Shown: positions 1 to 64,000 of the stretch, piece after piece | How positions within the stretch are numbered: the first letter of the stretch is position 1 | How the letters are laid out: each line of letters begins with the position of its first letter | Origin: Sphingomonas sp. LC-1 | GTDB lineage: Bacteria > Pseudomonadota > Alphaproteobacteria > Sphingomonadales > Sphingomonadaceae | Direction of reading: 5' to 3' | DNA: 64,000 nucleotides | NCBI RefSeq assembly: GCF_025371035.1 | Contig: NZ_JANZXB010000005.1 | Coordinates: 1-64,000, forward strand | Translations under genes and position numbers: made by a program | The notes under the pieces: model-generated | Database searches by the model: none | Told to the model about the DNA's origin: nothing | Seen by the model: the letters and a program-made list of their open reading frames with translations, nothing else

Positions 1-130
1 CATTCTTGTTGACGAACACGATGCCGCTCAGCACCCGCTGGTCATCCACGCGCGGCTTACCATGGCTCTTGGGAAAGAACGGTCGCAGCCGCTCCATCTG
101 CTCATCCGTCAGCCAAAACAGGTCGCTCAT
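1..130 (-). CDS. IS5-family transposase, N-terminal part (cut by window edge)
   Basis: The first 43 residues of a DDE transposase are readable from the ATG at 130. They begin MSDLFWLTDEQMERL and continue with a PFFPKSHGKPRVDDQRVLSGI-type segment, the usual N-terminal helical DNA-binding region of IS5-family (IS427-like) transposases. The catalytic core lies outside the window. A purine-rich AAGGAGA sequence about 6-12 bases upstream of the ATG is a good ribosome binding site. The gene may be functional because nothing in the visible part is broken. Confidence 0.75.
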   Translation of the reverse strand, partial: MSDLFWLTDEQMERLRPFFPKSHGKPRVDDQRVLSGIVFVNKN

Positions 131-190
131 TCCAGTCTCCTTGCGGAGCCTGAATCAGATCGCGATGCTCACATCAATAGGTCCTGACCC
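1..190 (-). mobile_element. IS5-family insertion sequence, 5' end
   Basis: The outer end of an IS5-type element runs off the left edge of the window. On the minus strand its first bases appear to be GGGTCAGGAC (190 down to 181). They directly follow a TA (192-191) that sits inside the reading frame of an IS3 orfA remnant, so the insertion point can be read to within a base or two. The transposase starts 60 bases inside. The far end is outside the window, so intactness cannot be judged. Confidence 0.6.
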
Positions 191-306
191 TAGAACGTCT
201 ACTCCGACACGCTCATCCGACGGATGACCTCTGCCACCGGCGTGCCCGTCTCCGCCTGCTTCAGCGCAAACGCGATCTGCTCTTCCGTGTACCTCGACTT
301 CCTCAT
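191..306 (-). pseudogene. IS3-family orfA remnant, interrupted by the IS5 element
   Basis: From the ATG at 306 the minus strand reads MRKSRYTEEQIAFALKQAE and then a GTPVAEV helix-turn-helix segment, the start of an IS3-family OrfA. The frame meets a TAG at 201-199 exactly where family members have a glutamine codon (…SE-Q-TFY…). The following codons still encode T-F and the first two bases of Tyr before the IS5 end begins. So the copy carries a CAG-to-TAG change and was then split by insertion. No OrfB portion remains here. Confidence 0.75.
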
Positions 307-373
307 GTCCCAGCTTCTTGCCCGCAGGCTTCAAAGGGCCGGAAAACTCTCACTCAAGATGGATGAAAAAAAT

Positions 374-532
374 AGGGAAGACGTCAACTTCCTGGCCGCC
401 TACAACTTCGCCCGCCGGCTCAAGACGCTCAGCGGGCTCGCACCCTATGAATACGCCGCCAAGATCTGTACGTCAGAGCCAGACCGGTTCATCGTCGACC
501 CGATCCACCAGATGCCGGGACTCAACACCTAA
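374..532 (+). pseudogene. IS481-family transposase C-terminal remnant
   Basis: The frame ending at 532 encodes a segment with NFARRLKTLSGLAPYEY and a terminal SEPDRF…HQMPGLNT motif. This is the typical C-terminus of IS481-family integrase-fold transposases. The DDE core and N-terminal HTH are missing; sequence before about 374 does not match the family in this frame. Another IS481-type N-terminal remnant lies at 18209-18454, but the two are far apart and need not come from the same copy. Confidence 0.7.
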
Positions 533-658
533 GCTTTGGAAGATCGTCTGATCCGGGAATTCGCAGGAGGGCGCATGAGTGTTCGGGACCGGGTCGCTTT
601 GTCTCTTGCGTCATTCGGCGCAACCACCGCGATGAATCATTGCTAGCGTCGGTCAAAA

Positions 659-1567
659 TCAGAGGGCGATTCCCGCCGAAGGGGCGGTCTGCAGCCGTTC
701 GACGTCCTGGCGCGGCGGTGCGCCGAACAGGCGGCGATATTCGCGGCTGAACTGCGAAGGGCTTTCATAGCCGACCGCGAAGCCCGCCGTGCCCGCCGTA
801 GCGCCGCCGACCAGCATCAACCGGCGCGCTTCCTGCAGGCGCAACTGCTTTTGATATTCGAGCGGGGTCATGCGCGTGATCGCCTTGAAATGCGCATGGA
901 GCGAGGAGGGGCTCATGCCCGCCTCGGCGGCGACCTCGTCGATGCGGATCGGTGCGTCGAACCGGCGGCGGATCGCGGCGATGGCGCGGCTGATCTGGTT
1001 GAGGTGACTACCTACTGTCACGAGGTGGCGAAGCATCGGTCCGTGCGGTCCCGTGAGCAGCCGGTAGAGGATTTCCCGCTCGATCAGGGGCGCCAGGGCG
1101 CGGATCGTGTCCGGCCGGTCGAGCAATCCTACCAGCCGACATGCGGCATCGATCAGGTCGGGGTCGCTGGGATAGACGCCTAGGACCGGCAGGTCGGTTT
1201 GGGGCACAGTTCCACCCTCCGCGATCATCAGATCGGACAGCATCGCGGGATCGAGGTCGATCTTGCAGCAGAGATACGGGCGATCGGGGCTGGCATCGAT
1301 CACGTGGCCGACCAGCGGGAGGTCGACGGAGACCAGGAGATAATGCGCGGCGTCGTAGACGACGCTATGGTCGCCGATCGAGACCCGCTTCGATCCCTGG
1401 GCTATCAGGCAAAGCGATGCCTCATAGACGGCTGGCGTCGGGGTGCTCGGTTGATCGGCTCGGATAAGGGACACATGCGGCATCGCGGTCGTGCAAATGC
1501 CTGATCCGGTGACATGGCGATCGATGACGGCAGCAAGTTCGGTGATCTGGTCCATGCCGATCGTCAT
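659..1567 (-). CDS. AraC-family transcriptional regulator
   Basis: A 302-residue protein with an N-terminal AraC_N-type sensing domain (about residues 25-180; PTPAVYEASLCLIAQGSKRV is typical) and a C-terminal pair of helix-turn-helix motifs (about 195-290, including EVAAEAGMSPSSLHAHFK and AVGYESPSQFSREYRRLFG). Regulators of this AraC_N class usually control a neighbouring oxidoreductase. This one is divergent from the SDR gene at 1705, with a 137-base shared promoter region. A second Met five codons in (1555) is an alternative start; neither has a strong ribosome site. The effector cannot be deduced. Confidence 0.88.
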   Translation of the reverse strand: MTIGMDQITELAAVIDRHVTGSGICTTAMPHVSLIRADQPSTPTPAVYEASLCLIAQGSKRVSIGDHSVVYDAAHYLLVSVDLPLVGHVIDASPDRPYLCCKIDLDPAMLSDLMIAEGGTVPQTDLPVLGVYPSDPDLIDAACRLVGLLDRPDTIRALAPLIEREILYRLLTGPHGPMLRHLVTVGSHLNQISRAIAAIRRRFDAPIRIDEVAAEAGMSPSSLHAHFKAITRMTPLEYQKQLRLQEARRLMLVGGATAGTAGFAVGYESPSQFSREYRRLFGAPPRQDVERLQTAPSAGIAL

Positions 1568-1595
1568 CCGTCAGCCCATCGACATGCGCAAGCGA

Positions 1596-1645
1596 GTAGA
1601 GCGGGTTCTGGAGGATTGTGCAAAGCGTTAGGACGATCGCTCTAC
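1596..1645. promoter_or_regulatory. Inverted repeat in AraC/SDR divergent promoter
   Basis: GTAGAGCG (1596-1603) and its exact reverse complement CGCTCTAC (1638-1645) flank a 34-base spacer between the divergent AraC and SDR genes. The arms are too far apart for a simple hairpin. Two AraC-type half-sites are the natural reading, but that is inference from position only. Confidence 0.3.
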
Positions 1646-1704
1646 CGCTGCCCGACGCTGCAGCATCATCTTGCTGGCTGTCACTTCAAGGCAAGGAAAG
1701 CATC

Positions 1705-2430
1705 ATGACAGCCAGCATCGACAAGGTCGTCCTCATCACCGGGGCTTCCAGCGGAATCGGCGAGGCGACGGCGCGCGAACTGAAAGCGACCGGCGCGCGC
1801 CTCTTCATCGGCGCGCGGCGCGGGGATCGTTTGCAGGCACTGGCCGAGGAACTGGGCGAAACCGTCGCGTGGCGAACGCTCGACGTGACGGACGGCACCG
1901 ACTTCGACGCCTTCGTAGATGCCGCCGAGGCGCGGTTCGGGCGCGTCGATGTGCTGGTCAACAATGCCGGCGTGATGCCGCTTTCGCCGCTCGCCGCGCT
2001 GAAGCGGGACGAGTGGAAACGGATGGTCGACGTCAATATTCACGGCGTCCTCAACGGCATCGCCGCCGTATTGCCCCGGTTCGTGGCGCAGAAGGGCGGC
2101 CATATCGTCAACGTCGCTTCGGTCGCCGCGCACATGGTGATGCCCACCGCCGCGGTCTATTGCGGCACCAAGCATGCGGTGCGCGCCATCACCGAGGGGT
2201 TGCGGCAGGAGCATGACGAGATCCGGTCGACCCTCATCTCGCCGGGCGTCGTCGCCACCGAACTGGGCCACGACATAACCGATCCGGCGGTGGCAACGGC
2301 TCTGACGGGGTGGCGAAAGAAGTCGCTGACCCCGGATGCGATCGCGCGGGCAGTCCGCTATGCGCTGGAGCAGCCCGAGGGCGTCGACATCAACGAGGTC
2401 ATAGTCCGCCCGACCGCGGCGGACATGTAA
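1705..2430 (+). CDS. Short-chain dehydrogenase/reductase (SDR)
   Basis: A 241-residue classical SDR. It has the Rossmann motif GASSGIGE near residues 13-20, the NNAG motif (VLVNNAGVMPLS) and the catalytic YxxxK as Y152-C-G-T-K156 with an upstream Ser. It should be a soluble NAD(P)-dependent oxidoreductase; the closest type by eye is the group annotated as oxidoreductases of the YdfG/clavaldehyde-reductase kind. The substrate is unknown. The start at 1705 is set by AAGGAAAG five bases upstream; an in-frame ATG at 1618 would add 29 unrelated residues. A truncated paralogue lies at 52346-52661. Confidence 0.9.
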   Translation: MTASIDKVVLITGASSGIGEATARELKATGARLFIGARRGDRLQALAEELGETVAWRTLDVTDGTDFDAFVDAAEARFGRVDVLVNNAGVMPLSPLAALKRDEWKRMVDVNIHGVLNGIAAVLPRFVAQKGGHIVNVASVAAHMVMPTAAVYCGTKHAVRAITEGLRQEHDEIRSTLISPGVVATELGHDITDPAVATALTGWRKKSLTPDAIARAVRYALEQPEGVDINEVIVRPTAADM

Positions 2431-2438
2431 AGCCATCG

Positions 2439-2465
2439 GCGTGCCGGCTCTTGCGGCCGGCACGC
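2439..2465. terminator. Bidirectional terminator hairpin
   Basis: GCGTGCCGGC (2439-2448), a 7-base loop, and the perfect complement GCCGGCACGC (2456-2465) lie between two convergent SDR genes. There is no long U tract on either strand. A similar GC-rich stem with a GCGTGCCGG core follows the truncated SDR paralogue at 52661. Confidence 0.6.
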
Positions 2466-2477
2466 TAGTGCTATCCC

Positions 2478-3212
2478 TTAGGCCGTCGCGCCGCCATCGA
2501 TGTTGAGCGTCGTGCCGGTGATATAGCTCGCATCCGGTCCGGCGAGGAACGCCACTGCCCCCGCAATTTCCTCGACCTTGCCGTAGCGGCCGAGCGGGAT
2601 CGCTTGCAGAACCTGTCCGGCGAATTCGCTATCCGCGGGGTTCATGTCGGTGTCGATCGGGCCGGGCTGCACGGTGTTGACCAGGATGTTGCGCGGCGCG
2701 AGGTCCTTGGCCCAGCCGCGTGCTAGCGCCGCGACGGCTGCCTTGGTCGCGCTGTAGACCGTGGTCGCGGGGAAGGCCAATTCCCCCGAAATGCTGCCGA
2801 TCAGGATGATCCGCCCGCCGTCGCGAAGATGCGGCAGGGCGGCGCGGGTACCGACGTGCAGGCCCTTCACGTTGACGCCGAACTGGCGGTCATAGGTTTC
2901 GTCGGTATCCTCGGCGATGGTCGAGAATTCCGCGACACCAGCATTGTGGACGAGGATGTCGATCCCGCCCAGGGCGGCGGCGGCTTGCTCGACGCCCGCG
3001 CGCTGCGAGGCCGGATCGGCGGCATCGGCCTGGAAGGCGAAAGCGGTGCCGCCCGCGCTCTCGATCGCCGCCACGGTGGCTTCGGCGGCGGCTTTGTTGC
3101 CGGCATAGGTGATCGCCACGGTCGCGCCATCCGCTGCCAGTCGCTGGGCGATGGCCGAGCCGATGCCGCGCGATCCGCCGGTGACGAGCGCTGTCTTGCC
3201 TTGAAGGGACAT
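2478..3212 (-). CDS. SDR-family oxidoreductase, 3-oxoacyl-ACP-reductase-like
   Basis: A 244-residue classical SDR starting MSLQGKTALVTGGSRGIGSA. It has a TGGSRGIG Rossmann motif, a HNAGV motif, an active-site YSATK (near residue 150) and a C-terminal GTTLNIDGG signature, all typical of FabG-like reductases outside fatty-acid operons. I chose the ATG at 3212 because GGAGA (3223-3219) lies six bases before it. The ATG at 3218 would put that site directly against the start. The gene is divergent from an ArsR-type regulator and convergent with the preceding SDR. Substrate unknown. Confidence 0.88.
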   Translation of the reverse strand: MSLQGKTALVTGGSRGIGSAIAQRLAADGATVAITYAGNKAAAEATVAAIESAGGTAFAFQADAADPASQRAGVEQAAAALGGIDILVHNAGVAEFSTIAEDTDETYDRQFGVNVKGLHVGTRAALPHLRDGGRIILIGSISGELAFPATTVYSATKAAVAALARGWAKDLAPRNILVNTVQPGPIDTDMNPADSEFAGQVLQAIPLGRYGKVEEIAGAVAFLAGPDASYITGTTLNIDGGATA

Positions 3213-3290
3213 GTGCATTCTCCAAAAATCGGGCCCGCGATCACGGCATCGTGCGCTGTCGCCAGGCAGGAAATGGGGCGACGCTTCAAC

Positions 3291-3309
3291 AGTTCAATAA
3301 TGCCGAACT
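3291..3309. promoter_or_regulatory. Candidate ArsR-type operator
   Basis: AGTTC (3291-3295) and GAACT (3305-3309) form an inverted repeat with a 9-base AT-rich centre in the 130-base gap between the divergent SDR and ArsR-type genes. Overlapping AATA/TATT arms add symmetry. The size and AT-richness suit a winged-helix ArsR dimer, but no binding consensus is being matched. Confidence 0.4.
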
Positions 3310-3342
3310 ATTAAATTTATCGTTGATCCCTATATCTGTCGT

Positions 3343-3654
3343 ATGGCCCGCTTTACTCATCCCCGGCTGGAGGACGTTCCGCTCGATCTGGCGTTGCATG
3401 CGCTGGCCGATCCTAATCGGCTGGCCATGGTGGCGCGGCTCGCCGCGACCGAGCGGCTGAGCTGCACCGATGCCGCGCCGTGCGAGTCCATCCCGAAAAG
3501 TACGCTGTCCAACCACTTGAAACTGCTCCGCGCGGCGGGGCTGATCGAGACGACGCAGGCCGGGCGCGAGATGATCAACACGTTGCGCCGCGCCGAATTC
3601 GACCGGCGCTTTCCCGGCCTGCTCGACGCGGTACTCGCCAACCGACCGGCCTGA
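3343..3654 (+). CDS. ArsR-family winged-helix transcriptional regulator
   Basis: A 103-residue ArsR/SmtB-fold repressor. It has the LALHALADPNRLAMVARLA helix, a recognition helix in PKSTLSNHLKLLRAAGLIE and a short wing ending in INTLRRAEFDRRFPGL. No metal-binding CxC motif is seen in helix 3; one cysteine is in the SCTDAAPCES region. It belongs to the ArsR subgroup usually found beside oxidoreductases rather than metal exporters. It is divergent from the SDR at 3212 and probably represses it. Its stop abuts that of the convergent aldo/keto reductase. Confidence 0.85.
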   Translation: MARFTHPRLEDVPLDLALHALADPNRLAMVARLAATERLSCTDAAPCESIPKSTLSNHLKLLRAAGLIETTQAGREMINTLRRAEFDRRFPGLLDAVLANRPA

Positions 3655-4518
3655 TTACCCGCCGATCGCGTCGAGTTCGGCCACTGCATCCTCCGGCAGC
3701 GTCAGCGATGCCGCAGCGAGGTTCTCGTGGAGGTGCGCCACCGACGAGGTTCCCGGGATCAGCAGGATGTTGGGCGAGCGCTGGAGCAGCCAGGCGAGCG
3801 CCACCTGCATCGGCGTTGCGTCGAGCCGCGCCGCCACGTCGGACAGCGCCGCCGACTGGAGCGGGCTGAACCCGCCGAGCGGGAAGAAGGGCACATAGGC
3901 GACGCCCTCCGCCGCCAGCGCGTCGATAAAGGCATCGTCGTCGCGGTGGGCGAGGTTGTACTGGTTCTGGACGCCGACGATCTTCGCGATGTCGCGCGCT
4001 TCCTCGAACTGCGTCGGCGTCACGTTGCTGAGCCCGATATGCCGCACCAGCCCCTGGCGTTGCAGGTCCACCACCGCCTTCAGCGGCGCGGCGAGCGACC
4101 CTTCCGCCGGTCCGTGGACGTCGAACATCATCCGCAGGTTGACGACGTCGAGCGTCTCCAACCCAAGGTTCGTCAGATTATCCTCGACCGCACGGGCCAG
4201 TTCGCCAGGCTCGAACGCGGGCAGCCAGGATGCGTCGTCCCCGCGCCGCGCGCCGATCTTGGTGACGATCAGCAGGTCGTCGGGGTAGGGGGACAGCGCC
4301 TCGCGGATCAGCCGGTTGGTGACGTGCGGGCCATAGAAGTCGCTGGTGTCGATGTGGTTGACCCCAGCCTCGACAGCGGCGCGAAGCACGGCGAGCGAAG
4401 CATCATGGTCGCGCGGCGGGCCGAACACGCCGGGTCCGGCGAGCTGCATCGCGCCATAGCCCAGCCGCTTCACGGCGTGCCCGGCGAAGGAATAGGTGCC
4501 TGCCTGGTCGATCGTCAT
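3655..4518 (-). CDS. Aldo/keto reductase
   Basis: A 287-residue TIM-barrel NADPH-dependent reductase. The N-terminus MTIDQAGTYSFAGHAVKRLG leads into a GYGAMQLAG strand. The catalytic Asp-Tyr pair is in HIDTSDFYGPH, the Lys in VTKIGARR, and the C-terminal cofactor segment reads LLIPGTSSVAHLHENLAA. It resembles the YajO/YakC-like group that reduces aldehydes. The start at 4518 has GGAGAA eight bases upstream; the longer frame reads unrelated sequence. It is divergent from a LysR gene with a perfect palindrome between them and is probably under its control. The native substrate is unknown. Confidence 0.9.
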   Translation of the reverse strand: MTIDQAGTYSFAGHAVKRLGYGAMQLAGPGVFGPPRDHDASLAVLRAAVEAGVNHIDTSDFYGPHVTNRLIREALSPYPDDLLIVTKIGARRGDDASWLPAFEPGELARAVEDNLTNLGLETLDVVNLRMMFDVHGPAEGSLAAPLKAVVDLQRQGLVRHIGLSNVTPTQFEEARDIAKIVGVQNQYNLAHRDDDAFIDALAAEGVAYVPFFPLGGFSPLQSAALSDVAARLDATPMQVALAWLLQRSPNILLIPGTSSVAHLHENLAAASLTLPEDAVAELDAIGG

Positions 4519-4580
4519 TGTTGTTCTCCTGTGCTGACCCCCAGATATGGCTTGCGGATCATCGCGATAAGCCGGAGTGA

Positions 4581-4599
4581 TCCGTACGGGCTGTACGGA
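4581..4599. promoter_or_regulatory. Perfect LysR-type palindrome
   Basis: TCCGTAC (4581-4587), GGGCT, GTACGGA (4593-4599) is a perfect seven-base inverted repeat with a five-base centre. It lies 11 bases before the LysR start and 63 bases before the divergent aldo/keto reductase start. It contains the T-N11-A pattern expected of LysR operators and is well placed for both autorepression and activation. Confidence 0.6.
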
Positions 4600-4609
4600 A
4601 AACCGAACG

Positions 4610-5584
4610 ATGAAGGCGGACCTTGCCGATCTCAACGCATTCCTGGCGGTCGCGCAGGCGCGGGGGTTCCGCGATGCGGGGCGGACCGTCGGGTCGAGCG
4701 CCTCGACGCTGAGCGAAGCGGTGCGGCGGCTGGAAGCGCGGCTGGGCGTCCGCCTGCTCCATCGCACCACCCGTAGCGTCGTGCCGACCGAGGCGGGGAC
4801 GCGGCTGATCGAGCGGCTGGCACCGGCGCTGGGCGAGGTGGAGGCGGCGCTCGACGTCGTGAACCTGTTCCGGGACAAACCGGCAGGTACGCTTCGGCTC
4901 AACGTGCCGGTCAGCGCGGCGCGGCTGGTGCTGCCGTCGATCCTGCCCGGCTTCCTCGTTGCCTATCCCGACATTCAGGTCGAGATCGTCGCCGAAGACG
5001 GCTTTGTCGACATGGTCGCATCGGGCTGTGATGCTGGCATCCGCTATGACGAGAGGCTGGAACAGGACATGATCGCGGTGCCGATCGGCCCGCGCATCCA
5101 GCGCTTCGCAACGGCGGCGTCGCCGGCCTATCTCGATGTGCGTGGGCGGCTCGACCATCCGCGCGACCTGCTCGATCACGCCTGTCTACGCGGCCGGTTC
5201 ACCAGCGGAGCGCTGACCAGCCCTTGGGACTTCGAGCGCGACGGCGACATCGTGCGGATCGAGCCACAGGGGCCGCTGATCGCCAGCGTGTCCGGTGCGG
5301 CGGACCTGCTGGTCGATATCGCCATCGCGGGCGGTGGGATCGTCCACCTGTTCGAAGACTGGTTGCGGCCGGTGCTCGCCAGCGGCGCGCTGGAACCGGT
5401 GCTGCCCGACTGGTGGCAGTCCTTCTCCGGCCCGTTCCTCTATTATTCGGGGCGCCGTCTGGTGCCGCCGCCGCTGCGCGCGTTCGTCGATTACATCGCG
5501 CCTAAAGCATCGCGAGCGGCTCGGGGCCGCGTGGCGGCGGAAACAGGTCGTCGAGGCGTCGTAGCTCGGCTTCGGTCAGCGTGA
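4610..5584 (+). CDS. LysR-family transcriptional regulator
   Basis: A 324-residue LysR protein starting MKADLADLNAFLAVAQARGF. The N-terminal winged HTH includes SASTLSEAVRRLEARLGVRLLHRTTR, and the LysR substrate-binding domain runs from about residue 88 to 295. It belongs to the group regulating aldo/keto reductases and similar aldehyde detoxification genes, which fits the divergent neighbour. The last roughly 25 residues (after FVDYIAPKA) are read from the antisense strand of an aldo/keto-reductase remnant. They are Arg/Ala-rich and look non-native, so the original C-terminus may have been a little different. Confidence 0.88.
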   Translation: MKADLADLNAFLAVAQARGFRDAGRTVGSSASTLSEAVRRLEARLGVRLLHRTTRSVVPTEAGTRLIERLAPALGEVEAALDVVNLFRDKPAGTLRLNVPVSAARLVLPSILPGFLVAYPDIQVEIVAEDGFVDMVASGCDAGIRYDERLEQDMIAVPIGPRIQRFATAASPAYLDVRGRLDHPRDLLDHACLRGRFTSGALTSPWDFERDGDIVRIEPQGPLIASVSGAADLLVDIAIAGGGIVHLFEDWLRPVLASGALEPVLPDWWQSFSGPFLYYSGRRLVPPPLRAFVDYIAPKASRAARGRVAAETGRRGVVARLRSA

Positions 5585-5618
5585 GGTCCAACGCCGCCCG
5601 GTTGTCTCGAACATGGGC
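5502..5618 (-). pseudogene. Aldo/keto reductase C-terminal remnant
   Basis: On the minus strand the frame ending at 5502 reads HVRDNRAALDLTLTEAELRR followed by LDDLFPPPRGPEPLAML and a stop. This is the standard C-terminus of a second, different aldo/keto reductase subfamily. Nothing upstream of about 5618 continues the protein. The remnant overlaps the 3' end of the LysR gene on the opposite strand. It is probably the stub of a gene once convergent with it. Confidence 0.6.
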
Positions 5619-6069
5619 AGTCGATTCGTGCTTGAGCCTTGAAAAAGTGCAATGAGTTCTTCGTTCGGCTTGGCGTGCAATGCTGTGCTCAGCAAACAGC
5701 AGGAGAACGTCAACTTCTGCGAATCGTCCGCTAAGAGCGAACAGTCTGCCTTTGGTAAGAGGCCGAGCGGCTGCGTTCGTCCGCATCTGGTTCGTCCAGC
5801 CGTGATTCTCAAGAAGTATGTCCAAAACGCATCAGCGCTTGGCCGATCAATGGGACGATTATTTGGACCGGGAAGGGGAGGGGCCACCAGCTGTGGGTAA
5901 TGGGCCGATGCCGATATCGCTGGCGCCCCGATCAGCGGCTCATGGCCCGCCGCTGTCCGGGAGATTCTGGATGACGGCCAGTAGTGGTCCAAGAATGGGT
6001 AGCAGTCCAACACCCGCCTCTCCTTGGTTGTCGCTGGATGGACGGCTGGGGTCACGTCAGACTAAACAC
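5619..6069. other. Stretch without a supported gene
   Basis: Open frames exist on both strands here, for example in 5652-5900 and 5818-6126. None has a ribosome site, a recognisable motif or the codon pattern of the flanking genes. The sequence lies between the aldo/keto-reductase stub and a LysR gene and is probably decayed DNA from the same deletion. Confidence 0.5.
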
Positions 6070-6981
6070 CTAGTCGTTGAAGGCCTCGTCGAGCACGTCG
6101 GTGAAATTAGTGAGATGCTCTGCTAGGATACGCGCCAGCGATCCCGAGCGCACCGAGGGGGATAGGCAGATCTCCATTTGCCGGATCGCCCACGGATCGG
6201 ATAGCGGAACGACGTCCAGTGCCATCGACCGGGCAAAGGCGCGCGCCGCCTTCTCGGGCAGGACACCCAGCCCGAACCCCGATTCCACCATGCGGCATAC
6301 ACCGTCGAAACTCTGTACCTGGACACGCAGGCGCAACGCCCGGTCGGCCTTCGCCGCCTCAGCTAGCATCGTCCGGGTCAGCGCGGTTGATCCGACCAGA
6401 CCAACGAAATCCTGATCCTGGACCTCGCTGAACTCGATCGACTGCCGATCTCCGTACATCCCCCTCGGGCTGAGAAGCGCCAGCTTGTCACGGCGATAGT
6501 TCATCGTCTCCAGTTCGCGCTGGGCGGTGCCGCCGATGATGATGCCGAGGTCGGCGCGGTTGGCCGCCACTGCCTCGACGATCGCGGCGCTCATATTCTC
6601 CTCTAGGTCGATGCGGACGTCGGGCCGCGTTGTGGCGAAGGATACGAGGTCGGCGGGCAGAAACTGGATGATAGCCGACGGATTGGTGTGCAGCCGTACG
6701 ACCCCGCGCATACCCCCGGCGAAGTCGGCCATTTCATCGTCGATCGCCCGCGCCTGTTCCAACAGGGTGCGTGCCGTGACCAGCAGGGCGCTGCCCGCCG
6801 GGGTCAGCGTCAAACCCGATCGGCTGCGATCGAACAGCCGCACGCCGAACTGCGCCTCCAGCAGGGCGATGCGCCGTGACGCGGCCGCGATCGCCAGATT
6901 TCCCTGTCGTGCGGCCTCGCCTAGCTTGCCACTTTCGGCAGCCCGAACGAACAGCCGTAGCGAGACGAGATCCTGCAGCAT
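6070..6981 (-). CDS. LysR-family transcriptional regulator
   Basis: A 303-residue LysR protein starting MLQDLVSLRLFVRAAESGKL. The HTH region reads AAASRRIALLEAQFGVRLFDRSR and the effector domain spans about 90-290, with the usual GFGLGVLPEKAA loop. It is divergent from the MetA-like gene at 7112 and is the likely regulator of that gene and the GMC oxidoreductase. I chose 6981; the ATG at 6993 would add four residues and sits only three bases from the palindrome at 6996-7010. The inducer is unknown. Confidence 0.87.
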   Translation of the reverse strand: MLQDLVSLRLFVRAAESGKLGEAARQGNLAIAAASRRIALLEAQFGVRLFDRSRSGLTLTPAGSALLVTARTLLEQARAIDDEMADFAGGMRGVVRLHTNPSAIIQFLPADLVSFATTRPDVRIDLEENMSAAIVEAVAANRADLGIIIGGTAQRELETMNYRRDKLALLSPRGMYGDRQSIEFSEVQDQDFVGLVGSTALTRTMLAEAAKADRALRLRVQVQSFDGVCRMVESGFGLGVLPEKAARAFARSMALDVVPLSDPWAIRQMEICLSPSVRSGSLARILAEHLTNFTDVLDEAFND

Positions 6982-6995
6982 GGCCACCCCCATCG

Positions 6996-7010
6996 TTCGC
7001 GAATTGCGAA
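6996..7010. promoter_or_regulatory. Perfect LysR-type palindrome
   Basis: TTCGC (6996-7000), GAATT, GCGAA (7006-7010) is a perfect 15-base inverted repeat with the T-N11-A layout. It sits just upstream of the LysR start and about 100 bases before the divergent MetA-like gene. That matches the recognition-site position common in LysR divergent promoters. Confidence 0.55.
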
Positions 7011-7111
7011 ATCACCCTTGCCCAGACGGCGATATACTAAGCCGGCGAAAGCGATAATCCTATGCGTCAGGCTCCGTCATGAGAGCCATAAAAAATGGAC
7101 GAGGGGATGAC

Positions 7112-7993
7112 ATGGGACAGCGTCTCTGCGCATTGGCAGCGGCCGTAACGGCTTTTGGATGGACGATCAGCGCGGCGTCGCCGGCATCGGCCCAGGCAAT
7201 CGACGCGGGCGATTACGTTCCGGCGCCGCCCGGTACGCACTTGGGCCTGATCTACCAGCAATTTGCGCATTCCGGTTCACTATATGCGAACGGCAAGAAG
7301 GTCGACGATAAGGCCGAGCTGGACGTGGCGGTCACCATCTTCCGCTATGTCGGCTTCACCAAGGTCGCGGGCATGACGCTCGACTACCAGGTGCTTCAGC
7401 CCTTCGGCCATATCCGAGCCGGTGGCTCGACGGCCGCGCTCGGCAAGACGACCGGCTTTGGCGACACCATCCTGGTGTCGACCCTGTGGGTGCATAACGA
7501 CCCGGCCAGCAAATCCTATCTCGGCATCACCCCCTATCTATTCATTCCAACCGGCGAATATGACCGTACCAAGGCACTGAACCTGGGCGAGAACCGGTGG
7601 AAGGGGTCCTTGCAGGTCGTCTATTCCAAGGGATTCGGCGACCATTTCGTCGCCGAGCTGGGCGGCGACGTCATGTTGTTCGGAAAGAACAGCGAACTGG
7701 GGACAGCGGCGCTCCGGCAAAAGGCGCAATACCGGGTCCAGGGTTTTGCCCGCTATCTGATCGATCCCGCGAACGAGGCGAATGTCCGCCTGATGTACCT
7801 GACCGGTGGCGAAACCAGTATCGACCGGGTTGACCAGCACAACATCACGCGCACCTTGTCGGTGCTGGGAACCTACCGACACACCTTCTCGCCGAAATGG
7901 CAGCTGCTGACCCAGGTCGGCACCGACCTGTCGGTCCATAACGGCTTTCGCGAGGGCGCGCGGGTCCAGCTGCGCCTGCTCAAGGTATTCTAA
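7112..7993 (+). CDS. Outer-membrane MetA-pathway-type protein (SphA-like)
   Basis: A 293-residue exported protein. Residues 1-29 form a Sec signal ending ASPASA-QA. The rest matches, by pattern, the Phenol_MetA_deg/SphA-like family: beta-rich, with YLGITPYLFIPTGEYDR, a LNLGENRWKG turn and a C-terminal TQVGTDLSVHNGFREGARV strand ending in an aromatic residue. Members are encoded with aromatic or hydrophobic-alcohol catabolic genes and are thought to form substrate channels in the outer membrane. GAGGGG lies five bases before the chosen ATG. It precedes the GMC oxidoreductase by 23 bases and probably shares its transcript. Confidence 0.8.
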   Translation: MGQRLCALAAAVTAFGWTISAASPASAQAIDAGDYVPAPPGTHLGLIYQQFAHSGSLYANGKKVDDKAELDVAVTIFRYVGFTKVAGMTLDYQVLQPFGHIRAGGSTAALGKTTGFGDTILVSTLWVHNDPASKSYLGITPYLFIPTGEYDRTKALNLGENRWKGSLQVVYSKGFGDHFVAELGGDVMLFGKNSELGTAALRQKAQYRVQGFARYLIDPANEANVRLMYLTGGETSIDRVDQHNITRTLSVLGTYRHTFSPKWQLLTQVGTDLSVHNGFREGARVQLRLLKVF

Positions 7994-8016
7994 AAAACGC
8001 AGAACAGAGGATGAGG

Positions 8017-9729
8017 ATGATGGACGACATTGACAGCCGGCGCCTGGGCGACGCTCTCAACGCCTATTCGCGTGGTGCGTTCGATCGCCGCGCTTTCCTG
8101 AGCGCGGCGATGGCCGCCGGTGCTGGCTTCGCGGTCGCCAACGCGCTGGGGCTGGCCGGAGGCAAGGCATGGGCACAATCGACGCGGACCACTGCCGCGC
8201 CACGGGCGGCCGATTATATCGTGATCGGGGCGGGCTCTGCCGGGGCGACCGTGGCGGGGCAACTGGCGCAGCGCACCGGCGCGTCGGTGCTCGTCCTGGA
8301 AAGCGGCATTCAGGATGACAGCCCGCTGATTGCCGACCCTGCGCAATGGCCCGCCGCGCTGGCCTCCGCCTTTACCAAGGGATATGAGACGACGCCCCAG
8401 GTGCACGCCGCCAACCGCGTCGTCCCCTATCCGCGCGGCGAGGGACTGGGCGGCTGCAGCAGCGTGAACTGCATGATCTATTGCCGGGGCAGCGCGCAGG
8501 ATTACAACGACTGGGCGTATAACGGCGCCACCGGCTGGGACTGGAACTCGGTCCTACCCGATTACAAGGCGCTCGAGGATTGGGAGGGTGGTGCCAGCGC
8601 CATGCGCGGCGCCGGCGGCCCGCTTCATGTATCACGGCCCGACCCGGCCAAGGGGCATGAAGGCGCGCGTGCATTCATGGAAGGCGCCAAGTCGCTCGGC
8701 TATCCGGAGACCCCTGACTTCAACGGCGGTACGCTCGAAGGCCCGGCCTGGGTCAACATGACGATCCATGCCGGCAAGCGCCAGAGTTCGGCGGTCGCCT
8801 TCCTGCGCCCGGCGATGGAGAAGGGCGCCAAGCTCACGGTCCTGACGGAGGCGCCGGTGCTCAAGCTGCTGGTCGAGACGGGCCGCTGCGTCGGCGTCCA
8901 GTATCTGCACGCCGGCAAGCCGGTCATCGTGCGCGCCAACAAGGAGGTCATCCTGTCGGCCGGCGCGCTGGTGACGCCCAAGCTGTTGATGCTGTCGGGT
9001 ATCGGCGACCCGGCGACGTTGAAGTCGCTGGGTATCCAGCCGCTGGTCGCGCTGTCGGGCGTCGGCCAAAATCTGCAGGACCATGTCCTGGGCGCCGGCG
9101 TCAATTACGAGGCCAAGCGTCCGGTTCCGCCCACCCAGTACAACCATTCCGAAGTCTATATGTGGTGGAGGTCGACGCCGTCGCAGCCAGTGCCCGACAT
9201 CAACGCGCTCTATGTCAGCGTGCCGTTCGCGACCAAGGAACTGAACCTTCAGCAGACCAACGGCTATGCGATCCTTTCGGGCGTGATGCGTCCGAAGTCG
9301 CGTGGCAGCATCCGGCTGAGCTCGGCCGATCCGCGCGCGGCCCCGCTGATCGATCCGAACTATCTGGCAGTCGAACAGGACCTGATCGCGCTGCGCGAGG
9401 CGACCAATCTGGCGCGCGCCATCGGCAATTCCGATGCCTATAAGGACATTCGCAAAGCCGAACTGTTGCCCGGCCGGGCGGCATTGTCGCCGGTCGAATA
9501 TCGCGAGTTCCTCAAGAAGTCGGCGTCGACCTATTTCCATCCGGTCGGCACCGCCAAGATGGGCACCGATGCGACCGCCGTCGTCGATCCGCAGCTGCGG
9601 GTGTACGGGGTCGAGGGGCTGCGTGTCGCCGACGCCTCGGTCATGCCGTCGATCACCACCGGTAACACCAATGCGCCGTCGATCCTGATCGGCTGGCGCG
9701 CCGCCAAGCTGATCGCGGCGAACGCCTGA
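8017..9729 (+). CDS. GMC-family FAD oxidoreductase with Tat signal
   Basis: A 570-residue glucose-methanol-choline oxidoreductase. A twin-arginine signal (FDRRAFLSAAMAAGAGF, ending near GGKAWAQ) shows export of the folded flavoprotein to the periplasm. After it come the FAD motif YIVIGAGSAGATVAGQLA, the GMC signature 1 region GEGLGGCSSVNCMIYCRG, signature 2 (SAGALVTPKLLMLSGIG) and the C-terminal catalytic region with STYFHPVGTAKMG (His) and ITTGNTNAPSILIG (Asn). The family oxidises primary or secondary alcohols. Export suggests it takes the first step in the periplasm. ATG 8017 lies six bases after GAGG; 8011 is an alternative. The substrate is unknown. Confidence 0.9.
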   Translation: MMDDIDSRRLGDALNAYSRGAFDRRAFLSAAMAAGAGFAVANALGLAGGKAWAQSTRTTAAPRAADYIVIGAGSAGATVAGQLAQRTGASVLVLESGIQDDSPLIADPAQWPAALASAFTKGYETTPQVHAANRVVPYPRGEGLGGCSSVNCMIYCRGSAQDYNDWAYNGATGWDWNSVLPDYKALEDWEGGASAMRGAGGPLHVSRPDPAKGHEGARAFMEGAKSLGYPETPDFNGGTLEGPAWVNMTIHAGKRQSSAVAFLRPAMEKGAKLTVLTEAPVLKLLVETGRCVGVQYLHAGKPVIVRANKEVILSAGALVTPKLLMLSGIGDPATLKSLGIQPLVALSGVGQNLQDHVLGAGVNYEAKRPVPPTQYNHSEVYMWWRSTPSQPVPDINALYVSVPFATKELNLQQTNGYAILSGVMRPKSRGSIRLSSADPRAAPLIDPNYLAVEQDLIALREATNLARAIGNSDAYKDIRKAELLPGRAALSPVEYREFLKKSASTYFHPVGTAKMGTDATAVVDPQLRVYGVEGLRVADASVMPSITTGNTNAPSILIGWRAAKLIAANA

Positions 9730-9731
9730 CG

Positions 9732-10622
9732 CTATCCGCCGTCCGCCGCGACGCAGCTCATGAAGTTGCGCACGGCGGGCGGCACCAGCGCGGTGCGGCG
9801 GTGCGAGACGACGAGCTGTGCCTTGGGGCCGTCGCCCGTGATCCGTGCATAGGTGACCCCCTGCGCATGCAGGCGGCACAACGATTCAGGCACCAGCGCC
9901 ACTCCCACCCCCGCCGCGACCAGGTTCACGGTCGACGCCATTTGCGGCGCCTCCTGCGCGATCCGCGGGCTGAAGCCCGCGTTACGGCAGGCGGCGATGA
10001 TGCTGTCATACAGCAACCGGCCATTGGCGCGCGGATAGAGGATGAAGGGATCGCCGGCGAGCTCGACCAGCGCCAGCGACGTCGCCCCCGCTAGCCGGTG
10101 CCGCGCCGGCAGCGCGATCCACAGATCCTCGTCGGGCAGGCGCCGGCTGACCAGCCCGTCAGTCTCGCCCAGGGTCGGCCGCAGGAACGCGACATCCAGC
10201 GTTCCTGCCTGCAGCGATTGCAGGAGCGCGGTCGTGGCCTTCTCCTCCAGCATGATCTCCAGCGTCGGATAGGCTTCGCGGAAGCGGCCGATGATGTGCG
10301 GCACGCGCGGATTGAAGGAGGCCGAGCTGGTGAAGCCGATAGAGATGCCGCCGATCTCCCCGCGCGCCGCGCGCCGCGCCGCATTGGCCGCGTGGTCCGC
10401 CGCCTCCAGCGCGGCCCGCGCGAACGGCATGAACGCCACCCCGGCTTCGGTCAGCTCGATCCCGCGCGTCAGCCGGTGGAAGAGTCGCACGCCCAGTTCG
10501 TCCTCCAACGCCTTGATCTGCTGGCTGAGCGGCGGCTGCGCGATGCCCAGCCGTGCGGCGGCGCGGGTGAAATGCTGCTCGTCGGCCACCGCGAGCGCGT
10601 ATCGGAGATGCCGGAGTTCCAT
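9732..10622 (-). CDS. LysR-family regulator, BenM/CatM-like
   Basis: A 296-residue LysR protein starting MELRHLRYALAVADEQHFTR. The HTH reads IAQPPLSQQIKALEDELGVRLFHR and the effector domain resembles the BenM/CatM/CbnR group that senses aromatic acids or their ring-cleavage products. It is convergent with the GMC gene (two bases between stops) and divergent from the aldehyde-dehydrogenase operon that starts at 10815. It is therefore the obvious regulator of that operon. Effector unknown. Confidence 0.88.
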   Translation of the reverse strand: MELRHLRYALAVADEQHFTRAAARLGIAQPPLSQQIKALEDELGVRLFHRLTRGIELTEAGVAFMPFARAALEAADHAANAARRAARGEIGGISIGFTSSASFNPRVPHIIGRFREAYPTLEIMLEEKATTALLQSLQAGTLDVAFLRPTLGETDGLVSRRLPDEDLWIALPARHRLAGATSLALVELAGDPFILYPRANGRLLYDSIIAACRNAGFSPRIAQEAPQMASTVNLVAAGVGVALVPESLCRLHAQGVTYARITGDGPKAQLVVSHRRTALVPPAVRNFMSCVAADGG

Positions 10623-10814
10623 ATCGAAAACTAATCAAAAACCTCGGTTCGACCTATTGGACGATATTGGAAGGACGGAATATCTACAAGTCATAGAGGC
10701 CGTAAGCGCCCGATCGGGAGAGGTGATCATATCCGGCGGTCAGCCTGTCTGGCGACCCGGTGCCCCCCCTGATCGTTGGTCCGCCAGGCCGCGACGGTGA
10801 CTGGGAGCGAGCGT

Positions 10815-12263
10815 ATGAAAACCGACTTCAGCCGCAATTTCATCGGCGGGGCCTGGGCTGATCCGGTCGAGGGCGCGACCATGCCCATCTACGAACCGGC
10901 GACGGGCAAGAGCTTCGGCACGATCGCCGACAGCACGGCCGCCGATGTCGACTTGGCGGTCGCGGCCGCGCGTAAGGCGTACGACGACGGCACCTGGGGC
11001 CGCACCACTGCCATCGAGCGCGGTCGAATGCTGACGCGGCTGGGCGATGCGATCCTCTCGCACGCAGAGGAACTCTCGGCGATCGAGGCCAAGGACACCG
11101 GCAAGCCCAAGGGCGTCGCCGATGCCGACATCGTCGCGCTGGCACGCTATTTCGAATTTTATGGCGGGGCGGCGGACAAGCTGCACGGCGAGACCATTCC
11201 CTATCTGCCCGGCTATCATGTCGGCGTGCTGCGTGAGCCGCACGGCGTAACTGGACATATCCTGCCCTGGAACTATCCCGCGCAGATGTTCGGCCGCACT
11301 CTGGCGCCGTCGCTGGCGGTCGGAAACGCGACGGTACTAAAGCCCGCGGAGGACGCCTGCGCTGCATCGCTGCGTCTGGTCGAACTGGCGGCCGAGGCGG
11401 GTTTTCCCGAGGGCGCGATCAACATCGTCACCGGCAAGGGGCAGGTTGCGGGCGCCGCGCTGGCCGCGCATCAGGGCGTCGACTTCATGTCGTTCACCGG
11501 CTCGCCCGAAGTGGGCCAGGTCATCCAGAAGCTCTGCGCCGATCATTATATCACCTGCACCCTCGAGCTGGGCGGTAAGTCGCCGCAGGTAGTTTTCGCC
11601 GATGCCGATTTCGATGCGGCCATCCCCGTCATCGTCAGGGCGATCATCCAGAATAGCGGCCAGACCTGTTCGGCGGGCAGCCGCGTGCTGGTCGAGCGTT
11701 CGGCCTATGACGCCTTTGTCGAACGGCTCGCCGACGCCTTCGGCAAGGTCCGTGTCGGCGCGCCCGAGATGAACCTCGACTGCGGCCCGATCATCACCGC
11801 CAAGCAACAGCGCCGGGTGCAGTCCTTCATCGACCGCGCTGAGGCTGACGGCGTGCCGGTGCTCGCGCAGGGCTTGCTCGCCGAGGGTATCGCGGCGGAC
11901 GGCTATTATGTGAAGCCGACCATGTTCGGCCCGGTGCCGCGTGGTAACGTCATCGCGCAGGACGAGGTGTTCGGCCCGGTGCTGATCATCCAGCCCTTCG
12001 ATGACGAGGCCGATGCGATACGCCTCGCCAACGGCACCGATTATGGGCTGGTCGCGGCGGTCTGGACCCGCGACGGTGCGCGGCAGATGCGGCTCGTCAA
12101 GCGCATCCGCTCCGGCCAGGTCTTCGTGAACTGCTATGGCGCCGGTGCCGGTATCGAGCTGCCCTTCGGCGGTTCGGGCAAGAGCGGGCATGGCCGCGAA
12201 AAGGGCTTCGCCGCCTTGCATGATTTCAGCAAGACCAAGACGATGGTGCTCAACCACGGTTGA
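10815..12263 (+). CDS. NAD(P)-dependent aldehyde dehydrogenase
   Basis: A 482-residue ALDH-superfamily enzyme. It has GHILPWNYPAQM, the catalytic Glu in LELGGKSP (about residue 252), the nucleophilic Cys in NSGQTCSAGSR (about 285) and a C-terminal PFGGSGKSGHGREKG motif. The family oxidises aldehydes to carboxylic acids in the cytoplasm. It is the first gene of a six-gene operon running to 17641. A second ALDH lies three genes on, so the two probably act on different intermediates. The start at 10815 has GGGAGCGA upstream; the longer frame from 10776 has no family match. Confidence 0.92.
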   Translation: MKTDFSRNFIGGAWADPVEGATMPIYEPATGKSFGTIADSTAADVDLAVAAARKAYDDGTWGRTTAIERGRMLTRLGDAILSHAEELSAIEAKDTGKPKGVADADIVALARYFEFYGGAADKLHGETIPYLPGYHVGVLREPHGVTGHILPWNYPAQMFGRTLAPSLAVGNATVLKPAEDACAASLRLVELAAEAGFPEGAINIVTGKGQVAGAALAAHQGVDFMSFTGSPEVGQVIQKLCADHYITCTLELGGKSPQVVFADADFDAAIPVIVRAIIQNSGQTCSAGSRVLVERSAYDAFVERLADAFGKVRVGAPEMNLDCGPIITAKQQRRVQSFIDRAEADGVPVLAQGLLAEGIAADGYYVKPTMFGPVPRGNVIAQDEVFGPVLIIQPFDDEADAIRLANGTDYGLVAAVWTRDGARQMRLVKRIRSGQVFVNCYGAGAGIELPFGGSGKSGHGREKGFAALHDFSKTKTMVLNHG

Positions 12264-12293
12264 GCTCCCACAGGCTTAGAAAGAGGATAGGGT

Positions 12294-13040
12294 ATGGACT
12301 TGAACGGTAAGATCGCCATCGTCACCGGCGCGGCCAGTGGCTTTGGGGAGGCGATCGCTCACCGCTATGCCGCAGCGGGCGCCCGGGTGGTGATCGTCGA
12401 TCTGAATGGCGACAAGGCCAGCGCGGTCGCCGACGCGATCGGCGAGGGCCGCGCGATCGGCGTCCAGGCCGACGTCACCGCGCGCGCCGCCATCGATGCT
12501 GCGGTCCAGGCGACGATCGACACGTTCGGCGTGCCCGACATCGTCGTCAACAATGCCGGCTATACCCACAAGAACCAGCCGCTGCTCGACGTGGACGAGG
12601 CGACGTTCGACCGCGTCCTGAACGTCAATATCAAGTCCATCTATCACATGGTGCACGCCGTGGTGCCGGCCATGCGCGACAATGGCGGCGGGGTCATCCT
12701 GAACGTTGGATCGGTTGCCGGCATCCGGCCGCGTCCGGGCCTGACCTGGTATAACGGCTCCAAGGGCGCGACCAACTTGCTGTCCAAGAGCCTGGCGGTC
12801 GAACTGGCGCCGTGGAAGATCCGCGTCAACGTGATCTGCCCGGTCATGGGCGTCACCGGGATGCTCGAGGATTTCATGGGCATGCCCGACACGCCCGAAA
12901 ATCGTCAGAAATTCCTGGGCTCGATCCCGCTCGGCCGGTTCTGCGAACCCGGCGATGTCGCCGATGCCGCCATGTACCTCACCCAGTCCGATTTCGTCAC
13001 CGGGGTCGAACTGCCGGTGGATGGTGGCCGCACGATTTGA
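12294..13040 (+). CDS. Short-chain dehydrogenase/reductase
   Basis: A 248-residue classical SDR. It has TGAASGFGE (residues 11-19), VVNNAGYTHKN, catalytic YNGSK near residue 157 and C-terminal VTGVELPVDGG. It most resembles glucose/ribitol or 3-hydroxyacyl dehydrogenase-like SDRs in catabolic operons. It is the second gene of the operon, 30 bases after the ALDH with AGAGGATAGGG as ribosome site, and 11 bases before the Zn-alcohol dehydrogenase. It may oxidise a secondary-alcohol intermediate, but that is only an inference from the neighbours. Confidence 0.9.
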   Translation: MDLNGKIAIVTGAASGFGEAIAHRYAAAGARVVIVDLNGDKASAVADAIGEGRAIGVQADVTARAAIDAAVQATIDTFGVPDIVVNNAGYTHKNQPLLDVDEATFDRVLNVNIKSIYHMVHAVVPAMRDNGGGVILNVGSVAGIRPRPGLTWYNGSKGATNLLSKSLAVELAPWKIRVNVICPVMGVTGMLEDFMGMPDTPENRQKFLGSIPLGRFCEPGDVADAAMYLTQSDFVTGVELPVDGGRTI

Positions 13041-13051
13041 GGAGCAGAGGG

Positions 13052-14173
13052 ATGATCGAAGGAAAAGCCGCCGTCGCGCGCGAGAAATCGCAGCCGCTGG
13101 AGATCGTCGACGCCCGGTTCGAGGCGCCGCGCGCGGGCGAGGTCCTGGTCCGAATCGTCGGCACCGGCGTATGCCACACCGACATGGTAGTGCGCGACCA
13201 GGGCTATCCCGTGCCGCTGCCTTTGGTCCTGGGTCATGAGGGCGCCGGCGTGGTCGAGCAGGTGGGCACCGGCGTCACCACCTTGGCGCCCGGCGATCAT
13301 GTCGTCCTGTCCTATGGCCATTGCAGCCGCTGCGGCGAGTGCCGCTCGGGTCGGCCGGGCTATTGCGTCGAATTCTACGACCGCAATTTCAAGGGCAGCC
13401 GCATGGACGGCAGCCAGGCCGTCTGCGACGCGCACGGCCATCCGCTGGGCAGCGCCTTCTTCGCGCAATCGAGCTTCGGCACCTATGCTATCGCCACCGA
13501 GCGCAACGCCATCAAGATCCGCAGCGACGTGCCGCTGGAGCTGATGGGGCCGCTGGGTTGCGGTATCCAGACCGGCGCGGGCGCGGTGCTGAACGCGCTG
13601 AAGCCGCCGGCCGCTTCGTCGATTGCGATCTTTGGCGCAGGCTCGGTCGGACTGTCGGCGGCCATGGCGGCCGCGGCGGTCGGCTGCACCACGATCATCC
13701 TCGTCGACCTGCATGACGACCGCCTGGCGCTGGCCAAGGAACTGGGCGCGACGCACGGCGTGAATGCGGGCAAGGAGAATGCGGTCGAGCGGATCAGGGA
13801 GATCACCGGCACGGGCGGCGCCGACTTCACGCTGGAATGCACCGGCAACCCCAAGGTGCTGGCGCAGGCGGTGGAGGCGTTGCGCGTCCCCGGCACATGC
13901 GGCTTGATCGGTGCGGCGAACCTGGGCGACTGCGCCAGCCTGGACATGAACACCCTGCTGTTCGGGCGCACGGTGCGCGGCATCATCGAAGGCGACAGCG
14001 TGCCGCAGGTGTTCATCCCGCAGCTGATCGAATTGTGGCGCGCCGGCCGCTTCCCGTTCGACCGCCTGATCAAATTCTACGACCTTGCCGACATCAACCA
14101 GGCGATCGCGGACTCCGAGTCCGGCCGGGTGCTGAAACCCATCGTACGTCCCGCTTCAGGAGCCAACGCATGA
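13052..14173 (+). CDS. Zinc-dependent aryl/benzyl-alcohol-type dehydrogenase
   Basis: A 373-residue medium-chain Zn alcohol dehydrogenase. The catalytic zinc ligands are Cys41-His42, His62-Glu63 and the Cys in GPLGCGIQTG. The structural zinc site is C91, C94, C97, C105 (HCSRCGECRSGRPGYC), and the NAD motif is FGAGSVGL. The arrangement and the NFKGSRMDGSQ insertion resemble benzyl-alcohol dehydrogenase XylB-like enzymes, which turn aryl or allylic alcohols into aldehydes. It overlaps the next ALDH by ATGA, a pairing usual for alcohol-to-acid conversion. The start has GGAG eight bases upstream. Confidence 0.9.
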   Translation: MIEGKAAVAREKSQPLEIVDARFEAPRAGEVLVRIVGTGVCHTDMVVRDQGYPVPLPLVLGHEGAGVVEQVGTGVTTLAPGDHVVLSYGHCSRCGECRSGRPGYCVEFYDRNFKGSRMDGSQAVCDAHGHPLGSAFFAQSSFGTYAIATERNAIKIRSDVPLELMGPLGCGIQTGAGAVLNALKPPAASSIAIFGAGSVGLSAAMAAAAVGCTTIILVDLHDDRLALAKELGATHGVNAGKENAVERIREITGTGGADFTLECTGNPKVLAQAVEALRVPGTCGLIGAANLGDCASLDMNTLLFGRTVRGIIEGDSVPQVFIPQLIELWRAGRFPFDRLIKFYDLADINQAIADSESGRVLKPIVRPASGANA

Positions 14174-15624
14174 CCGCTACCCTCACCGATGCGCCGCTGA
14201 CCATTGATTTCGCCGGCCCCTATGCGCTGACGATCGACGGCAAGCTGGTCGAGACGAACAAGTCGTTCGACGTCCTCAACCCCGCCACCAACCAGGTGCT
14301 GGCCCAGGCGCCCGAGGGCACCGCCGAGCATATGGAGGCCGCCATCGCGGCCGCGAAGGCGGCATTCCCCGGCTGGTCGGCGCTGCCCTGGGCCGAGCGC
14401 GGCGCCTATGTCACCGCCTATGCCGATGCGCTGGAGGCGAACAAGGACGAACTGATCACGCTGCTGACCCTCGAACAGGGCAAGCCGCGCCACAGCATGG
14501 CGACCAGCGAGGTGGAGGCCGCGATCTACTGGGTGCGCGAAGTCGCCAAGCGTGAACTGCCGGTCGAGGTGATCGAGGACACCGACGATCATGTCGTCGA
14601 GGTTCACCACACCCCGCTGGGCGTCGTCGGTGCGATTACGCCCTGGAACTTCCCCGTTCTGCTGGGCCTGTGGAAGATTGCGCCGTGCCTGCTGACCGGC
14701 AACACGATGGTTATGAAGCCGTCGCCCTATACTCCGCTGTGCACGCTGCGCTTCGGCGAGATCGCGCAGCGGGTGTTCCCGGCCGGCGTGCTCAATATCG
14801 TGTCGGGCGGCAACGATCTGGGCGCGCAGATGACCGAACATCCTGACATCGCCAAGATCAGCTTCACCGGCTCGACCTCGACCGGCAAGAAGGTGATGGC
14901 GTCGGGCGCGTCGAACCTGAAGCGGATCACGCTGGAACTCGGTGGCAACGACGCCGCGATCGTGCTGGCCGATGCCGATTGGGAACCGCTGATCCCCACC
15001 CTGTTCTGGGCCGCGTTCGGCAATTCGGGCCAATGGTGCATCGCCTCTAAGCGCCTCTACGTCCACCGCTCGATCCACGCCGCCTTCGTCGCCGCCTTCG
15101 TCGAATATGGCCGCCAGCAGACGGTCGGCGACGGCATGGACCCGGCGACCGATCTCGGCCCGATCCAGAACCGGATGCAGTATGACAAGCTGAAGGACCT
15201 GTTCGCCGATGTGAAGGCGAACGGCTATACCGTCCCGCTCGGCGGTACGATCGACGAGAGCCTGGCAGGCAATTTCGTGCCCGTCACCATTGTCGACAAC
15301 CCGCCCGAGACCAGCCGGATCGTCAAGGAGGAGCCGTTCGGCCCGATCCTGCCGATCATCGCCTTCGACGATGTCGAGGAGGTGATCGCCAAGGCCAACG
15401 ACACGCCCTTCGGCCTGGCCGGATCGGTCTGGGGCCGCGACCGCGATGCCGCCATCGCCGTCGCCAAGCGGCTGGAGACGGGCACGGTCTGGGTGAACGA
15501 GATCCATATCCACGGGATCGACATCCCCTTCGGTGGCCACAAGCAGTCGGGCCTGGGCGTCGAGAACGGCTCGGAGGGGCTGGCCGAGTTCACCAACACC
15601 AAGACGTACATGTTCCGCAAGTGA
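14170..15624 (+). CDS. Aldehyde dehydrogenase
   Basis: A 484-residue ALDH with AITPWNFPVLLG, the general-base Glu in LELGGND (about 256), the catalytic Cys in NSGQWCIASKR (about 290) and PFGGHKQSGLGVENG near the end. The QWC context and N-terminal region suggest the betaine/phenylacetaldehyde-like branch. Its start overlaps the stop of the Zn-alcohol dehydrogenase (ATGA at 14170), so the two are translationally coupled and likely act in sequence. Confidence 0.92.
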   Translation: MTATLTDAPLTIDFAGPYALTIDGKLVETNKSFDVLNPATNQVLAQAPEGTAEHMEAAIAAAKAAFPGWSALPWAERGAYVTAYADALEANKDELITLLTLEQGKPRHSMATSEVEAAIYWVREVAKRELPVEVIEDTDDHVVEVHHTPLGVVGAITPWNFPVLLGLWKIAPCLLTGNTMVMKPSPYTPLCTLRFGEIAQRVFPAGVLNIVSGGNDLGAQMTEHPDIAKISFTGSTSTGKKVMASGASNLKRITLELGGNDAAIVLADADWEPLIPTLFWAAFGNSGQWCIASKRLYVHRSIHAAFVAAFVEYGRQQTVGDGMDPATDLGPIQNRMQYDKLKDLFADVKANGYTVPLGGTIDESLAGNFVPVTIVDNPPETSRIVKEEPFGPILPIIAFDDVEEVIAKANDTPFGLAGSVWGRDRDAAIAVAKRLETGTVWVNEIHIHGIDIPFGGHKQSGLGVENGSEGLAEFTNTKTYMFRK

Positions 15625-15632
15625 TGACTGGC

Positions 15633-15657
15633 CGGGGTGGCCCCATTGGCCGCCCCG
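15633..15657 (+). promoter_or_regulatory. Intercistronic hairpin
   Basis: CGGGGTGGCC and GGCCGCCCCG (one G-U pair) form a stem around a CCATT-type loop in the 66-base gap between the second ALDH and the CoA-transferase. There is no U tract. It could stabilise the upstream message or dampen downstream expression. Confidence 0.35.
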
Positions 15658-15690
15658 CCACTTCAGCGAACCATTCAAGGAATAGCGGCT

Positions 15691-16842
15691 ATGCGCCCTC
15701 TCGAAGGCATTACCGTCGTCAGCCTGGAGCATGCGATCGCCGCACCGTTCGCCACCCGTCAGCTCGCCGATCTGGGTGCCCGCGTCATCAAGGTCGAACG
15801 CCCCGAAAGCGGCGACTTCGCGCGCGCCTATGACGAACGGGTCGGTGGCCTCTCCTCGCATTTCGTGTGGTGCAACCGGTCTAAGGAAAGCCTGGCGCTA
15901 GACTTGAAGTCGTCGCAGGGCATGGCCGTCCTGTCGCGGCTGATCGAAAAGGCGGATGTGCTGGTCCAGAACCTTGCCCCCGGCGCGTCGCAGCGCATGG
16001 GATTGGATTTCGCGACGCTGCACGACGCGCATCCGCGACTGATCGTGTGCGACATCTCCGGCTATGGCCAGGATGGACCACATCGCGATCGCAAGGCCTA
16101 TGACCTGCTGATCCAGAGCGAGTCGGGCTTCCTGTCGGTGACCGGCACGCCCGACGAGCCGGCGAAGGCAGGCTGTTCGATCGCCGACATCGCCGCGGGC
16201 ATGTACGCCTATACTAATATCCTGGCCGCGCTGATCGAGCGTGGCCGCACCGGCAAGGGCCGCCATATCGACGTGTCGATGCTGGAGGCGATGGCCGAGT
16301 GGATGAGCTTCCCGATGTATTACGCCTATGACGGCGCGCCCCAGGCGCCACGTGTCGGCGCATCGCATGCGACAATCTATCCCTACGGCCCCTTCCGCAC
16401 GGCGGACGGGGAGGTGATGCTGGGCATCCAGAACGAGCGCGAATGGGCGGCCTTCTGCGCCATCGTGCTGGAGCAGCCCGACCTTGCCGCCGATCCCCGC
16501 TTTTCGTCGACATCGCGCCGGTCGGAAAACCGGGACGCGCTGGCCACGATCATTACGGGGGCCTTTGGCCAGCTGGCCCGTGCCGAGGTTCTCGATCGGC
16601 TCGACGCCGCGAAGATCGCCAATGCCAGCGTCAACGACATGGCCGGGCTTTGGGCGCATCCGCAGCTGGTGGCGCGCGGGCGCTGGGTCGATGTGACGTC
16701 GCCGATCGGGCCGATCCCCGCCTTGCTGCCGCCCGGCCGCCCCGACGCGCGCATGGACGCGATCCCCGCCCTGGGCGAGCATACCGATGCGATCCTGGCC
16801 GAACTCGGGCTTGCGCCGGGCATGGTGTCGCATGCCGCATGA
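15691..16842 (+). CDS. Family III CoA-transferase (CaiB/Frc type)
   Basis: A 383-residue class III CoA-transferase. It has MRPLEGITVVSLEHAIAAPFAT, ADLGARVIKVERPE, the SGYGQDGPHRDRKAYD segment carrying the nucleophilic Asp (about D138), and the GKGRHIDVSMLEA motif. These enzymes move CoA from a donor such as succinyl-CoA to an organic acid in the cytoplasm. Two dehydrogenation steps upstream and a CitE-type lyase overlapping its 3' end suggest it activates the acid made by the ALDHs. The itaconate/citramalate pathways use the same transferase-lyase pair, but no hydratase gene is seen here. Confidence 0.88.
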   Translation: MRPLEGITVVSLEHAIAAPFATRQLADLGARVIKVERPESGDFARAYDERVGGLSSHFVWCNRSKESLALDLKSSQGMAVLSRLIEKADVLVQNLAPGASQRMGLDFATLHDAHPRLIVCDISGYGQDGPHRDRKAYDLLIQSESGFLSVTGTPDEPAKAGCSIADIAAGMYAYTNILAALIERGRTGKGRHIDVSMLEAMAEWMSFPMYYAYDGAPQAPRVGASHATIYPYGPFRTADGEVMLGIQNEREWAAFCAIVLEQPDLAADPRFSSTSRRSENRDALATIITGAFGQLARAEVLDRLDAAKIANASVNDMAGLWAHPQLVARGRWVDVTSPIGPIPALLPPGRPDARMDAIPALGEHTDAILAELGLAPGMVSHAA

Positions 16843-17641
16843 CGCAGGCCGGCGGATCGACGATGCCCGGTCCTTCCTGTTCGTCCCCGCCAATCGCCCG
16901 GAACGGATCGCCAAGGCACTGGCGACGCAGGCTGATATCGTCATCGTCGATCTGGAAGATGCGGTGCCGCCCAACGAGAAGGTCGCCGCGTGCGCCGCGC
17001 TGACGGCGCAGCTCGATCCCGACCGCCCCGTCCTGCTCCGGGTGAACGATGCCGGGACCGAGTGGTTCGGAGAGGATCTACGCATTGCGGCGCTTCCGGG
17101 CGTTCTAGGGATCATGCTTCCCAAGGCCGAGCCGGGGGACGGGCTGGAGCGTGCCTGTGCGGTCGCGCCGGTCGTCGCGCTGATCGAAAGCGCGCGCGGC
17201 GTCGCCGATGTCCGGACGATAGCGGCCTCTCAGGGCGTTCGCCGGCTGGCTTTCGGGACGATCGATCTGGCGCTCGACCTGAACATTACCGACGAGACAT
17301 TGCTCGCACCCCTTGGCCTGCAACTCGTGCTAGCATCGCGGGTTGGCGGTATTGCCTCCCCCATTGACGGCGTTACCACCGACTTTCGCGACCCGGGCGT
17401 CGTGGCGCGGGCGATGATGGCATCGGCGAAAGCGGGTTTCGGCGCTAAGCTGTGCATCCACCCGGCGCAGGTTACGGCCGTCCATGCCGCGCTGCGCCCG
17501 ACCGAGGGGGCGGTGGCATGGGCGCACAGGGTCATCGCTGCGGCCGAGCAGGCGAATGGCACAGCCATCGCCGTGGATGGCCGCATGATCGACAAGCCGG
17601 TGATCGCGCAGGCGCAGCGCATCCTCGCCAACGCCGGTTGA
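16832..17641 (+). CDS. HpcH/HpaI-type CoA ester lyase (CitE-like)
   Basis: A 269-residue CitE/malyl-CoA-lyase-fold protein. It has RSFLFVPANRPERI, VIVDLEDAVPP, RVNDAGTEWF, MLPKAE, the Mg-binding Glu in ALIESARGV and Asp in AFGTIDLALD, and CIHPAQV near the C-terminus. The family cleaves beta-hydroxyacyl-CoA esters such as citramalyl-CoA or malyl-CoA. The gene starts inside the end of the CoA-transferase (11-base overlap), so the two are strongly coupled. It is the last intact gene of the operon; IS debris follows. Confidence 0.88.
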   Translation: MPHDAGRRIDDARSFLFVPANRPERIAKALATQADIVIVDLEDAVPPNEKVAACAALTAQLDPDRPVLLRVNDAGTEWFGEDLRIAALPGVLGIMLPKAEPGDGLERACAVAPVVALIESARGVADVRTIAASQGVRRLAFGTIDLALDLNITDETLLAPLGLQLVLASRVGGIASPIDGVTTDFRDPGVVARAMMASAKAGFGAKLCIHPAQVTAVHAALRPTEGAVAWAHRVIAAAEQANGTAIAVDGRMIDKPVIAQAQRILANAG

Positions 17642-17685
17642 CGCGGAGCGATCAATGACCCGCCGACTACCCGGGCATATCGAGC

Positions 17686-17976
17686 GGCGACATCGTCGTC
17701 ATGGACAATCTTGGTAGTCACAAGGGCAAGGCCGCCTGCCCGCTCATCCGCTCCGTCTGCGCCAGTCTCCTGTTCCTGGCGCCCTACTCGCCCGACCTCA
17801 ACCCCATCGAGCAGGTCTTCGCAAAGCCCAAGACGCTGCTTCGCAAGGCGAATACCCGATCGGTCAAAACCACATGGAAGCAGATCGGTTCACTCCTCGA
17901 CGCCTTCCCTCCTCACGAATGCGGCAACTACCTCCAAAACAGCGGGTACGGTTCAGGCTGAATGGATCAGACTCTA
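17686..17976 (+). pseudogene. IS630-family transposase C-terminal remnant
   Basis: The frame reads GDIVVMDNLGSHKG, then LAPYSPDLNPIEQVF, the DDE_3 catalytic region of IS630 transposases, and ends at 17961. The N-terminal HTH half is missing. The sequence just after the stop, to the TA at 17975-17976, looks like the element's right end. It truncates the dnaE2 fragment on the other strand. Confidence 0.75.
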
Positions 17977-18208
17977 GATGTGGGCGAGGTCGCCGCAGCG
18001 GACGATGCCTCGCCGGGTGAGATCCCGCCGCAGGAAGGCGATCGGTTGCGCGCGTAGCGACAATTGCAGCGTGCGATCATCTTCCACCACTTCGCGGCCC
18101 TCGGTCAGCGGCCGCGATGATACATCGGGGTCAAGTTCGTCGGGACCGAACGACGCTTGTTGCGCATCGGTGGCGGCGAACAGGGGCAGGGCGGGCTCGT
18201 CCAAGCCC
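17974..18208 (-). pseudogene. dnaE2: Fragment of error-prone DNA polymerase gene dnaE2 (imuC)
   Basis: About 76 residues remain. The start DEPALPLFAATDAQ is followed by DELDPDVSSRPLTEGREVVED and LSLRAQPIAFLRRDLTRRGI, then VRCGDLA. This pattern is characteristic of the region before the OB fold of DnaE2/ImuC. The start of the protein is replaced by IS481 sequence at about 18208 and the end by the IS630 element at about 17975. DnaE2 is normally over 1,000 residues and works with ImuA/ImuB in damage-induced mutagenesis. Neither partner is in the window. Confidence 0.6.
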
Positions 18209-18454
18209 TAGCGTGTGCCGCCGGAACGCCACAACCATTGCCTCCTCGGCCTTGGACAGGGTTGTCGAATGAGGGGCCTTCGGCCCGGTCTTCAGATCCT
18301 TTACCGTCGCCCGTTTGCCCCACTTCGCCACGGTCTTGGAGTTGATCCCCAGCTCTCGGCTCAGCGTCGCGAGCGAAGCTTGGCGTGCTGTATTGCTGCT
18401 CGGAAGAGGTGCGTGATCGTGGCGCACCCATGACGAACCTATCCCATACGGCAT
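18209..18454 (-). pseudogene. IS481-family transposase N-terminal remnant
   Basis: From about 18454 the minus strand reads a WVRHDHAPLPSS segment, then LSRELGINSKTVAKWGKRAT, a TGPKAP motif and EEAMVVAFRRHTL. This is the HTH-bearing N-terminus of IS481-family transposases. The frame leaves the family directly after RRHTL and enters the dnaE2 fragment, so the catalytic core is deleted. Confidence 0.7.
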
Positions 18455-18682
18455 TCTACCATTGAACGAGCGAATCGCTCCGTTAAACCGTGTGCTCAAA
18501 CATCTGGTAGGAATGGTCGCCTGACGGCCGCGGCAGGGCAAAATCCCGGCGACCATGCGTCGCCGTTCCGCCGCCTCGAGGATGCGTTGCGGCTTGTCGT
18601 CGAACGAGTTTAGGCACGCTATTCATGACGGTTGTGAAACCTGCCATCATCGCCACTATGCGGGGAGAAGCGTGGAAGGAAA

Positions 18683-19666
18683 ATGGCCGTGAGTACGGAT
18701 CGATCGGTCGGAGGCAGGGGCGTGGTCAACGGATACGCCGAAGAGGCGCCGGTCCACCGGCTGAACCTCAACCTACTTTTTCCCCTCGATGCGATCCTGC
18801 ATGCGCCGACGCTGACCGAAGCGGGCCGGCGGGTCAGGCTGAGTCAGTCGGCGATGAGCCACGCGCTGCGCCGCTTGCGCGAGCATTTCGGCGACGATCT
18901 CGTGACCCATGCGGGCGGCGACCAGCAATTGACTCCGCTGGGGCTGGCCTTGCGCAGCGAAGTGCGTCGGGTGTTGCGCGATGTGGACGCAACATTCAAT
19001 TTCGCTCTGTCCTTCGATCCGCAGAACGGCGTAGGGACAATTACCGTCGCCACATCGGACGTCATCGAGCAGATGCTGCTAGGCCCCGTCGTCCAGCGTC
19101 TCATGAACGTCGCACCGGGCCTGACGGTTACGGTCATCCCGCTCGATGTCGCTAACCCACATCGTGCGTTGGACCAAGGTGCCGAGCTGTTGTTGCTGCC
19201 CGAGGACGTGGCATTGCCCGAATTCGAGACCTTGCCGATCTTGGCCGACCATGTGGGATGTTTGATCTGGACCGGCCATTCCGAACTTGCCGATCAGTTT
19301 TCGATCGATGAGGCACAGTATCGTGCGGCATGCCATGTCGTCACGCGGGACGAGCGAATGCCGGTCCCGGTCATGGACCGTAGTATGACCGAGTTGTTAC
19401 AAGCGCGCCGTATCGCCATGCGGACGAGCTCGCAGGCGACCTTGCCCGCTATCGTTATTGGCAGCGATTTGATCGCGACCGGCAGTACCTGGCTGTTCCA
19501 GCATTTCGCGTCGACGATGCCCGTCAGGGCCGTTACGGCACCTTTTCTGCGTGGAAAGGTCATGATCGTCGCTCAATGGGCCGCTCACCGGCGACGCGAT
19601 CCGATGCTGTCCTGGTTCGTCGAACAAATCGAGGCCTATGTCGCGCTATTCCCTGCGCGACATTAG
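18683..19666 (+). CDS. LysR-family regulator, NodD-like
   Basis: A 327-residue LysR protein. The HTH follows a short N-terminal extension (HRLNLNLLFPLDAILHAPTL, then SQSAMSHALRRLREHFGDDLV). That LNLL…LDALL-type start and the effector domain with WTGHSELAD are typical of the NodD/LinR/PcpR branch found near aromatic or xenobiotic genes. AAGGAAA directly precedes the ATG at 18683. It is co-oriented with the TonB receptor operon that begins about 285 bases downstream and is its nearest regulator. No direct evidence links them. Confidence 0.82.
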   Translation: MAVSTDRSVGGRGVVNGYAEEAPVHRLNLNLLFPLDAILHAPTLTEAGRRVRLSQSAMSHALRRLREHFGDDLVTHAGGDQQLTPLGLALRSEVRRVLRDVDATFNFALSFDPQNGVGTITVATSDVIEQMLLGPVVQRLMNVAPGLTVTVIPLDVANPHRALDQGAELLLLPEDVALPEFETLPILADHVGCLIWTGHSELADQFSIDEAQYRAACHVVTRDERMPVPVMDRSMTELLQARRIAMRTSSQATLPAIVIGSDLIATGSTWLFQHFASTMPVRAVTAPFLRGKVMIVAQWAAHRRRDPMLSWFVEQIEAYVALFPARH

Positions 19667-19951
19667 GATGCTGCCGGCATCGATAGCGTTCATGCCGGCC
19701 ATGAACATTTCGAATTTGCCTGTAACCTGATTGAAGCATAGCCTCTCTCGTGACGGAAAACTCCCGCTGACGCCTTGGCGTCAAGACTGGGAATGCCGTC
19801 AAGCAGGAGGACGGCCGCGATCGTAACCGATTGGGAAGCGATCGCTTTCTTCGCCGTAAGGCGAGTCCGTTTTTGTCTCAGGGTTTTCGGTCTGATCGGG
19901 TGTGCGGCGATGCCAGCGCACGAGATGACGCGCGCCCTTGGAGGGGGGATG

Positions 19952-22285
19952 ATGATGGTTGTTACGACTGTACATGCACGCGCTCTGTTGGGGGCGGCTA
20001 GCCTTGGTGTCCTGGCCGCGGCCGGCGTCGCCATGCCGGCGACCGCGTCTGCCCAGACTGCGAAGACGTCCCTAAACCTGCCGGCCATGCCTATGGCCGA
20101 GGCACTTCAGGCGATCGCGGCTCGAACGGGCGAGATGATCAATTATGACCCCGATGCGGTAAAAGACCTGACGTCGCGGCCCGTCCGCAGCGCCGGCAAC
20201 GCGCGCCGCGCGGTCCAGGCGGCGATCAACGGCACCAACCTGGCCATCGTCCCGGGCGCCAATGGCGGCTTGGTCGTCGTCAACGACATCGTCGTGACCG
20301 CTCAGCGCGACGAGGCGGAGACCAGCGTGCTGGTCCGCCAGTCGACCACATCCGACCGGAATGGCCTGGGTCTGCGCAATCAGCCGCGCAACACGCAGGT
20401 CATCACCGCCAAGACGATCGAGGAACAACAAGCGCTCACCGTGACCGACATCCTGCGCAATGCCGGCGGTGTTTCAGCACAGTTGAACAACCCCAATAGC
20501 GGGGCCACCTACACGATCCGCGGCTTTTACGCGAGCGGCCTGGTCAACGGGCTGGCGACCGCCGCGCAATATGGTGTCAACGCCGGTGCCGACCAGCCGG
20601 TCGCCAGTATTGAGCGGGTCGAAGTGCTGAAGGGACCTGATGCGCTGATTTCCGGGTTCGACAATCTCGGCGGCAACGTCAATGTGGTCACGAAGAAGCC
20701 GAGTGCCGAGCAACGGCTGGCCGTCGGTTTCGACACGGGCTCGTTCGGGCTCGCGCGCGGTGTGATCGATGCCAACAACGCGATCACTGCCGACAAGAAG
20801 CTGTCGGGGCGTGTCATCGCCAGCGCGCAGACGATGGACCATAATTATGGCGGCTATACCGGTGACAAGAACTGGCTGTTCGCGCCGTCGCTGCGGTACA
20901 AGGATCGCTTGACCGATATCGTGATCGGCGCCAGCATCAACAACGCCACCAGTGGCATTGGTGCCTTTACGATATTCGACAACAAAACGCGGCAGATCAT
21001 CGACCGCGATCCCTCGGTGCCGATCTACTCGCCCGACCAGGGAATCAGGATCACCACCAGTCGATTCTATTTCGATGCGACACAGCAAATCCTGCCGGGC
21101 ATTGAGATCGTCGCCCGTGGGATGCACGACCAGACCCAGCTGACGGTGCGTGCAGGTTCTTTCGCCTATACGCGTGCCGGCGCGCTAAGCGTGTATTTCG
21201 GGGGGTCGCAGCAAGATGGCGCGTCGAACGCCTTCGACAGCTTCATCCGTATCAAGACCCATATCGGCGATGCGCTGAAAGCGCGCTTCAACGTCGGCTA
21301 CAATTACAGCGATGGGACGGCCGAGCAGAGGTACGCGACGCAGGGTTCGACCGTCCCGAATCCGCCGCTGGTCGGGAATAAGAATGCACCGCTTCGTTGG
21401 TCGTCCATGGGGCCGGTTCAGGTCCTTACCCAAGGTAAGCAGGAAGGCATATACGGCCAAGCCCTGATCGAATTTTGGAAGCTCAAAATATTGGGCGGTG
21501 TCCGGAAGAATTGGTTCGAGACGAAGGGGCAGACATTTTTTGCGGGTCCTTCGCCGGTATCCGTACAGCGCAAACACGGAGTGTCACCGAGCGCCGGCAT
21601 CATCCTCGATGCCACAAAAGACCTGTCGATCTTCGCGAATTACGGGCGTGGCGAACAGGCCATCTTCAGTGTAGCCAAGGATGGCAGCATCCTGCCGAAC
21701 ATTATCACGACCAACAAGGAAGCGGGGATCAAGCTCGATCTCTTCCACAAGCACGCAACGATCAATGCTTCCTATTTCGACATTCAGCAGGACAATATCG
21801 TTGTTCGCGATCCCTCGGACCCGACAAATCTTTTTCCGGGGCCGGGCCAGCGTGGACGCGGCATCGACCTGAACATTGCCGGGCAGCTGCTACCGGGATG
21901 GACGGTGCTGGCCTCGTTGACGCGTACCAAATATGCGCTGTTGACGACGAACAATTTCCAGACCGTCGTCGCGAACCAGCCGCGTGATACGTACAGCGTC
22001 TATTCGACCTATCGCGCGAAAATTTCCGATGACGTCAGTGGCGGCGTATCGGGGGGGCTGTACGGACGCTCCAGTTCCTTCGCCAATGTTCTGGGACAAT
22101 ATGTCGTGCCGCCGTCGCGGCAGATCGATACGAATGCGTTCGTGAGCGTGCAGGGCTTCGACATTAATATTGGTATTCGCAACATTCTTGATCGGCGCAA
22201 TTATGGGTCGACCTCTGTCTTCTCATACGTGCCTGTCGGAGAGCCGCGCAGCGTGCGTCTCAGCATTTCCAAGCGCCTATACTGA
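19952..22285 (+). CDS. TonB-dependent receptor with N-terminal STN domain
   Basis: About 777 residues. After a signal peptide ending PATASAQ comes an STN (secretin/TonB N-terminal) domain of about 75 residues (LNLPAMPMAEALQAIAARTG…). It is followed by a plug with TVTDILRNAGGVSAQ, YTIRGFYASG and VEVLKGPDALISG, and a 22-strand barrel ending SVRLSISKRLY. This is the FhuE/FpvA siderophore-receptor type, but the ligand is not fixed by sequence. STN domains usually signal to an anti-sigma factor, yet no FecIR-like pair is nearby. GGAGG at 19940-19944 favours one of three tandem ATGs (19949/19952/19955). It starts a six-gene unit. Confidence 0.9.
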   Translation: MMVVTTVHARALLGAASLGVLAAAGVAMPATASAQTAKTSLNLPAMPMAEALQAIAARTGEMINYDPDAVKDLTSRPVRSAGNARRAVQAAINGTNLAIVPGANGGLVVVNDIVVTAQRDEAETSVLVRQSTTSDRNGLGLRNQPRNTQVITAKTIEEQQALTVTDILRNAGGVSAQLNNPNSGATYTIRGFYASGLVNGLATAAQYGVNAGADQPVASIERVEVLKGPDALISGFDNLGGNVNVVTKKPSAEQRLAVGFDTGSFGLARGVIDANNAITADKKLSGRVIASAQTMDHNYGGYTGDKNWLFAPSLRYKDRLTDIVIGASINNATSGIGAFTIFDNKTRQIIDRDPSVPIYSPDQGIRITTSRFYFDATQQILPGIEIVARGMHDQTQLTVRAGSFAYTRAGALSVYFGGSQQDGASNAFDSFIRIKTHIGDALKARFNVGYNYSDGTAEQRYATQGSTVPNPPLVGNKNAPLRWSSMGPVQVLTQGKQEGIYGQALIEFWKLKILGGVRKNWFETKGQTFFAGPSPVSVQRKHGVSPSAGIILDATKDLSIFANYGRGEQAIFSVAKDGSILPNIITTNKEAGIKLDLFHKHATINASYFDIQQDNIVVRDPSDPTNLFPGPGQRGRGIDLNIAGQLLPGWTVLASLTRTKYALLTTNNFQTVVANQPRDTYSVYSTYRAKISDDVSGGVSGGLYGRSSSFANVLGQYVVPPSRQIDTNAFVSVQGFDINIGIRNILDRRNYGSTSVFSYVPVGEPRSVRLSISKRLY

Positions 22286-22302
22286 TTGGGTTACGCCGAC
22301 CA

Positions 22303-24105
22303 ATGATGCCACCCCCTGCCAATGTCGAGGAGACCCGCCGCGAAGCGGGTCTCCAGCCTGCCCAACCCGCCCGCGAACGCTGGGCCCATGCCTGGCGGAT
22401 CAGTAAGCGCTATTTCGTGTCCGACGACTGGAAATGGGCATGGTTCCTGGTCGCGTGCTATTGCGTGATCGAAATCGGCACGACCTATGCATTTTTCTGG
22501 TCCAACCAATGGCAGCGCCAATTCTACGATGCGATCGAGCAGCGGCAGGCGGCCAAGTTCATCTCGCTGGTCGTGATGTTCCTGATGATCGCGGCCCTGG
22601 CGGTGGCAACCGACTTTGCGCATAGCATCGTCAACTGGGCGCTGTCGATGCGGTGGCGCTCATGGCTGAACGAGTGGTATCTCGGCCGCTGGTTCGCACG
22701 CGACCGTTTTTACGAGATCGAACGGCTCCGCATGATCGACAACCCCGATCAGCGTATCGCCGAGGACATACGGTCCTTCACTTCGATCGGCCTGCATTAT
22801 GGCACGTCGCCGTTCGCCATCGGAATCGCGGTGATTTTCAGCACCGTGCGGGCGGTCGTATTTGCCACGATCCTCCTGCAGACATCTACTCCCATTGCCA
22901 TTCCACTGTTCGGCTATCGGATTCCATTGCCCGGCGGCGACCTGATCTGGTTCTCGATCGCATATGTCATTTTCGGCACGGTTTTCGTCGCCTGGATTGG
23001 CAAGCCGTTCATCCGCCGCAAGATGCGCGAGCAACATTATGAGGCCGATTACCGCGGTGCTTTGTTGCACGTCCGGCGTAACGGCGAGCAGATCGCCTTT
23101 GCGGGTGCACAGGCGACCGAACGCGACGGCTTGCGGATCGTCTTCGCCAATATCCGGCGCAACTGGTATCAACTGATGTTCGCCTCTGCCGGGTTGAGCG
23201 CAGGGCAGAATATCTATCAGCGCGTCATGACGGTCGTTCCACTGTTCCTGACTGTACCAAGATATTTTGCCGGGGCGATCACCTTTGGGCAGGTCCAAGC
23301 CGCACGAGATGCCTTCACGGTTTTTTCGTCGAATCTATCCTATATCGTGACCGCCTATCCTTCGATCGCGGGGCAGATTGCCAATATCAACCGCCTGAAG
23401 GCGTTGGACGATGCGATCGACTATGAGCGTCCGCGTGGCATCGCCTTCATTCCCGGCGGCACGCCCGAAGGTGTCGCGATCAGTGCGACCGGCCTGATGC
23501 TTCGTCGGCCCAATGGCGAGCCGCTAATGGAGGTGTCCGACTGGACGATCCGCGATGGCGAGCGCTGGGTGATCGAGGGGCCATCGGGTGCGGGCAAGAC
23601 CACGCTGCTCCGCGCCATCGCCGGGCTCTGGCCGGATGGGGCAGGGCAGGTGGCGATGACGAAGCGGGGCACGGCTATGCTGGTGCCACAGCGGCTGTAC
23701 CTGCCGCTTGGCACGCTCAAGAGCGCCATCTGCTTTCCCGATCGTGTCGAGGATCACGACGACGCAACCATTGCCATGTTGATGGAGCGGGTCCGTCTCG
23801 ATGCCCATGTCGATGCCATGCACGAACTGCGCATGTGGCAGGACGAGCTGTCGCCCGGCGAGCAGCAGCGCGTGGCGCTGGCCCGCATCCTTCTCCAGCG
23901 CCCCAGCCTGCTGGTGCTGGACGAGGCGACTAGCGCGCTCGACGCCGACAATGCAGCGCATTTCTATCAATCCGTGCTGGATGCGATGCCGGAGGCGACC
24001 ATCGTCAGCGTCGTCCATAATGAGAAGCTGACGCCCTATCACACGCATCGCCTGACCCTGCATCACGGCCATGCGCATCTTTCGCGGCTTGGAGACGCGA
24101 TATGA
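22303..24105 (+). CDS. SbmA/BacA-like ABC transporter (fused permease-ATPase)
   Basis: A 600-residue ABC_membrane_2-type half transporter. Six or so membrane segments lie in residues 45-370 (for example WAWFLVACYCVIEIGTTYAF), with an AEDIRSFTS cytoplasmic helix typical of SbmA/BacA/YddA. The ATPase follows: Walker A GPSGAGKTT (about 426), signature LSPGEQQR (about 516), Walker B LLVLDEATSALD (about 537). Relatives import peptides, bleomycin or cobalamin (SbmA, Rv1819c). It starts 17 bases after the receptor and overlaps the tldE-like gene by four bases, so it probably moves the receptor's ligand across the inner membrane. Confidence 0.9.
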   Translation: MMPPPANVEETRREAGLQPAQPARERWAHAWRISKRYFVSDDWKWAWFLVACYCVIEIGTTYAFFWSNQWQRQFYDAIEQRQAAKFISLVVMFLMIAALAVATDFAHSIVNWALSMRWRSWLNEWYLGRWFARDRFYEIERLRMIDNPDQRIAEDIRSFTSIGLHYGTSPFAIGIAVIFSTVRAVVFATILLQTSTPIAIPLFGYRIPLPGGDLIWFSIAYVIFGTVFVAWIGKPFIRRKMREQHYEADYRGALLHVRRNGEQIAFAGAQATERDGLRIVFANIRRNWYQLMFASAGLSAGQNIYQRVMTVVPLFLTVPRYFAGAITFGQVQAARDAFTVFSSNLSYIVTAYPSIAGQIANINRLKALDDAIDYERPRGIAFIPGGTPEGVAISATGLMLRRPNGEPLMEVSDWTIRDGERWVIEGPSGAGKTTLLRAIAGLWPDGAGQVAMTKRGTAMLVPQRLYLPLGTLKSAICFPDRVEDHDDATIAMLMERVRLDAHVDAMHELRMWQDELSPGEQQRVALARILLQRPSLLVLDEATSALDADNAAHFYQSVLDAMPEATIVSVVHNEKLTPYHTHRLTLHHGHAHLSRLGDAI

Positions 24106-25451
24106 CCATGCTTTTGACGCATGGCGAGACGGCCCTGCGCGAGGCGGCGCAATGTGCGGTGGAACTGGCAGCCAATCGCGGCGCGCGGGCTCGCGTCTCG
24201 GTCCATCATGAGGGGATCGCCAGGGCCACGATGCGCGGCGGCGAGGTGGAGACCGCGGAGCGCAGCGGCAGCCAAGGCCTGGGGCTGACCGTCTTTCATG
24301 AGGGGCGGCGCGGATCGGCGTCGACCGCGGGGTTCGACCGGGCGGCGATCGAACGGGTAGTGGAGGAGGCGATGCTGATTGCCCGCCATGTCCAGCCCGA
24401 TCCCGATGCGGACATGCCCCCTGCCGATGAACTGGCCTTTTCGGGCCCCGCGCCGCTGGTCTATGCTGACAGCGCGCGCAGCCCCGAAGCGATGCTCGAG
24501 GCGGCCAGCGCGCTGGATCGGACCTCCGCCGGGATTGCGGCTTCGGACAGCCGCCTGCGCGCCGGCGAATCCGTCGCGTTGGCGACCGAAGGGCTCTGGG
24601 CGTTGGCGACCAGCGACGGGTTCTGCCGCAGCGTGATGCGCTCCAACGACACGCGCTGGACGGTCATGCTGGCGCAGGATGAGGGCGGTAGCACGTCGGA
24701 TTTCTGCCAGTCGCAGGAACGGCGGGTGGATGCCCTGTTGTCCGACCAGCAACTGGCGACGATAGCTGCCGGTCGCGCCCGCAGCGCACTCGGTGCCCGT
24801 GCGATCGACAGTCGCCGCTGCGCGGTGCTGTTCGAGCCGCGCACGGCCGCGACCTTGGTCGGCGAACTCGCGGGCGCGCTGACCGGCGCGGCGCAGTATC
24901 GCCGGATGAGTTTCCTGCCCGATCCGATCGGGCGCCGCGTGGCCGCTCCCCACCTGAGCTTGCGCGAAGACCCGTTCGAGCCGCTGGGGCTCGCCAGCGG
25001 TGGCTTCGATAGCGAGGGGATTGCCGGATCGTCGCGCGCGATCCTGCAGGCGGGCGTGGCTGAAGGGCTGTTCCTGTCGAGCTTTACGGCCCGCAAACTG
25101 GGCATGGCGTCGACCGGCAACGCCGATGGCTATTATAATCTGCAACTGAGGAGCACCGCCGACAGCGGCGATTGGAAGGCGATGCTGCAAATGCTGGGCA
25201 CCGGCCTGGTCGTCACCCAGTTTCAGGGCGGCAAGACCGATCCCGTCAGCGGCAACTGGACGCAGGCGGTGCGGGGCCTCTGGGTCGAGGGCGGGGAGAT
25301 CGTCCATGCCGTCACCGATGTGACGCTGGCCGGGACCATGACGGCGATGCTGACTGGCATCCGTGCGGTCGGCCGGGATGTCGAGCGGATGGGCGCGTTC
25401 CGTACCGGCTCGATCCTGATCGACGACATGCAAGTGGGAGGCAAGGCATGA
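24102..25451 (+). CDS. pmbA: TldE/PmbA-family protein
   Basis: A 449-residue protein of the TldD/PmbA family. The N-terminal two-layer domain contains TAERSGSQGLGLTVFHEGRRGSAS and the C-terminal domain contains RAVLFEPRTAATLVGELAG-like, KLGMASTGNADG and GGKTDPVSGNWTQAVRG segments. It has no HExxxH motif, as expected for TldE, the non-catalytic partner in the TldDE heterodimeric metalloprotease. TldDE is known from microcin B17 leader removal and degradation of unfolded peptides. It is coupled by ATGA overlaps to the transporter before it and to tldD after it. Confidence 0.9.
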   Translation: MTMLLTHGETALREAAQCAVELAANRGARARVSVHHEGIARATMRGGEVETAERSGSQGLGLTVFHEGRRGSASTAGFDRAAIERVVEEAMLIARHVQPDPDADMPPADELAFSGPAPLVYADSARSPEAMLEAASALDRTSAGIAASDSRLRAGESVALATEGLWALATSDGFCRSVMRSNDTRWTVMLAQDEGGSTSDFCQSQERRVDALLSDQQLATIAAGRARSALGARAIDSRRCAVLFEPRTAATLVGELAGALTGAAQYRRMSFLPDPIGRRVAAPHLSLREDPFEPLGLASGGFDSEGIAGSSRAILQAGVAEGLFLSSFTARKLGMASTGNADGYYNLQLRSTADSGDWKAMLQMLGTGLVVTQFQGGKTDPVSGNWTQAVRGLWVEGGEIVHAVTDVTLAGTMTAMLTGIRAVGRDVERMGAFRTGSILIDDMQVGGKA

Positions 25452-26908
25452 ACGGCGGCGAAACGGCGATCGACCGCGCGTGCGCGCGACTGCTCGGCCC
25501 ATCGGGACTGGACGAGGCCGCGATCGGCCGCGCGCTGGGCGAGTTGGCCGGGGGCGGCGCGGATCTGGCCGATCTGTATTTCGAGGCGACCAGCACGCGC
25601 AACTGGCAGCTGGAAAATGGGCGCGTCACCCAGGGCAGCTTCGTCACACGACAGGGTGTGGGCGCGCGTGCGGCGCATGGCGGCCGGGTCAGCTTCGCCC
25701 ATTCCGCCGATGTCAGGGAAAATGCCCTGCTCGATACGGTGCGGGCGGTGCGCACTTTGGAACGGCGCGGCGACGCGGGACGGCATCCGCAGGGTATCGC
25801 GCTGAGCCGGCGGGCGAGCGGTCATGATCTTTATCCCGCGACCGATCCGGTCGCGGTCGAGGACGCGATCGCCTGGATCACGATCCTGACGCGGATCGAT
25901 GAGTTGGCCCGCTCACACGATCCGCGCGTCGCGCAAGTCAACGCCAATGTCCGCTTGACCGATAGCACGATCCTGGTGGCCGAGGCCGATGGCCTGTTGG
26001 CGGGCGATGTGCGGCCGATGGCGATCCTGTCGGTGGTCGTGATCGCTGAGCAGAACGGTCGCCGTGCGCGAGGGCAGGCGGGGCTTGGGCGGCGGGGTGG
26101 TGTGACGGTGTTCGGCGATGCCGAAATCGGCACGATGGTCGCAACCGCCGTCCATATGGCGCTCAACAATCTCGATGCGATCGCCGCACCGGTCGGTGAG
26201 ATGCCGGTCGTATTGGGGCCGGGCTATCCCGGCGTACTGTTCCATGAGGCGGTGGGCCATGGCCTGGAAGGCGATCACCACCGCAAGCATCTGTCCGCCT
26301 TTGACGGCAAGGTCGGCGAGCGGATCGCGGTCCCCGGCGTGACCGTCATCGACGATGGCGGGATCGCGGGGCGGTTGGGGTCGCTGGGCATCGACGACGA
26401 GGGCACCGCGCCCGATCGTACCGTGCTGGTCGAGGACGGGGTGCTGACCGGGCTGATGCAGGATCGGCTGAACGCCGGGCTTATGAACGCACGGTCGACC
26501 GGCAATGGCCGTCGCCAATCCTATGCGCACCTGCCGATGCCGCGCATGACCAACACCTTCCTCGCCAACGGGCGGGCGAACCCGGCGGACATCATCGCAT
26601 CGATCGATCGCGGCATCTACGCCACCGAGTTTGACGGCGGCCAAGTCGATATCGTTACCGGCCGCTTCAACTTCACCACCATCGAGGCATGGCTGGTCGA
26701 AAAGGGGCGACTGGTCGCCCCGGTGCGCGGCGCGACGCTGATCGGTGTCGGGCATGAGGCGCTGCGCCACATCTCGATGATCGGCAACGATCTGGCGCTC
26801 GACACCGGCATGGCGACCTGCGGCAAGCAGGGCCAGTCGCTGCACGTCAGCGTCGGTCAACCCACGCTGCGCATCGACCGCATGATGGTCGGCGGACAGG
26901 CCGGCTGA
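25448..26908 (+). CDS. tldD: TldD-family metalloprotease subunit
   Basis: A 486-residue TldD protein. The catalytic motif is HEAVGHGLEGD (about residues 266-276), giving the two zinc-ligand histidines and the general base, and the third ligand is probably the Cys in MATCGKQGQS (about 458). It has VTVIDDGG, MQDRLNAGLMN and the FTTIEAWLVEKGRLVAPVRGATLIG region seen in the family. TldD threads unfolded or modified peptides into a closed chamber. The adjacent TldE completes the enzyme. Its placement after a TonB receptor and SbmA-like transporter suggests it processes an imported peptide rather than serving as the housekeeping copy. Confidence 0.92.
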   Translation: MNGGETAIDRACARLLGPSGLDEAAIGRALGELAGGGADLADLYFEATSTRNWQLENGRVTQGSFVTRQGVGARAAHGGRVSFAHSADVRENALLDTVRAVRTLERRGDAGRHPQGIALSRRASGHDLYPATDPVAVEDAIAWITILTRIDELARSHDPRVAQVNANVRLTDSTILVAEADGLLAGDVRPMAILSVVVIAEQNGRRARGQAGLGRRGGVTVFGDAEIGTMVATAVHMALNNLDAIAAPVGEMPVVLGPGYPGVLFHEAVGHGLEGDHHRKHLSAFDGKVGERIAVPGVTVIDDGGIAGRLGSLGIDDEGTAPDRTVLVEDGVLTGLMQDRLNAGLMNARSTGNGRRQSYAHLPMPRMTNTFLANGRANPADIIASIDRGIYATEFDGGQVDIVTGRFNFTTIEAWLVEKGRLVAPVRGATLIGVGHEALRHISMIGNDLALDTGMATCGKQGQSLHVSVGQPTLRIDRMMVGGQAG

Positions 26909-26936
26909 ACCCCATTTTTATAAGAGGACAAGTATC

Positions 26937-27260
26937 ATGCGTAACGCGACCGAGCAGGATTTCGACGAGATCGTCATGAAGAACGACAAGCCGGTGCTGG
27001 TCGACTTCTGGGCCCCCTGGTGCGCACCGTGCAAGGCGCTGGCTCCCACGCTGGACGAGCTGGCGGAGGAGTATGCCGACGAGATGGAGATCGTGAAGGT
27101 CGATATCGAGGCCAACCCCAAGCTCGCCGAGCGTTTCCAGGTGCGCGGCGTCCCGCTGTTGATGATCGTCAAGGAAGGTGTCGAGACTGCGCGCACCTTC
27201 GGCACCGTCTCGCGCAGCCGCCTCGACGCCTTTGTCGATGCGCATGTCGGGGCGGAATGA
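26937..27260 (+). CDS. Thioredoxin
   Basis: A 107-residue thioredoxin with the active site W28-C-A-P-C32 (FWAPWCAPCKALAP) and the cis-proline in VRGVPLLM. There is no signal peptide, so it is cytoplasmic. It lies 28 bases after tldD with AAGAGGA upstream, and its stop overlaps the start of the next gene. It is more acidic and divergent than housekeeping TrxA. A role in reducing disulfides of imported peptides before TldDE cleavage is plausible but inferred from context. A thioredoxin-reductase stump lies one gene downstream. Confidence 0.92.
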   Translation: MRNATEQDFDEIVMKNDKPVLVDFWAPWCAPCKALAPTLDELAEEYADEMEIVKVDIEANPKLAERFQVRGVPLLMIVKEGVETARTFGTVSRSRLDAFVDAHVGAE

Positions 27261-28147
27261 TGGCGGCTATCGCATTCCATGGTGACCCGGCAGTCAAGGC
27301 ACAGGCGCTGGAGCGCCTGCGGCGACATATCCAGGCCGGCAGCTTCGTCTATTTCCCGGCGTGGGAAGACGGCAAGGCCAATGCCATCGGCGCAGTGGTC
27401 GAGGCGGACGATACGTCGGCTTATGCCGAACGACTGGGCTATCCGATCGCGCTGGTCGAGACGCTGCCGATACTCATCAACGGCTTCCGCCCGCTCGGCG
27501 AAGCGGCGGCTTTTGCCGATGCTTGGCTGGAGCGGACGCCCGTCGGCGCCGACTTGTCGACCGTCGTCTCCCATTTGATCCTGCAACTGCTGGACGAGCC
27601 CAGCCTGTCGGCGATAACTACCCGCCATCCGGCGATGGAGGAAGCCCGCCAAGCGATCCGGGCCCTTCACCGGCGCGTCATCGATGGCGACCAACCCGAT
27701 CGAAAGGAGTGGAAGGCGGCTCGGCTCGCGGCGGTCGCCGCGACTGATGCCTTGGGCGAGGGTTCCATGGATGGGCGGGCCGGCGGGATTGTGGAATCGG
27801 CAGCCTGGCCGGGCACGATGCGTACGGTCCTGCGCGACACGCTGAGCGCCAGCGGCGCGCTGAAGCTGTACCTCTCGCTGGCCGAAATGGGCTGGACGCC
27901 CGAGGAAGAGAGCCGCGTCTTCCATATCCGCGAACAGGCGCAGAAGGACGGCTACAAGGCGGAGTATGAGGGGATCGAGCGGGTCTATGCAATCCTCGAC
28001 GCCGATCATCCCGAACTGGCCAGTCGCTTTCGAATGCGTTGCGAACGGATGGAGCAATCGGCCGCGACCTATGTCGTGGCAGGCTGGAAGGCGATCGCGA
28101 TCCTCGAGGCCGCACCGATCCTGACGGCCCAAGCCGTTGAGGCATAA
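27257..28147 (+). CDS. Uncharacterised protein at the end of the TldDE operon
   Basis: A 296-residue soluble protein starting MMAAIAFHGDPAVKAQALER; I do not recognise its family. It has no signal peptide, membrane segment or obvious catalytic motif. Recurring features are aromatic and acidic residues in the first 60 positions (SFVYFPAWEDGKANAIG), a helical middle part with HPAMEEARQAIRALHRR, and a helical end rich in Arg/Glu/Ala. Only one Cys is present (RMRCERM). The start overlaps the thioredoxin stop by four bases, so it belongs to the same unit. It may be an accessory factor specific to this system. Confidence 0.75.
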   Translation: MMAAIAFHGDPAVKAQALERLRRHIQAGSFVYFPAWEDGKANAIGAVVEADDTSAYAERLGYPIALVETLPILINGFRPLGEAAAFADAWLERTPVGADLSTVVSHLILQLLDEPSLSAITTRHPAMEEARQAIRALHRRVIDGDQPDRKEWKAARLAAVAATDALGEGSMDGRAGGIVESAAWPGTMRTVLRDTLSASGALKLYLSLAEMGWTPEEESRVFHIREQAQKDGYKAEYEGIERVYAILDADHPELASRFRMRCERMEQSAATYVVAGWKAIAILEAAPILTAQAVEA

Positions 28148-28169
28148 GTTTCAGCGGGCGAAGGACAGT

Positions 28170-28241
28170 AAGGTCGTCGACATCAGCTCTGGCCCGGCGG
28201 GCTATACGGCGGGCGTCTATGCCGCCCGCGCCGGGCTGCCG
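28170..28241 (+). pseudogene. trxB: Thioredoxin reductase (trxB) N-terminal stump
   Basis: The frame just after the unknown protein reads KVVDISSGPAGYTAGVYAAR and then AGLP. This is the FAD-binding GxGPAG-type start of thioredoxin reductase, with the first Gly of the motif replaced by Ser. After about 24 residues the similarity stops and IS1182 debris follows about 240 bases on. The stump is in the same orientation as the thioredoxin operon, so the operon once carried its own reductase. Confidence 0.6.
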
Positions 28242-28480
28242 CGTCAAGACTGGTTCAGTGCCGATGCGGCCCGGCGAAAGCCAGCGGTTCGGAAGCAGGA
28301 CGCTGAGCGGCTTTTCTGCGCATTATCGGAGTTATGGCTGTTCGCGCAGTGAAGCGATCTCCTCGACCATTATGTCAGCCATGATCTATCACGAACATAT
28401 CTCGCTGACTTCACCGCGGGAGCCGAGAGGCCCCGGCGCCTTTCGCTGCCTCCGCTGAGAATCCGCGCTACTCGGTGCGG

Positions 28481-28594
28481 GTCCTCGACGAACGCGTCGA
28501 TGACCCGCACCGGGTTGTCAGCCGCCACATGGTCCTCGACCGATGCCTCGATCAGCAGCGCCCGGTCCAGGGCATTGCCTTTGATGCATGCCAA
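28481..28594 (-). pseudogene. IS1182-family transposase N-terminal remnant
   Basis: From the ATG at 28594 the minus strand reads MACIKGNALDRALLIEASVE, then DHVAADNPVRVIDAFVED, the N-terminus of IS1182-type transposases. After about 38 residues the frame departs from the family. The rest of the element is missing. The insertion or deletion it represents probably removed most of trxB. The surrounding 28242-28731 shows nothing else I can support. Confidence 0.65.
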
Positions 28595-28731
28595 GGACGC
28601 GCGCTACGTCGCCCCGTACCGCCGTTTCCAGAAAGTCTGGATGGTCGATAGGGAAGCGGATTTGGCTCCCAAAACCCCGGGAGCCGGCGCTTTGGGAACG
28701 CGCCGTCACCCGATGGATCCGATGGGTGGTC

Positions 28732-30027
28732 TCAGCGTGGCGACCCGAACCGTTCGCGAAAGCCATCGAGCGGGATTGCAAAATCTTCCTGGTCGATGAA
28801 CGCGGCGTCGCTCAGCCGGGGTTTCTCATCCTTCTTGTACGAGGCGGAATAGGTCGGCAGCTGCGTCGCCGTCGCCCCATAGTGGGTGGAGAAGGTGCGT
28901 ACCGTTAGGGAAGGACGATCAGACGCCAGATCGAAGCGAAGCAGGCGCATCCACCCGTCTCCGATACCGACGCCCAGCATCGAGCCGGAAACCGTCTGTC
29001 CGCTCGCGGTGTCGAGGGTGCGGCGACGGTCCTGATAATCGGCGAGCAACTGGATGACCGGATGACCCGAGCGGTTACGGTCGATCCGGCGCGCCTGACC
29101 ATTTTGGTGGCCGCTCAGCACAAGGAAGATCTGGTCGTGTGTCGCGATGAACTTGTCCCAGAGATCCTCCGCATTGTTGTGGTGACCTGGGTCGACGAGC
29201 TTGAAATCAATTGCCGGGATCGGCTTGCGTTCCGCGTTCGGGTTTAGGAAATCGTGGATTGTAATGATCGTCGGCAGTCCGGGATGGGCGCGGATCATGG
29301 ATTCGGCCCATGCGATCGTCGCATCATCGGGTGCCATCTCCAGCCCCAGATGAAGGAAACGGTAGCCGCCCCCCTCGAAAAGCTGGGCGCTGTCGACCCC
29401 GCCATTGAACGAGCCGACATACCAGGGCTTGCCCGAGAAGAAGGATGCGCGTGCACCGAATACGGACGTCCAGTTCTTCAGGCCGCCATAATGAAGTTGA
29501 CCGAATGGGAATGGATTGTTGCCCACATGCGCCAGATCGGGCGCAGGGGCGTAGCGGCTGTCGGACCAGTTGGCGTCGTAATCGTGATTGCCCGGCACCA
29601 CCGAGAAGGGGAGCTTGCCGTCAAGAATACCGAAACCCTTGCGGGCGATCGGCATCTCGACGGTCAGCGTGCGGGGACTAGGAGCCAAATGACGCTCGAC
29701 GATGGGATTGGGGATCGCACGCAACCCGCGCGCCGCGTGGTCGGCATCCATGCGTTCCGTGGCATGTTGCCAGATATCACCGACGGCGGTGGCAAACACG
29801 ATGTCGCCGCCTTGCGATCGCGCATTCCGCGCAATGTACGCCATCTGCTGGTAGAACAACTCGCGCGCGTCGAACGGAAAGCCCGCCTCCGTCTGGTGCT
29901 CGAAGTCGGTGTAGTTCTGGGTGTCGGGGATGACGGCGATGCTGAAGCTGTCGTTTTTGGCGTGTTGGGCAAAGACAGGCATCGCGGTCGAAAGGGCGAA
30001 AGCTGCAAGGAGGGTGCGGAGACGCAT
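28732..30027 (-). CDS. Secreted calcineurin-like metallophosphoesterase
   Basis: A 431-residue exported protein (signal MRLRTLLAAFALSTAMPVFA). It has the five-block metallophosphoesterase pattern: PDTQNY, TAVGDIW, VPGNHDYD, TIHDF and LSGHQNG supply the Asp, Asn and His metal ligands. It should hydrolyse phosphomonoesters or phosphodiesters in the periplasm or outside. AAAGGA lies six bases before the chosen ATG at 30027; the longer frame to 30102 reads through the intergenic hairpin. It follows a TonB receptor on the same strand. A receptor-phosphoesterase pair suggests uptake of a phosphorylated organic ligand, though this is context only. Confidence 0.87.
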   Translation of the reverse strand: MRLRTLLAAFALSTAMPVFAQHAKNDSFSIAVIPDTQNYTDFEHQTEAGFPFDARELFYQQMAYIARNARSQGGDIVFATAVGDIWQHATERMDADHAARGLRAIPNPIVERHLAPSPRTLTVEMPIARKGFGILDGKLPFSVVPGNHDYDANWSDSRYAPAPDLAHVGNNPFPFGQLHYGGLKNWTSVFGARASFFSGKPWYVGSFNGGVDSAQLFEGGGYRFLHLGLEMAPDDATIAWAESMIRAHPGLPTIITIHDFLNPNAERKPIPAIDFKLVDPGHHNNAEDLWDKFIATHDQIFLVLSGHQNGQARRIDRNRSGHPVIQLLADYQDRRRTLDTASGQTVSGSMLGVGIGDGWMRLLRFDLASDRPSLTVRTFSTHYGATATQLPTYSASYKKDEKPRLSDAAFIDQEDFAIPLDGFRERFGSPR

Positions 30028-30060
30028 TCGAGGTCCTTTACGGTGGAGCGATCGAAGCGA

Positions 30061-30090
30061 ACCGGGCGCCACGTCTGGGCGGCGCCCGGT
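30061..30090 (-). terminator. Intercistronic hairpin between receptor and phosphoesterase
   Basis: ACCGGGCGCC (30061-30070) and GGCGCCCGGT (30081-30090) are perfect complements with a 10-base loop, located just after the receptor stop. There is no U tract. It may partly terminate the transcript or protect the receptor message, lowering expression of the phosphoesterase. Confidence 0.5.
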
Positions 30091-30098
30091 CGCGGTTC

Positions 30099-32378
30099 TC
30101 AAATTTTCAGGCTGGCGGTAATCGCATAGCTGCGCGGCGGGCCCACAAAGATCGCGTTCTGCGTCGTCGTGGCGAACGCACCATTGGCATAGAAGGTGTC
30201 GGTGAAGTTGCGCACCGAGCCGGTGACCGACCAGCGATCGTCGATGTTCAGCGTCAGGCGGGCATTGCCGAGGAAATAGCCGCCGATCGCATGATAATTG
30301 TCGATCTCAGTAAAATAGTTATCGACGAAGCGACCGTCGATCGCCGGAGTCAGCGACATGCCACCCTTGAGCGGAATGACATAGTCGATCGACCCGTTCA
30401 GTGTCATGGCCGGCGCATTGGGCAGGACATTGCCCTCGCGCTGCAATCGCTGAGCAGCGCTGCCGGTGTCGATACGAATGATGCGCGTATCGAGCAGGGC
30501 GGCGCCGAGACGAACCGTCATCGATTGTACCGGATGGGCGACGATCGACAGCTCGCCGCCGAAGCTGCGTGCCTGACCGAGGTTGGTCCGACCGCTGGTG
30601 AAGATGTTCGGCCCGACCTGCAACACGGCAATCGCCTGCAGGTCGCTATAGTCATAATAAAAGCCCGAAGCCTCGATCTGGACGGGGCCGCCGCGCGGCA
30701 GGAACTTGATTCCGCCTTCATAGGCCCAGATGGTTTCGGAGCGGAACGGCGCGGCCTTGCCCGCATAGAAGATCGTCGACCCGTCGAAACCCCCGGCCTT
30801 GAAGCCGCGATTGACGGAGGCGTAAACCTCAGCGTCGCGTGACAGTGAGTAGCTGGCGACGACGCGGCCGGTGACCTTGTTGTCGGAAAACCGGTTGTCG
30901 AAGGTGACCGGGAACGTCGGATAGATGCGCCGTGCGAGCGACGTGCCATAAGGATTGGCATCGACGGTCGTTCCGGAATAATGGCTTTGCTCATAGGTAT
31001 AGCGAAGACCGGCGGTCAGCTTCAGCTTGTGCGTCAGATGCCAGGTGCCGTCGCCGAACACGGCCCAGCCCTTGCGATTCTGGAGATAGTCGGTGTCGAA
31101 CACGGTGCGGAAGACATCCGACCCGTCGAGCTGACTGATCAGACGGATGCGATCGCGGAACCCGGCAGCGCCCACCGTCCATTCGATCGGACCGGACCCG
31201 GTGCTCTGCAGGCGCGCCTCGATCGATCCCTGATCGAGCCGGTCGCGATAGTCGATGTCATAGGTGCGGATCGGCGTCGCGTCATTCCAGCCAAAGTGCT
31301 GTGCAAGATGCTCGTATCCGCCGACGACGACCAGCCCGACGCCATCGGAGATCGCATGGGTCAGCGTCGCAGCACCGCCATAGCTGCGTTTGTCCAGCGG
31401 CGTCACCACGTTCGAGGCATAGGTATAGCGCGCGTCGGCCGGATAGGCGTTGTTCGCGACCGGTGCCCGCTCGCCCTGTTGCTGGAACCCGGTCTCACGA
31501 AAACCATGGACGTTGAGCGTCAGCTGTGTCGGCGTGTCTAGACCCAGCGTCAGTAGCGCCCGCCCGCCGCGATAGGTCGAGCGTCCGGCCTTGTCATCGC
31601 GCGGCGGATTGCCGTTGGCCGGAATACGCGGGTCCGGGCTGGTGCCGGCGAAACGGCCCGCGCCGAGGTTGGTGACATAGCCATCGGTATGATCGACCAC
31701 GCCCGCTACGCGCAGTGCGATGGTAGGCGATAAAGGCACGTTGACCGCGGCTTCCGCACGCGCGCTGTTAAAACTGCCATATTCCAGCGTTGCGGTGCCG
31801 CTCGCCCGAGCATCCGGCTGATTTGCGATGACGTTGACCGCGCCGGCAGTGGTGTTGCGGCCATAGAGCGTGCCCTGTGGTCCCTTCAGGATTTCGACCC
31901 GCGCGATGTCGAACATCTGCCCGCCGATCAGCGCCGACGAACCCTGATACACACCGTCAAAATGTACTGCGACTGACGGGTTGCCCACCGGGCGGAAATC
32001 GTCGTTGCCGATACCACGCACGGTGAAGGTCTGCACCGTGCGCCCGCCCACTAACTGGTTGGCCGCGATGACGCCGGGGGTGAACTTGGTCAGCTCGACA
32101 AAGTCGGTGACGCCGGTCTCGCGCAACTGCTCACCGCCGAGGGCGATCACCGACACCGGTACTTCCAGCAATGTCTGGCGGCGCTTCTGCGCAGTCACAA
32201 CGATGTCGCTGTCGCCCTCGCGGTTCGGAGCGTCTGCGGCGAGTACCGACGCGTTGGAAGCCGACGGAATTCGGGCATCGGACGCCTGCGCGGCGGCCGA
32301 CTGCGCCAACCCGGGCTGTGCCGTGAACAGGAGAACGGATGCGGTTGTTAGCAGCCGAAGAACGTGTCGCGATTTCAT
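30099..32378 (-). CDS. TonB-dependent receptor
   Basis: A 759-residue receptor with signal MKSRHVLRLLTTASVLLFTAQPGLA. A TonB box-like DIVVTAQKR comes before the plug (TVRGIGNDDFRPVG, VEILKGPQGTLYGRNTTAGAVN), and the barrel ends PRSYAITASLKI. The plug is the common sphingomonad type; its ligand is unknown. AAGGGGGAAA precedes the ATG at 32378, and the 39-codon upstream extension has no family match. It precedes the phosphoesterase on the same strand and follows the tandem TetR regulator by 211 bases. Confidence 0.92.
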   Translation of the reverse strand: MKSRHVLRLLTTASVLLFTAQPGLAQSAAAQASDARIPSASNASVLAADAPNREGDSDIVVTAQKRRQTLLEVPVSVIALGGEQLRETGVTDFVELTKFTPGVIAANQLVGGRTVQTFTVRGIGNDDFRPVGNPSVAVHFDGVYQGSSALIGGQMFDIARVEILKGPQGTLYGRNTTAGAVNVIANQPDARASGTATLEYGSFNSARAEAAVNVPLSPTIALRVAGVVDHTDGYVTNLGAGRFAGTSPDPRIPANGNPPRDDKAGRSTYRGGRALLTLGLDTPTQLTLNVHGFRETGFQQQGERAPVANNAYPADARYTYASNVVTPLDKRSYGGAATLTHAISDGVGLVVVGGYEHLAQHFGWNDATPIRTYDIDYRDRLDQGSIEARLQSTGSGPIEWTVGAAGFRDRIRLISQLDGSDVFRTVFDTDYLQNRKGWAVFGDGTWHLTHKLKLTAGLRYTYEQSHYSGTTVDANPYGTSLARRIYPTFPVTFDNRFSDNKVTGRVVASYSLSRDAEVYASVNRGFKAGGFDGSTIFYAGKAAPFRSETIWAYEGGIKFLPRGGPVQIEASGFYYDYSDLQAIAVLQVGPNIFTSGRTNLGQARSFGGELSIVAHPVQSMTVRLGAALLDTRIIRIDTGSAAQRLQREGNVLPNAPAMTLNGSIDYVIPLKGGMSLTPAIDGRFVDNYFTEIDNYHAIGGYFLGNARLTLNIDDRWSVTGSVRNFTDTFYANGAFATTTQNAIFVGPPRSYAITASLKI

Positions 32379-32589
32379 GAATTTCCCCCTTGTACGAAGC
32401 CGTAATGATCTTGCTACCAACCGGTTTTCACAGCCGGGCAGCAGCAGGAGGCATAACGCTTGATCTAAGGGGCAATTAGTCGCGGCAGACTGCAAAATGA
32501 TGACAGATCGAGTTCAGTTTCGTGACTCTCCGCCGTAAAGCCAATGCCGCTCTGTCATCGTTTTTTAATCTGACATAACGTACGATCTA

Positions 32590-33813
32590 CTAGCGAACCT
32601 GTTCAATTGCGCGCTGTATGCAAACAGTTATGTCGTCGCTGCCGGGGAACCCGACGGTGTGCTGAAGCGCGATTCCTTTGATCCAGATCGCAAAGGCCGC
32701 GGCGGCCGTGCGCGTCAGTCGCAAATCGGCCGGCCAGCTGTCGTGCGAGGCGTGGAAGATGCCTGCTCCTTCGAAGAACCGCGCCTGACGAACGAGGCGG
32801 ACAAGGCCGCGACGTTGCCGTGCCATCAGGCAGGTTTGGGCAACGATGCGCGCGTAACTGATATAGAAGCCGCGATAGGGAGATGCTTCGTCGGGTCCGC
32901 TGGCATCGAGCATATCTGCAAGGAAAGCGATCGTCTCCGCCGCATTCTTGCTTGGATTACGGGTCCAAGGGCGCAACGCTGGCGGCACATCGCTATTCAA
33001 TGCCCATTCGATCGCGCGATCGGCAAAACTGTCCAGATCGCCAAAATGATAGGCGATTGCCGAGGGTGACGTCTTGGCCAGTTTTGCGATCCGCCTCAAG
33101 TTGAGCGCCGCCATGCCTTCTTCTCGTATCGCGGCTGCCGTCGCGCGCAGCAGCCGCTGGGCAGTGGGTGCGTCCGGTTCGATCAGTTCCGTTGGGTGGA
33201 TGGCCATATTTGCCCAGGCCATGGCAGCCGATGCCGCCGGGCAGCTACCCATCATGCGGGTCACAAGCGCCGCCGTCGTCGACCGTAGCAGCAGTCGATA
33301 CCCGACATCGTCATACAGGACGGCGGCATAGACCGACTCCATCGCGACGAAGGTCACGATCAGTTCGGCCGCAGCGTCCGGATCGGGGATATCGCTGAGT
33401 ATTTCCTTCCAGAAGGCATGCTGCATCGATCGGCCTGCCGCAACAATCTCACCCGTCTCAGGCGGCCATTCGCCATGCTCCACCAGCGCGTCGCGCAGAA
33501 CCGCTCCGGCCTGCGATCCGCTCCTCGAACGCTCCAACACATAGTCGGCCACCAGATCACCGAGCGTCCCCGCATCCGGTTGAAGCCCGGCGAGTGTCGT
33601 TTGGTATTTGCTATGCCATTCCCTGTCGCGCCGAACCGCTTCCCTGAGCACCGACACGAGCAGCGCGTCTCGCCCGGCAAAGGTCTGGAACACCGCGCCG
33701 GTTGAGCGATCCACCGACGCCGTCACCCTACGCAGCGTCAACGACCGCACGCCCCCCTCGGCGATATCGTGCAGGGCCCGATCGACGATCAGGGGGGCGG
33801 AACTGCTAGTCAT
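32590..33813 (-). CDS. Tandem TetR-type transcriptional regulator
   Basis: A 407-residue protein with two TetR-like units in one chain. Unit one has its HTH at about residues 8-55 (ALHDIAEGGVRSLTLRRVTA, VDRSTGAVFQTFAGRDALL). Unit two restarts near residue 215 (RLLRATAAAIREEGMAALNLRRIAKLAKTSPSAIAYHFGDLDSF). Each HTH is followed by a helical ligand domain. Ordinary TetR repressors are about 200 residues and dimerise; a fused pair could act as a pseudo-dimer on an asymmetric operator. It lies upstream of the TonB receptor and phosphoesterase, its probable targets. The effector is unknown. Confidence 0.82.
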   Translation of the reverse strand: MTSSSAPLIVDRALHDIAEGGVRSLTLRRVTASVDRSTGAVFQTFAGRDALLVSVLREAVRRDREWHSKYQTTLAGLQPDAGTLGDLVADYVLERSRSGSQAGAVLRDALVEHGEWPPETGEIVAAGRSMQHAFWKEILSDIPDPDAAAELIVTFVAMESVYAAVLYDDVGYRLLLRSTTAALVTRMMGSCPAASAAMAWANMAIHPTELIEPDAPTAQRLLRATAAAIREEGMAALNLRRIAKLAKTSPSAIAYHFGDLDSFADRAIEWALNSDVPPALRPWTRNPSKNAAETIAFLADMLDASGPDEASPYRGFYISYARIVAQTCLMARQRRGLVRLVRQARFFEGAGIFHASHDSWPADLRLTRTAAAAFAIWIKGIALQHTVGFPGSDDITVCIQRAIEQVR

Positions 33814-33869
33814 ATTCGGTCCATGCGATACGGATCAAGTCACTCTTGGACTTGCCCCGGTTAATTGGA

Positions 33870-34300
33870 GTGGCTTTTGCGCGGCTTGGCGCGGCTCGTT
33901 CGAACTGCGCTGGGCTGGTGTAGTCGAGCGCGGAATGGCGCCGGACCGGGTTCTAGAAGCTGCGGAAATAGCGGGCAATGCCCTGTCCGGCCTTGGCGCG
34001 GGTGTAGAACATGGTCCGCCAGACCAACGCGAGTCCCATGGTCTTGGAGAACGTCTCTATCATGACGTTGACCAAGCAGTTTCCGTTGCCCGACTTCGAG
34101 ATGCGGATGCGGTGGTGGCGCCGTTCGGCCTGCTAGCCGAGGGAACAGCCTTGGTCGTCGCGGTCCGGACAACCGGACGACCTCGTTTTCCCGCCGGAGG
34201 TCGTTTAACTCTAGAGGCCATCTCCGCCTGTGGAGTTTGATCCGGCGTCTCGCTCAGACGATGCAAGGCCGCGGCCGATCCGGCGCTCCAACGAGGCCGC
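33870..34300 (-). pseudogene. Decayed IS3-family element (orfA and orfB pieces)
   Basis: On the minus strand an orfA-like leucine-rich piece (ELNDLRRENEVV, around 34215) is followed by the end of OrfB: MIETFSKTMGLALVWRTMF, then RAKAGQGIARYF and NPVRRHSALDYTSPAQFE. An in-frame TAG replaces the usual Tyr codon before NPVRRHS, and the first two-thirds of OrfB are deleted. It is not functional. It separates the TetR regulator from the siderophore-type receptor. Confidence 0.65.
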
Positions 34301-34310
34301 GAAGATCTTA

Positions 34311-36389
34311 TCAAAATCGAACCCGCATCGACCCTATAATCGTCCGGGGGGCACCGGGATAATTTTCCAGGCGCTGCACCGCCGATTCGATGAAATAGCG
34401 ATCGGTTAGGTTACGGCCGGTCACCGACAGTTCGATGCCGGAGTCCGGGATCAGGTAGCTGATCGTCGCATCATAGCTGGTGTAGCCATCGACGAAGAAG
34501 CTGTTGTTCAGATCACCGCTGCGCCGCCCGACACGGGTCAGCCCTCCCGCCACCGTCAGCCCTTCGACCGGATCGCCTAGGACGTAGCTGCTCCACAAGC
34601 GACCCGACCAGCGTGGAACGTTGGTGAGGCGATTGCCGATCGCGAATGTCTCGTCCTGGCTGATCGTCGCGTCCAGATGGCTGGCGTTGACGATCACCTG
34701 CCAGCGCCGCGTCACATGGCCTGCAATGTCCAACTCGGCGCCGCGGACATGCTGCTCGCCGGTCTGGATAGAGAAGCCCGCATTGGCGGGATCGGCGGTC
34801 GCGACATTGCGCTTGCGGATGTCGAATACGCTCGCGGTGGCCGTCAGGCGGCCATTCGCGGGATCGATCTTGACACCGGCCTCCCATTGCCGGCCCCGTT
34901 CGGGGTCGAGATAGCCGCCATTGGCACGCTGGCCGGTCTGCGGCTGAAAGCTTTGTCCGAAACCGCCGAAGAGCGAGACGGCGGCGGTTGGCTGAACCAC
35001 GATGCCGGTACGGAACGTCGTCGCACCACTGTCGCGATCGACGCGCGCGGGGTTGAGCCGGTCGGTCTGGCGGTCGCGTACCTCGTCATGGCGCACGCTG
35101 CCCAGCAGCTTGAGCCAGTTCGTGACCGTCACCTGATCCTGAAGATAGGCCCCATACAGGGTCGAGCGACGCAGGAAGCTGGAATTCGGGGACATGCGCG
35201 GCACGGGAGCTGTATAGACGGGTGCAAGGATGTCGATCGCCGCGATGTTGGCGCGATCGGTGACGAAGTCGAGCGTGGCGCGACTGTAGTTGACGCCGGC
35301 CAGCACCTTATGTTCGATCGTACCGGTCGAGAAGCGCGCCAACGCCTCGCCGCGAACGTCGTCGGTTTTCAGACCTTCGGTCCGCACGGTCGCCCGCCGT
35401 GTCAGAGTACGGCCGTCCCGACCAAGCGCACGATTGTCGATCGCGTAGTCATCGTCGACGACCGCTTCGACGTGCCGCGCATTGAGCCGTAGGGTAAGCC
35501 AGTCGGCAGCGCCGTGCTCGACATCCAGCGAGGCTCGCGAGCGGTGCGCCCCTGTCCGCGACCAGGGTTCAGCCAGAAAGCGGTCCCTCGGCAGCGTGAC
35601 GCGATTGTCCGCGCCGACGACAAGGCCACGTTCGAACGGCCCGCGCTGGCTTGCGTGATCCAGGTCGAGCCTCACGACGGTTGCAGCGCCCGGTGTCCAG
35701 CGGGCGGAGGCGGCGGCGAATTGGCGGGTGGAATCCACCGTCTCGGCCCCCCGAAATCCGTCGAGCCGCTGCACGGCACCGGTAACGCGTACGGCAACCG
35801 TGTCGGTGACGGCACCGCTGGCCGTGGCGGAAGCCCGCACAAAGCCGAAGCTGCCGCCCTGCATTTCGATTTCGGCAGTGGTTTGCTCGCTGGGCTGTCG
35901 GGTCGAGATATTGATGACGCCGCCAGGATCGCCTTGGCCGTACATCACTGACGCCGGGCCTTTCAGCACCTCAACGGACTGCACATTGGCCAGGTCGAGG
36001 AACACCTCCGACCGATCCGACACGCGGTTCAGCAGCACGCCGTCGATCGCGTAACGAGGTGTAGCAAACCCACGGATCTGGAAAATTTCGCCACGGTTAC
36101 CGGCGGTGGTGGCTGGCTGAACACTCGATACGTTGCTTAGTACGTCGGTGAGGCGGATGCTGTTCTGGTCCTCTATCACACCTCGCGGCACGATCTGGAT
36201 GGACTGCGGTATGTCCTTCACCAGCGTGGCGGTGCGCGTCGCCGCATCGGTCTCGTCGTCCGTGTAGGTCGACCGCTCGCCCATGACGACGATCTCCCGT
36301 CGGTTTTGCTCAAAATCGCTCGTCTCCGTTGGGATGAGCGAATGGGCGATCAGGTATGGCAAGCTCATGGCCGAAAGCGAGGAAATCAT
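34311..36389 (-). CDS. TonB-dependent siderophore-type receptor
   Basis: A 692-residue receptor. The plug includes RREIVVMGE, PQSIQIVPRGVIEDQN, FQIRGFATPRYAIDG and VEVLKGPASVMYGQGDPGGVINISTRQP. The last motif is the hallmark of the FhuA/FoxA/PupB ferric-siderophore group. The barrel ends IIGSMRVRF. The N-terminus is short and its signal peptide (MSLPYLIAHSLIPTET region) is weak, so the true start or an upstream segment may be damaged. It is monocistronic with IS3 debris after its stop. The specific siderophore cannot be told. Confidence 0.85.
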   Translation of the reverse strand: MISSLSAMSLPYLIAHSLIPTETSDFEQNRREIVVMGERSTYTDDETDAATRTATLVKDIPQSIQIVPRGVIEDQNSIRLTDVLSNVSSVQPATTAGNRGEIFQIRGFATPRYAIDGVLLNRVSDRSEVFLDLANVQSVEVLKGPASVMYGQGDPGGVINISTRQPSEQTTAEIEMQGGSFGFVRASATASGAVTDTVAVRVTGAVQRLDGFRGAETVDSTRQFAAASARWTPGAATVVRLDLDHASQRGPFERGLVVGADNRVTLPRDRFLAEPWSRTGAHRSRASLDVEHGAADWLTLRLNARHVEAVVDDDYAIDNRALGRDGRTLTRRATVRTEGLKTDDVRGEALARFSTGTIEHKVLAGVNYSRATLDFVTDRANIAAIDILAPVYTAPVPRMSPNSSFLRRSTLYGAYLQDQVTVTNWLKLLGSVRHDEVRDRQTDRLNPARVDRDSGATTFRTGIVVQPTAAVSLFGGFGQSFQPQTGQRANGGYLDPERGRQWEAGVKIDPANGRLTATASVFDIRKRNVATADPANAGFSIQTGEQHVRGAELDIAGHVTRRWQVIVNASHLDATISQDETFAIGNRLTNVPRWSGRLWSSYVLGDPVEGLTVAGGLTRVGRRSGDLNNSFFVDGYTSYDATISYLIPDSGIELSVTGRNLTDRYFIESAVQRLENYPGAPRTIIGSMRVRF

Positions 36390-36970
36390 GAAGTAGCCTA
36401 TTCATACGACGTCATGGTGCTAATGCGAGCTGGTAGCAAGAGGCGGATTTAGCTGCAACGGTTAATGTGGATCAAGGAGCTCCCTGGTTTGCCTTTGTCG
36501 GCTATCGAAAGAAGCGGTTTGCTCGAGACGCGGCGGAATGGGCTCGAAGCTCACGCCATCAGATCACGCACCGATGCAGTCAGCCGACGGTAGTCGCGAC
36601 GCGAGAGGCGCTGCGCCGGGCCGCGCTCGAATTGATCCGATCGGTCCTGTCGACCCAGAAGGGCATTCGACCGGTCGGCATCACGATAACTATTACGTCT
36701 CGCTCTAAGGTGCCCCTGGCAAAGGCCAGCCGCGATCCGATCGCTTCGGCGACGTTGGCGCTTCATTATCTGCCGTTCGCTGGCCTCAAACGAGTGCCAG
36801 CGGCCCCTTCGCTTCGCTGGAGCAGGAGACGAGTCCTCGACCGGTATGAACGACGTCTTTGTTGGCAAGGCCACAATGCAAGCGGCCGCACGGGTCACAG
36901 GGCCCATCAGGCGATCGACGTCTGCCTTTCAAGACATTTGAGCGCCTGCGCGATAAAGGATTGCATACAA
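36390..36970. other. Stretch without a supported gene
   Basis: The plus-strand frame upstream of ohr is open from 36467, but it lacks a ribosome site and family motifs before the ohr start. A short ATREALRRAALELI segment (around 36595-36636) resembles the first helix of a TetR HTH but does not continue as one in any frame. I regard the region as non-coding or decayed. Confidence 0.45.
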
Positions 36971-36990
36971 CTAAATAGTGCACTATCTAG
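36971..36990. promoter_or_regulatory. Probable OhrR operator
   Basis: CTAAATAGTGCACTATCTAG is a 20-base palindrome with a single mismatched pair and a perfect 12-base core ATAGTGCACTAT. It lies 29 bases before the ohr start, in promoter position, and is AT-rich against a GC-rich background. MarR-family OhrR repressors bind such sites. The adjacent marR-type gene is the obvious cognate. Confidence 0.65.
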
Positions 36991-37018
36991 GTGTTCGAAC
37001 TTAGCAAAAGGAAGTTTT

Positions 37019-37444
37019 ATGAGTCATCTTTACGTCACCAGGGTCACCGCCGTCGGAGGCCGCAGCGGCACCATCAAGAGCGATGACGGTATCCTCGACC
37101 TGCCGCTCGCCATGCCGAAGGAGTTGGGCGGGAAGGGCGGGGCCACCAACCCTGAACAGCTCTTCGCCGCCGGCTATGCCGCCTGCTTCGAGAATGCGGT
37201 GATCCACGTCACACGCGGCCAGACCGACAAGGTGCGCGACAACGATATTGAGGTGGTTGGCGAAGTCGGACTCCTTCCGAACGGCGCTGGCGGCTTCAAC
37301 CTGGCGGTCACGCTCGACGTCGAGATCGCGGGTCTCGATCAGGCAAAGGCCGAGGAAATCGTCCGCGCCGCCCATGCCGTTTGCCCCTATTCGAACGCGG
37401 TGAAGGGCAATGTTGACGTGAAAATCAACGTTAGCACGCGGTAA
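37019..37444 (+). CDS. ohr: Organic hydroperoxide resistance protein (Ohr/OsmC)
   Basis: A 141-residue OsmC-fold thiol peroxidase. It has LAMPKELGGKGGATNPEQLF and the two redox cysteines Cys56 (GYAACFENA) and Cys122 (HAVCPYSNA). It reduces fatty-acid and other organic hydroperoxides using lipoylated proteins as donor in known cases. The ATG at 37019 follows AAAGGAAG; the frame is open upstream, but the family starts here. It leads an operon with an OhrR-like repressor (six bases on) and a nitroreductase. Confidence 0.95.
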   Translation: MSHLYVTRVTAVGGRSGTIKSDDGILDLPLAMPKELGGKGGATNPEQLFAAGYAACFENAVIHVTRGQTDKVRDNDIEVVGEVGLLPNGAGGFNLAVTLDVEIAGLDQAKAEEIVRAAHAVCPYSNAVKGNVDVKINVSTR

Positions 37445-37449
37445 GGAAC

Positions 37450-37953
37450 ATGGCGGCGATGCAGAACGATGAGGCGAAGCGCACACAACGGCTGCTGCTG
37501 GAACGGCAGCTCTGCTTCCGCCTCTATCTCGCTTCCAACCTCGTGACGCGGCTGTATCGCTCGCATCTGGACGTGATGGGGCTGACCTATCCGCAATATT
37601 TGGTCATGCTGCTCCTATGGGAGAGCGAGCCCCAGTCCGTCAGCCAGCTCGGCGACCGGCTTCATCTGGACAGCGGCACGCTGACGCCGCTCCTCAAGCG
37701 CTTGGAAGGCGCAGGACTTGTCGTGCGGCGCCGCGACACTGTCGACGAGCGGCGGGTTCTCATCGCCCTCACGCAGGCCGGACGCGCCTTGCGGGCCCGG
37801 GCCGATGCGATGCTGGAGGCGATGGAGCAGGAAACCTGCTTCTCGCCTGAGGATCATGTGGCACTCGGGCCGCAGCTCGACCGCTACATCTCCGACCTGA
37901 GCAACCAATTGAGCGGACGCGGGCGACTTTCTCCTGCGGTCACGGGCGAGTGA
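37450..37953 (+). CDS. ohrR: OhrR-type MarR-family repressor
   Basis: A 167-residue MarR-family regulator. It has LERQLCFRLYLASNLVTRLYR with the reactive Cys22 conserved in OhrR peroxide sensors, and YPQYLVMLLLWE. The winged HTH contains QLGDRLHLDSGTLTPLLKRLEGAGLVVRRRD and DERRVLIALTQAGRA. Oxidation of the Cys by organic hydroperoxide releases DNA in studied homologues. It sits directly after ohr and probably autoregulates through the palindrome at 36971-36990. Confidence 0.92.
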   Translation: MAAMQNDEAKRTQRLLLERQLCFRLYLASNLVTRLYRSHLDVMGLTYPQYLVMLLLWESEPQSVSQLGDRLHLDSGTLTPLLKRLEGAGLVVRRRDTVDERRVLIALTQAGRALRARADAMLEAMEQETCFSPEDHVALGPQLDRYISDLSNQLSGRGRLSPAVTGE

Positions 37954-38022
37954 CGGCCCGATCCGAAAAGCGCTGTCATTCGAACCATCGGGTTCGCCAT
38001 TACATGCAAGGACATTGATACG

Positions 38023-38700
38023 ATGAACGTTGCTGAAGCCGTCACCAGCCGCCGGTCGATCCGCGCCTTCACCGACGAGCCGGTCAGCCTGGAAACGCTG
38101 CGCCGTGTGCTCGATCGGGCTCGCTGGGCGCCATCCGGTTGCAATTTCCAGCCCTGGCAGGCCACGGTTCTCACCGGCGAACCGCTGAAGCGCCTTCAGG
38201 CAAAAATGCTGGCGAGCGAGCCGCAGGATCCTATCGAGTACAGCTTTTCCGAACCGCAGCAGTCACCGCGTCACCTTGCCCGATTGCAGGCGGTCGGCGC
38301 AGCCATGTACGGTGCACTCGGCATTGCGCGCGAAGACCGGGCCGCACGTGACGATCAGTCGCGGCAGCAGCTGCTGTCGTTCGGGGCGCCGGCTCTCCTC
38401 GTCTGCTACCTGGAACGCTTCCACACCGCGCCGCAATGGTCCGACATGGGCATGTGGCTCCAGACCATCATGTTGCTGCTGCGCGAGGAGGGGCTGGACT
38501 CGTGCCCGCAGGAATGGATGGCGCTTTACGCCCGCCTCATCAAGGAAGAGATCGGCGTATCGGACACGGACTTCATCCTGTTCTGCGGCCTGGCGATCGG
38601 CCATCGCGCGCCCGACTTGCCCATCAACCGATTCGATCGCGAGCGCGTGCCACTTGACGAGCAGGTCCGCTTCGTAGGCTTCGACCAGAACCCTGCCTGA
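38023..38700 (+). CDS. Nitroreductase-family FMN oxidoreductase
   Basis: A 225-residue nitroreductase-fold protein. It has the FMN-binding start SRRSIRAFTDEPV, ARWAPSGCNFQPWQ and the C-terminal FCGLAIGHRAPDLPINRFDRER. The family uses NAD(P)H to reduce nitro groups, quinones or enals. It lies 69 bases after ohrR on the same strand and may belong to the same peroxide-induced unit, handling carbonyl or quinone by-products. That link is inferred. Confidence 0.9.
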   Translation: MNVAEAVTSRRSIRAFTDEPVSLETLRRVLDRARWAPSGCNFQPWQATVLTGEPLKRLQAKMLASEPQDPIEYSFSEPQQSPRHLARLQAVGAAMYGALGIAREDRAARDDQSRQQLLSFGAPALLVCYLERFHTAPQWSDMGMWLQTIMLLLREEGLDSCPQEWMALYARLIKEEIGVSDTDFILFCGLAIGHRAPDLPINRFDRERVPLDEQVRFVGFDQNPA

Positions 38701-38967
38701 ACAAGGGGGGGCGGTGCGGACATCATAGACAGTGCTGCTCATGCGCTGATTTGGGGGCTGCGGGAGGCAGGCAGATCGTCCCGCGGCCTCCCGTGCCCGG
38801 AAGAGCTTGCCGCACCCAACGTGGAGCCGAACCGGCCCGTACCGGCGGCCTCGAACGCGACCTGCATCTTGTCCATCGATCCGCAGGCCGCGTCGATCGC
38901 GCGGGAGAGCGAGGGTGACGGTTGGCCGCCGGTGCCGGGAGGCGCCATTGTCTTTCTCATATCCGGA

Positions 38968-41004
38968 TCAGATGCGGATGCTGAGCCCCAGCCGCACATC
39001 GCGACCGGCGAGCGGGGCATAATCCTTCAGGAAGCTGGCATGGCGGCGCGCGACCACGTCGAACAGGTTGCTGGCGCTGAGCGTCAGGCGCAGATCGCGG
39101 TTCGGCAGCGGCGTCCAGTCGGCGCTCAGGTTGACAAGTGAGAAGGCGGGGGTCGTGGTCTCGGACCCGGTCACGCGGCTCTGCCGGGTGCTGTGTTCGA
39201 CCTCGGCGCGCAGGCCGAGCCGATGGCCGCGTCCCTCGATCCCGCCCAGCAGGCGCAGTGGTGGAATGCGCGGGGCGGGGCCGAATCCGTCGATCGTCGA
39301 TCGTACCGCATCCAACAGACCGTCCACTTTGACCATCAGGCCTGGGCGATCGACGAAGCGCGCCTCGCCCTCCACCTCGAACCCACTATAAGTGGCGTCG
39401 CCCTGTGCGAAGCGGAACACCGGCAGGTCGTCGATCACCTGGCCCGTCTCGAACTCATAGATATAGCCCGAAAAGCGCGTACGATAGGCCGACGCATCGA
39501 GCCGCCAGCGGGCACCGGACAGGCGCGCGACCAGCTCGACCCCGCGCGCGCGTTCGATGCCGAAGCTGCGATCGCCGATCTCATAGGATTGGGTGCCGAT
39601 ATGGGCGCCGTCGGCCAGCAGTTCCTCGGCAGCGGGGGCGCGGGCGGTGCTCGACAGGTTCAGCCCCAGCTTCACCCCCGGCGTGACCGTCGCGAACGCA
39701 CCGCCCGCAACCGACGTGGCGGTGAAGCGGCGGTCGAACCCGGCGGCCTGCGAACGGATGCCGGTCCATTCGATGCGCCCGCCGCCCTCGAAGCGGACGG
39801 GACCGATGGCGACCTCCTGCAGGGTGAAGACCCCGTTCTGCGTCGTCTCGTTGGGCGGCACGAACGCCTCGGAGCCCACGGCGCGGAAATCGCGGATGAA
39901 GGTCTGGACGCCGCTGACCCCCTGCCATTTTCCGTGGGACCGCTGGCGCAATTCCGCGCGCGCCTCGATGCCCGTGTTGGCGAAGGTGGTGCCGGTGACG
40001 GGATCGCCCTCGAAATGGACATAGTCCGCATAGCCCGCGCGCAGCGACAGACGTTCGAAGAAGCCGGGCAGCACCACAGACGCGCGCAGGTCGGCCCGCC
40101 ACTGCTCCGCCTTGATCCGCACCGCTTCCTGCTCAGCGCCGGGCGTCAGATCGTAGCGGATCGGCAGGCCATAATCGGTTTCGTAGCGCGTGATCGCAGC
40201 GCCGAGATCGCCGCCGGTATCGATGAAGGCCGCGCCGAGATGGGCAGTGCGGGTGCGTGCGCTGGTGTTGGCGAGACGACCCGACAGGTCGGCGAGACCA
40301 CGGATCGCGGGATCACTGCTGGCGCGGGCCTGGGCGCGCAGGCGATCGGACAGTACCGGGCCGCCGACGCGCAGATCGCCGGTGTCGGTCAGGCTGCCGC
40401 CGCCCGCCACCACGATGCGGTCGGACACGCGCAGGCCGATATTGGTACCGGCGGAGCGTTCGTCGGCGGCCGATCCCAGCGATCCGCGCGCCTGCACCGC
40501 GACCGGCGCATCGGGGACGGCTGTGGGGACGCGGCGGTCGAGCACGTTGACGACGCCGCCGATCGCCGATGATCCGAAGCGCAGCGATGCGGGGCCGCGC
40601 AACACCTCGATCCGTTCGGACAGCAGCGGGTCGATCGCCACGGCATGGTCGGCCGAGGTGTTCGAGACGTCGAACGCGCCGATCCCGTCGGTCAGTACCC
40701 GCACCCGCTCCCCGGCCAGGCCACGCAGGATCGGCCGCGCGGCATTGGGGCCGAAGCTGGTCGACGATACCCCCGGCAGCCGCGTCAGCGCCTCGCCGAT
40801 CTGCGGGCGCAACGAACGGTCGAGCGCCGCGCCCGTCAGAACCGACACCGGCGATGCGGAGTCGCGGGGATCGCGTTGGAAGACGCCGGTGACGACGATC
40901 TCGTCTTGGTCGTCGCTTTCGGCAGCCGGTGGATCCTCGGCGGCCAGCACCGGGGCGGGCAGGGCGGCCAGTGCCGCGCCGGCAAGCAGCCCACGAAACG
41001 TCAT
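38968..41004 (-). CDS. TonB-dependent receptor, ZnuD-like
   Basis: A 678-residue receptor with signal MTFRGLLAGAALAALPAPVLA, DEIVVTG TonB box and plug motifs LPGVSSTSFGPNAARPILRG, RVLTDGIGAFDVSNTSADHAV, VEVLRGPASLRFGSSAIGGVVNVLD. The barrel ends DVRLGLSIRI. The SSTSFGPNASRPIIRG-like and SPDHAV-like plug pattern belongs to the group that includes the zinc receptor ZnuD. It overlaps the peptidase gene by ATGA and is the last gene of an operon beginning with a COG0523 GTPase, which supports a zinc role. Heme or another metal complex remains possible. Confidence 0.88.
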   Translation of the reverse strand: MTFRGLLAGAALAALPAPVLAAEDPPAAESDDQDEIVVTGVFQRDPRDSASPVSVLTGAALDRSLRPQIGEALTRLPGVSSTSFGPNAARPILRGLAGERVRVLTDGIGAFDVSNTSADHAVAIDPLLSERIEVLRGPASLRFGSSAIGGVVNVLDRRVPTAVPDAPVAVQARGSLGSAADERSAGTNIGLRVSDRIVVAGGGSLTDTGDLRVGGPVLSDRLRAQARASSDPAIRGLADLSGRLANTSARTRTAHLGAAFIDTGGDLGAAITRYETDYGLPIRYDLTPGAEQEAVRIKAEQWRADLRASVVLPGFFERLSLRAGYADYVHFEGDPVTGTTFANTGIEARAELRQRSHGKWQGVSGVQTFIRDFRAVGSEAFVPPNETTQNGVFTLQEVAIGPVRFEGGGRIEWTGIRSQAAGFDRRFTATSVAGGAFATVTPGVKLGLNLSSTARAPAAEELLADGAHIGTQSYEIGDRSFGIERARGVELVARLSGARWRLDASAYRTRFSGYIYEFETGQVIDDLPVFRFAQGDATYSGFEVEGEARFVDRPGLMVKVDGLLDAVRSTIDGFGPAPRIPPLRLLGGIEGRGHRLGLRAEVEHSTRQSRVTGSETTTPAFSLVNLSADWTPLPNRDLRLTLSASNLFDVVARRHASFLKDYAPLAGRDVRLGLSIRI

Positions 41005-43088
41005 GCCAGCCCCCGGTTGCGCAGCAATGCCCCGGCGTCGGGCATCCGCCCCCGGAAGGCGACATAGCTTTCCGCCGGATCGCGGGAGTTGCCGCGCGAC
41101 AGCACCTCGTTCCGCAGCTTCTTCGCCAGGACCGGATTGAATACGTCGCCCGTCTCCTCGAACGCGGCAAAGCCATCGGCGTCGAGCACTTCGGCCCAGG
41201 TATAGGCGTAATAGCCCGCCGAATAACCGCCATCGAAGATATGGCTGAAGTGCGGCAGCCGATGCCGCATCCCGACCGCGTGCGGCACGCCCAGATCGGC
41301 GAGTTGCGCCTTTTCCCAGGCCAGTGCATCGAAATCGGCGGGAAGCGCGTCCAGCGAATGCAGCCGCATGTCGAGGATGGCCGACGATAGCTGCTGCACG
41401 GTCAGATAGCCCTGGTTGAAGGTGCGCGCCTCCAGCAGCGAAGCGAGCATCGCCTCCGGCATAGGCTGGCCAGCGGCATTGCGGGCATGGGCGCGCAGGA
41501 TCGTCGGATCACTGGCCCAATGTTCATGCACCTGCGACGGGAATTCGACAAAATCGCGCGTGACCGCCGTTCCCGACAGACTGGGATAGCGGACCTTGCT
41601 GAACAGGCCGTGCAACCCGTGGCCAAATTCGTGGAACAGCGTCTCTGCATCGTCGAGGCTGATGAGCGCGCGCTCGCCGGGCGCCGGGGGCGTATAATTG
41701 CAATTGTTGACGACGATCGCCTGCTGCCCGAGCAGGCTGTTCTGGTCGCGCAGCGAGTTCATCCAGGCACCGGGACGCTTGGTCGGGCGGGCGAACCAGT
41801 CGGCATAGAATAGTCCGATCGGCGCGCCGTTGTCCTCGCGAACCTCCCACACCTTCACGCCATCGGCATAGACCGGCACGTCGGCGCGGGGCGCGAACTG
41901 GATGCCGTACAAGCGCTTCGTCGTGTCCATCAGCGCGGCGACCATACCGTCGAGCGGGAAATACTGCTTCGCCGCCCCCTCATCGAGATTATAGCGCCGT
42001 TGGCGTTCCTTCTCGGCATAGAAGCGCCAATCCCATGGCTCGATCCGCGTCACGCCATCGGCGCTGGCGAGTTTGAGCAGCGCCGCTTCCTCCTCCTGCG
42101 CACGAGCGAGCGCCGGGCGATAGACGCGCATCAGCAGGTCGGTCGCGGCCTCCGGCGTCTTGGCCATCGCATCCTGCAACACGAAGGCGGCATGGCTGGG
42201 CGCTCCCATCAATTTGGCACGCTCGATGCGCAACTCGACCAGTCGCCGGATGATCGCGGCGGTGTTGTTCTCGTTCGCATTCGCACCGCGATTGTCGAAA
42301 GCCGCGAACACCTTGGCCCGCGCGCCACGGTCGGTCGCGACTGTCAGGAAGGGTTCGACCGCCGAGCGAGTGGCCGGGATCAGATAGCCCGTCTTTCCCT
42401 CGGCCCTGGCCGCCGTCTCCGCCGCCGCCTTTTGATCGGCGGGCAGGCCGGCGACCTCCGCCGCGGTCAGCAGCACGCTGCTCGCCTTCTGGTCGGCCAA
42501 CAGCTTCTGGCCGAACTGGACGCCGAGCTTCGCCATTTCCTCGTTGATCGCGGCGACCCGGGCACGGGCGGCCGGGGGCAGGGCGGCCCCGGCGCGGACA
42601 TAGCGCCGGTGTGTTTCCTCCAGCAGTCGCAATTGTTCCGGATCGAGGCCGAGTGAAGCGCGGTCCTGATACAGCCGGTCGACACGGGCGAACATCGCCG
42701 GGTCGAGCGAGGTCTCGTTCGAGAAGCGGGTCAGTTCCGGTACGACCGCTTCCTCGACCGCCTGGATGTCAGGCGTCGCATCGGCGGAGGCGACGTTGAA
42801 GAAGGCCGACGACACCCGCGCCAACTGCTGGCCCGAGCGCTCCATCGCCTCGATCGTGTTGGCGAAGGTCGGCGCCGAGCGGCCAGCGGTGATCGCGCGG
42901 AAATCCGCCCGCGCCGCCTTCAGCGCGGCGTCGAACGCCGGGCGATAATGCGCCGGACGGATTGCCCGATAGGGCGGGATTCCGTCGGGCCAGTCTCCGA
43001 GTAGGGGGTTGGCCGGTTCGGTCGCGCGTAGCGGGGTGTTGAGCAAAGGCAGCATAGCTGCGGACATTAACAGGGTACGGCGGTGCAT
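41001..43088 (-). CDS. dcp: M3-family zinc peptidase (peptidyl-dipeptidase Dcp-like)
   Basis: A 695-residue thimet-family peptidase. It has a likely exported N-terminus (MHRRTLLMSAAMLPLLNTPLRA), the FANTIEAMERSG start domain, the zinc motif HEFGHGLHG (about residues 485-493) and the downstream VEFPSQVHEHWA and FSHIFDGGYSAGYYAYTWAEV segments that shape the M3 cleft. Dcp removes C-terminal dipeptides. The ATG at 43088 is preceded by AAAGGA. Being inside a putative zinc-acquisition operon is unusual: it could free zinc from peptides or proteins outside the cytoplasm, or simply be a co-regulated zinc enzyme. Confidence 0.9.
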   Translation of the reverse strand: MHRRTLLMSAAMLPLLNTPLRATEPANPLLGDWPDGIPPYRAIRPAHYRPAFDAALKAARADFRAITAGRSAPTFANTIEAMERSGQQLARVSSAFFNVASADATPDIQAVEEAVVPELTRFSNETSLDPAMFARVDRLYQDRASLGLDPEQLRLLEETHRRYVRAGAALPPAARARVAAINEEMAKLGVQFGQKLLADQKASSVLLTAAEVAGLPADQKAAAETAARAEGKTGYLIPATRSAVEPFLTVATDRGARAKVFAAFDNRGANANENNTAAIIRRLVELRIERAKLMGAPSHAAFVLQDAMAKTPEAATDLLMRVYRPALARAQEEEAALLKLASADGVTRIEPWDWRFYAEKERQRRYNLDEGAAKQYFPLDGMVAALMDTTKRLYGIQFAPRADVPVYADGVKVWEVREDNGAPIGLFYADWFARPTKRPGAWMNSLRDQNSLLGQQAIVVNNCNYTPPAPGERALISLDDAETLFHEFGHGLHGLFSKVRYPSLSGTAVTRDFVEFPSQVHEHWASDPTILRAHARNAAGQPMPEAMLASLLEARTFNQGYLTVQQLSSAILDMRLHSLDALPADFDALAWEKAQLADLGVPHAVGMRHRLPHFSHIFDGGYSAGYYAYTWAEVLDADGFAAFEETGDVFNPVLAKKLRNEVLSRGNSRDPAESYVAFRGRMPDAGALLRNRGLA

Positions 43089-43141
43089 GAACGTCCTTTG
43101 AAGCAAATGGCAATGACCGACCGCAGGGCGGCATCCCTGCG

Positions 43142-43732
43142 TTACACGATGGGCCGACCGGGCAGCGGATCGATCGCCAGAACGAGACGGCGTTCGCCGG
43201 TCGCGCTGATCGGCGGCGAGCGGTGGAGAATGGTGGGCGGGTCGAGCAGCAACCGCCCCTTGAACACGCCCACCGCGCCGGTCGGCACCTCGCAGACCGC
43301 ATCAGGGGCATCGGTGCGGCACCACTGGGTGCCCGGGCCGACATAACTGCACAGCAGCCGCAGCGTGACGAAGTCGGCGTGGAAGCGGCGGCAGGCATCG
43401 GTTTCGATCACCTCCAGTCGCAGCCGCAACCGATCCTCGCCGGTCAACGCGGCATGGCGCCGAACCAACAGTCCGATATCTTCGGCGAGCAGCGTGGCGA
43501 CCGGATCGGCATAGCCAGCGTCGGCAAGTGCGCTATCGATCGCTTCGTCGGCGGCAAGATCGAGCGACACATCTTCGATCGTGTCGAGGTTGAGGGATGC
43601 CAGCGCGGCACGTAGCGCATCAGGCAGCGATCGCCACCAGATGGCTAAGGCGGCATGGGGCCGCGCAATGGCGTCGAGCGAAGCACGATCATGGCCGAAC
43701 GCCACGATGTCATCGAGCATGGCGAGGTTCAT
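43142..43732 (-). CDS. DUF1826-family protein
   Basis: A 196-residue protein starting [20 protein letters not shown]. The C-terminal half contains [45 protein letters not shown] and RRLVLAIDP, the pattern of DUF1826. The family has no established function but is repeatedly found next to COG0523 GTPases in zinc-responsive loci. HxD (HAD), then a later His and Arg, is reminiscent of the Fe(II)/2-oxoglutarate fold, an idea not tested. Its start overlaps the GTPase stop (ATGA), and 53 bases separate it from the peptidase gene. Confidence 0.8.
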
Positions 43733-44973
43733 TCGGCCGGCTCCAACTGGCGCTCGCCCCCGGTCGGGAAGGGGTCGCGCAAGCCGGTCCACAGCGCCGG
43801 GGTAAAGGCCGCGGCTAGCACGAGGCAGGCGTCCAGCCGCGCGCGGATCTTGGCCGCGTCCATGCCGATGCCGATGAAGACTAACTCCTGCCGACGGTCG
43901 CCCCAGATCATGTCCCAATGCTTCGCGAGGAACTCCTCGAACCGGCCGTCATCGGGCCATTGGGGCTTGGGGATTGACGCCCACCAGCGACCCATGCGCG
44001 CGGTTTCGGTCTGGCTGCCCGCCACCGCCAGTTCGCCCACCCAGTCGGGGCGCGTCGCCAGCCCGAAATGCCCCTTGGCGCGTACGACATGGTCGAGGGC
44101 GCCATCGGTCAGGAAGCCCTGGAATTTGCCCGAATCGAACGGTTGACGGGCGCGATAGACGAAGCTCTCGATGGCATATTCCTCGGTCTCGGGTTGACGA
44201 TGGGCATAGCCGTACAGCTCCTTGGCCCAGAGCGGGTGACGAGACGCCTTCTCCTCGTCGAACAGGCCAGTGGCGAGCACCAGATCCAGGTCGACGTGTG
44301 AATGATCGGCGGGCACGATGACGGCATCGGCGTTGAGGCTGGCGACCAGCTTCCTGACGGTTGCGAACTGTTCGGGCGATACCGACGACGCCTTGTTGAC
44401 GATCACCACATCGGCGAATTCGATCTGTTCGACCAGCAGGCCGACGAGGCTGCGCCTATCGTCCTCGCCCATCGTCTCACCCCGGTCGGCGAGGAAGCCC
44501 TGGCTTGGATAGTCGGCGAGCAGGTTCACCGCATCGGCCACCGTCACCATCGTGTCGAGCCGCGCGACATCGCCCAGCAACACGCCCTCCTCGTCGCGGA
44601 AGGAGAAGGTGGTGGCCACCGGCAGCGGTTCGGAAATGCCGGTCGACTCGATCACCAGATAGTCGAACCGCCCCGCCTCGGCGAGCGTCCGCACCTCCGC
44701 CAGCAGGTCGTCGCGCAGCGTGCAGCAGAAGCAGCCATTGGTCATCTCGACCAACGCCTCCTCCGATCGCAACAGCGCCGCCTCGCCGCCACGCACCAGA
44801 TCGGCGTCGATGTTTACCTCCGACATGTCGTTGACAATCACCGCGACGCGGCGCCCCTCGCGATTGGCCAGGATGTGATTGAGCAGCGTCGTCTTTCCAG
44901 CACCGAGGAAACCGGACAGCGCCGTCACCGGCAGGCGATCATCGTGCAGGGAAGGGCTTGCCATGTCTGTCAT
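43729..44973 (-). CDS. COG0523 (CobW/ZNG1-type) GTPase, putative zinc metallochaperone
   Basis: A 414-residue G3E-family GTPase. It has the P-loop GFLGAGKTT (21-29), the metal-binding CxCC in [10 protein letters not shown] (C81, C83, C84), the [10 protein letters not shown] switch region, the NKAS guanine motif and a C-terminal CobW_C domain ending near [15 protein letters not shown]. Such proteins deliver zinc to client enzymes under scarcity (ZigA, YeiR, ZNG1). It is the first gene of a four-gene operon with DUF1826, a zinc peptidase and a ZnuD-like receptor. A start at 44964 (MASPSL) is also possible and would clear the putative Zur site. Confidence 0.9.
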
Positions 44974-44991
44974 CCGATACGATACAACATT
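44972..44991 (-). promoter_or_regulatory. Candidate Zur box
   Basis: Read on the minus strand, AATGTTGTATCGTATCGGAT keeps the left half AATGTT and the central TA…TA…C spacing of the gammaproteobacterial Zur consensus (AATGTTATAnTATAACATT). The right half is poor. It directly overlaps the upstream edge of the COG0523 gene. The zinc theme of the operon is the main reason to consider it. Confidence 0.3.
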
Positions 44992-45282
44992 ACATAAGCA
45001 TGAGTTTCAGCCGATGTCCAGTGGCTGCCCGATCCGCGCAGGAGGGAGGTGTCGAGGTTAAAAGCCCGGGATGCCACACGCTCGTCCTTCCACGCGTGCG
45101 CCGAATACACCCCTCGCCACCACCGCACAGCCATGGTGGCGTGCACGCACGCCACGATCACCGCGGGTCACGGAGGCGTAAACAGGCTCACTGAAGTGGC
45201 CGCTGCGTTGAGCAAGTGGCTGCGTTCGGGAGGAACGGAGTAGCTGCGAAACGGTCGAGATTAGGTCGTCGCAGCGGCGGTT

Positions 45283-47490
45283 TCACATAGGCCCATAGGC
45301 ACCTTCCGTTGACGGAGACGCCAGCGTACGCACGAAAAAGCGGATCACGTCATCCCGGTAATAGGCTCCGGCCGGTCCTTCCGGATCATGAGCGACGCCA
45401 GGCATCACCAGCTGCTCGACCGGCTTATTTGCACGGATCAGCGCATCGATCATCCGCATACTGCTCGACAATGGCGCGTTCACGTCGGCCGTGCCGTGCA
45501 TGATCCGCAACGGCCCCGACAGATGCCCTGCGAGCGCAAGGTTTGACCCTGCGGCATAGCCACCCGGGTTGTCGGTAATCCGGCCCATGTCCGGTTCGTT
45601 GACCAACGCATCCTCATCAAGCGCGCCCGCTGCACCGGCGTACCCGGCTTTGAAGAAGTGCGGTGCCACCAGCATTGCGCGGATCGCGAAATAACCGCCC
45701 CAGCTGTGACCATGGATGCCGACCCGGGTAAGATCCATCCAAGGCCGTATCTTGGCGAGTTGATGCAACCCTGTCACGTAATCCGAAATCTCGCTTTGAC
45801 CGATCTTGCCATAGGTCGCGTCGCTGAACGCCTTGCTGCGGCCTGCGCTTCCCCGCACATCGATCGCGACGACGACAAAACCAGCGGCGGCCAGCGCCTC
45901 GGCGCGGCGCATCATGGTGTTGCCGGTGTAGGTGCGCGAGAGAACCGTCCCGAACGGACCGCCATAGATATAGGCGACGACCGGATAGCGTCGCGTCGGA
46001 TCGAACCCAAATGGGTGATACAACGCGCCGTGAAGCGGTGTCACGCCGTCAGCCGCCAGAACGCGGATCGGCTCAGGGGGAGTATAGCCGGTCGCGGCAA
46101 CAGCGCTCGAGTCGGCGATTGTGAGCGACGTCCGGCCGCTGCCATCGGAGCGGATGAGGTCTCGCCTGCGGGATCTGGTCCATGATGAATGGCTGTCGAC
46201 CAGATACCGGCCTGATGGCGAGACGAGCGCCATGTGGACGCCGGGGTCGACCGACACGGGACGCAGCGCGTCACCCTTCAGGTTTCCGCGATACAGGCGT
46301 TCGTCATAGGGCGCGGCAGGATCGGAGGCCGTCACCAGCAGCGTGCCGTCATTGCTCACGCCATCCACCCGGACGACGGGAAACGTACCCCGTGTCACCT
46401 GACGGATCAGGCGACCAGCGTCGTCATAATGATAGACATGCCGCCACCCATCACGCTCCGACATCCACAGAAAGCCGCGCCCCGCTGCAAGCGGCACGAC
46501 TTGCGCACGCCAGCCGCCGACCGCGAAATTCAGGTCTGCGACCTTAGTGTCCCGCCGTTCCTCACGAAGGAGCCGTCGAGCCTGTCCGTCGCGTCCGATG
46601 GAAAGGAGGTCGAGCCGTTTGCCGTCACGCGCGAGATGGAGGACAAGCGCGGCGCCGTCGCTACGCCAATCAGCCAGCCACTCATATCCTTCGTCCTGAC
46701 CGTTCGACACTGGCCGCAATTCGCCGGTGGCCGGATCAAACAGGTGCAGCCGCGCGCTGGCGATCGGCGTACCCACTTTGGCATAGGGGACCATCCTCAT
46801 CTGTTCGCTCGCGGCGGTGTAATCGACGACCGGAACATGGTGGACCATGCGGCTGTCGATCAGCCACACCGCCAGCCGGCCATCGGGCGACCAGGGCCGT
46901 TCGGGCAGCTCCCACGCAAGATCGGATGTCCCGCTACGCTCTATAACCGTACGGCCCGCCGCATCCGATACCGTAAATCCCTCGCCCTGTTGCGATACAA
47001 TCCGGTCGCGGCCGGGTGATGGAATCCCTCCTGCCAGGAGCCGTACGTCCATACCGCCCTTCTTGATGGGTCGGACGACCGGCGTTGCAAAATCGAGCCG
47101 GAATCCATTGCGATCATAGTCGAAAACTAGGCCATGTTGGTCAGACGTCAGGACAAACGGCATCTGCTCAGGAAGTGCCGCATCATGCCCGGTCAGAGCG
47201 GCGAGCTGCTTACGCAGTCTGATGGGGGTGATGATCGGACGGCGTTTCTGCCGCGCAGCATCGACCATGACCCAGGTTCCGGCCATCGGGCCGATCGCGT
47301 CCCAGAACACGAGCCGCTCGCCATGCTGTAGCCAGCGCGGTGCGATCATGCTGTCGCGGATGGCTTGCGGCCAAGCCTCGACCCGCGCGGCCCGATCGAG
47401 CCGCGCGGCGGAATCGTTGAGCGATTGGGCCGAGACGAAGCAGGATAGTCCCAAGGAGGTGGCGACGGCTAAGCAGAACAGGCGGATCAT
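45283..47490 (-). CDS. Secreted S9-family prolyl oligopeptidase/dipeptidyl-peptidase IV-like
   Basis: A 735-residue exported serine peptidase (signal MIRLFCLAVATSLGLSCFVSA). A beta-propeller DPPIV_N-type domain (to about 500) contains DEGYEWLADWRSDGA and GFLWMSERDGWRHVY. The alpha/beta-hydrolase domain has the nucleophile in GIHGHSWGGYFAIR, Asp in MHGTADVNAPL and His in GVAHDPEG. It should cleave short peptides after proline or similar residues in the periplasm. It is divergent from the LysR gene at 47563 across 72 bases. Confidence 0.9.
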   Translation of the reverse strand: MIRLFCLAVATSLGLSCFVSAQSLNDSAARLDRAARVEAWPQAIRDSMIAPRWLQHGERLVFWDAIGPMAGTWVMVDAARQKRRPIITPIRLRKQLAALTGHDAALPEQMPFVLTSDQHGLVFDYDRNGFRLDFATPVVRPIKKGGMDVRLLAGGIPSPGRDRIVSQQGEGFTVSDAAGRTVIERSGTSDLAWELPERPWSPDGRLAVWLIDSRMVHHVPVVDYTAASEQMRMVPYAKVGTPIASARLHLFDPATGELRPVSNGQDEGYEWLADWRSDGAALVLHLARDGKRLDLLSIGRDGQARRLLREERRDTKVADLNFAVGGWRAQVVPLAAGRGFLWMSERDGWRHVYHYDDAGRLIRQVTRGTFPVVRVDGVSNDGTLLVTASDPAAPYDERLYRGNLKGDALRPVSVDPGVHMALVSPSGRYLVDSHSSWTRSRRRDLIRSDGSGRTSLTIADSSAVAATGYTPPEPIRVLAADGVTPLHGALYHPFGFDPTRRYPVVAYIYGGPFGTVLSRTYTGNTMMRRAEALAAAGFVVVAIDVRGSAGRSKAFSDATYGKIGQSEISDYVTGLHQLAKIRPWMDLTRVGIHGHSWGGYFAIRAMLVAPHFFKAGYAGAAGALDEDALVNEPDMGRITDNPGGYAAGSNLALAGHLSGPLRIMHGTADVNAPLSSSMRMIDALIRANKPVEQLVMPGVAHDPEGPAGAYYRDDVIRFFVRTLASPSTEGAYGPM

Positions 47491-47510
47491 GGGCCCGTTC
47501 TAGCTCGTGC

Positions 47511-47529
47511 TATTGTGTCGTTACCAATA
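47511..47529. promoter_or_regulatory. Candidate LysR operator
   Basis: TATTG (47511-47515) and CAATA (47525-47529) form an inverted repeat with a nine-base centre in the 72-base gap between the divergent S9 peptidase and LysR genes. An ATTG-N9-CAAT layout suits LysR dimers. Confidence 0.4.
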
Positions 47530-47562
47530 TATCATTGAAGCAGTATTGAGACGGAAACGATC

Positions 47563-48474
47563 ATGATCGACATACGCCAATTGCAGTTGTTCGTGTCGGT
47601 TGCCGAGGAGCTGCATTTTGGTCGGGCTGCCGCCAGATCGGGTATGTCGCAACCGCCGTTCAGCCAGCAAATCCTGCGTCTCGAACGCGAACTGGGTGTC
47701 GCCCTACTCCAACGTACCAGCCGCCACGTCACATTGACGTCCGCCGGTATGGCGCTGCTCGTCGAGGCTCGCGCGTTGATCGCCAAGCGGGATCGCATCG
47801 TCGATATGGTCAGGAGGACGGCAAGTGGGGACGCCGGAACCTTGCGCATCGGCTTTGCGGCATCGTCTGCCGTGGGTCTCCTGCCAATCATCGTCCGCGA
47901 TCTTCGCCTCGCCCTGCCTGACGTGAGCTTGCAGATCGACGACCGCGGCGGAATCGACATCGCTGCTGCCATACGCCTCGGCACCCTTGATGCCGCCATC
48001 GTTCGGGGGCCGTTCCTCGCGAAAGATATCATGGTTGAGACGCTTTACCGTGATGGCTTGGTGGCCGTGTTGCCAGGGTCGCACCCGCTCGCCGATCGAA
48101 CCGAACTCAGGATCGACGAATTGGCGGGTGACGATTTCATCCTGTTTCCCCGAATGGGGGCACCGGAATTTTACGATACGATCATAGGTCTTTGCAGCGG
48201 GGCGGGCTTTTCGCCTGCCATCGTCCAGGAGGCGAGCGCGTGGCTTTCCGTCGTCGGATTGGTAGAAGCCGGTTTGGGCATAACGATAGCGCCAGCCCTA
48301 GCCGCGCGAGGCTGCCCGCAGGACGTCGCGGCGATACCGGTTACAGGCACATCCGACCGGACCGAACTCCTGATCGCCTACCGACAAGGCGAACGGCATC
48401 CGTTGGTTGCCCGCTTCCGTGACATCGCTCTGCTAGCGATGAAGACAGGAAGGTTTCGCCTCGAACCGCCTTAG
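47563..48474 (+). CDS. LysR-family transcriptional regulator
   Basis: A 303-residue LysR protein starting MIDIRQLQLFVSVAEELHFG. The HTH reads SQPPFSQQILRLERELGVALLQRTSR and the effector domain has SAWLSVVGLVEAGLGITIAPA. It is close in style to the BenM/CynR-like group. It is divergent from the S9 peptidase and is the likely regulator of it and of itself. The 155 bases after its stop hold no gene. Confidence 0.87.
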   Translation: MIDIRQLQLFVSVAEELHFGRAAARSGMSQPPFSQQILRLERELGVALLQRTSRHVTLTSAGMALLVEARALIAKRDRIVDMVRRTASGDAGTLRIGFAASSAVGLLPIIVRDLRLALPDVSLQIDDRGGIDIAAAIRLGTLDAAIVRGPFLAKDIMVETLYRDGLVAVLPGSHPLADRTELRIDELAGDDFILFPRMGAPEFYDTIIGLCSGAGFSPAIVQEASAWLSVVGLVEAGLGITIAPALAARGCPQDVAAIPVTGTSDRTELLIAYRQGERHPLVARFRDIALLAMKTGRFRLEPP

Positions 48475-48629
48475 ATTTTTATGAGCGGCGTTGAGGCGGT
48501 AGGTTGACCTTGGCTGTATGTGCATTGGTAGCATGAACGAATGGCAGATTGCAGAGATGCCGACACAAGCTTCAAACGACCGCAACTGGGGTGAAAGCGC
48601 TGTTCCATGCCAAGACGCTTTTAGCGAAG

Positions 48630-49544
48630 TTAGGCCGTCTCCGAAACTCGCGCATACCGCATAGGCGGCATGCCGACGTGCCGGGTGAAGGCCGTGCTGA
48701 ACGTGCTGGCCGATCCATAGCCGACCTCCGCGGCGACCTTACCGATCGCGAGACCGCGCGTTCGCAACAGGCGCTTCGCCAATGCCATCCGCCAGGTGAG
48801 GAGATACTCGATCGGCGGTATGCCGACGATGCTGGTGAAGCGCGCAAAGAAGGCAGAGCGCGACATGGCTGCTTCGGCTGCCAAGTCCGTGACCGTCCAC
48901 GGATGCGCAGGGCGCGCATGCATAGCCCGCAATGCGGTGACCAGTCGTTCGTCGGACAGGCCCCGCGCGAGGCTCGGCATAGCGGCGGGACTGGAGCCAC
49001 AGCGCAGGGCCTCGATCAGGAGGACTTCGAGCAAACGCTCCAGCACCAATTCACGCCCGGGCCTTGCCTTACGGGTCTCGTCCCCGACCAGGTCCATCAA
49101 TGTGGCCAGCCGCGGCTCATCACGTGCCACCACCATCGCCGGTAGCAGCGACACAAGCAGAGCGGCGTCTGGCGACGCGAAACTGCAAATCCCGACCTGC
49201 ATGCGCAAATTGACGGGCTGATCGGCTTGTCCGATGCGGAACCGGCCCTCACCGATCTCGGTCGGGCTCATGACGGCGCCGTACGGCGGTGGGTCCATGC
49301 TCTCGATGCCTTCGATGGCGCGATCGCCAGTGGCCGGCAGCAGCACGAAGTCGCCGGCCCGTACAATGACCGAGGCTCGGCCGGCGTTCACCACCCGGCA
49401 TTCGCCTTCCAGCACCGCGAAATAGACAGGCTTGCCCTCGACGTCGCGGCGGATGCGCCAGCGCCCGGCATATTCGACGAGTTTCGAGAAGCTCGCGGAG
49501 GGCCGCAGCAGGGTCACGATCTCGGCCAGCGGATCGATGGTCAT
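48630..49544 (-). CDS. AraC-family regulator with cupin sensing domain
   Basis: About 304 residues starting MTIDPLAEIVTLLRPSASFS. The N-terminal Cupin_6-type domain (GRWRIRRDVEGKPVYFAVLEGECRV, then GDFVLLPATGDR) precedes two C-terminal HTHs (DLAAEAAMSRSAFFARFTSIVG, KVAAEVGYGSASTFSTAFTRHVG). This class is typically divergent from an oxidoreductase it controls, as here with the SDR at 49644. An in-frame ATG at 49583 would add 13 residues that do not look like the family start. Confidence 0.87.
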   Translation of the reverse strand: MTIDPLAEIVTLLRPSASFSKLVEYAGRWRIRRDVEGKPVYFAVLEGECRVVNAGRASVIVRAGDFVLLPATGDRAIEGIESMDPPPYGAVMSPTEIGEGRFRIGQADQPVNLRMQVGICSFASPDAALLVSLLPAMVVARDEPRLATLMDLVGDETRKARPGRELVLERLLEVLLIEALRCGSSPAAMPSLARGLSDERLVTALRAMHARPAHPWTVTDLAAEAAMSRSAFFARFTSIVGIPPIEYLLTWRMALAKRLLRTRGLAIGKVAAEVGYGSASTFSTAFTRHVGMPPMRYARVSETA

Positions 49545-49643
49545 ATCAGGACGATCGCCAAAGAAGTCAGGATTGCCAACCATAGGCAGTCTTTATCGTG
49601 GAAACCATCTTTGGCGCTCCCACCCTCGTCAATGGAGCAAGAC

Positions 49644-50393
49644 ATGCCCAACGTTCTCATCACCGGCTGTTCCTCGGGCTTCGGTCTCGAAACCGCAAAA
49701 CTGTTCCTCGACCGCGGCTGGCGCGTCGTCGCGACGATGCGCACGCCTGATCCGGGCCTGCTGCCGTCGTCCGACCGGCTCACCATTCTGCCGCTCGACG
49801 TCACGGATCACGACAGCATCGCCAGTGCGGTCGAGCAGGCGGGGCCGGTCGACGTGCTCGTCAACAATGCCGGTTTCGGGGCCGCAGTCCCGATCGAACT
49901 CATCGCGTTCGACACGGCGCGCCAACTTTTCGAGACCAATACGTTCGGCACGCTCGCAATGATGCAGGCGGTCTTGCCGGCTTTCCGCGCGCGGCGATCC
50001 GGCGTGATCATCAACGTGACCTCGACCGTCACGCTCAAGCCGCTGCCGCTGGTCAGTACCTATCGCGCCAGCAAGGCTGCGGTGAATGCGCTCACCGAAA
50101 GCCTGGCGGTCGAGATGCAGCCGTTCGGCGTACGGGTTCACATCGTGCTGCCCGGCCGTTCCCCGACGACGCAATTCAGCGCGAGTGCGAGGCCGCACCT
50201 GCGCGGTCTCGATAATCCCGACTATAAGCCATTGATCGAGGGCATGATCAAACAGTTCCAGGAGGACACGGGGCCGGTCACCCATGCTGAAGACGTTGCA
50301 GCTGCCGTGTTCGAGGCCGCGACCAACCCGTCCGCACCGCTCAAGATCCCCGCTGGCGCAGATGCGATCGCCTGGATGGCGGACGCCGCCTGA
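49644..50393 (+). CDS. Short-chain dehydrogenase/reductase
   Basis: A 249-residue SDR with TGCSSGFGLETA at the N-terminus, VLVNNAGFGAAVP, an active-site STYRASKAAVNAL (Tyr and Lys) and VHIVLPGRSPTTQF. The group is often annotated as retinol- or steroid-dehydrogenase-like SDR; the substrate is unknown. GGAG lies six bases before the ATG. It is divergent from the AraC regulator and convergent with the NmrA-like gene across a strong hairpin. Confidence 0.9.
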   Translation: MPNVLITGCSSGFGLETAKLFLDRGWRVVATMRTPDPGLLPSSDRLTILPLDVTDHDSIASAVEQAGPVDVLVNNAGFGAAVPIELIAFDTARQLFETNTFGTLAMMQAVLPAFRARRSGVIINVTSTVTLKPLPLVSTYRASKAAVNALTESLAVEMQPFGVRVHIVLPGRSPTTQFSASARPHLRGLDNPDYKPLIEGMIKQFQEDTGPVTHAEDVAAAVFEAATNPSAPLKIPAGADAIAWMADAA

Positions 50394-50402
50394 CGTGTGA
50401 AA

Positions 50403-50440
50403 CCCGGCGGCCGGCGGGTACCCACCCGCTGGCCACCGGG
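50403..50440. terminator. Strong bidirectional terminator hairpin
   Basis: A 17-base stem (50403-50419 with 50424-50440), two wobble positions and a four-base ACCC loop, sits exactly between the convergent SDR and NmrA-like genes. It is the strongest hairpin I noticed. There is no U tract on either side. Confidence 0.65.
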
Positions 50441-50454
50441 CCGCAGCCCGAAGA

Positions 50455-51321
50455 TCAAGCGGAAGCGAGCCGGACTGCCGTCTCGCGATAGTCGTGCAGG
50501 GGCCGGCCGAGCATGTTAGCCAGGCGCTCGCGGTCGCTGGTCTTCGGGATCATCCCGTCGCTGACATAGCGCTCGGCCATCAGCCGCATCTCATAGGCCA
50601 TCCAGCGCGGCATGAACGTCGCCATATTCTGTTCGAAGCCGCTGGGATCGTTGCCGCCATAGGCGATGGGGCGGCCGAGGACGTCGGACCATATCGCTGC
50701 CACGTCCTCGCCGGTCAGCGTCTCGGGACCGACCACGTTGATCGTCTCGATCGGCAGTTTGTCGGGTGCGCGGTCACGCCGGATCAGCTCAATCGCCGCG
50801 ACCTCGGCGATGTCGCGCGCATCGACCATGGCCACGCCCTTGCCGCCGATCGGCATCGGATAGACACCGTGCTGAAGGATCACGTCCTTCACCATCGCTT
50901 CGTTGTCGATGAAGTAGGTCGGACGCAGGATGGTGGCACCGAAGTTCATCGCCTCGAGCATCCGCTCGGCACCCGATTTCACTGCGAAGTGGGGTACGTT
51001 GACGGCGCGGTTGGCATCGAACACCGAGAGATAGACGACGCGATCGACACCGGCCTCTCGCGCGACGTTGAGCGTGACGATCGCCTGGGTGAATTCGTCG
51101 CCGGTCACCGCATTGAGCAGGAACAGCGTCCTTACGCCGACAAAGGCCGCGCGCAGGGAGTCGATATCGAGCAGATCGCCCTTGGCAACATCGACGCCGG
51201 CCGGAAACGCCGCTTTGGCAGGATCACGGGTGAGGACGCGGACAGAGGCGTCGCGAGCGACGAGCTGTTCGACGACATGGCGACCGACGCGTCCGGTGGC
51301 GCCGATTACGAGGATGGTCAT
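50455..51321 (-). CDS. NmrA-like NAD(P)-binding protein
   Basis: A 288-residue atypical SDR starting MTILVIGATGRVGRHVVEQL. It has the GATGRVGR cofactor motif, VRVLTRDPAKA, VVYLSVFDANRA and LRPTYFIDN. NmrA-like proteins either reduce quinones (QorB-type) or bind NAD(P) as redox sensors. AAGGAGAAG lies six bases upstream of the chosen ATG. It is divergent from a LysR gene at 51423, its probable regulator. Confidence 0.87.
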   Translation of the reverse strand: MTILVIGATGRVGRHVVEQLVARDASVRVLTRDPAKAAFPAGVDVAKGDLLDIDSLRAAFVGVRTLFLLNAVTGDEFTQAIVTLNVAREAGVDRVVYLSVFDANRAVNVPHFAVKSGAERMLEAMNFGATILRPTYFIDNEAMVKDVILQHGVYPMPIGGKGVAMVDARDIAEVAAIELIRRDRAPDKLPIETINVVGPETLTGEDVAAIWSDVLGRPIAYGGNDPSGFEQNMATFMPRWMAYEMRLMAERYVSDGMIPKTSDRERLANMLGRPLHDYRETAVRLASA

Positions 51322-51422
51322 GAGGCTTCTCCTTGGGTCTTGCTGACCCGAGCAAGATGCGTGATCCATCGTACGGCAAATAGATACGCAATCTGGACGC
51401 GCCGTCTCATGGGTGGAACGAT

Positions 51423-52316
51423 ATGGACCTGCTCGCGCTCGCCGATTTTACGCTGGTCGCCCGCCATGGCGGCTTTGGCAAAGCCGCGCGCGCCGCACGC
51501 AGGCCCAAGGCGACGCTGTCGCGCCGCGTGTCGGAGCTGGAGGCCGCGCTCGACCTGCGTCTGTTCGAGCGCGGCCAGCGCGACCTCAAGCTGACCGAGG
51601 AGGGCCGGGCGCTGGCCGAAAGGGCTGGCGCTCTGCTCTCCGAGCTTGAGGAGACGACGATCGAGATCGCATCTGGCAGCGCGATGGTCCGTGGAAGCCT
51701 CAGGATCAGCGCGCCGCTTCTCTTCTCTCAGACCGCGATGGGGCGGCTGGCGGCTGGGTTCGCGCAGCGCCATCCCGATGTTCGGCTAGAGGTCACGACC
51801 GACGATCGCGCGGTCGACATGATCGAGGAGGGCTATGATCTCGTCATCCGCGTGAACCCGGCAGCGGACGATGCGCTGGTGGGCCGGCCCTTCCTCCACG
51901 ACCGACTGGTCATCGTCGCTGCCCCTGACCTGTCGCCGCTGGCAAGCGGCATCTTTCCCGCTGTGGTGCGCGACCGCGACGTCGAGAGCAGCTGGACGAT
52001 CGACACCGCCGATGGGCAACGCGCGATCGCGATCGATCCGGTGCTCCGATTATCCTCGCTAGTGATGATCCGGGATGCGGTGCGCCTTGGTGCCGGCGTG
52101 GCACGCTTGCCCCTCTCGCTGGTCAGCGGGGACATCGCACGAGGGCGCTTGATCGCGTGGGGTGATGTCCCGGCCACACGCGTCGCGCTATGGGCGCCCT
52201 ATCCCTCGCGACGCCTGCTGAACGTCAGGGTGTCGGCGTTCTTGAAGTATCTGCGGCAGTCCTTTCCGAACGGGACGGCCGAGGAACTCGCGGCCTATCT
52301 GGATGATCGGTGCTGA
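51423..52316 (+). CDS. LysR-family transcriptional regulator
   Basis: A 297-residue LysR protein starting MDLLALADFTLVARHGGFGK. The HTH reads ARRPKATLSRRVSELEAALDLRLFERG and the effector domain includes RGSLRISAPLLFSQTAMG and DLVIRVNPAADDALVGRPF. It belongs to the DsdC/AaeR-like group common beside NmrA or quinone-reductase genes. It is divergent from the NmrA-like gene with about 100 bases between them. A stump of an unrelated SDR follows after 29 bases. Confidence 0.87.
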   Translation: MDLLALADFTLVARHGGFGKAARAARRPKATLSRRVSELEAALDLRLFERGQRDLKLTEEGRALAERAGALLSELEETTIEIASGSAMVRGSLRISAPLLFSQTAMGRLAAGFAQRHPDVRLEVTTDDRAVDMIEEGYDLVIRVNPAADDALVGRPFLHDRLVIVAAPDLSPLASGIFPAVVRDRDVESSWTIDTADGQRAIAIDPVLRLSSLVMIRDAVRLGAGVARLPLSLVSGDIARGRLIAWGDVPATRVALWAPYPSRRLLNVRVSAFLKYLRQSFPNGTAEELAAYLDDRC

Positions 52317-52345
52317 CCGTCAGCGGCTCGCCGATCACCATGCCT

Positions 52346-52661
52346 CGCCTCGGTCGCCGCGCACATGGTGATGCCGACCGCCGCGGTTTATTGCGCCGCC
52401 AAACATGCTGTGCTCGCCATCACTGAAGGGATGCCGCAGGAGCATGATGAGGTCCGCTCGACTTTGATCTCGCCGGGCGTAGTGGCCACCGAGCTGGGGC
52501 ATGACATCACCGATCCCGAGATTTCGGCGACACTGACGGGGTGGCAAAAGAAGTCGCTGATGCCGGACGCGATCGCGCGAGCCGTTCGCTATGCCATTGA
52601 GCAGCCGGAGGGTGTTGACATCAATGAGGTGATCGTTCGCGCGACCGCAGCGGACATGTGA
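52346..52661 (+). pseudogene. Truncated SDR, paralogue of the gene at 1705
   Basis: Only the C-terminal part of an SDR remains, from ASVAAHMVMP to the stop. The last 98 residues match the end of the SDR at 1705-2430 with 15 substitutions by hand alignment, and the catalytic pair survives as YCAAK. The Rossmann half is gone. It could start at the internal ATG at 52365 but would lack a cofactor site. A terminator hairpin follows directly. Confidence 0.8.
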
Positions 52662-52663
52662 CT

Positions 52664-52701
52664 GTTTGGGCGTGCCGGTGCCGTAGCGGGCACGCCCAAA
52701 C
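52664..52701 (+). terminator. Terminator hairpin after the SDR remnant
   Basis: GTTTGGGCGTGCC (52664-52676) pairs perfectly with GGCACGCCCAAAC (52689-52701) around a 12-base loop. Its GCGTGCCGG core also occurs in the hairpin after the full-length paralogue at 2439-2465, consistent with both copies sharing an origin through their terminators. Confidence 0.65.
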
Positions 52702-52932
52702 GATCGGTTCGCCTCCATTAACGAGCGGCAAGTATTAGGGAGCAAGGTGGATATCGAGACCGACTGGGTTTGGTCATGATCGCATAGGAGGCCATTGCGA
52801 CCATCAACGCGCCATCAGCATCTCTTCCAGATCGGTTCAACCGACTATGAATGCGGCCGAACGCCGGACCGTAAAGACAGCTTGTCCGTTCAGCGTTCCT
52901 GATCTTGCACTGCTTGATGGATATCGCCGACC

Positions 52933-54042
52933 ATGCCCGACCATTCCGCATCGCCCATATTGCAGCCCGTCCAGATAGGTGACCTGTCGCTCCGCAACCG
53001 CATCGTCATGGCGCCGTTGACGCGCAGCCGTTCGAATGACGACGGGATTCCGCCCGCTTTCGCTGCCGACTATTACGCCCAGCGCGCTGACGCTGGGATC
53101 ATAATAAGCGAAGCGACCAACATCTCCCCACAGGCGGTCGGCTATGCGCTGACACCGGGCATCTGGAACGATCAGCAAATCGAGGCATGGCGCCCGATCG
53201 TGCAGGCTGTCCATGATCGCGGCGGCGTGATGTTTCTTCAATTGTGGCATACTGGCCGCATCTCACATCCGGACCTACAGGGTGGGGAGCTGCCGGTCGC
53301 GCCATCTCCGATCAAGCCGGTCGGACAGGCGTTCACCAAGGAAGGGATGAAGGACCACGTCACGCCGCGCGCGCTTGAAACCGACGAGATTCCTGGCATC
53401 GTCGAGGATTATCGCCGCGCCGCCACCAACGCCAAGGCGGCAGGGTTTGATGGGGTCGAAGTCCATTCGGCGAACAACTATCTGCTTGAACAGTTCGTAC
53501 GCGACAGCACCAACCGGCGGACCGACCGCTATGGCGGGTCGATCGAAAACCGTCTGCGCTTCCCCCTTGAGGTCGTCGACGCGGTCGTCGGCGTTTGGGG
53601 CGCAGGGCGTGTCGGCATCCGATTGTCGCCAGCGACGACAATGCCCGGCGAGACGCCGCTCGACAGCACAGTGATGGAAACCTTCGGCACCTATGTTGAT
53701 GCGCTGTCTCAGCGCGGCCTGCTCTATGTCCACGACATCGAGGGCGTGACGCAGCAGACACGTGACGCAGATGGCGTTGACTTTGCCGCTTTGCGCAAGT
53801 GCTTCAAAGGGACTTATATCGCGAACAACCAGTACACGCTCAAGCTGGCCGAGGAGGTTCTTGAGCGTGGCGATGCCGACCTGTTCAGCATGGGGCGGCC
53901 GTTCATTGCCAACCCCGATCTCGTGGATCGCCTGCGCACGGGTGCGCCGCTTGCAGAGGCGCCAAAGGAATATTGGTATGGCGGCGGGTCTGTCGGCTAT
54001 TCCGACTGGCCGACGATGCGCGGCAACCCGGATCGCGGCTGA
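52933..54042 (+). CDS. Old-yellow-enzyme-type alkene reductase (NemA-like)
   Basis: A 369-residue FMN-dependent TIM-barrel protein. It has NRIVMAPLTRSRSNDDG, MFLQLWHTGRISHPD, the substrate His-Asn pair in EVHSANNYLLEQF, the RTDRYGGSIENR signature and FSMGRPFIANPDL. OYE family members reduce activated alkenes, nitro compounds and nitrate esters with NAD(P)H. No ribosome site is obvious; the gene stands alone between the SDR stump and an integrase remnant. Confidence 0.93.
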   Translation: MPDHSASPILQPVQIGDLSLRNRIVMAPLTRSRSNDDGIPPAFAADYYAQRADAGIIISEATNISPQAVGYALTPGIWNDQQIEAWRPIVQAVHDRGGVMFLQLWHTGRISHPDLQGGELPVAPSPIKPVGQAFTKEGMKDHVTPRALETDEIPGIVEDYRRAATNAKAAGFDGVEVHSANNYLLEQFVRDSTNRRTDRYGGSIENRLRFPLEVVDAVVGVWGAGRVGIRLSPATTMPGETPLDSTVMETFGTYVDALSQRGLLYVHDIEGVTQQTRDADGVDFAALRKCFKGTYIANNQYTLKLAEEVLERGDADLFSMGRPFIANPDLVDRLRTGAPLAEAPKEYWYGGGSVGYSDWPTMRGNPDRG

Positions 54043-54203
54043 GCCATCCCTCACATCAGAGCGGGCTTTAGGATCAAGCCCATAGCGCGGGTTGATCGCG
54101 ACAGGCAATCCGAGATTCGGTGAGCGGGATCGCTGGTGTAGCGACGTTCGGCGCAGGGGTGGTTGGGAGACCAGCCTCCGCGCCAACGGAGTTGAAGTTT
54201 GTG

Positions 54204-54455
54204 CTGCTTCTGTACGATGTTGGCGCGATCCCGCACACGCCCGCCCGATACCAGATCCTCGATGCGAACTTTGACCACATCACAGCCGCGTAATTTGCTA
54301 TCGATAGCAAGATCGAACAGCGCTCGATCACGTAATCGCCGGTGTTGATCAAGCCAAAAGCGAATGGCCCAAACCTGCTGCTGCTTAAGCGCCTGCTTGG
54401 CACCAACCAATCGGCCCTCATCCCAAGGGCGAAGTTCGCGGAAGGCGGGGCCCAT
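54204..54455 (-). pseudogene. Tyrosine integrase N-terminal remnant
   Basis: From about 54455 the minus strand reads MGPAFRELRPWDEGRLVGAK, then QVWAIRFWLDQHRRLRDRAL, FDLAIDSKLRGCDVVKVRIEDL and VQKQ. This is the start of a common proteobacterial tyrosine-type site-specific integrase, whose full length is about 200 residues. The frame leaves the family after VQKQ, before any of the catalytic R-H-R-Y residues. The copy is inactive. The stretch 54050-54200 shows no identifiable remainder. Confidence 0.65.
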
Positions 54456-54584
54456 TGCCGAGTGGCCCACCGCTTTTCTCCATTGCGCCGAGTCGGTGCC
54501 AACATCATAATCGAGCGCGCTAAATGCGCGGTTTGGGAACCTAGTGGAGGTTCGTTTCACGTTTTAGCGACAGGTGGCAACCGG

Positions 54585-55055
54585 ATGGCTTTATCACCCG
54601 ACTATTACGCCGTTCTCGGGGTGCCATCGACGGCCAGTCGTGACACCATTCACTCCGCGTGGAAGGCGCTGCTCCGTCAATATCATCCCGATGCCAATCA
54701 TGGTGTGGATGTTTCTGCTCGCGCGAAGGAGATCAATGAGGCGTATGCCGTTCTAGGAAAGAACGAAGCGCGCGCCGCCTACGATCGCTTACATATCAAG
54801 CCGTCCGCTCATCAATCCAGCGGGGATCGCCCGGTTCATCCGAGGAAAGCCGGCAGGCGCCCTATACGACCTAACCCGTCCATGCCGCCCAGCGGTAGTT
54901 TCTCGAAGCCGCTAGACACCAACGACTGGCTGGTCGGCCTTTTTCTGTTGATCCTCACCGCCGCCCCGTTGGCTACGATCCTTGTTCTGTATTACGAGGA
55001 GCCTGGTTCGGCATCTACGGCTCGACATAACGTGGCCGTTCACCGCGTTCCTTAG
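54585..55055 (+). CDS. J-domain protein with C-terminal membrane segment
   Basis: A 156-residue protein. The J domain spans residues 1-65 (SPDYYAVLGVPSTASRDTIH, then LLRQYHPDAN with the essential HPD, and AYAVLGKNEARAAYDRL). A Pro/Ser/Arg-rich linker and one membrane span (WLVGLFLLILTAAPLATILV) near residues 118-140 follow. J domains stimulate Hsp70 ATPase, so this would recruit DnaK to the inner membrane. It is too short for DnaJ itself. The start at 54585 is chosen from the domain boundary; the frame is open upstream without family sequence. Confidence 0.8.
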   Translation: MALSPDYYAVLGVPSTASRDTIHSAWKALLRQYHPDANHGVDVSARAKEINEAYAVLGKNEARAAYDRLHIKPSAHQSSGDRPVHPRKAGRRPIRPNPSMPPSGSFSKPLDTNDWLVGLFLLILTAAPLATILVLYYEEPGSASTARHNVAVHRVP

Positions 55056-55195
55056 CTTGCCGCCAAAGCCGTCCACACGTCATCGGGCACGCAGCGCGAA
55101 CGTCGATAGCCTGCCTCCTGGAAAGCGGCCTGAGTTGGGGAGCAGAAAAAGGGTCACGAATGTTTGATCCGGAGCCTTAGTGGCATTGAACAACG

Positions 55196-55384
55196 TCATT
55201 CAACTGAGACGGCGGCCTCGGCCCCATTCCACTTGCCTGCCAGGCCCGGCAGCTCCTCGAGTTGGCGCACATTGCTAAATCTGCCACGCTGATCCCGATA
55301 TGTTACGATCTTAAAACCATGCCCTCTCAATTGGGGCACGGCATCCAGTTCCGCAGCGGTCGCGTTATTCAGGTTAATTACCAA
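55196..55384 (-). CDS. Small helix-hairpin-helix (ComEA-like) protein
   Basis: A 62-residue protein starting MVINLNNATAAELDAVPQLR, then GHGFKIVTYRDQRGRFSNVRQLEELPGLAGK. The two helix-hairpin-helix signatures (LDAVPQLRGHG and LEELPGLAGK) match the ComEA C-terminal DNA-binding module. There is no signal peptide here, unlike true ComEA. Family members of this short cytoplasmic kind are usually unnamed. It stands alone; flanking 55056-55195 and 55385-55576 show nothing else. Confidence 0.6.
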   Translation of the reverse strand: MVINLNNATAAELDAVPQLRGHGFKIVTYRDQRGRFSNVRQLEELPGLAGKWNGAEAAVSVE

Positions 55385-55576
55385 CGTCTCCTATTGATCC
55401 ATATGAACGAGCGGTGCTGGATGGCGTGCCAGCGATTGCCAGACCGGCGTTGGTTTGTCGGGCGGTAGGTCAGCGGCTATGCCTACGTGGTGTTATCCCT
55501 ATGCGGGTATCACGATATCGGCCCGCGCATCCTTCGGAATACCGCCGTGCCGGACCATTGGTGCAACCGGCAGTGG

Positions 55577-56524
55577 CTATGCCAGATTCAGCATCCAAAG
55601 GTGCGCGCCGCCAGTCACAAATAGGCGCTCTTCGTGCATGTCGAACGCGCAATTGCTGCATGTTTCAGGGGTCGGTATGGTAGCGAGGTGCGTGCTTGAG
55701 GCGTCGAACAGCTCGACACCCTTCGCCGAACTGCTCCATAGCCAGCCGCGTCGGTCGACGGTGAAGCCGTCAGGTATCCCTTCGGCCACCGTTGCAAACT
55801 GGCGTCGGTTGGATAGCGTGACCCCGTCCCAGTCGAAGGCATAGATCGCGACGTCGCCCTCGCCATTCTCGGGCGTCTGTGAGGCGTAGAACGTATGCTG
55901 ATCGGGCGAGAAGGCGAGGCCGTTGGGCTGCGCCATGACGGCCATTCGCTGGACCGAGCCGTCATTGCCGATCCGACAGATCGCGGTGCGCCCGCTTTCC
56001 GAACGACCGGGCACGCCTTGTTTCGGATTTTCCAGCCCGAAGGTCGGGTCGGTGAACCAGATCGCCCCATCGGGGGCGACGATCAGGTCGTTGGGCGCGT
56101 TGAGGCCGCTGCCTTCTGCCGCCCATGCGATCGGCGTTGCAACGCCTCTACCGTCGGACCGGCTGATGGCGCGGCGGCCGTGTTCGCAGTGCACCAGCGC
56201 ACCATCCGGCAGCACCGCATTGCCGTTGATGAACGGCGTCGCGTCGAGCAACACATCGACTGCACCGTTCTCGCGCCAGCCCAACACACGGCGACCGACA
56301 ATGTCGCTCCATACCAGCGTCCGTTCGCGGGGCCACCAGGTCGGCCCCTCGCTCCAGCTAGCCCGGTCGTACAACGTGACAAGCCGGGCGTCACCGAGCA
56401 CCACGCGCGCGTCGGCATGGTGGACCACCGGGGGTGCCACCTCGGTTGGCTCGGGCGGTCCGGGCGGACGCAACCTCGCAGGTATCAACAACGGAGCGAG
56501 CGGCGTCGTCTGTGCGTCTGTCAT
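55577..56524 (-). CDS. SMP-30/gluconolactonase-family hydrolase
   Basis: A 315-residue six-bladed propeller protein. It has WSEGPTWWPRERTLVWSD (metal Glu), GRAISRSD-like strand, GLNAPNDLIVAPDGAIWFTDPTFGL (Asn and Asp) and NGLAFSPDQHTFY, the pattern of metal-dependent sugar lactonases. It should open an aldonolactone to its acid. It overlaps the preceding cupin gene by ATGA, so the two form a small operon on the minus strand. The specific lactone is unknown. Confidence 0.88.
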   Translation of the reverse strand: MTDAQTTPLAPLLIPARLRPPGPPEPTEVAPPVVHHADARVVLGDARLVTLYDRASWSEGPTWWPRERTLVWSDIVGRRVLGWRENGAVDVLLDATPFINGNAVLPDGALVHCEHGRRAISRSDGRGVATPIAWAAEGSGLNAPNDLIVAPDGAIWFTDPTFGLENPKQGVPGRSESGRTAICRIGNDGSVQRMAVMAQPNGLAFSPDQHTFYASQTPENGEGDVAIYAFDWDGVTLSNRRQFATVAEGIPDGFTVDRRGWLWSSSAKGVELFDASSTHLATIPTPETCSNCAFDMHEERLFVTGGAHLWMLNLA

Positions 56525-57006
56525 GCCCCGAACGGATCGCGTGTCTGCGCGGCGGGCGATGTGGCGAACTGGATCATGATCTGGAAACAGGGCTCATCGC
56601 CGATCTGGCCTGATCGGTGCCCCTTGCCATCGGTCGTGTCCTGGTCCTGGCCGAAATGGATGTCGCCTGGCCCCATTTCCACGCGATTTCCGTCCATCGT
56701 CTCGATGAACCAGCGACCACGCAATGGAACCACCCATTGCGGCTTGGGACTTTCGTGCCAATCCCCGACCCAGCCCACCGGCAAAATCGCGAAGTTGATC
56801 GCGCTCACTTCGCCGGGAAACGGCCGCATCCACTGGGGGGCCGCCCCGCCGCCGACGCTTTTCTGACCAAAGCCGGTCATGTGCGACAGGTCGATCCGGC
56901 TGCCGCCATCCGCGCCGGTCCACATATGGAGGAAGGGTAACACCGGCGGCTGCTCGGCATCAATGCCATCGTTGTCGAGCGTCACCCCAGTCGGCATATC
57001 GGTCAT
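56521..57006 (-). CDS. Cupin-domain protein
   Basis: A 161-residue protein starting MTDMPTGVTLDNDGIDAEQP. Its beta-barrel core carries VGWVGDWHESPKPQWVVPLRGRWFIETMDGN and MGPGDIHFGQDQDTTDGKGH, the two cupin motifs with metal-type His/Glu residues. It may be an isomerase or dioxygenase-like small enzyme, or a binding protein. GAGGAAACGAG precedes the ATG. It is co-transcribed with the lactonase and divergent from the esterase at 57178. Confidence 0.8.
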   Translation of the reverse strand: MTDMPTGVTLDNDGIDAEQPPVLPFLHMWTGADGGSRIDLSHMTGFGQKSVGGGAAPQWMRPFPGEVSAINFAILPVGWVGDWHESPKPQWVVPLRGRWFIETMDGNRVEMGPGDIHFGQDQDTTDGKGHRSGQIGDEPCFQIMIQFATSPAAQTRDPFGA

Positions 57007-57177
57007 TCTCGTTTCCTCAACCCTCACAACCCGGCAGGATCGCGTCGCGTTGGTCCAACGGCGTGCGGTCGCGGAGGTTTCGTGTGATCCGGAACGTCGC
57101 GGGCTTCGGAACCAGCGGCGCGGTCTCACGATTTAGCGCGATCGTCCTAAAGCAGGGCGGCCGTAGAAAGGGCTGGC

Positions 57178-58107
57178 ATGGTTTCCGATACTCCACCGAC
57201 GCATACCGGCGACCGCGCGAAGGCCAGAACACTGACCATCACCACGGAGCGGCCTCGCATCGACGAGGTCGGGGAGGTGATTTATCATCAGGTAAAGCGG
57301 ATCGATGCGGTTCGCGGGCTGCGCATGACGCTGCTGGTGCCGCGTACCTCCGATCCGAAGCCTGCGATCCTCTATGTGCCGGGCGGCGGCTTTACCTCTG
57401 CCGCGCACCGCAAGTTCATCGAGATGCGGCTCGCGCTCGCACAAGCAGGATTCGTCGTCGCCGCCGCTGAGTATCGCGTCGTGCCCGATATCTTTCCGGC
57501 ACCGCTCGATGATGGCAAGGCAGCGATCCGTTATCTGCGATCGCACGCTGACGAATACGGCGTCGATCCCGACCGGATTGGCGTACTCGGCGACAGCGCT
57601 GGGGGCTGGCTGGCTCAGATGCTGGCGATGACGGGCGACACTTCGGACTATGACCGGGGCGATTGGCTGGATACATCAGCTGCGGTGCAGGCGGCGGTGT
57701 CCCTCTATGGCATTTCCGACCTGCGAAACATCGGCGCGGGATTTTCCGAGACGGTTGGTCAGGTCCATGCCTCGACAGCCTCGACTGAGGCGCTGCTAGT
57801 TCACGGTGTCGCGTTCGGCGATTTCGCTGGTGCGACGATCGGCAGCGATCCGGTCAAGGCCCTGGGGGCCAGCCCGGTCGGCCATCTGTCGGGGACAAAG
57901 CCCCCGCTGTTGCTGATGCACGGCAGCGCCGACGATCTTGTCTCGCCAGTGCAGAGCGAGCAAATGGCTGCGGCCTTGCGAGAGCGTGAGGCGGAGGTCG
58001 ACTATGTGGTGGTGGACGGTGCCGGGCATGGCGACGGCCCATGGTTCCAGCCGGCATTGATCGACTATATCGTCGCATGGTTCGGCGAGAAGCTCGTCAA
58101 AGGGTGA
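57178..58107 (+). CDS. Alpha/beta-hydrolase, HSL/BD-FAE-type esterase
   Basis: A 309-residue esterase. The oxyanion segment is YVPGGGFTSAAHRKF, the nucleophile elbow GVLGDSAGGWLAQM (Ser), with Asp in MHGSADDLVSPVQ and His in GAGHGDGPWFQP. It has no signal peptide and should be cytoplasmic. Sequence style fits acetyl-esterase or bifunctional feruloyl/acetyl-xylan esterase groups that act on sugar or aromatic esters. With the lactonase and cupin across the divergent promoter, a carbohydrate-ester role is possible. Confidence 0.85.
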   Translation: MVSDTPPTHTGDRAKARTLTITTERPRIDEVGEVIYHQVKRIDAVRGLRMTLLVPRTSDPKPAILYVPGGGFTSAAHRKFIEMRLALAQAGFVVAAAEYRVVPDIFPAPLDDGKAAIRYLRSHADEYGVDPDRIGVLGDSAGGWLAQMLAMTGDTSDYDRGDWLDTSAAVQAAVSLYGISDLRNIGAGFSETVGQVHASTASTEALLVHGVAFGDFAGATIGSDPVKALGASPVGHLSGTKPPLLLMHGSADDLVSPVQSEQMAAALREREAEVDYVVVDGAGHGDGPWFQPALIDYIVAWFGEKLVKG

Positions 58108-58337
58108 CAACCGCGACGCCTTACCGCGAGCCCATATCGGCATGCAGCCCCAAGTCGGACCGCAGGGTAAGATATTCCTCATCTCTGAACATACTTGCAC
58201 ACAAGTGTGTGCGGACGTCCGGAACCGGTGTGCCGATAATGGGGGCTGAACGACCAAAAATGTGTCTGCATCCAAATTGGTTTGCAGCGCGCCACCGCAT
58301 GTGGGGCCGCAGAACGCACATTCCCCATTCTTATCTT

Positions 58338-58994
58338 TCAGGTTTGCAGCCAGTCCCGCAAGAGTTGGGTGACCTCGCCGGGGCGTTCGAGCGGGGCCAG
58401 ATGGCCGCAGTTGCGGATCTCGTGGAAGTGCGAACCGGCAATATGGTCGGATAAGTCGCGTGCGTCGGACGGCAGGCAGATGCGGTCATGTTCGCCGACT
58501 GCCACCAGCGTTGGCACGCGTACTGCGGTGATAGCGGCGCTGATATCCGGCCGGGCCAGCATGGCGCGCTGCTGGCGCTCGAAGACGGCTGTGCCGACGC
58601 GCTCGGCCATCGTCTGGACGGGGCCGCTGACGATTGGGGTCAGTGTCGGGTCGGCATGGGGCGCGGTGGCGAGCAGTCCCTGCTCGGCGACGGTGCGCGG
58701 GCGCATACGCATCGACGCGCGGGTACCGAACAGTGCCACCCGCTGCACCCGATCGGGGGCTTGGCGGATGATCTCCAGCGCGACATAGCCGCCCAGGCTG
58801 ACCCCGGCGACCGCGAAGCGCGGCGGTGCATGCGCCAGCACACGCGCCGCCATCGCCTCAAGCGTATCGTCGACGGTAAGGTCCCCCAGCATCGGATGGG
58901 TGATGTCGCTGAGGTCGACGATCTGTCGGGCCCAGAGCTGTCCGTCGCACCCCATGGCTGGCAGCAGGACGAGGGGTGGCGCGTTGCGGATCAT
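58338..58994 (-). CDS. Alpha/beta-fold hydrolase
   Basis: A 218-residue hydrolase starting MIRNAPPLVLLPAMGCDGQL. The nucleophile is in VAGVSLGGYVALEI, Asp in VAVGEHDRICLPSDA and His in NCGHLAPLERPGEV. It is a compact member of the family, without a large cap. GGAGG lies eight bases upstream. It is the last gene of the citrate-type operon (36 bases after the TerC-like gene), so it may act on an ester of the transported acid or be a passenger. Confidence 0.85.
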   Translation of the reverse strand: MIRNAPPLVLLPAMGCDGQLWARQIVDLSDITHPMLGDLTVDDTLEAMAARVLAHAPPRFAVAGVSLGGYVALEIIRQAPDRVQRVALFGTRASMRMRPRTVAEQGLLATAPHADPTLTPIVSGPVQTMAERVGTAVFERQQRAMLARPDISAAITAVRVPTLVAVGEHDRICLPSDARDLSDHIAGSHFHEIRNCGHLAPLERPGEVTQLLRDWLQT

Positions 58995-59030
58995 AGCTGT
59001 GTCCTCCAAGAGTGAAGTGGGGTGAAAGCG

Positions 59031-59678
59031 TCAGGCGAACAGGATCAGGACGCCGCGTGCCGGGTCGTTCAGGCCCTCCCAAATCATCTTGGCCGCGACC
59101 CACAGGATGACGAGTAGACCGACATAGGCAAGCCAGCGATAACGCTCGATCACCCGCGCCAGCACATTGGCGGCGAGGCCCATCAAGGCGACCGACAGGA
59201 TCAGGCCGATGGCGAGGATGCCGGGATGGGCGCGCGCCGCGCCTGCCACCGCAAGCACATTGTCGAGGCTCATCGAGATGTCGGCCACCGCAACCGCCCA
59301 GGCGGCGGCCCAGAAGCGGCGCGGGGCCGGTTCGGTGTCGGAGTCCTCGTCGCCCGTCCCGCCGCGCATTTCGCGCCACATCTTCCAGGCGACCCAGACC
59401 AGCAGCAATCCTCCCGCCAGCACCAGTCCGACGATCTGAAGCAACTGCGTCACGACCAGTGCAAAACCGATGCGCAAAACGAGCGCAGCGAGGACGCCGA
59501 CCAGGATCACCTTGCGCCGCATCGCCGGCGGCAGCCCCGCCGCCAGCGCGCCGACGACGATGGCATTGTCGGCGGCCAGCAGGACGTCGATCATCACGAC
59601 CTGCACGAAGGCGGCAAGCGCGGCAGGAGAGCCGATGGCGGAAAAGTCGGCGACTATATGCTGCCAGAGCGTCTCCAT
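59031..59678 (-). CDS. TerC-family membrane protein (YjbE-like)
   Basis: A 215-residue protein with seven predicted membrane segments. It has the paired acidic motifs VMIDVLLAADNAIVVG and VADISMSLDNVLAVAG that define TerC/Alx/YjbE proteins. Members are linked to manganese or other metal export and are often riboswitch-controlled. A metal efflux role next to a CitMHS metal-citrate transporter is sensible: metal taken in as a citrate complex would need disposal. The gene starts only four bases after the CitMHS stop. Confidence 0.88.
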   Translation of the reverse strand: METLWQHIVADFSAIGSPAALAAFVQVVMIDVLLAADNAIVVGALAAGLPPAMRRKVILVGVLAALVLRIGFALVVTQLLQIVGLVLAGGLLLVWVAWKMWREMRGGTGDEDSDTEPAPRRFWAAAWAVAVADISMSLDNVLAVAGAARAHPGILAIGLILSVALMGLAANVLARVIERYRWLAYVGLLVILWVAAKMIWEGLNDPARGVLILFA

Positions 59679-59682
59679 CGGA

Positions 59683-60984
59683 TCAGCCCATCAGCGGGAA
59701 GGCAAGGACCGCCATCCCGACCAGCGTCATGACCATGCACACCACGGCGGCGGGGACCAGCGTGAAGCGCTGGTGATCCGCCAGATCGATACCCGCTAGG
59801 CTGACTAAAAGATAGGTCGACGGCACCAGTGGGCTGAGCAGATGGACCGGCTGGCCCATCAGCGAGGCGCGGGCGATCGCCATCGGCGACACGCCGTAAT
59901 GCGCGCCCGCCTCGGCCAGGATCGGCAGCATCCCGAAGTAGAAGGCGTCGTTGGAGATGAAGAAGGTGAAGGGCAGGCTGAGCAGCGCGGTGATCGGCGC
60001 CATGTACGGCCCCAGGACGGGCGGGATGAAGCCGACGACTTCCTTGCTCATCGCCTCGACCATGCCGGTGCCCGACAGGATACCGGTAAAGATACCGGCG
60101 GCGAAGATCAGCGAGACGACCGACAGGACGTTGCCCGCATGGGCGGCGATCCGCTCCTTCTGCTCCGCGACCTGAGGATAGTTGACGATCATCGCGATCG
60201 CAAAGGCCAGCATCATCAGCACCGACAGCGGCAGGATACCCGAGACCAGACCGGCGATCAGCGCCAGCGTCAGCGCCCCGTTGAACCAACGCAGGTGCGG
60301 ACGGCGCGCCTCTGGGAATTGCGACACGGCCATGCCGGTGAAGGCGGTCGGCTCGTTGGACTTCACATGGCCGATGCGGCGGCGTTCCTTGCGACCGAAC
60401 CAGATCGCCAGGCCTATCAGGAAGGCGAGGCCAGCGATCATGCCGGGGATCAGCGGCAGGAACAGCGTCGCGGGATCGAGTTTCAGCGCGCTGGCGGCGC
60501 GGGCGGTTGGACCGCCCCAGGGCGTCAGGTTCATGATGCCGCTGGTGCTCATGAGCAGGCAACATAGATATAGCCGGTTCATGTCGTACCGCTTGTACAG
60601 CGGCAGCAGCGCGGCGATGGTGATGATGTAGGTCGTCGACCCGTCGCCATCCAGGCTGACGATCGCGCACAGCACGACCGTGCCGATCAGGATCGCCATC
60701 GGATCGCCGTGCACCACGCGCAACAGCCGGTTGACCAGCGGATCGAACAGCCCGGTATCGGTCATGATCGAAAAGAACAGGATTGCGAACAGCAGCATGA
60801 CGCCGGTCGGCGCCAGGTTCTTGATGCCGTCGATCATCATGTCGCCTAGGCCCGAGGCGAAACCGGCGATCAGCGCGAAGGCGGTGGGCACGACGATCAG
60901 CGCGACGAGCGGGGTCATCCGCTTTGTCATAATGAGCGTCATGAAGGTGGCGACCATCAGGAAGCCAAGCAGGGCAAGATCCAT
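59683..60984 (-). CDS. CitMHS-family metal-citrate transporter
   Basis: A 433-residue membrane protein of about 12 segments starting MDLALLGFLMVATFMTLIMT. It has the CitMHS features DTGLFDPLVNRLLR, VSLDGDGSTTYIITIAALLPLYKR, GIMNLTPWGGPTARAAS and FFISNDAFYFGMLPIL. The family imports citrate complexed with Mg, Ca or other divalent metals by proton symport. A TTG one codon upstream would give a two-Met start, but ATG 60984 is more likely. It lies between the OprP-like porin and the TerC-like gene in one operon. Confidence 0.92.
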   Translation of the reverse strand: MDLALLGFLMVATFMTLIMTKRMTPLVALIVVPTAFALIAGFASGLGDMMIDGIKNLAPTGVMLLFAILFFSIMTDTGLFDPLVNRLLRVVHGDPMAILIGTVVLCAIVSLDGDGSTTYIITIAALLPLYKRYDMNRLYLCCLLMSTSGIMNLTPWGGPTARAASALKLDPATLFLPLIPGMIAGLAFLIGLAIWFGRKERRRIGHVKSNEPTAFTGMAVSQFPEARRPHLRWFNGALTLALIAGLVSGILPLSVLMMLAFAIAMIVNYPQVAEQKERIAAHAGNVLSVVSLIFAAGIFTGILSGTGMVEAMSKEVVGFIPPVLGPYMAPITALLSLPFTFFISNDAFYFGMLPILAEAGAHYGVSPMAIARASLMGQPVHLLSPLVPSTYLLVSLAGIDLADHQRFTLVPAAVVCMVMTLVGMAVLAFPLMG

Positions 60985-61017
60985 CAAAGGATGCTCCGTG
61001 AGAGGAGAAGGGGGTGT

Positions 61018-62508
61018 TTAGAAGGTCACGGCGAGACGGGTGCCGATGGTCTCGCCGCTGTCGGGGCCGGTATAGGTCCCTGCGCGATTGTCGGTGTCCC
61101 AATGGACCCAGTTGAACTGGAGCCGGGTGAAGCTGTTGAGATACCAGTTCACGCCTGCCGTCGCGGCCCAGCCGCGCCCGCCGGTCAAGAGGCTGGTATA
61201 GTCGAGATTTTCGTAGCGCGCGGTCAGCTCGATCGCGCCCGGTCCGCCCTCGAAGATCGGCTTCAGGACACGCGGCTGGCCGAAGCTGCCGAGACGCGGA
61301 TTATAGGGGGGCAGGTCGCCGGTGACGAACCAGCCGCCCGATAGGCTCCACGCCTTGCTGAGGAAATCGGCACGGCCGCCAGTTAGGCGCGCGCGGCGCT
61401 CGCCCGCCTCGGCCATGACCCAGACCGGGCCGACATAGCCGCCCAGCTCCGCGCCGTAACCGGTGGTGCTGCGCCCGCCCAGCAGCGCGCCGGTCGACAC
61501 GCGCAACGCGCCGTTGAAGCGGCCGCCGATCACCGTGTTGCGGGTCAGCGTGGTCGCGCTGGCGGACAGCGCCTCGTCGAAACCCCATAGGCCGACATGC
61601 AGGACCGAATGGTCGCTCTTGACCGGGTTCCAGTGCGCGCGCCCCAGCACCGTGCGGCTGTCATTGCCGCCCTGGTTGCCATCGATCCGGTCGCCGGTCA
61701 GCGTCAGCGAGGCGTGGCCGGTCTTCCAGAACAGGCGCGGCATAATGCCGACGCCGTAGAAGCCGCGTTGCGGGATGATCGCCGTGGAGACGACGGTGCG
61801 CTCCATGAACGGCGTCGAGTCCGATCCCGTCGAGCCCTCGAACCCGCGATCGTTGAACAGATGCCCGGCACGCAGGTCGTAATCCAGGCCCGGCCGGATG
61901 CGGTTGCGCCAGCCGATAAAGGCGGTGACGATATCGACTTCATTCTCCGAAAAGTCGGACTCGAACTGATAGAAGAAATGGGTGCCGACCCCGCCTTCCA
62001 GACCCAGGCGCAGTGCACGCATACCCGTCGTCGTGATGTTGCGCCCGTCATAGCGCGATCCGAAGGTCGAGCTGACATCGGTCAGGATGCGGCCGCGCGG
62101 CTTGAAGGTATAGATACCGTCCGCCGAGTGGAAGACGGGCAGGCCCGCACCCCATTCGGTGGTGACCCCTGCCGCATTGGCCTGCCGCGCCTGCGCGACG
62201 TCGCGTTCGGCGGGGCCGGGGGGTACCAGCTGCGGCGCGAAGGGGCGGGTGACGGTATCGCGGCCGATCGTGTCGCTTTGCGCCAGTTGCGGCGCGGGCG
62301 GGGTGGTCGGGGCAGGAGCGGCAACCGGAGCGGGCGCGGCGGCGGTCGTACCCTCCAGCCGGTCGAGCCGGGCGCGCAGGGTCGCGATCTCGGCGGCCTG
62401 CTGGCGGACCAGCGCGGCGAGGTCGTCGTTGCTCGGCGTCTGGGCGAGCGCGGGGGTGGCGCCCAATAGGGCGACCAGCGCGGTGGCGGTTCGGATCGGG
62501 GTCATCAT
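61018..62508 (-). CDS. OprP/OprO-type outer-membrane porin
   Basis: A 496-residue porin with signal ending ATPALAQT, an N-terminal coiled-coil segment (LAALVRQQAAEIATLRARLDRLEG) and a Pro/Ala linker. The 16-strand barrel (TFKPRGRILTDVSSTFGSRYDGRN, RLGLEGGVGTHFFYQFESDFSENEV, GVNWYLNSFTRLQFNWVHWDTDNR) ends RLAVTF. OprP-family porins are anion-selective; here tricarboxylate is the likely solute, given the neighbours. It starts inside the stop of the binding-protein gene (ATGA). Confidence 0.88.
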   Translation of the reverse strand: MMTPIRTATALVALLGATPALAQTPSNDDLAALVRQQAAEIATLRARLDRLEGTTAAAPAPVAAPAPTTPPAPQLAQSDTIGRDTVTRPFAPQLVPPGPAERDVAQARQANAAGVTTEWGAGLPVFHSADGIYTFKPRGRILTDVSSTFGSRYDGRNITTTGMRALRLGLEGGVGTHFFYQFESDFSENEVDIVTAFIGWRNRIRPGLDYDLRAGHLFNDRGFEGSTGSDSTPFMERTVVSTAIIPQRGFYGVGIMPRLFWKTGHASLTLTGDRIDGNQGGNDSRTVLGRAHWNPVKSDHSVLHVGLWGFDEALSASATTLTRNTVIGGRFNGALRVSTGALLGGRSTTGYGAELGGYVGPVWVMAEAGERRARLTGGRADFLSKAWSLSGGWFVTGDLPPYNPRLGSFGQPRVLKPIFEGGPGAIELTARYENLDYTSLLTGGRGWAATAGVNWYLNSFTRLQFNWVHWDTDNRAGTYTGPDSGETIGTRLAVTF

Positions 62509-63581
62509 TTGGGGGCCTCTTGAACGAGAGTGGCGCGCCAGTCGGCCAGGAAGCGGCGGCGCTTGATCGTGTCGAGATTGACGAGAAGCTGCGGCCCGAC
62601 GCGGATCGGGCGCTGCTGTTCGGCGGACAGTCGCGGCGCACGGACATCGGCGCGCACCGGCAGCAGCCATCGCCGGGCGAGCAGCGTCTGGCCGGTGCGC
62701 GACAGCAGGAAGTCCAGGAAGAGCCGCGCCGCCGCCGGGTGCCGGGCATCGCGGGCGATGAAGGCGACGCGCGAGGCGACGATCGTATAGTCGCGCGGGA
62801 AGACCACCCGGATGTTCGGGTCGCGCATCGCACGGGTCAGTGCGTAGGGGCCGACGACATTGTACGCGATGGCGATCCGCCCCGCCGACACCGCGTCCAG
62901 CATCGGCTCGGTGGTGCGCGACAGCATCGGCCGGGTCGCCGCGATCGCCTGCACCAGCGAGCGGGTGTCGCGGGTGATCGCATGATCCTCGGTCAGGTAA
63001 AGATAACCGACATTGGACCGGGCGGGATCATAGGTCGCGACCTTGCCCGTCAGCGCCCCGCGACGGGTGCGGAGCAAGTGCTCGAACGCCTCGTGGGTGC
63101 GCGGCACCTGTCCGGCGGGGATCAGGCAGCGATTGGCGACGAAGGCGACCGGCTCGGCGGTGACGCCGTAACCCATATTCTTCCACACCGCCGTGGCGGG
63201 GAGTGCGGGCTTTTCGGGGCTGAGATAGGCTTGCGCATAGCCGTCGTTGATCAGCTTGGCCTGGAGGTCCATCGCCGACGACCAGACGACATCGGCCCCT
63301 GGTGCCTTGCCTCGCGCCTCGGCGACGACTCGGTCGTAGATGATGCTCGATTCCAGATCGTCATAGCGAACCCGGACGCCGGGATAGGTGCGGCGGAACG
63401 CCGCGATCAGCGGCTGCATCGCGGCGGTGTCGGCATTGCCATAAACGCGCACCATGCGCTCGCCGCGCGCATTGGCGACCAATGCGTCATAGGAGCGGGG
63501 ATAACCGGCCGGGCGCTGCGCATCGGTACGAGCGGGCACGACGGCACCCAGCATCAGCATCGATAGAATTACCATTCGCAT
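62505..63581 (-). CDS. Periplasmic solute-binding protein (SBP_bac_6/Fe-type fold)
   Basis: A 358-residue exported binding protein (signal MRMVILSMLMLGAVVPARTDA). It has ARGERMVRVYGNADTAAMQP, FRRTYPGVRVRYDDLESS, GADVVWSSAMDLQAKLINDG and IAYNVVGPYAL, typical of ABC substrate-binding proteins of the iron/spermidine type. No ABC permease or ATPase is nearby. It is first in the operon with an OprP porin and CitMHS carrier and divergent from a TctD-like regulator, so it may present ligand to a sensor kinase rather than feed an ABC importer. Confidence 0.85.
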   Translation of the reverse strand: MRMVILSMLMLGAVVPARTDAQRPAGYPRSYDALVANARGERMVRVYGNADTAAMQPLIAAFRRTYPGVRVRYDDLESSIIYDRVVAEARGKAPGADVVWSSAMDLQAKLINDGYAQAYLSPEKPALPATAVWKNMGYGVTAEPVAFVANRCLIPAGQVPRTHEAFEHLLRTRRGALTGKVATYDPARSNVGYLYLTEDHAITRDTRSLVQAIAATRPMLSRTTEPMLDAVSAGRIAIAYNVVGPYALTRAMRDPNIRVVFPRDYTIVASRVAFIARDARHPAAARLFLDFLLSRTGQTLLARRWLLPVRADVRAPRLSAEQQRPIRVGPQLLVNLDTIKRRRFLADWRATLVQEAPK

Positions 63582-63681
63582 CGTTCAGGTCCTCTCGCTT
63601 CCCGCCTCTGAGTTCGGGTAAGCTCAATGCCATGGATTATCCCGCCAAGCTGTCATCCGCCTTTCACGGAAGGTCCGCGTC

Positions 63682-64000
63682 ATGCGGATTCTGATCGTCG
63701 AGGACGATGCGGCGCTGGCGCGCGGGATCGTCGCGCTGCTGCGCGCGGCGGGCCATGCGGTCGATCATGTCGCGACCGGCGAGGACGCGTTGATGGTCGC
63801 GGCGGACGAAGCCTATGCGCTCGTCGTCCTGGACGTAGGGCTACCCGACATCGACGGCTTTGCGGTGCTCCAGACGCTGCGGCGTCGGGGCAACCGGGTG
63901 CCGGTGATGATGCTGACCGCGCGCGATGCGCTGGACGACCGGGTGCGCGGGCTTGACCTGGGGGCGGACGATTATCTCCGCAAGCCCTTCGCGCCGGAGG
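63682..64000 (+). CDS. OmpR/TctD-type response regulator, N-terminal part
   Basis: The first 106 residues of a response regulator are visible. MRILIVEDDAALARGIVALL holds the acidic pocket, the phosphoacceptor Asp is in VVLDVGLPDIDGF, Thr in MMLTARDAL and Lys in DYLRKPFAP. The DNA-binding domain lies beyond the window. Divergence from a binding protein/porin/CitMHS operon is the arrangement of TctD in tricarboxylate regulation, where the sensor TctE follows. The exact name remains an inference. Confidence 0.88.
   Translation, partial: MRILIVEDDAALARGIVALLRAAGHAVDHVATGEDALMVAADEAYALVVLDVGLPDIDGFAVLQTLRRRGNRVPVMMLTARDALDDRVRGLDLGADDYLRKPFAPE

Follow-up and report, generated by a model that had tools for sequence, protein, structure and literature searches.

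The locus under study lies on the plus strand of the window (the whole stretch of DNA analysed, 64 kb) and comprises, in order, a LysR gene, a TonB-dependent receptor, a fused ABC transporter, TldE, TldD, a thioredoxin, an orphan protein termed UNK here, and a trxB stump:

18683..19666, plus strand: LysR-type regulator (PF00126 and PF03466, above cut-off)
19689..19705, no strand assigned: inverted repeat TTCAT-N7-ATGAA, a candidate operator between the LysR and receptor genes
19949..22285, plus strand: TonB-dependent receptor (PF07715 and PF00593) with a signal sequence and an N-terminal extension; start at 19949 or 19952
22303..24105, plus strand: fused permease-ATPase ABC transporter (PF06472, 147 bits; PF00005, 78 bits)
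24102..25451, plus strand: TldE/PmbA-like subunit (PF19289 and PF01523; NF008268 at 261 bits, below the cut-off of 438)
25448..26908, plus strand: TldD-like metalloprotease subunit (PF19289, PF19290, PF01523) with HEAVGH and a C-terminal Cys motif
26937..27260, plus strand: thioredoxin, active site WCAPC (TIGR01068 at 112.8 bits, above the cut-off of 96.8)
27257..28147, plus strand: UNK, orphan protein of 295 residues; start at 27257 or 27260
28158..28241, plus strand: trxB stump (tblastn match to residues 15-41 of 337; 70% identity, E 2e-7)

An earlier note on this DNA described six consecutive plus-strand genes with gaps of 17 and 28 bases, ATGA overlaps and a trxB stump, and these genes and coordinates hold. 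The gaps separate the receptor from the ABC gene and TldD from thioredoxin, respectively. ATGA overlaps join the ABC gene to tldE and tldE to tldD, and an in-frame ATG at 27257 provides UNK with a third one, shared with the thioredoxin gene. The TrxB remnant match spans 28158-28238 (tblastn), and DNA similarity of the window to three related loci (L031, L026, and L014) ends at 28242. Most close relatives possess a longer operon adding trxB, an M3 peptidase, and a Cds1-like gene; the window operon is a cut-short copy, in which these three have been lost from the locus. Given these losses, the window copy may work only in part, and the missing steps may be supplied in this strain by housekeeping enzymes or by an Lrp-Cds1-M3 group on contig C47. 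The relatives' trxB, M3 peptidase, and cysteine desulfhydrase were invisible to the earlier note.

Co-conservation of the six genes beyond this strain is borne out: their order, from receptor to UNK, is identical in all 13 close loci, window counted. At their 3' side, these loci add a thioredoxin reductase (10/13), an M3 oligopeptidase (11/13), and a Cds1-type cysteine desulfhydrase (9/13). Two of the relatives' PLP enzymes score 542 and 545 bits on the Cds1 model vs 81-155 on cysteine synthase models; Cds1 (NF052478) is their best family by far, though both fall under its cut-off of 600. A LysR gene is found 5' of the receptor in 11 of the 13 loci (that of L026 being split by the gene caller), L018 and L030 having none. 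The dyad TTCAT-N7-ATGAA occurs once in the window, vs 0.06 matches expected (6 of 100 shuffles contain one). With a spacer of 5-8, it is present in exact form 5' of the receptor in six of the 13 close loci, and near-exact in one more. Furthermore, all 18 gene comparisons between the window and three relatives give a low dN/dS (0.09-0.26), which, together with the order kept in every close locus, argues that the operon is more than a chance assembly.

A broader set of 24 loci from Alphaproteobacteria and other Pseudomonadota was located via UNK, which is therefore present in 24/24 by construction; receptor, transporter, and thioredoxin lie beside it in all 24. A peptidase accompanies them in 23 loci, its type varying between TldDE, M3, S9, M1, and M16, and a cysteine-breaking enzyme in 14. 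The Cds1-like gene is missing at 11 loci. One of them, L016, harbors instead, at its 3' side, an aminotransferase class V protein reading as a cysteine desulfurase; an M1 aminopeptidase is also found on that side. The B. glumae copy (L017) has no adjoining peptidase and adjoins the sulfur genes sfnG and msuE. Left out of the 24 were L014, L015/L025, and L019 (same species or genome as L026, L032, and L036), L048 (G561, with receptor and UNK and none of the remaining parts), the phage-like L049 (G767), a weak match with stops (G419), 50 more Burkholderia plasmid records, and a second Paraburkholderia record.

The transporter is composed of an SbmA-fold permease (PF06472, PF05992) fused to an ATPase (PF00005, ABC_tran domain at residues 413-544), the domain content that defines BclA-type transporters. 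It had been called "SbmA-like", a label that has to be corrected: a plain SbmA/BacA importer, by definition a permease without ATPase, was rejected because the ATPase domain is present. Judged by these predicted domains, the transporter is of the BclA/Rv1819c/ABCD type. The closest solved chain is 6tqe (E 1.4e-64), which we take to be Rv1819c, and the solved relatives include the lysosomal cobalamin transporter ABCD4. In quick trees built without bootstrap, the 25 system ABCs form a group apart from 42 other ABCs, and likewise from 41 in a wider set, which kept half of the alphaproteobacterial controls and in which L023 and L024 form long branches. The score gap between system and other ABCs is partly circular, as 15 of the 25 built the alignment used (A3). 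Around related non-system transporters, 60 control stretches lack the other parts save one thioredoxin and two Lrp genes, although some stretches are cut short where a contig ends, and a receptor or peptidase that differs from the reference sequences could escape. Of these stretches, 40 are class-level controls (the best 42 of 66 non-own matches) and 20 are phylum-level ones, around the best non-alphaproteobacterial matches outside system genomes, G695 left out.

The window TldD exhibits HExxxH (HEAVGH) and the C-terminal Cys metal ligands, and its gene adjoins that of TldE, as befits a TldD/TldE heterodimer. Both subunits fall below the E. coli equivalog cut-offs (TldD, NF008006, 501.5 vs 513 bits; PmbA, NF008268, 261.1 vs 438 bits). 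The HExxGH and Cys motifs are found in all 35 TldD rows, a total that takes in housekeeping copies and one duplicate. A separate housekeeping tldDE, the presence of which the earlier note had asked about, is present at other sites of the genome from which the window comes. In each of 17 more genomes, two or more TldD/E-family genes lie outside the UNK locus and do not adjoin one another. Operon TldE sits on a branch apart from housekeeping TldE, with weak clade support (89/59). Operon TldD separates only partly; in its tree, from which L094 (same gene as L050) and L014 were left out, the four non-alphaproteobacterial copies fall apart from the alphaproteobacterial ones. The idea that TldDE is essential to the system was rejected because the pair is missing beside 5 of the 24 loci.

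The window thioredoxin belongs to its family by score and by its CxxC (CAPC), a motif shared by all 15 thioredoxins inspected, which come from 13 of the 24 loci. UNK, in turn, lacks a match to any family of Pfam or NCBIfam at E 0.01 or of PHROGs at E 0.1, and its single match among PDB sequences is at chance level (E 1.2). It is devoid of conserved catalytic residues. Five loci encode a UNK-thioredoxin fusion (L016, L017, L046, L047, and L050, the last with a UNK part that matches weakly, E 1.1e-4), and in one, L045, the fusion partner of UNK is an S9 peptidase (prolyl oligopeptidase). A UNK-like protein of 220 residues resides in the phage-like stretch of G767; this protein, as well as weak Xanthomonas phage and plasmid matches, yielded no function. 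The UNK family would be a thioredoxin partner and is the one protein of the system that looks new.

On balance, if only just, the operon is probably a shortened version of a conserved route by which a disulfide-bonded, cysteine-rich peptide is imported and dismantled. Gene content, order, conservation, motifs, fusions, and tree groupings are observed; from them we infer the ligand and each biochemical step that follows. As its family suggests, the TonB-dependent receptor would carry the peptide across the outer membrane, and the ATP-driven BclA-type transporter across the inner one. Thioredoxin, recharged by thioredoxin reductase, would open the disulfides, and UNK may serve as an adaptor without catalytic activity, keeping the peptide in place for thioredoxin and peptidase, a role consistent with its fusions and with the absence of conserved catalytic residues. 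Once opened, the chain would be accepted by TldD/E or the M3 oligopeptidase and cut into short pieces, and a Cds1-type enzyme would convert the released cysteine to sulfide. According to the available text of PMC8175422, NCR peptides withstand HrrP, a peptidase, as long as they are disulfide-bonded, and their import through BacA is believed to hand them over for destruction; that of PMC5810440 holds that TldD/E is believed to admit only unfolded chains as substrates.

The earlier proposal that a peptide-like compound is imported through both membranes, reduced, and cut is favored by this wider evidence, and with the six genes conserved together and tldDE not confined to a single copy, it stands unrefuted on both counts. 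As to the ligand, the relatives' trxB, M3 peptidase, and cysteine desulfhydrase point to a cysteine-rich, disulfide-bonded peptide rather than a thiazole/oxazole RiPP. No RiPP modification enzyme appears among the proteins scanned. The operon more likely serves to salvage sulfur and nitrogen, or to get rid of a harmful peptide, than to produce one; siderophore-peptide salvage and RiPP disarming may be alternative uses.

The main rival to the disulfide-peptide route is a peptide metallophore (a siderophore or a methanobactin-like chalkophore), which we consider unlikely. Receptor and ABC transporter would import a metal-peptide complex, thioredoxin and its reductase would free the metal or open a disulfide, and the peptidases and Cds1 would clear the empty peptide. 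The receptor is indeed nearest to siderophore receptors: it reaches 174.1 bits on TIGR01783 (TonB-dependent siderophore receptor), below the cut-off of 223.5, and among solved chains those of the receptors for ferric alcaligin and ferripyoverdine come closest. Some loci also have neighbors characteristic of metallophore receptors, namely ECF sigma factors together with FecR (both beside L023, an ECF sigma factor beside L024, by Pfam; sigma/FecR-looking pairs beside L016, L046, L047, and L050, judged from sequence starts only). However, a search of the window for a Fur-like box, with a strict consensus pattern and up to 3 mismatches, gave no match, and no metal-handling gene was named among the proteins scanned, in a scan not aimed at such genes. 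The cysteine-breaking enzyme and the exchangeable peptidases point toward catabolism instead.

Less probable still is a purely protective role, in which an antimicrobial peptide (a cysteine-rich defence peptide from a plant, or a RiPP antibiotic) is imported and destroyed so that it stays away from the envelope, without nutritional benefit. BclA-type transporters are thought to shield rhizobia from NCR peptides by inward transport (available part of PMC12003926), a reducing cytoplasm favors NCR peptide destruction (available part of PMC8175422), and some named carriers are plant-derived (Chinese cabbage, Mimosa, rice). Yet the system is rare and sporadic, UNK being present in 8 of 397 family genomes, and a cysteine desulfhydrase suits catabolism at least equally. 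Import of a non-peptide hydrophilic compound such as a cobalamin-like one, TldDE and thioredoxin having envelope or stress proteins as their targets, would agree with 6tqe and ABCD4 among the solved ABC relatives, but is very unlikely, as it leaves the variable peptidases, the UNK-peptidase fusion, and the cysteine-breaking enzyme unexplained. A loose cluster without common function, which the cut trxB of the window and the differing gene sets elsewhere might suggest, is highly improbable in view of the constant core in 24/24 UNK-found loci, the fusions, the low dN/dS, and the absence of this core from the 60 stretches around other ABCs.

If the disulfide-peptide route is true, the whole path from receptor to transport, disulfide reduction, proteolysis, and cysteine breakdown becomes testable in one strain. 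Uptake by BacA/BclA is believed to protect bacteria from cysteine-rich peptides, the later fate of which is known only in part; TldDE would gain a defined substrate class beyond microcin maturation, and an uncharacterised family of thioredoxin partners would be added. A bolder version, doubtful though conceivable, is that of a self-contained, horizontally shared machine taking disulfide peptides (e.g., cysteine-rich ones of plant or microbial defence) from the cell surface all the way to sulfide, with UNK founding a family of substrate-presenting adaptors that couple thioredoxin to peptidases. The individual parts are known, and the assembled line looks new: the titles and abstract starts listed by searches of open-access literature gave no description of it, which is not proof of novelty.

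Among known systems, rhizobial BacA/BclA operates with HrrP and SapA, which are M16 peptidases; to our knowledge these parts are unlinked genes, with no single operon combining a dedicated receptor, thioredoxin, UNK, and cysteine desulfhydrase. In common with the route proposed for the operon, they involve inner-membrane import of disulfide peptides, the fate proposed for these being cytoplasmic reduction and proteolysis (available parts of PMC8175422 and PMC12003926). Rv1819c and ABCD4 share with the window transporter a permease fused to an ATPase, and are among its nearest solved relatives. We know of no receptor, thioredoxin, or peptidase linked to either. Microcin J25 is taken up by the TonB pathway through FhuA and then by SbmA, which is proton-driven and devoid of ATPase; no linked degradation genes are known to us. 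Uptake of this microcin by the TonB pathway and SbmA, named in a title cited in the available part of PMC12003926, resembles the operon in combining a TonB-dependent step and an SbmA-fold transporter for a small peptide. Cds1 (Rv3684) of M. tuberculosis, the subject of PMC8389258 as far as its available part goes, is the best family for the relatives' terminal PLP enzyme, whereas those enzymes stay under its curated cut-off and the window locus has none. Finally, E. coli TldD/E is, like the operon pair, a heterodimer with HExxxH and Cys in TldD, and acts on unfolded chains (available part of PMC5810440), whereas the operon copies are additional, adjacent pairs.

The six genes and their regulator lie at the positions given in the earlier note, and their junctions are as described there: two gaps, of 17 and 28 bases, the remaining three being ATGA overlaps. 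Pfam and NCBIfam identify a LysR regulator, a TonB-dependent receptor, a fused ABC transporter, TldE, TldD and a thioredoxin. The last whole gene codes for the 295-residue orphan protein UNK, which has no Pfam or NCBIfam match at E 0.01. The trxB stump that had been claimed behind it is indeed a remnant, retaining residues 15-41 of the 337-residue TrxB, and DNA likeness to the related loci L031, L026 and L014 breaks off at 28242. The six genes are free of internal stops in the comparisons with L031, L026 and L033, with dN/dS values of 0.09-0.26 in all 18 pairwise comparisons. Directly upstream of the operon lies an ORF resembling a transposase fragment (18131-18556, minus strand), which we take to be IS481-like; 236 bases from position 17974 (region 17974-18556) are 81% like part of locus L034.

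The earlier note had tied its reading to conservation of the six genes beyond this strain and to a housekeeping tldDE elsewhere in the genome, and both were found. The order receptor-ABC-TldE-TldD-thioredoxin-UNK recurs in all 13 distinct close loci (the window, L018 and L026-L036). TrxB comes next in ten of them, the window stump being left out of the count, an M3 peptidase is encoded downstream in 11, and a CysK/Cds1-like gene is present in nine. UNK occurs in 8 of 397 genomes of the window's family, the Sphingomonadaceae, including that of the window (G000); a search of genome contigs gave 11 named loci, and one of plasmid records 56 matches, 51 of them from Burkholderia. Two named copies from close relatives are carried by large plasmids. 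One close locus comes from Niveispirillum irakense, a member of another family, the Azospirillaceae, which suggests transfer of the operon between lineages. In S. parapaucimobilis YK209, gene calling splits trxB into two ORFs (L014 14875-15870), and the record's gene table does not list it, versus a whole gene in NBRC 15100 (L026).

Beyond the adjacent pair of the operon, G000 has a tldD on contig C12 and a tldE on contig C23. Each of 17 further genomes possesses at least two non-adjacent TldD/E-family members away from the UNK locus, and just two such members are found in G036, G318, G614 and G561, whose UNK locus is devoid of TldDE. For TldE, 91% of 200 bootstrap trees have a branch that separates the 18 operon sequences from 17 housekeeping ones, with a support of 89/59. 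For TldD, the 15 alphaproteobacterial operon sequences form one 100/100 group, outside which the four remaining operon sequences fall. An extra adjacent pair lies elsewhere in genome G395, and the S. hankookensis genome harbors a second adjacent TldD/E-family pair (G778 C8:794036-796122) besides that of its operon locus, L029.

Eleven distant loci (L016, L017, L020-L024, L045, L046, L047 and L050) bring the total to 24. The receptor, ABC transporter and thioredoxin genes accompany UNK in all of them, TldD and TldE are present in 19, and Cds1-like genes in 13. Among the five loci devoid of TldDE, L021, L022 and L023 encode an M3 peptidase and L045 an S9 peptidase; the neighbouring genes of L017, from B. 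glumae, include no peptidase, and that record carries the sulfur-use genes sfnG and msuE downstream. L016 harbors a class V aminotransferase reading as a cysteine desulfurase, together with an M1 aminopeptidase. TonB-ExbB-ExbD genes occur at six loci (L016, L017, L045, L046, L047 and L050). M16-family genes stand 5' of the receptor in L021 (5438-8143) and L022 (6477-7652); this family comprises the NCR-degrading HrrP and SapA. Regulators differ between loci, being LysR, Lrp, or an ECF sigma factor with FecR. Pfam identifies the latter pair at L023 and the sigma factor alone at L024; at L016, L046, L047 and L050, sigma/FecR were judged from sequence starts.

In the window, a candidate operator is the single match to its motif, with 0.06 expected:

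19689-19705, LysR-receptor gap: dyad TTCAT-N7-ATGAA, candidate operator

Before the receptor, the dyad is exact in six of the 13 close loci, near-exact in L028 and absent by the same test from six; in an alignment of nine loci, well-conserved bases come after it. No Fur box match was found in the window.

With the ABC transporter rather than UNK as the starting point and under strict limits, matches appear in 53 of the 289 genomes of the class and in 82 of the 398 from the phylum. Relatives of the receptor, UNK, TldDE, M3 and Cds1 are found in none of the 40 class stretches that take in the best 42 of 66 non-own ABC matches; a thioredoxin is present in one stretch and an Lrp gene in two. Other system parts are likewise absent from 20 ABC stretches outside Alphaproteobacteria. 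The five full-system genomes of the phylum sample supply its five highest-scoring ABC matches (779-925 bits, the next reaching 687), a gap that is partly circular because four of these five ABCs were already in the query alignment. A tree places 25 system ABCs opposite 42 others across one branch (SH-aLRT 100), and a wider one splits the 25 from 41 others (SH-aLRT 98).

UNK is fused to thioredoxin in L016, L017, L046, L047 and L050 (the weakest match, E 1.1e-4); in L045 its fusion partner is a prolyl oligopeptidase of family S9. Across 16 diverse sequences, only F6, W35, G60, P62, G96 and W151 are invariant, with no conserved cysteine or catalytic set, so that UNK would more plausibly be an adaptor or binding protein than an enzyme of redox or hydrolytic function. 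UNK matches occur in 8 of 398 phylum genomes, five of which, G000 counted, have the full set. Genome G561 has the receptor and UNK alone (L048 8597-12536), no system transporter, thioredoxin or peptidase being found in the 20-kb stretch; this pair suggests that UNK handles the receptor's ligand. In G767, a 220-residue UNK-like protein (L049 7124-7783, minus strand) lies within a phage-like stretch and has weak relatives in Xanthomonas phages, and a weak match in G419 contains stops. UNK-like matches do not all mark the system, as G561 and G767 illustrate.

Among the downstream enzymes, the TrxB of L026 scores above its cut-off (386.9 vs 343.45 bits), and the best model for the L026 M3 protein is oligopeptidase A, at 679.8 bits vs a cut-off of 927. 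For the PLP enzymes encoded at L026 and L024, the Cds1 scores are 542 and 545 bits, under the cut-off of 600, and those with cysteine synthase models 81-155 bits; the remaining Cds1-like genes were assigned through 59-98% identity to one family member. In M. tuberculosis, Cds1 makes H2S, as PMC8389258 describes. The nearest Cds1-like and M3 genes of G000 lie together on contig C47 (1798-5509, L059) with an adjoining divergent Lrp gene, at identities of 53%, 54-55% and 61% for Cds1-like, M3 and Lrp, and this group is possibly a stand-alone unit of cysteine-peptide breakdown. The window encodes a further M3-family peptidase (41004-43010, minus strand), which shares 34% identity with the M3 protein from the L026 operon.

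The highest-rated rival explanation holds that the operon's ligand is a peptide metallophore, and it is ranked first because the receptor resembles siderophore receptors. As for the uptake and breakdown of a peptide, BclA proteins require ATP hydrolysis and are able to import NCR-type peptides, according to PMC12003926. The transporter, the thioredoxin adjoining TldDE and the cysteine desulfhydrase can hence be read as a line in which a peptide would be imported, opened, cut and disposed of. No published account of the assembled gene set was found in the open-access literature searched; the individual parts are known, and their assembly, together with UNK, appears to be new.
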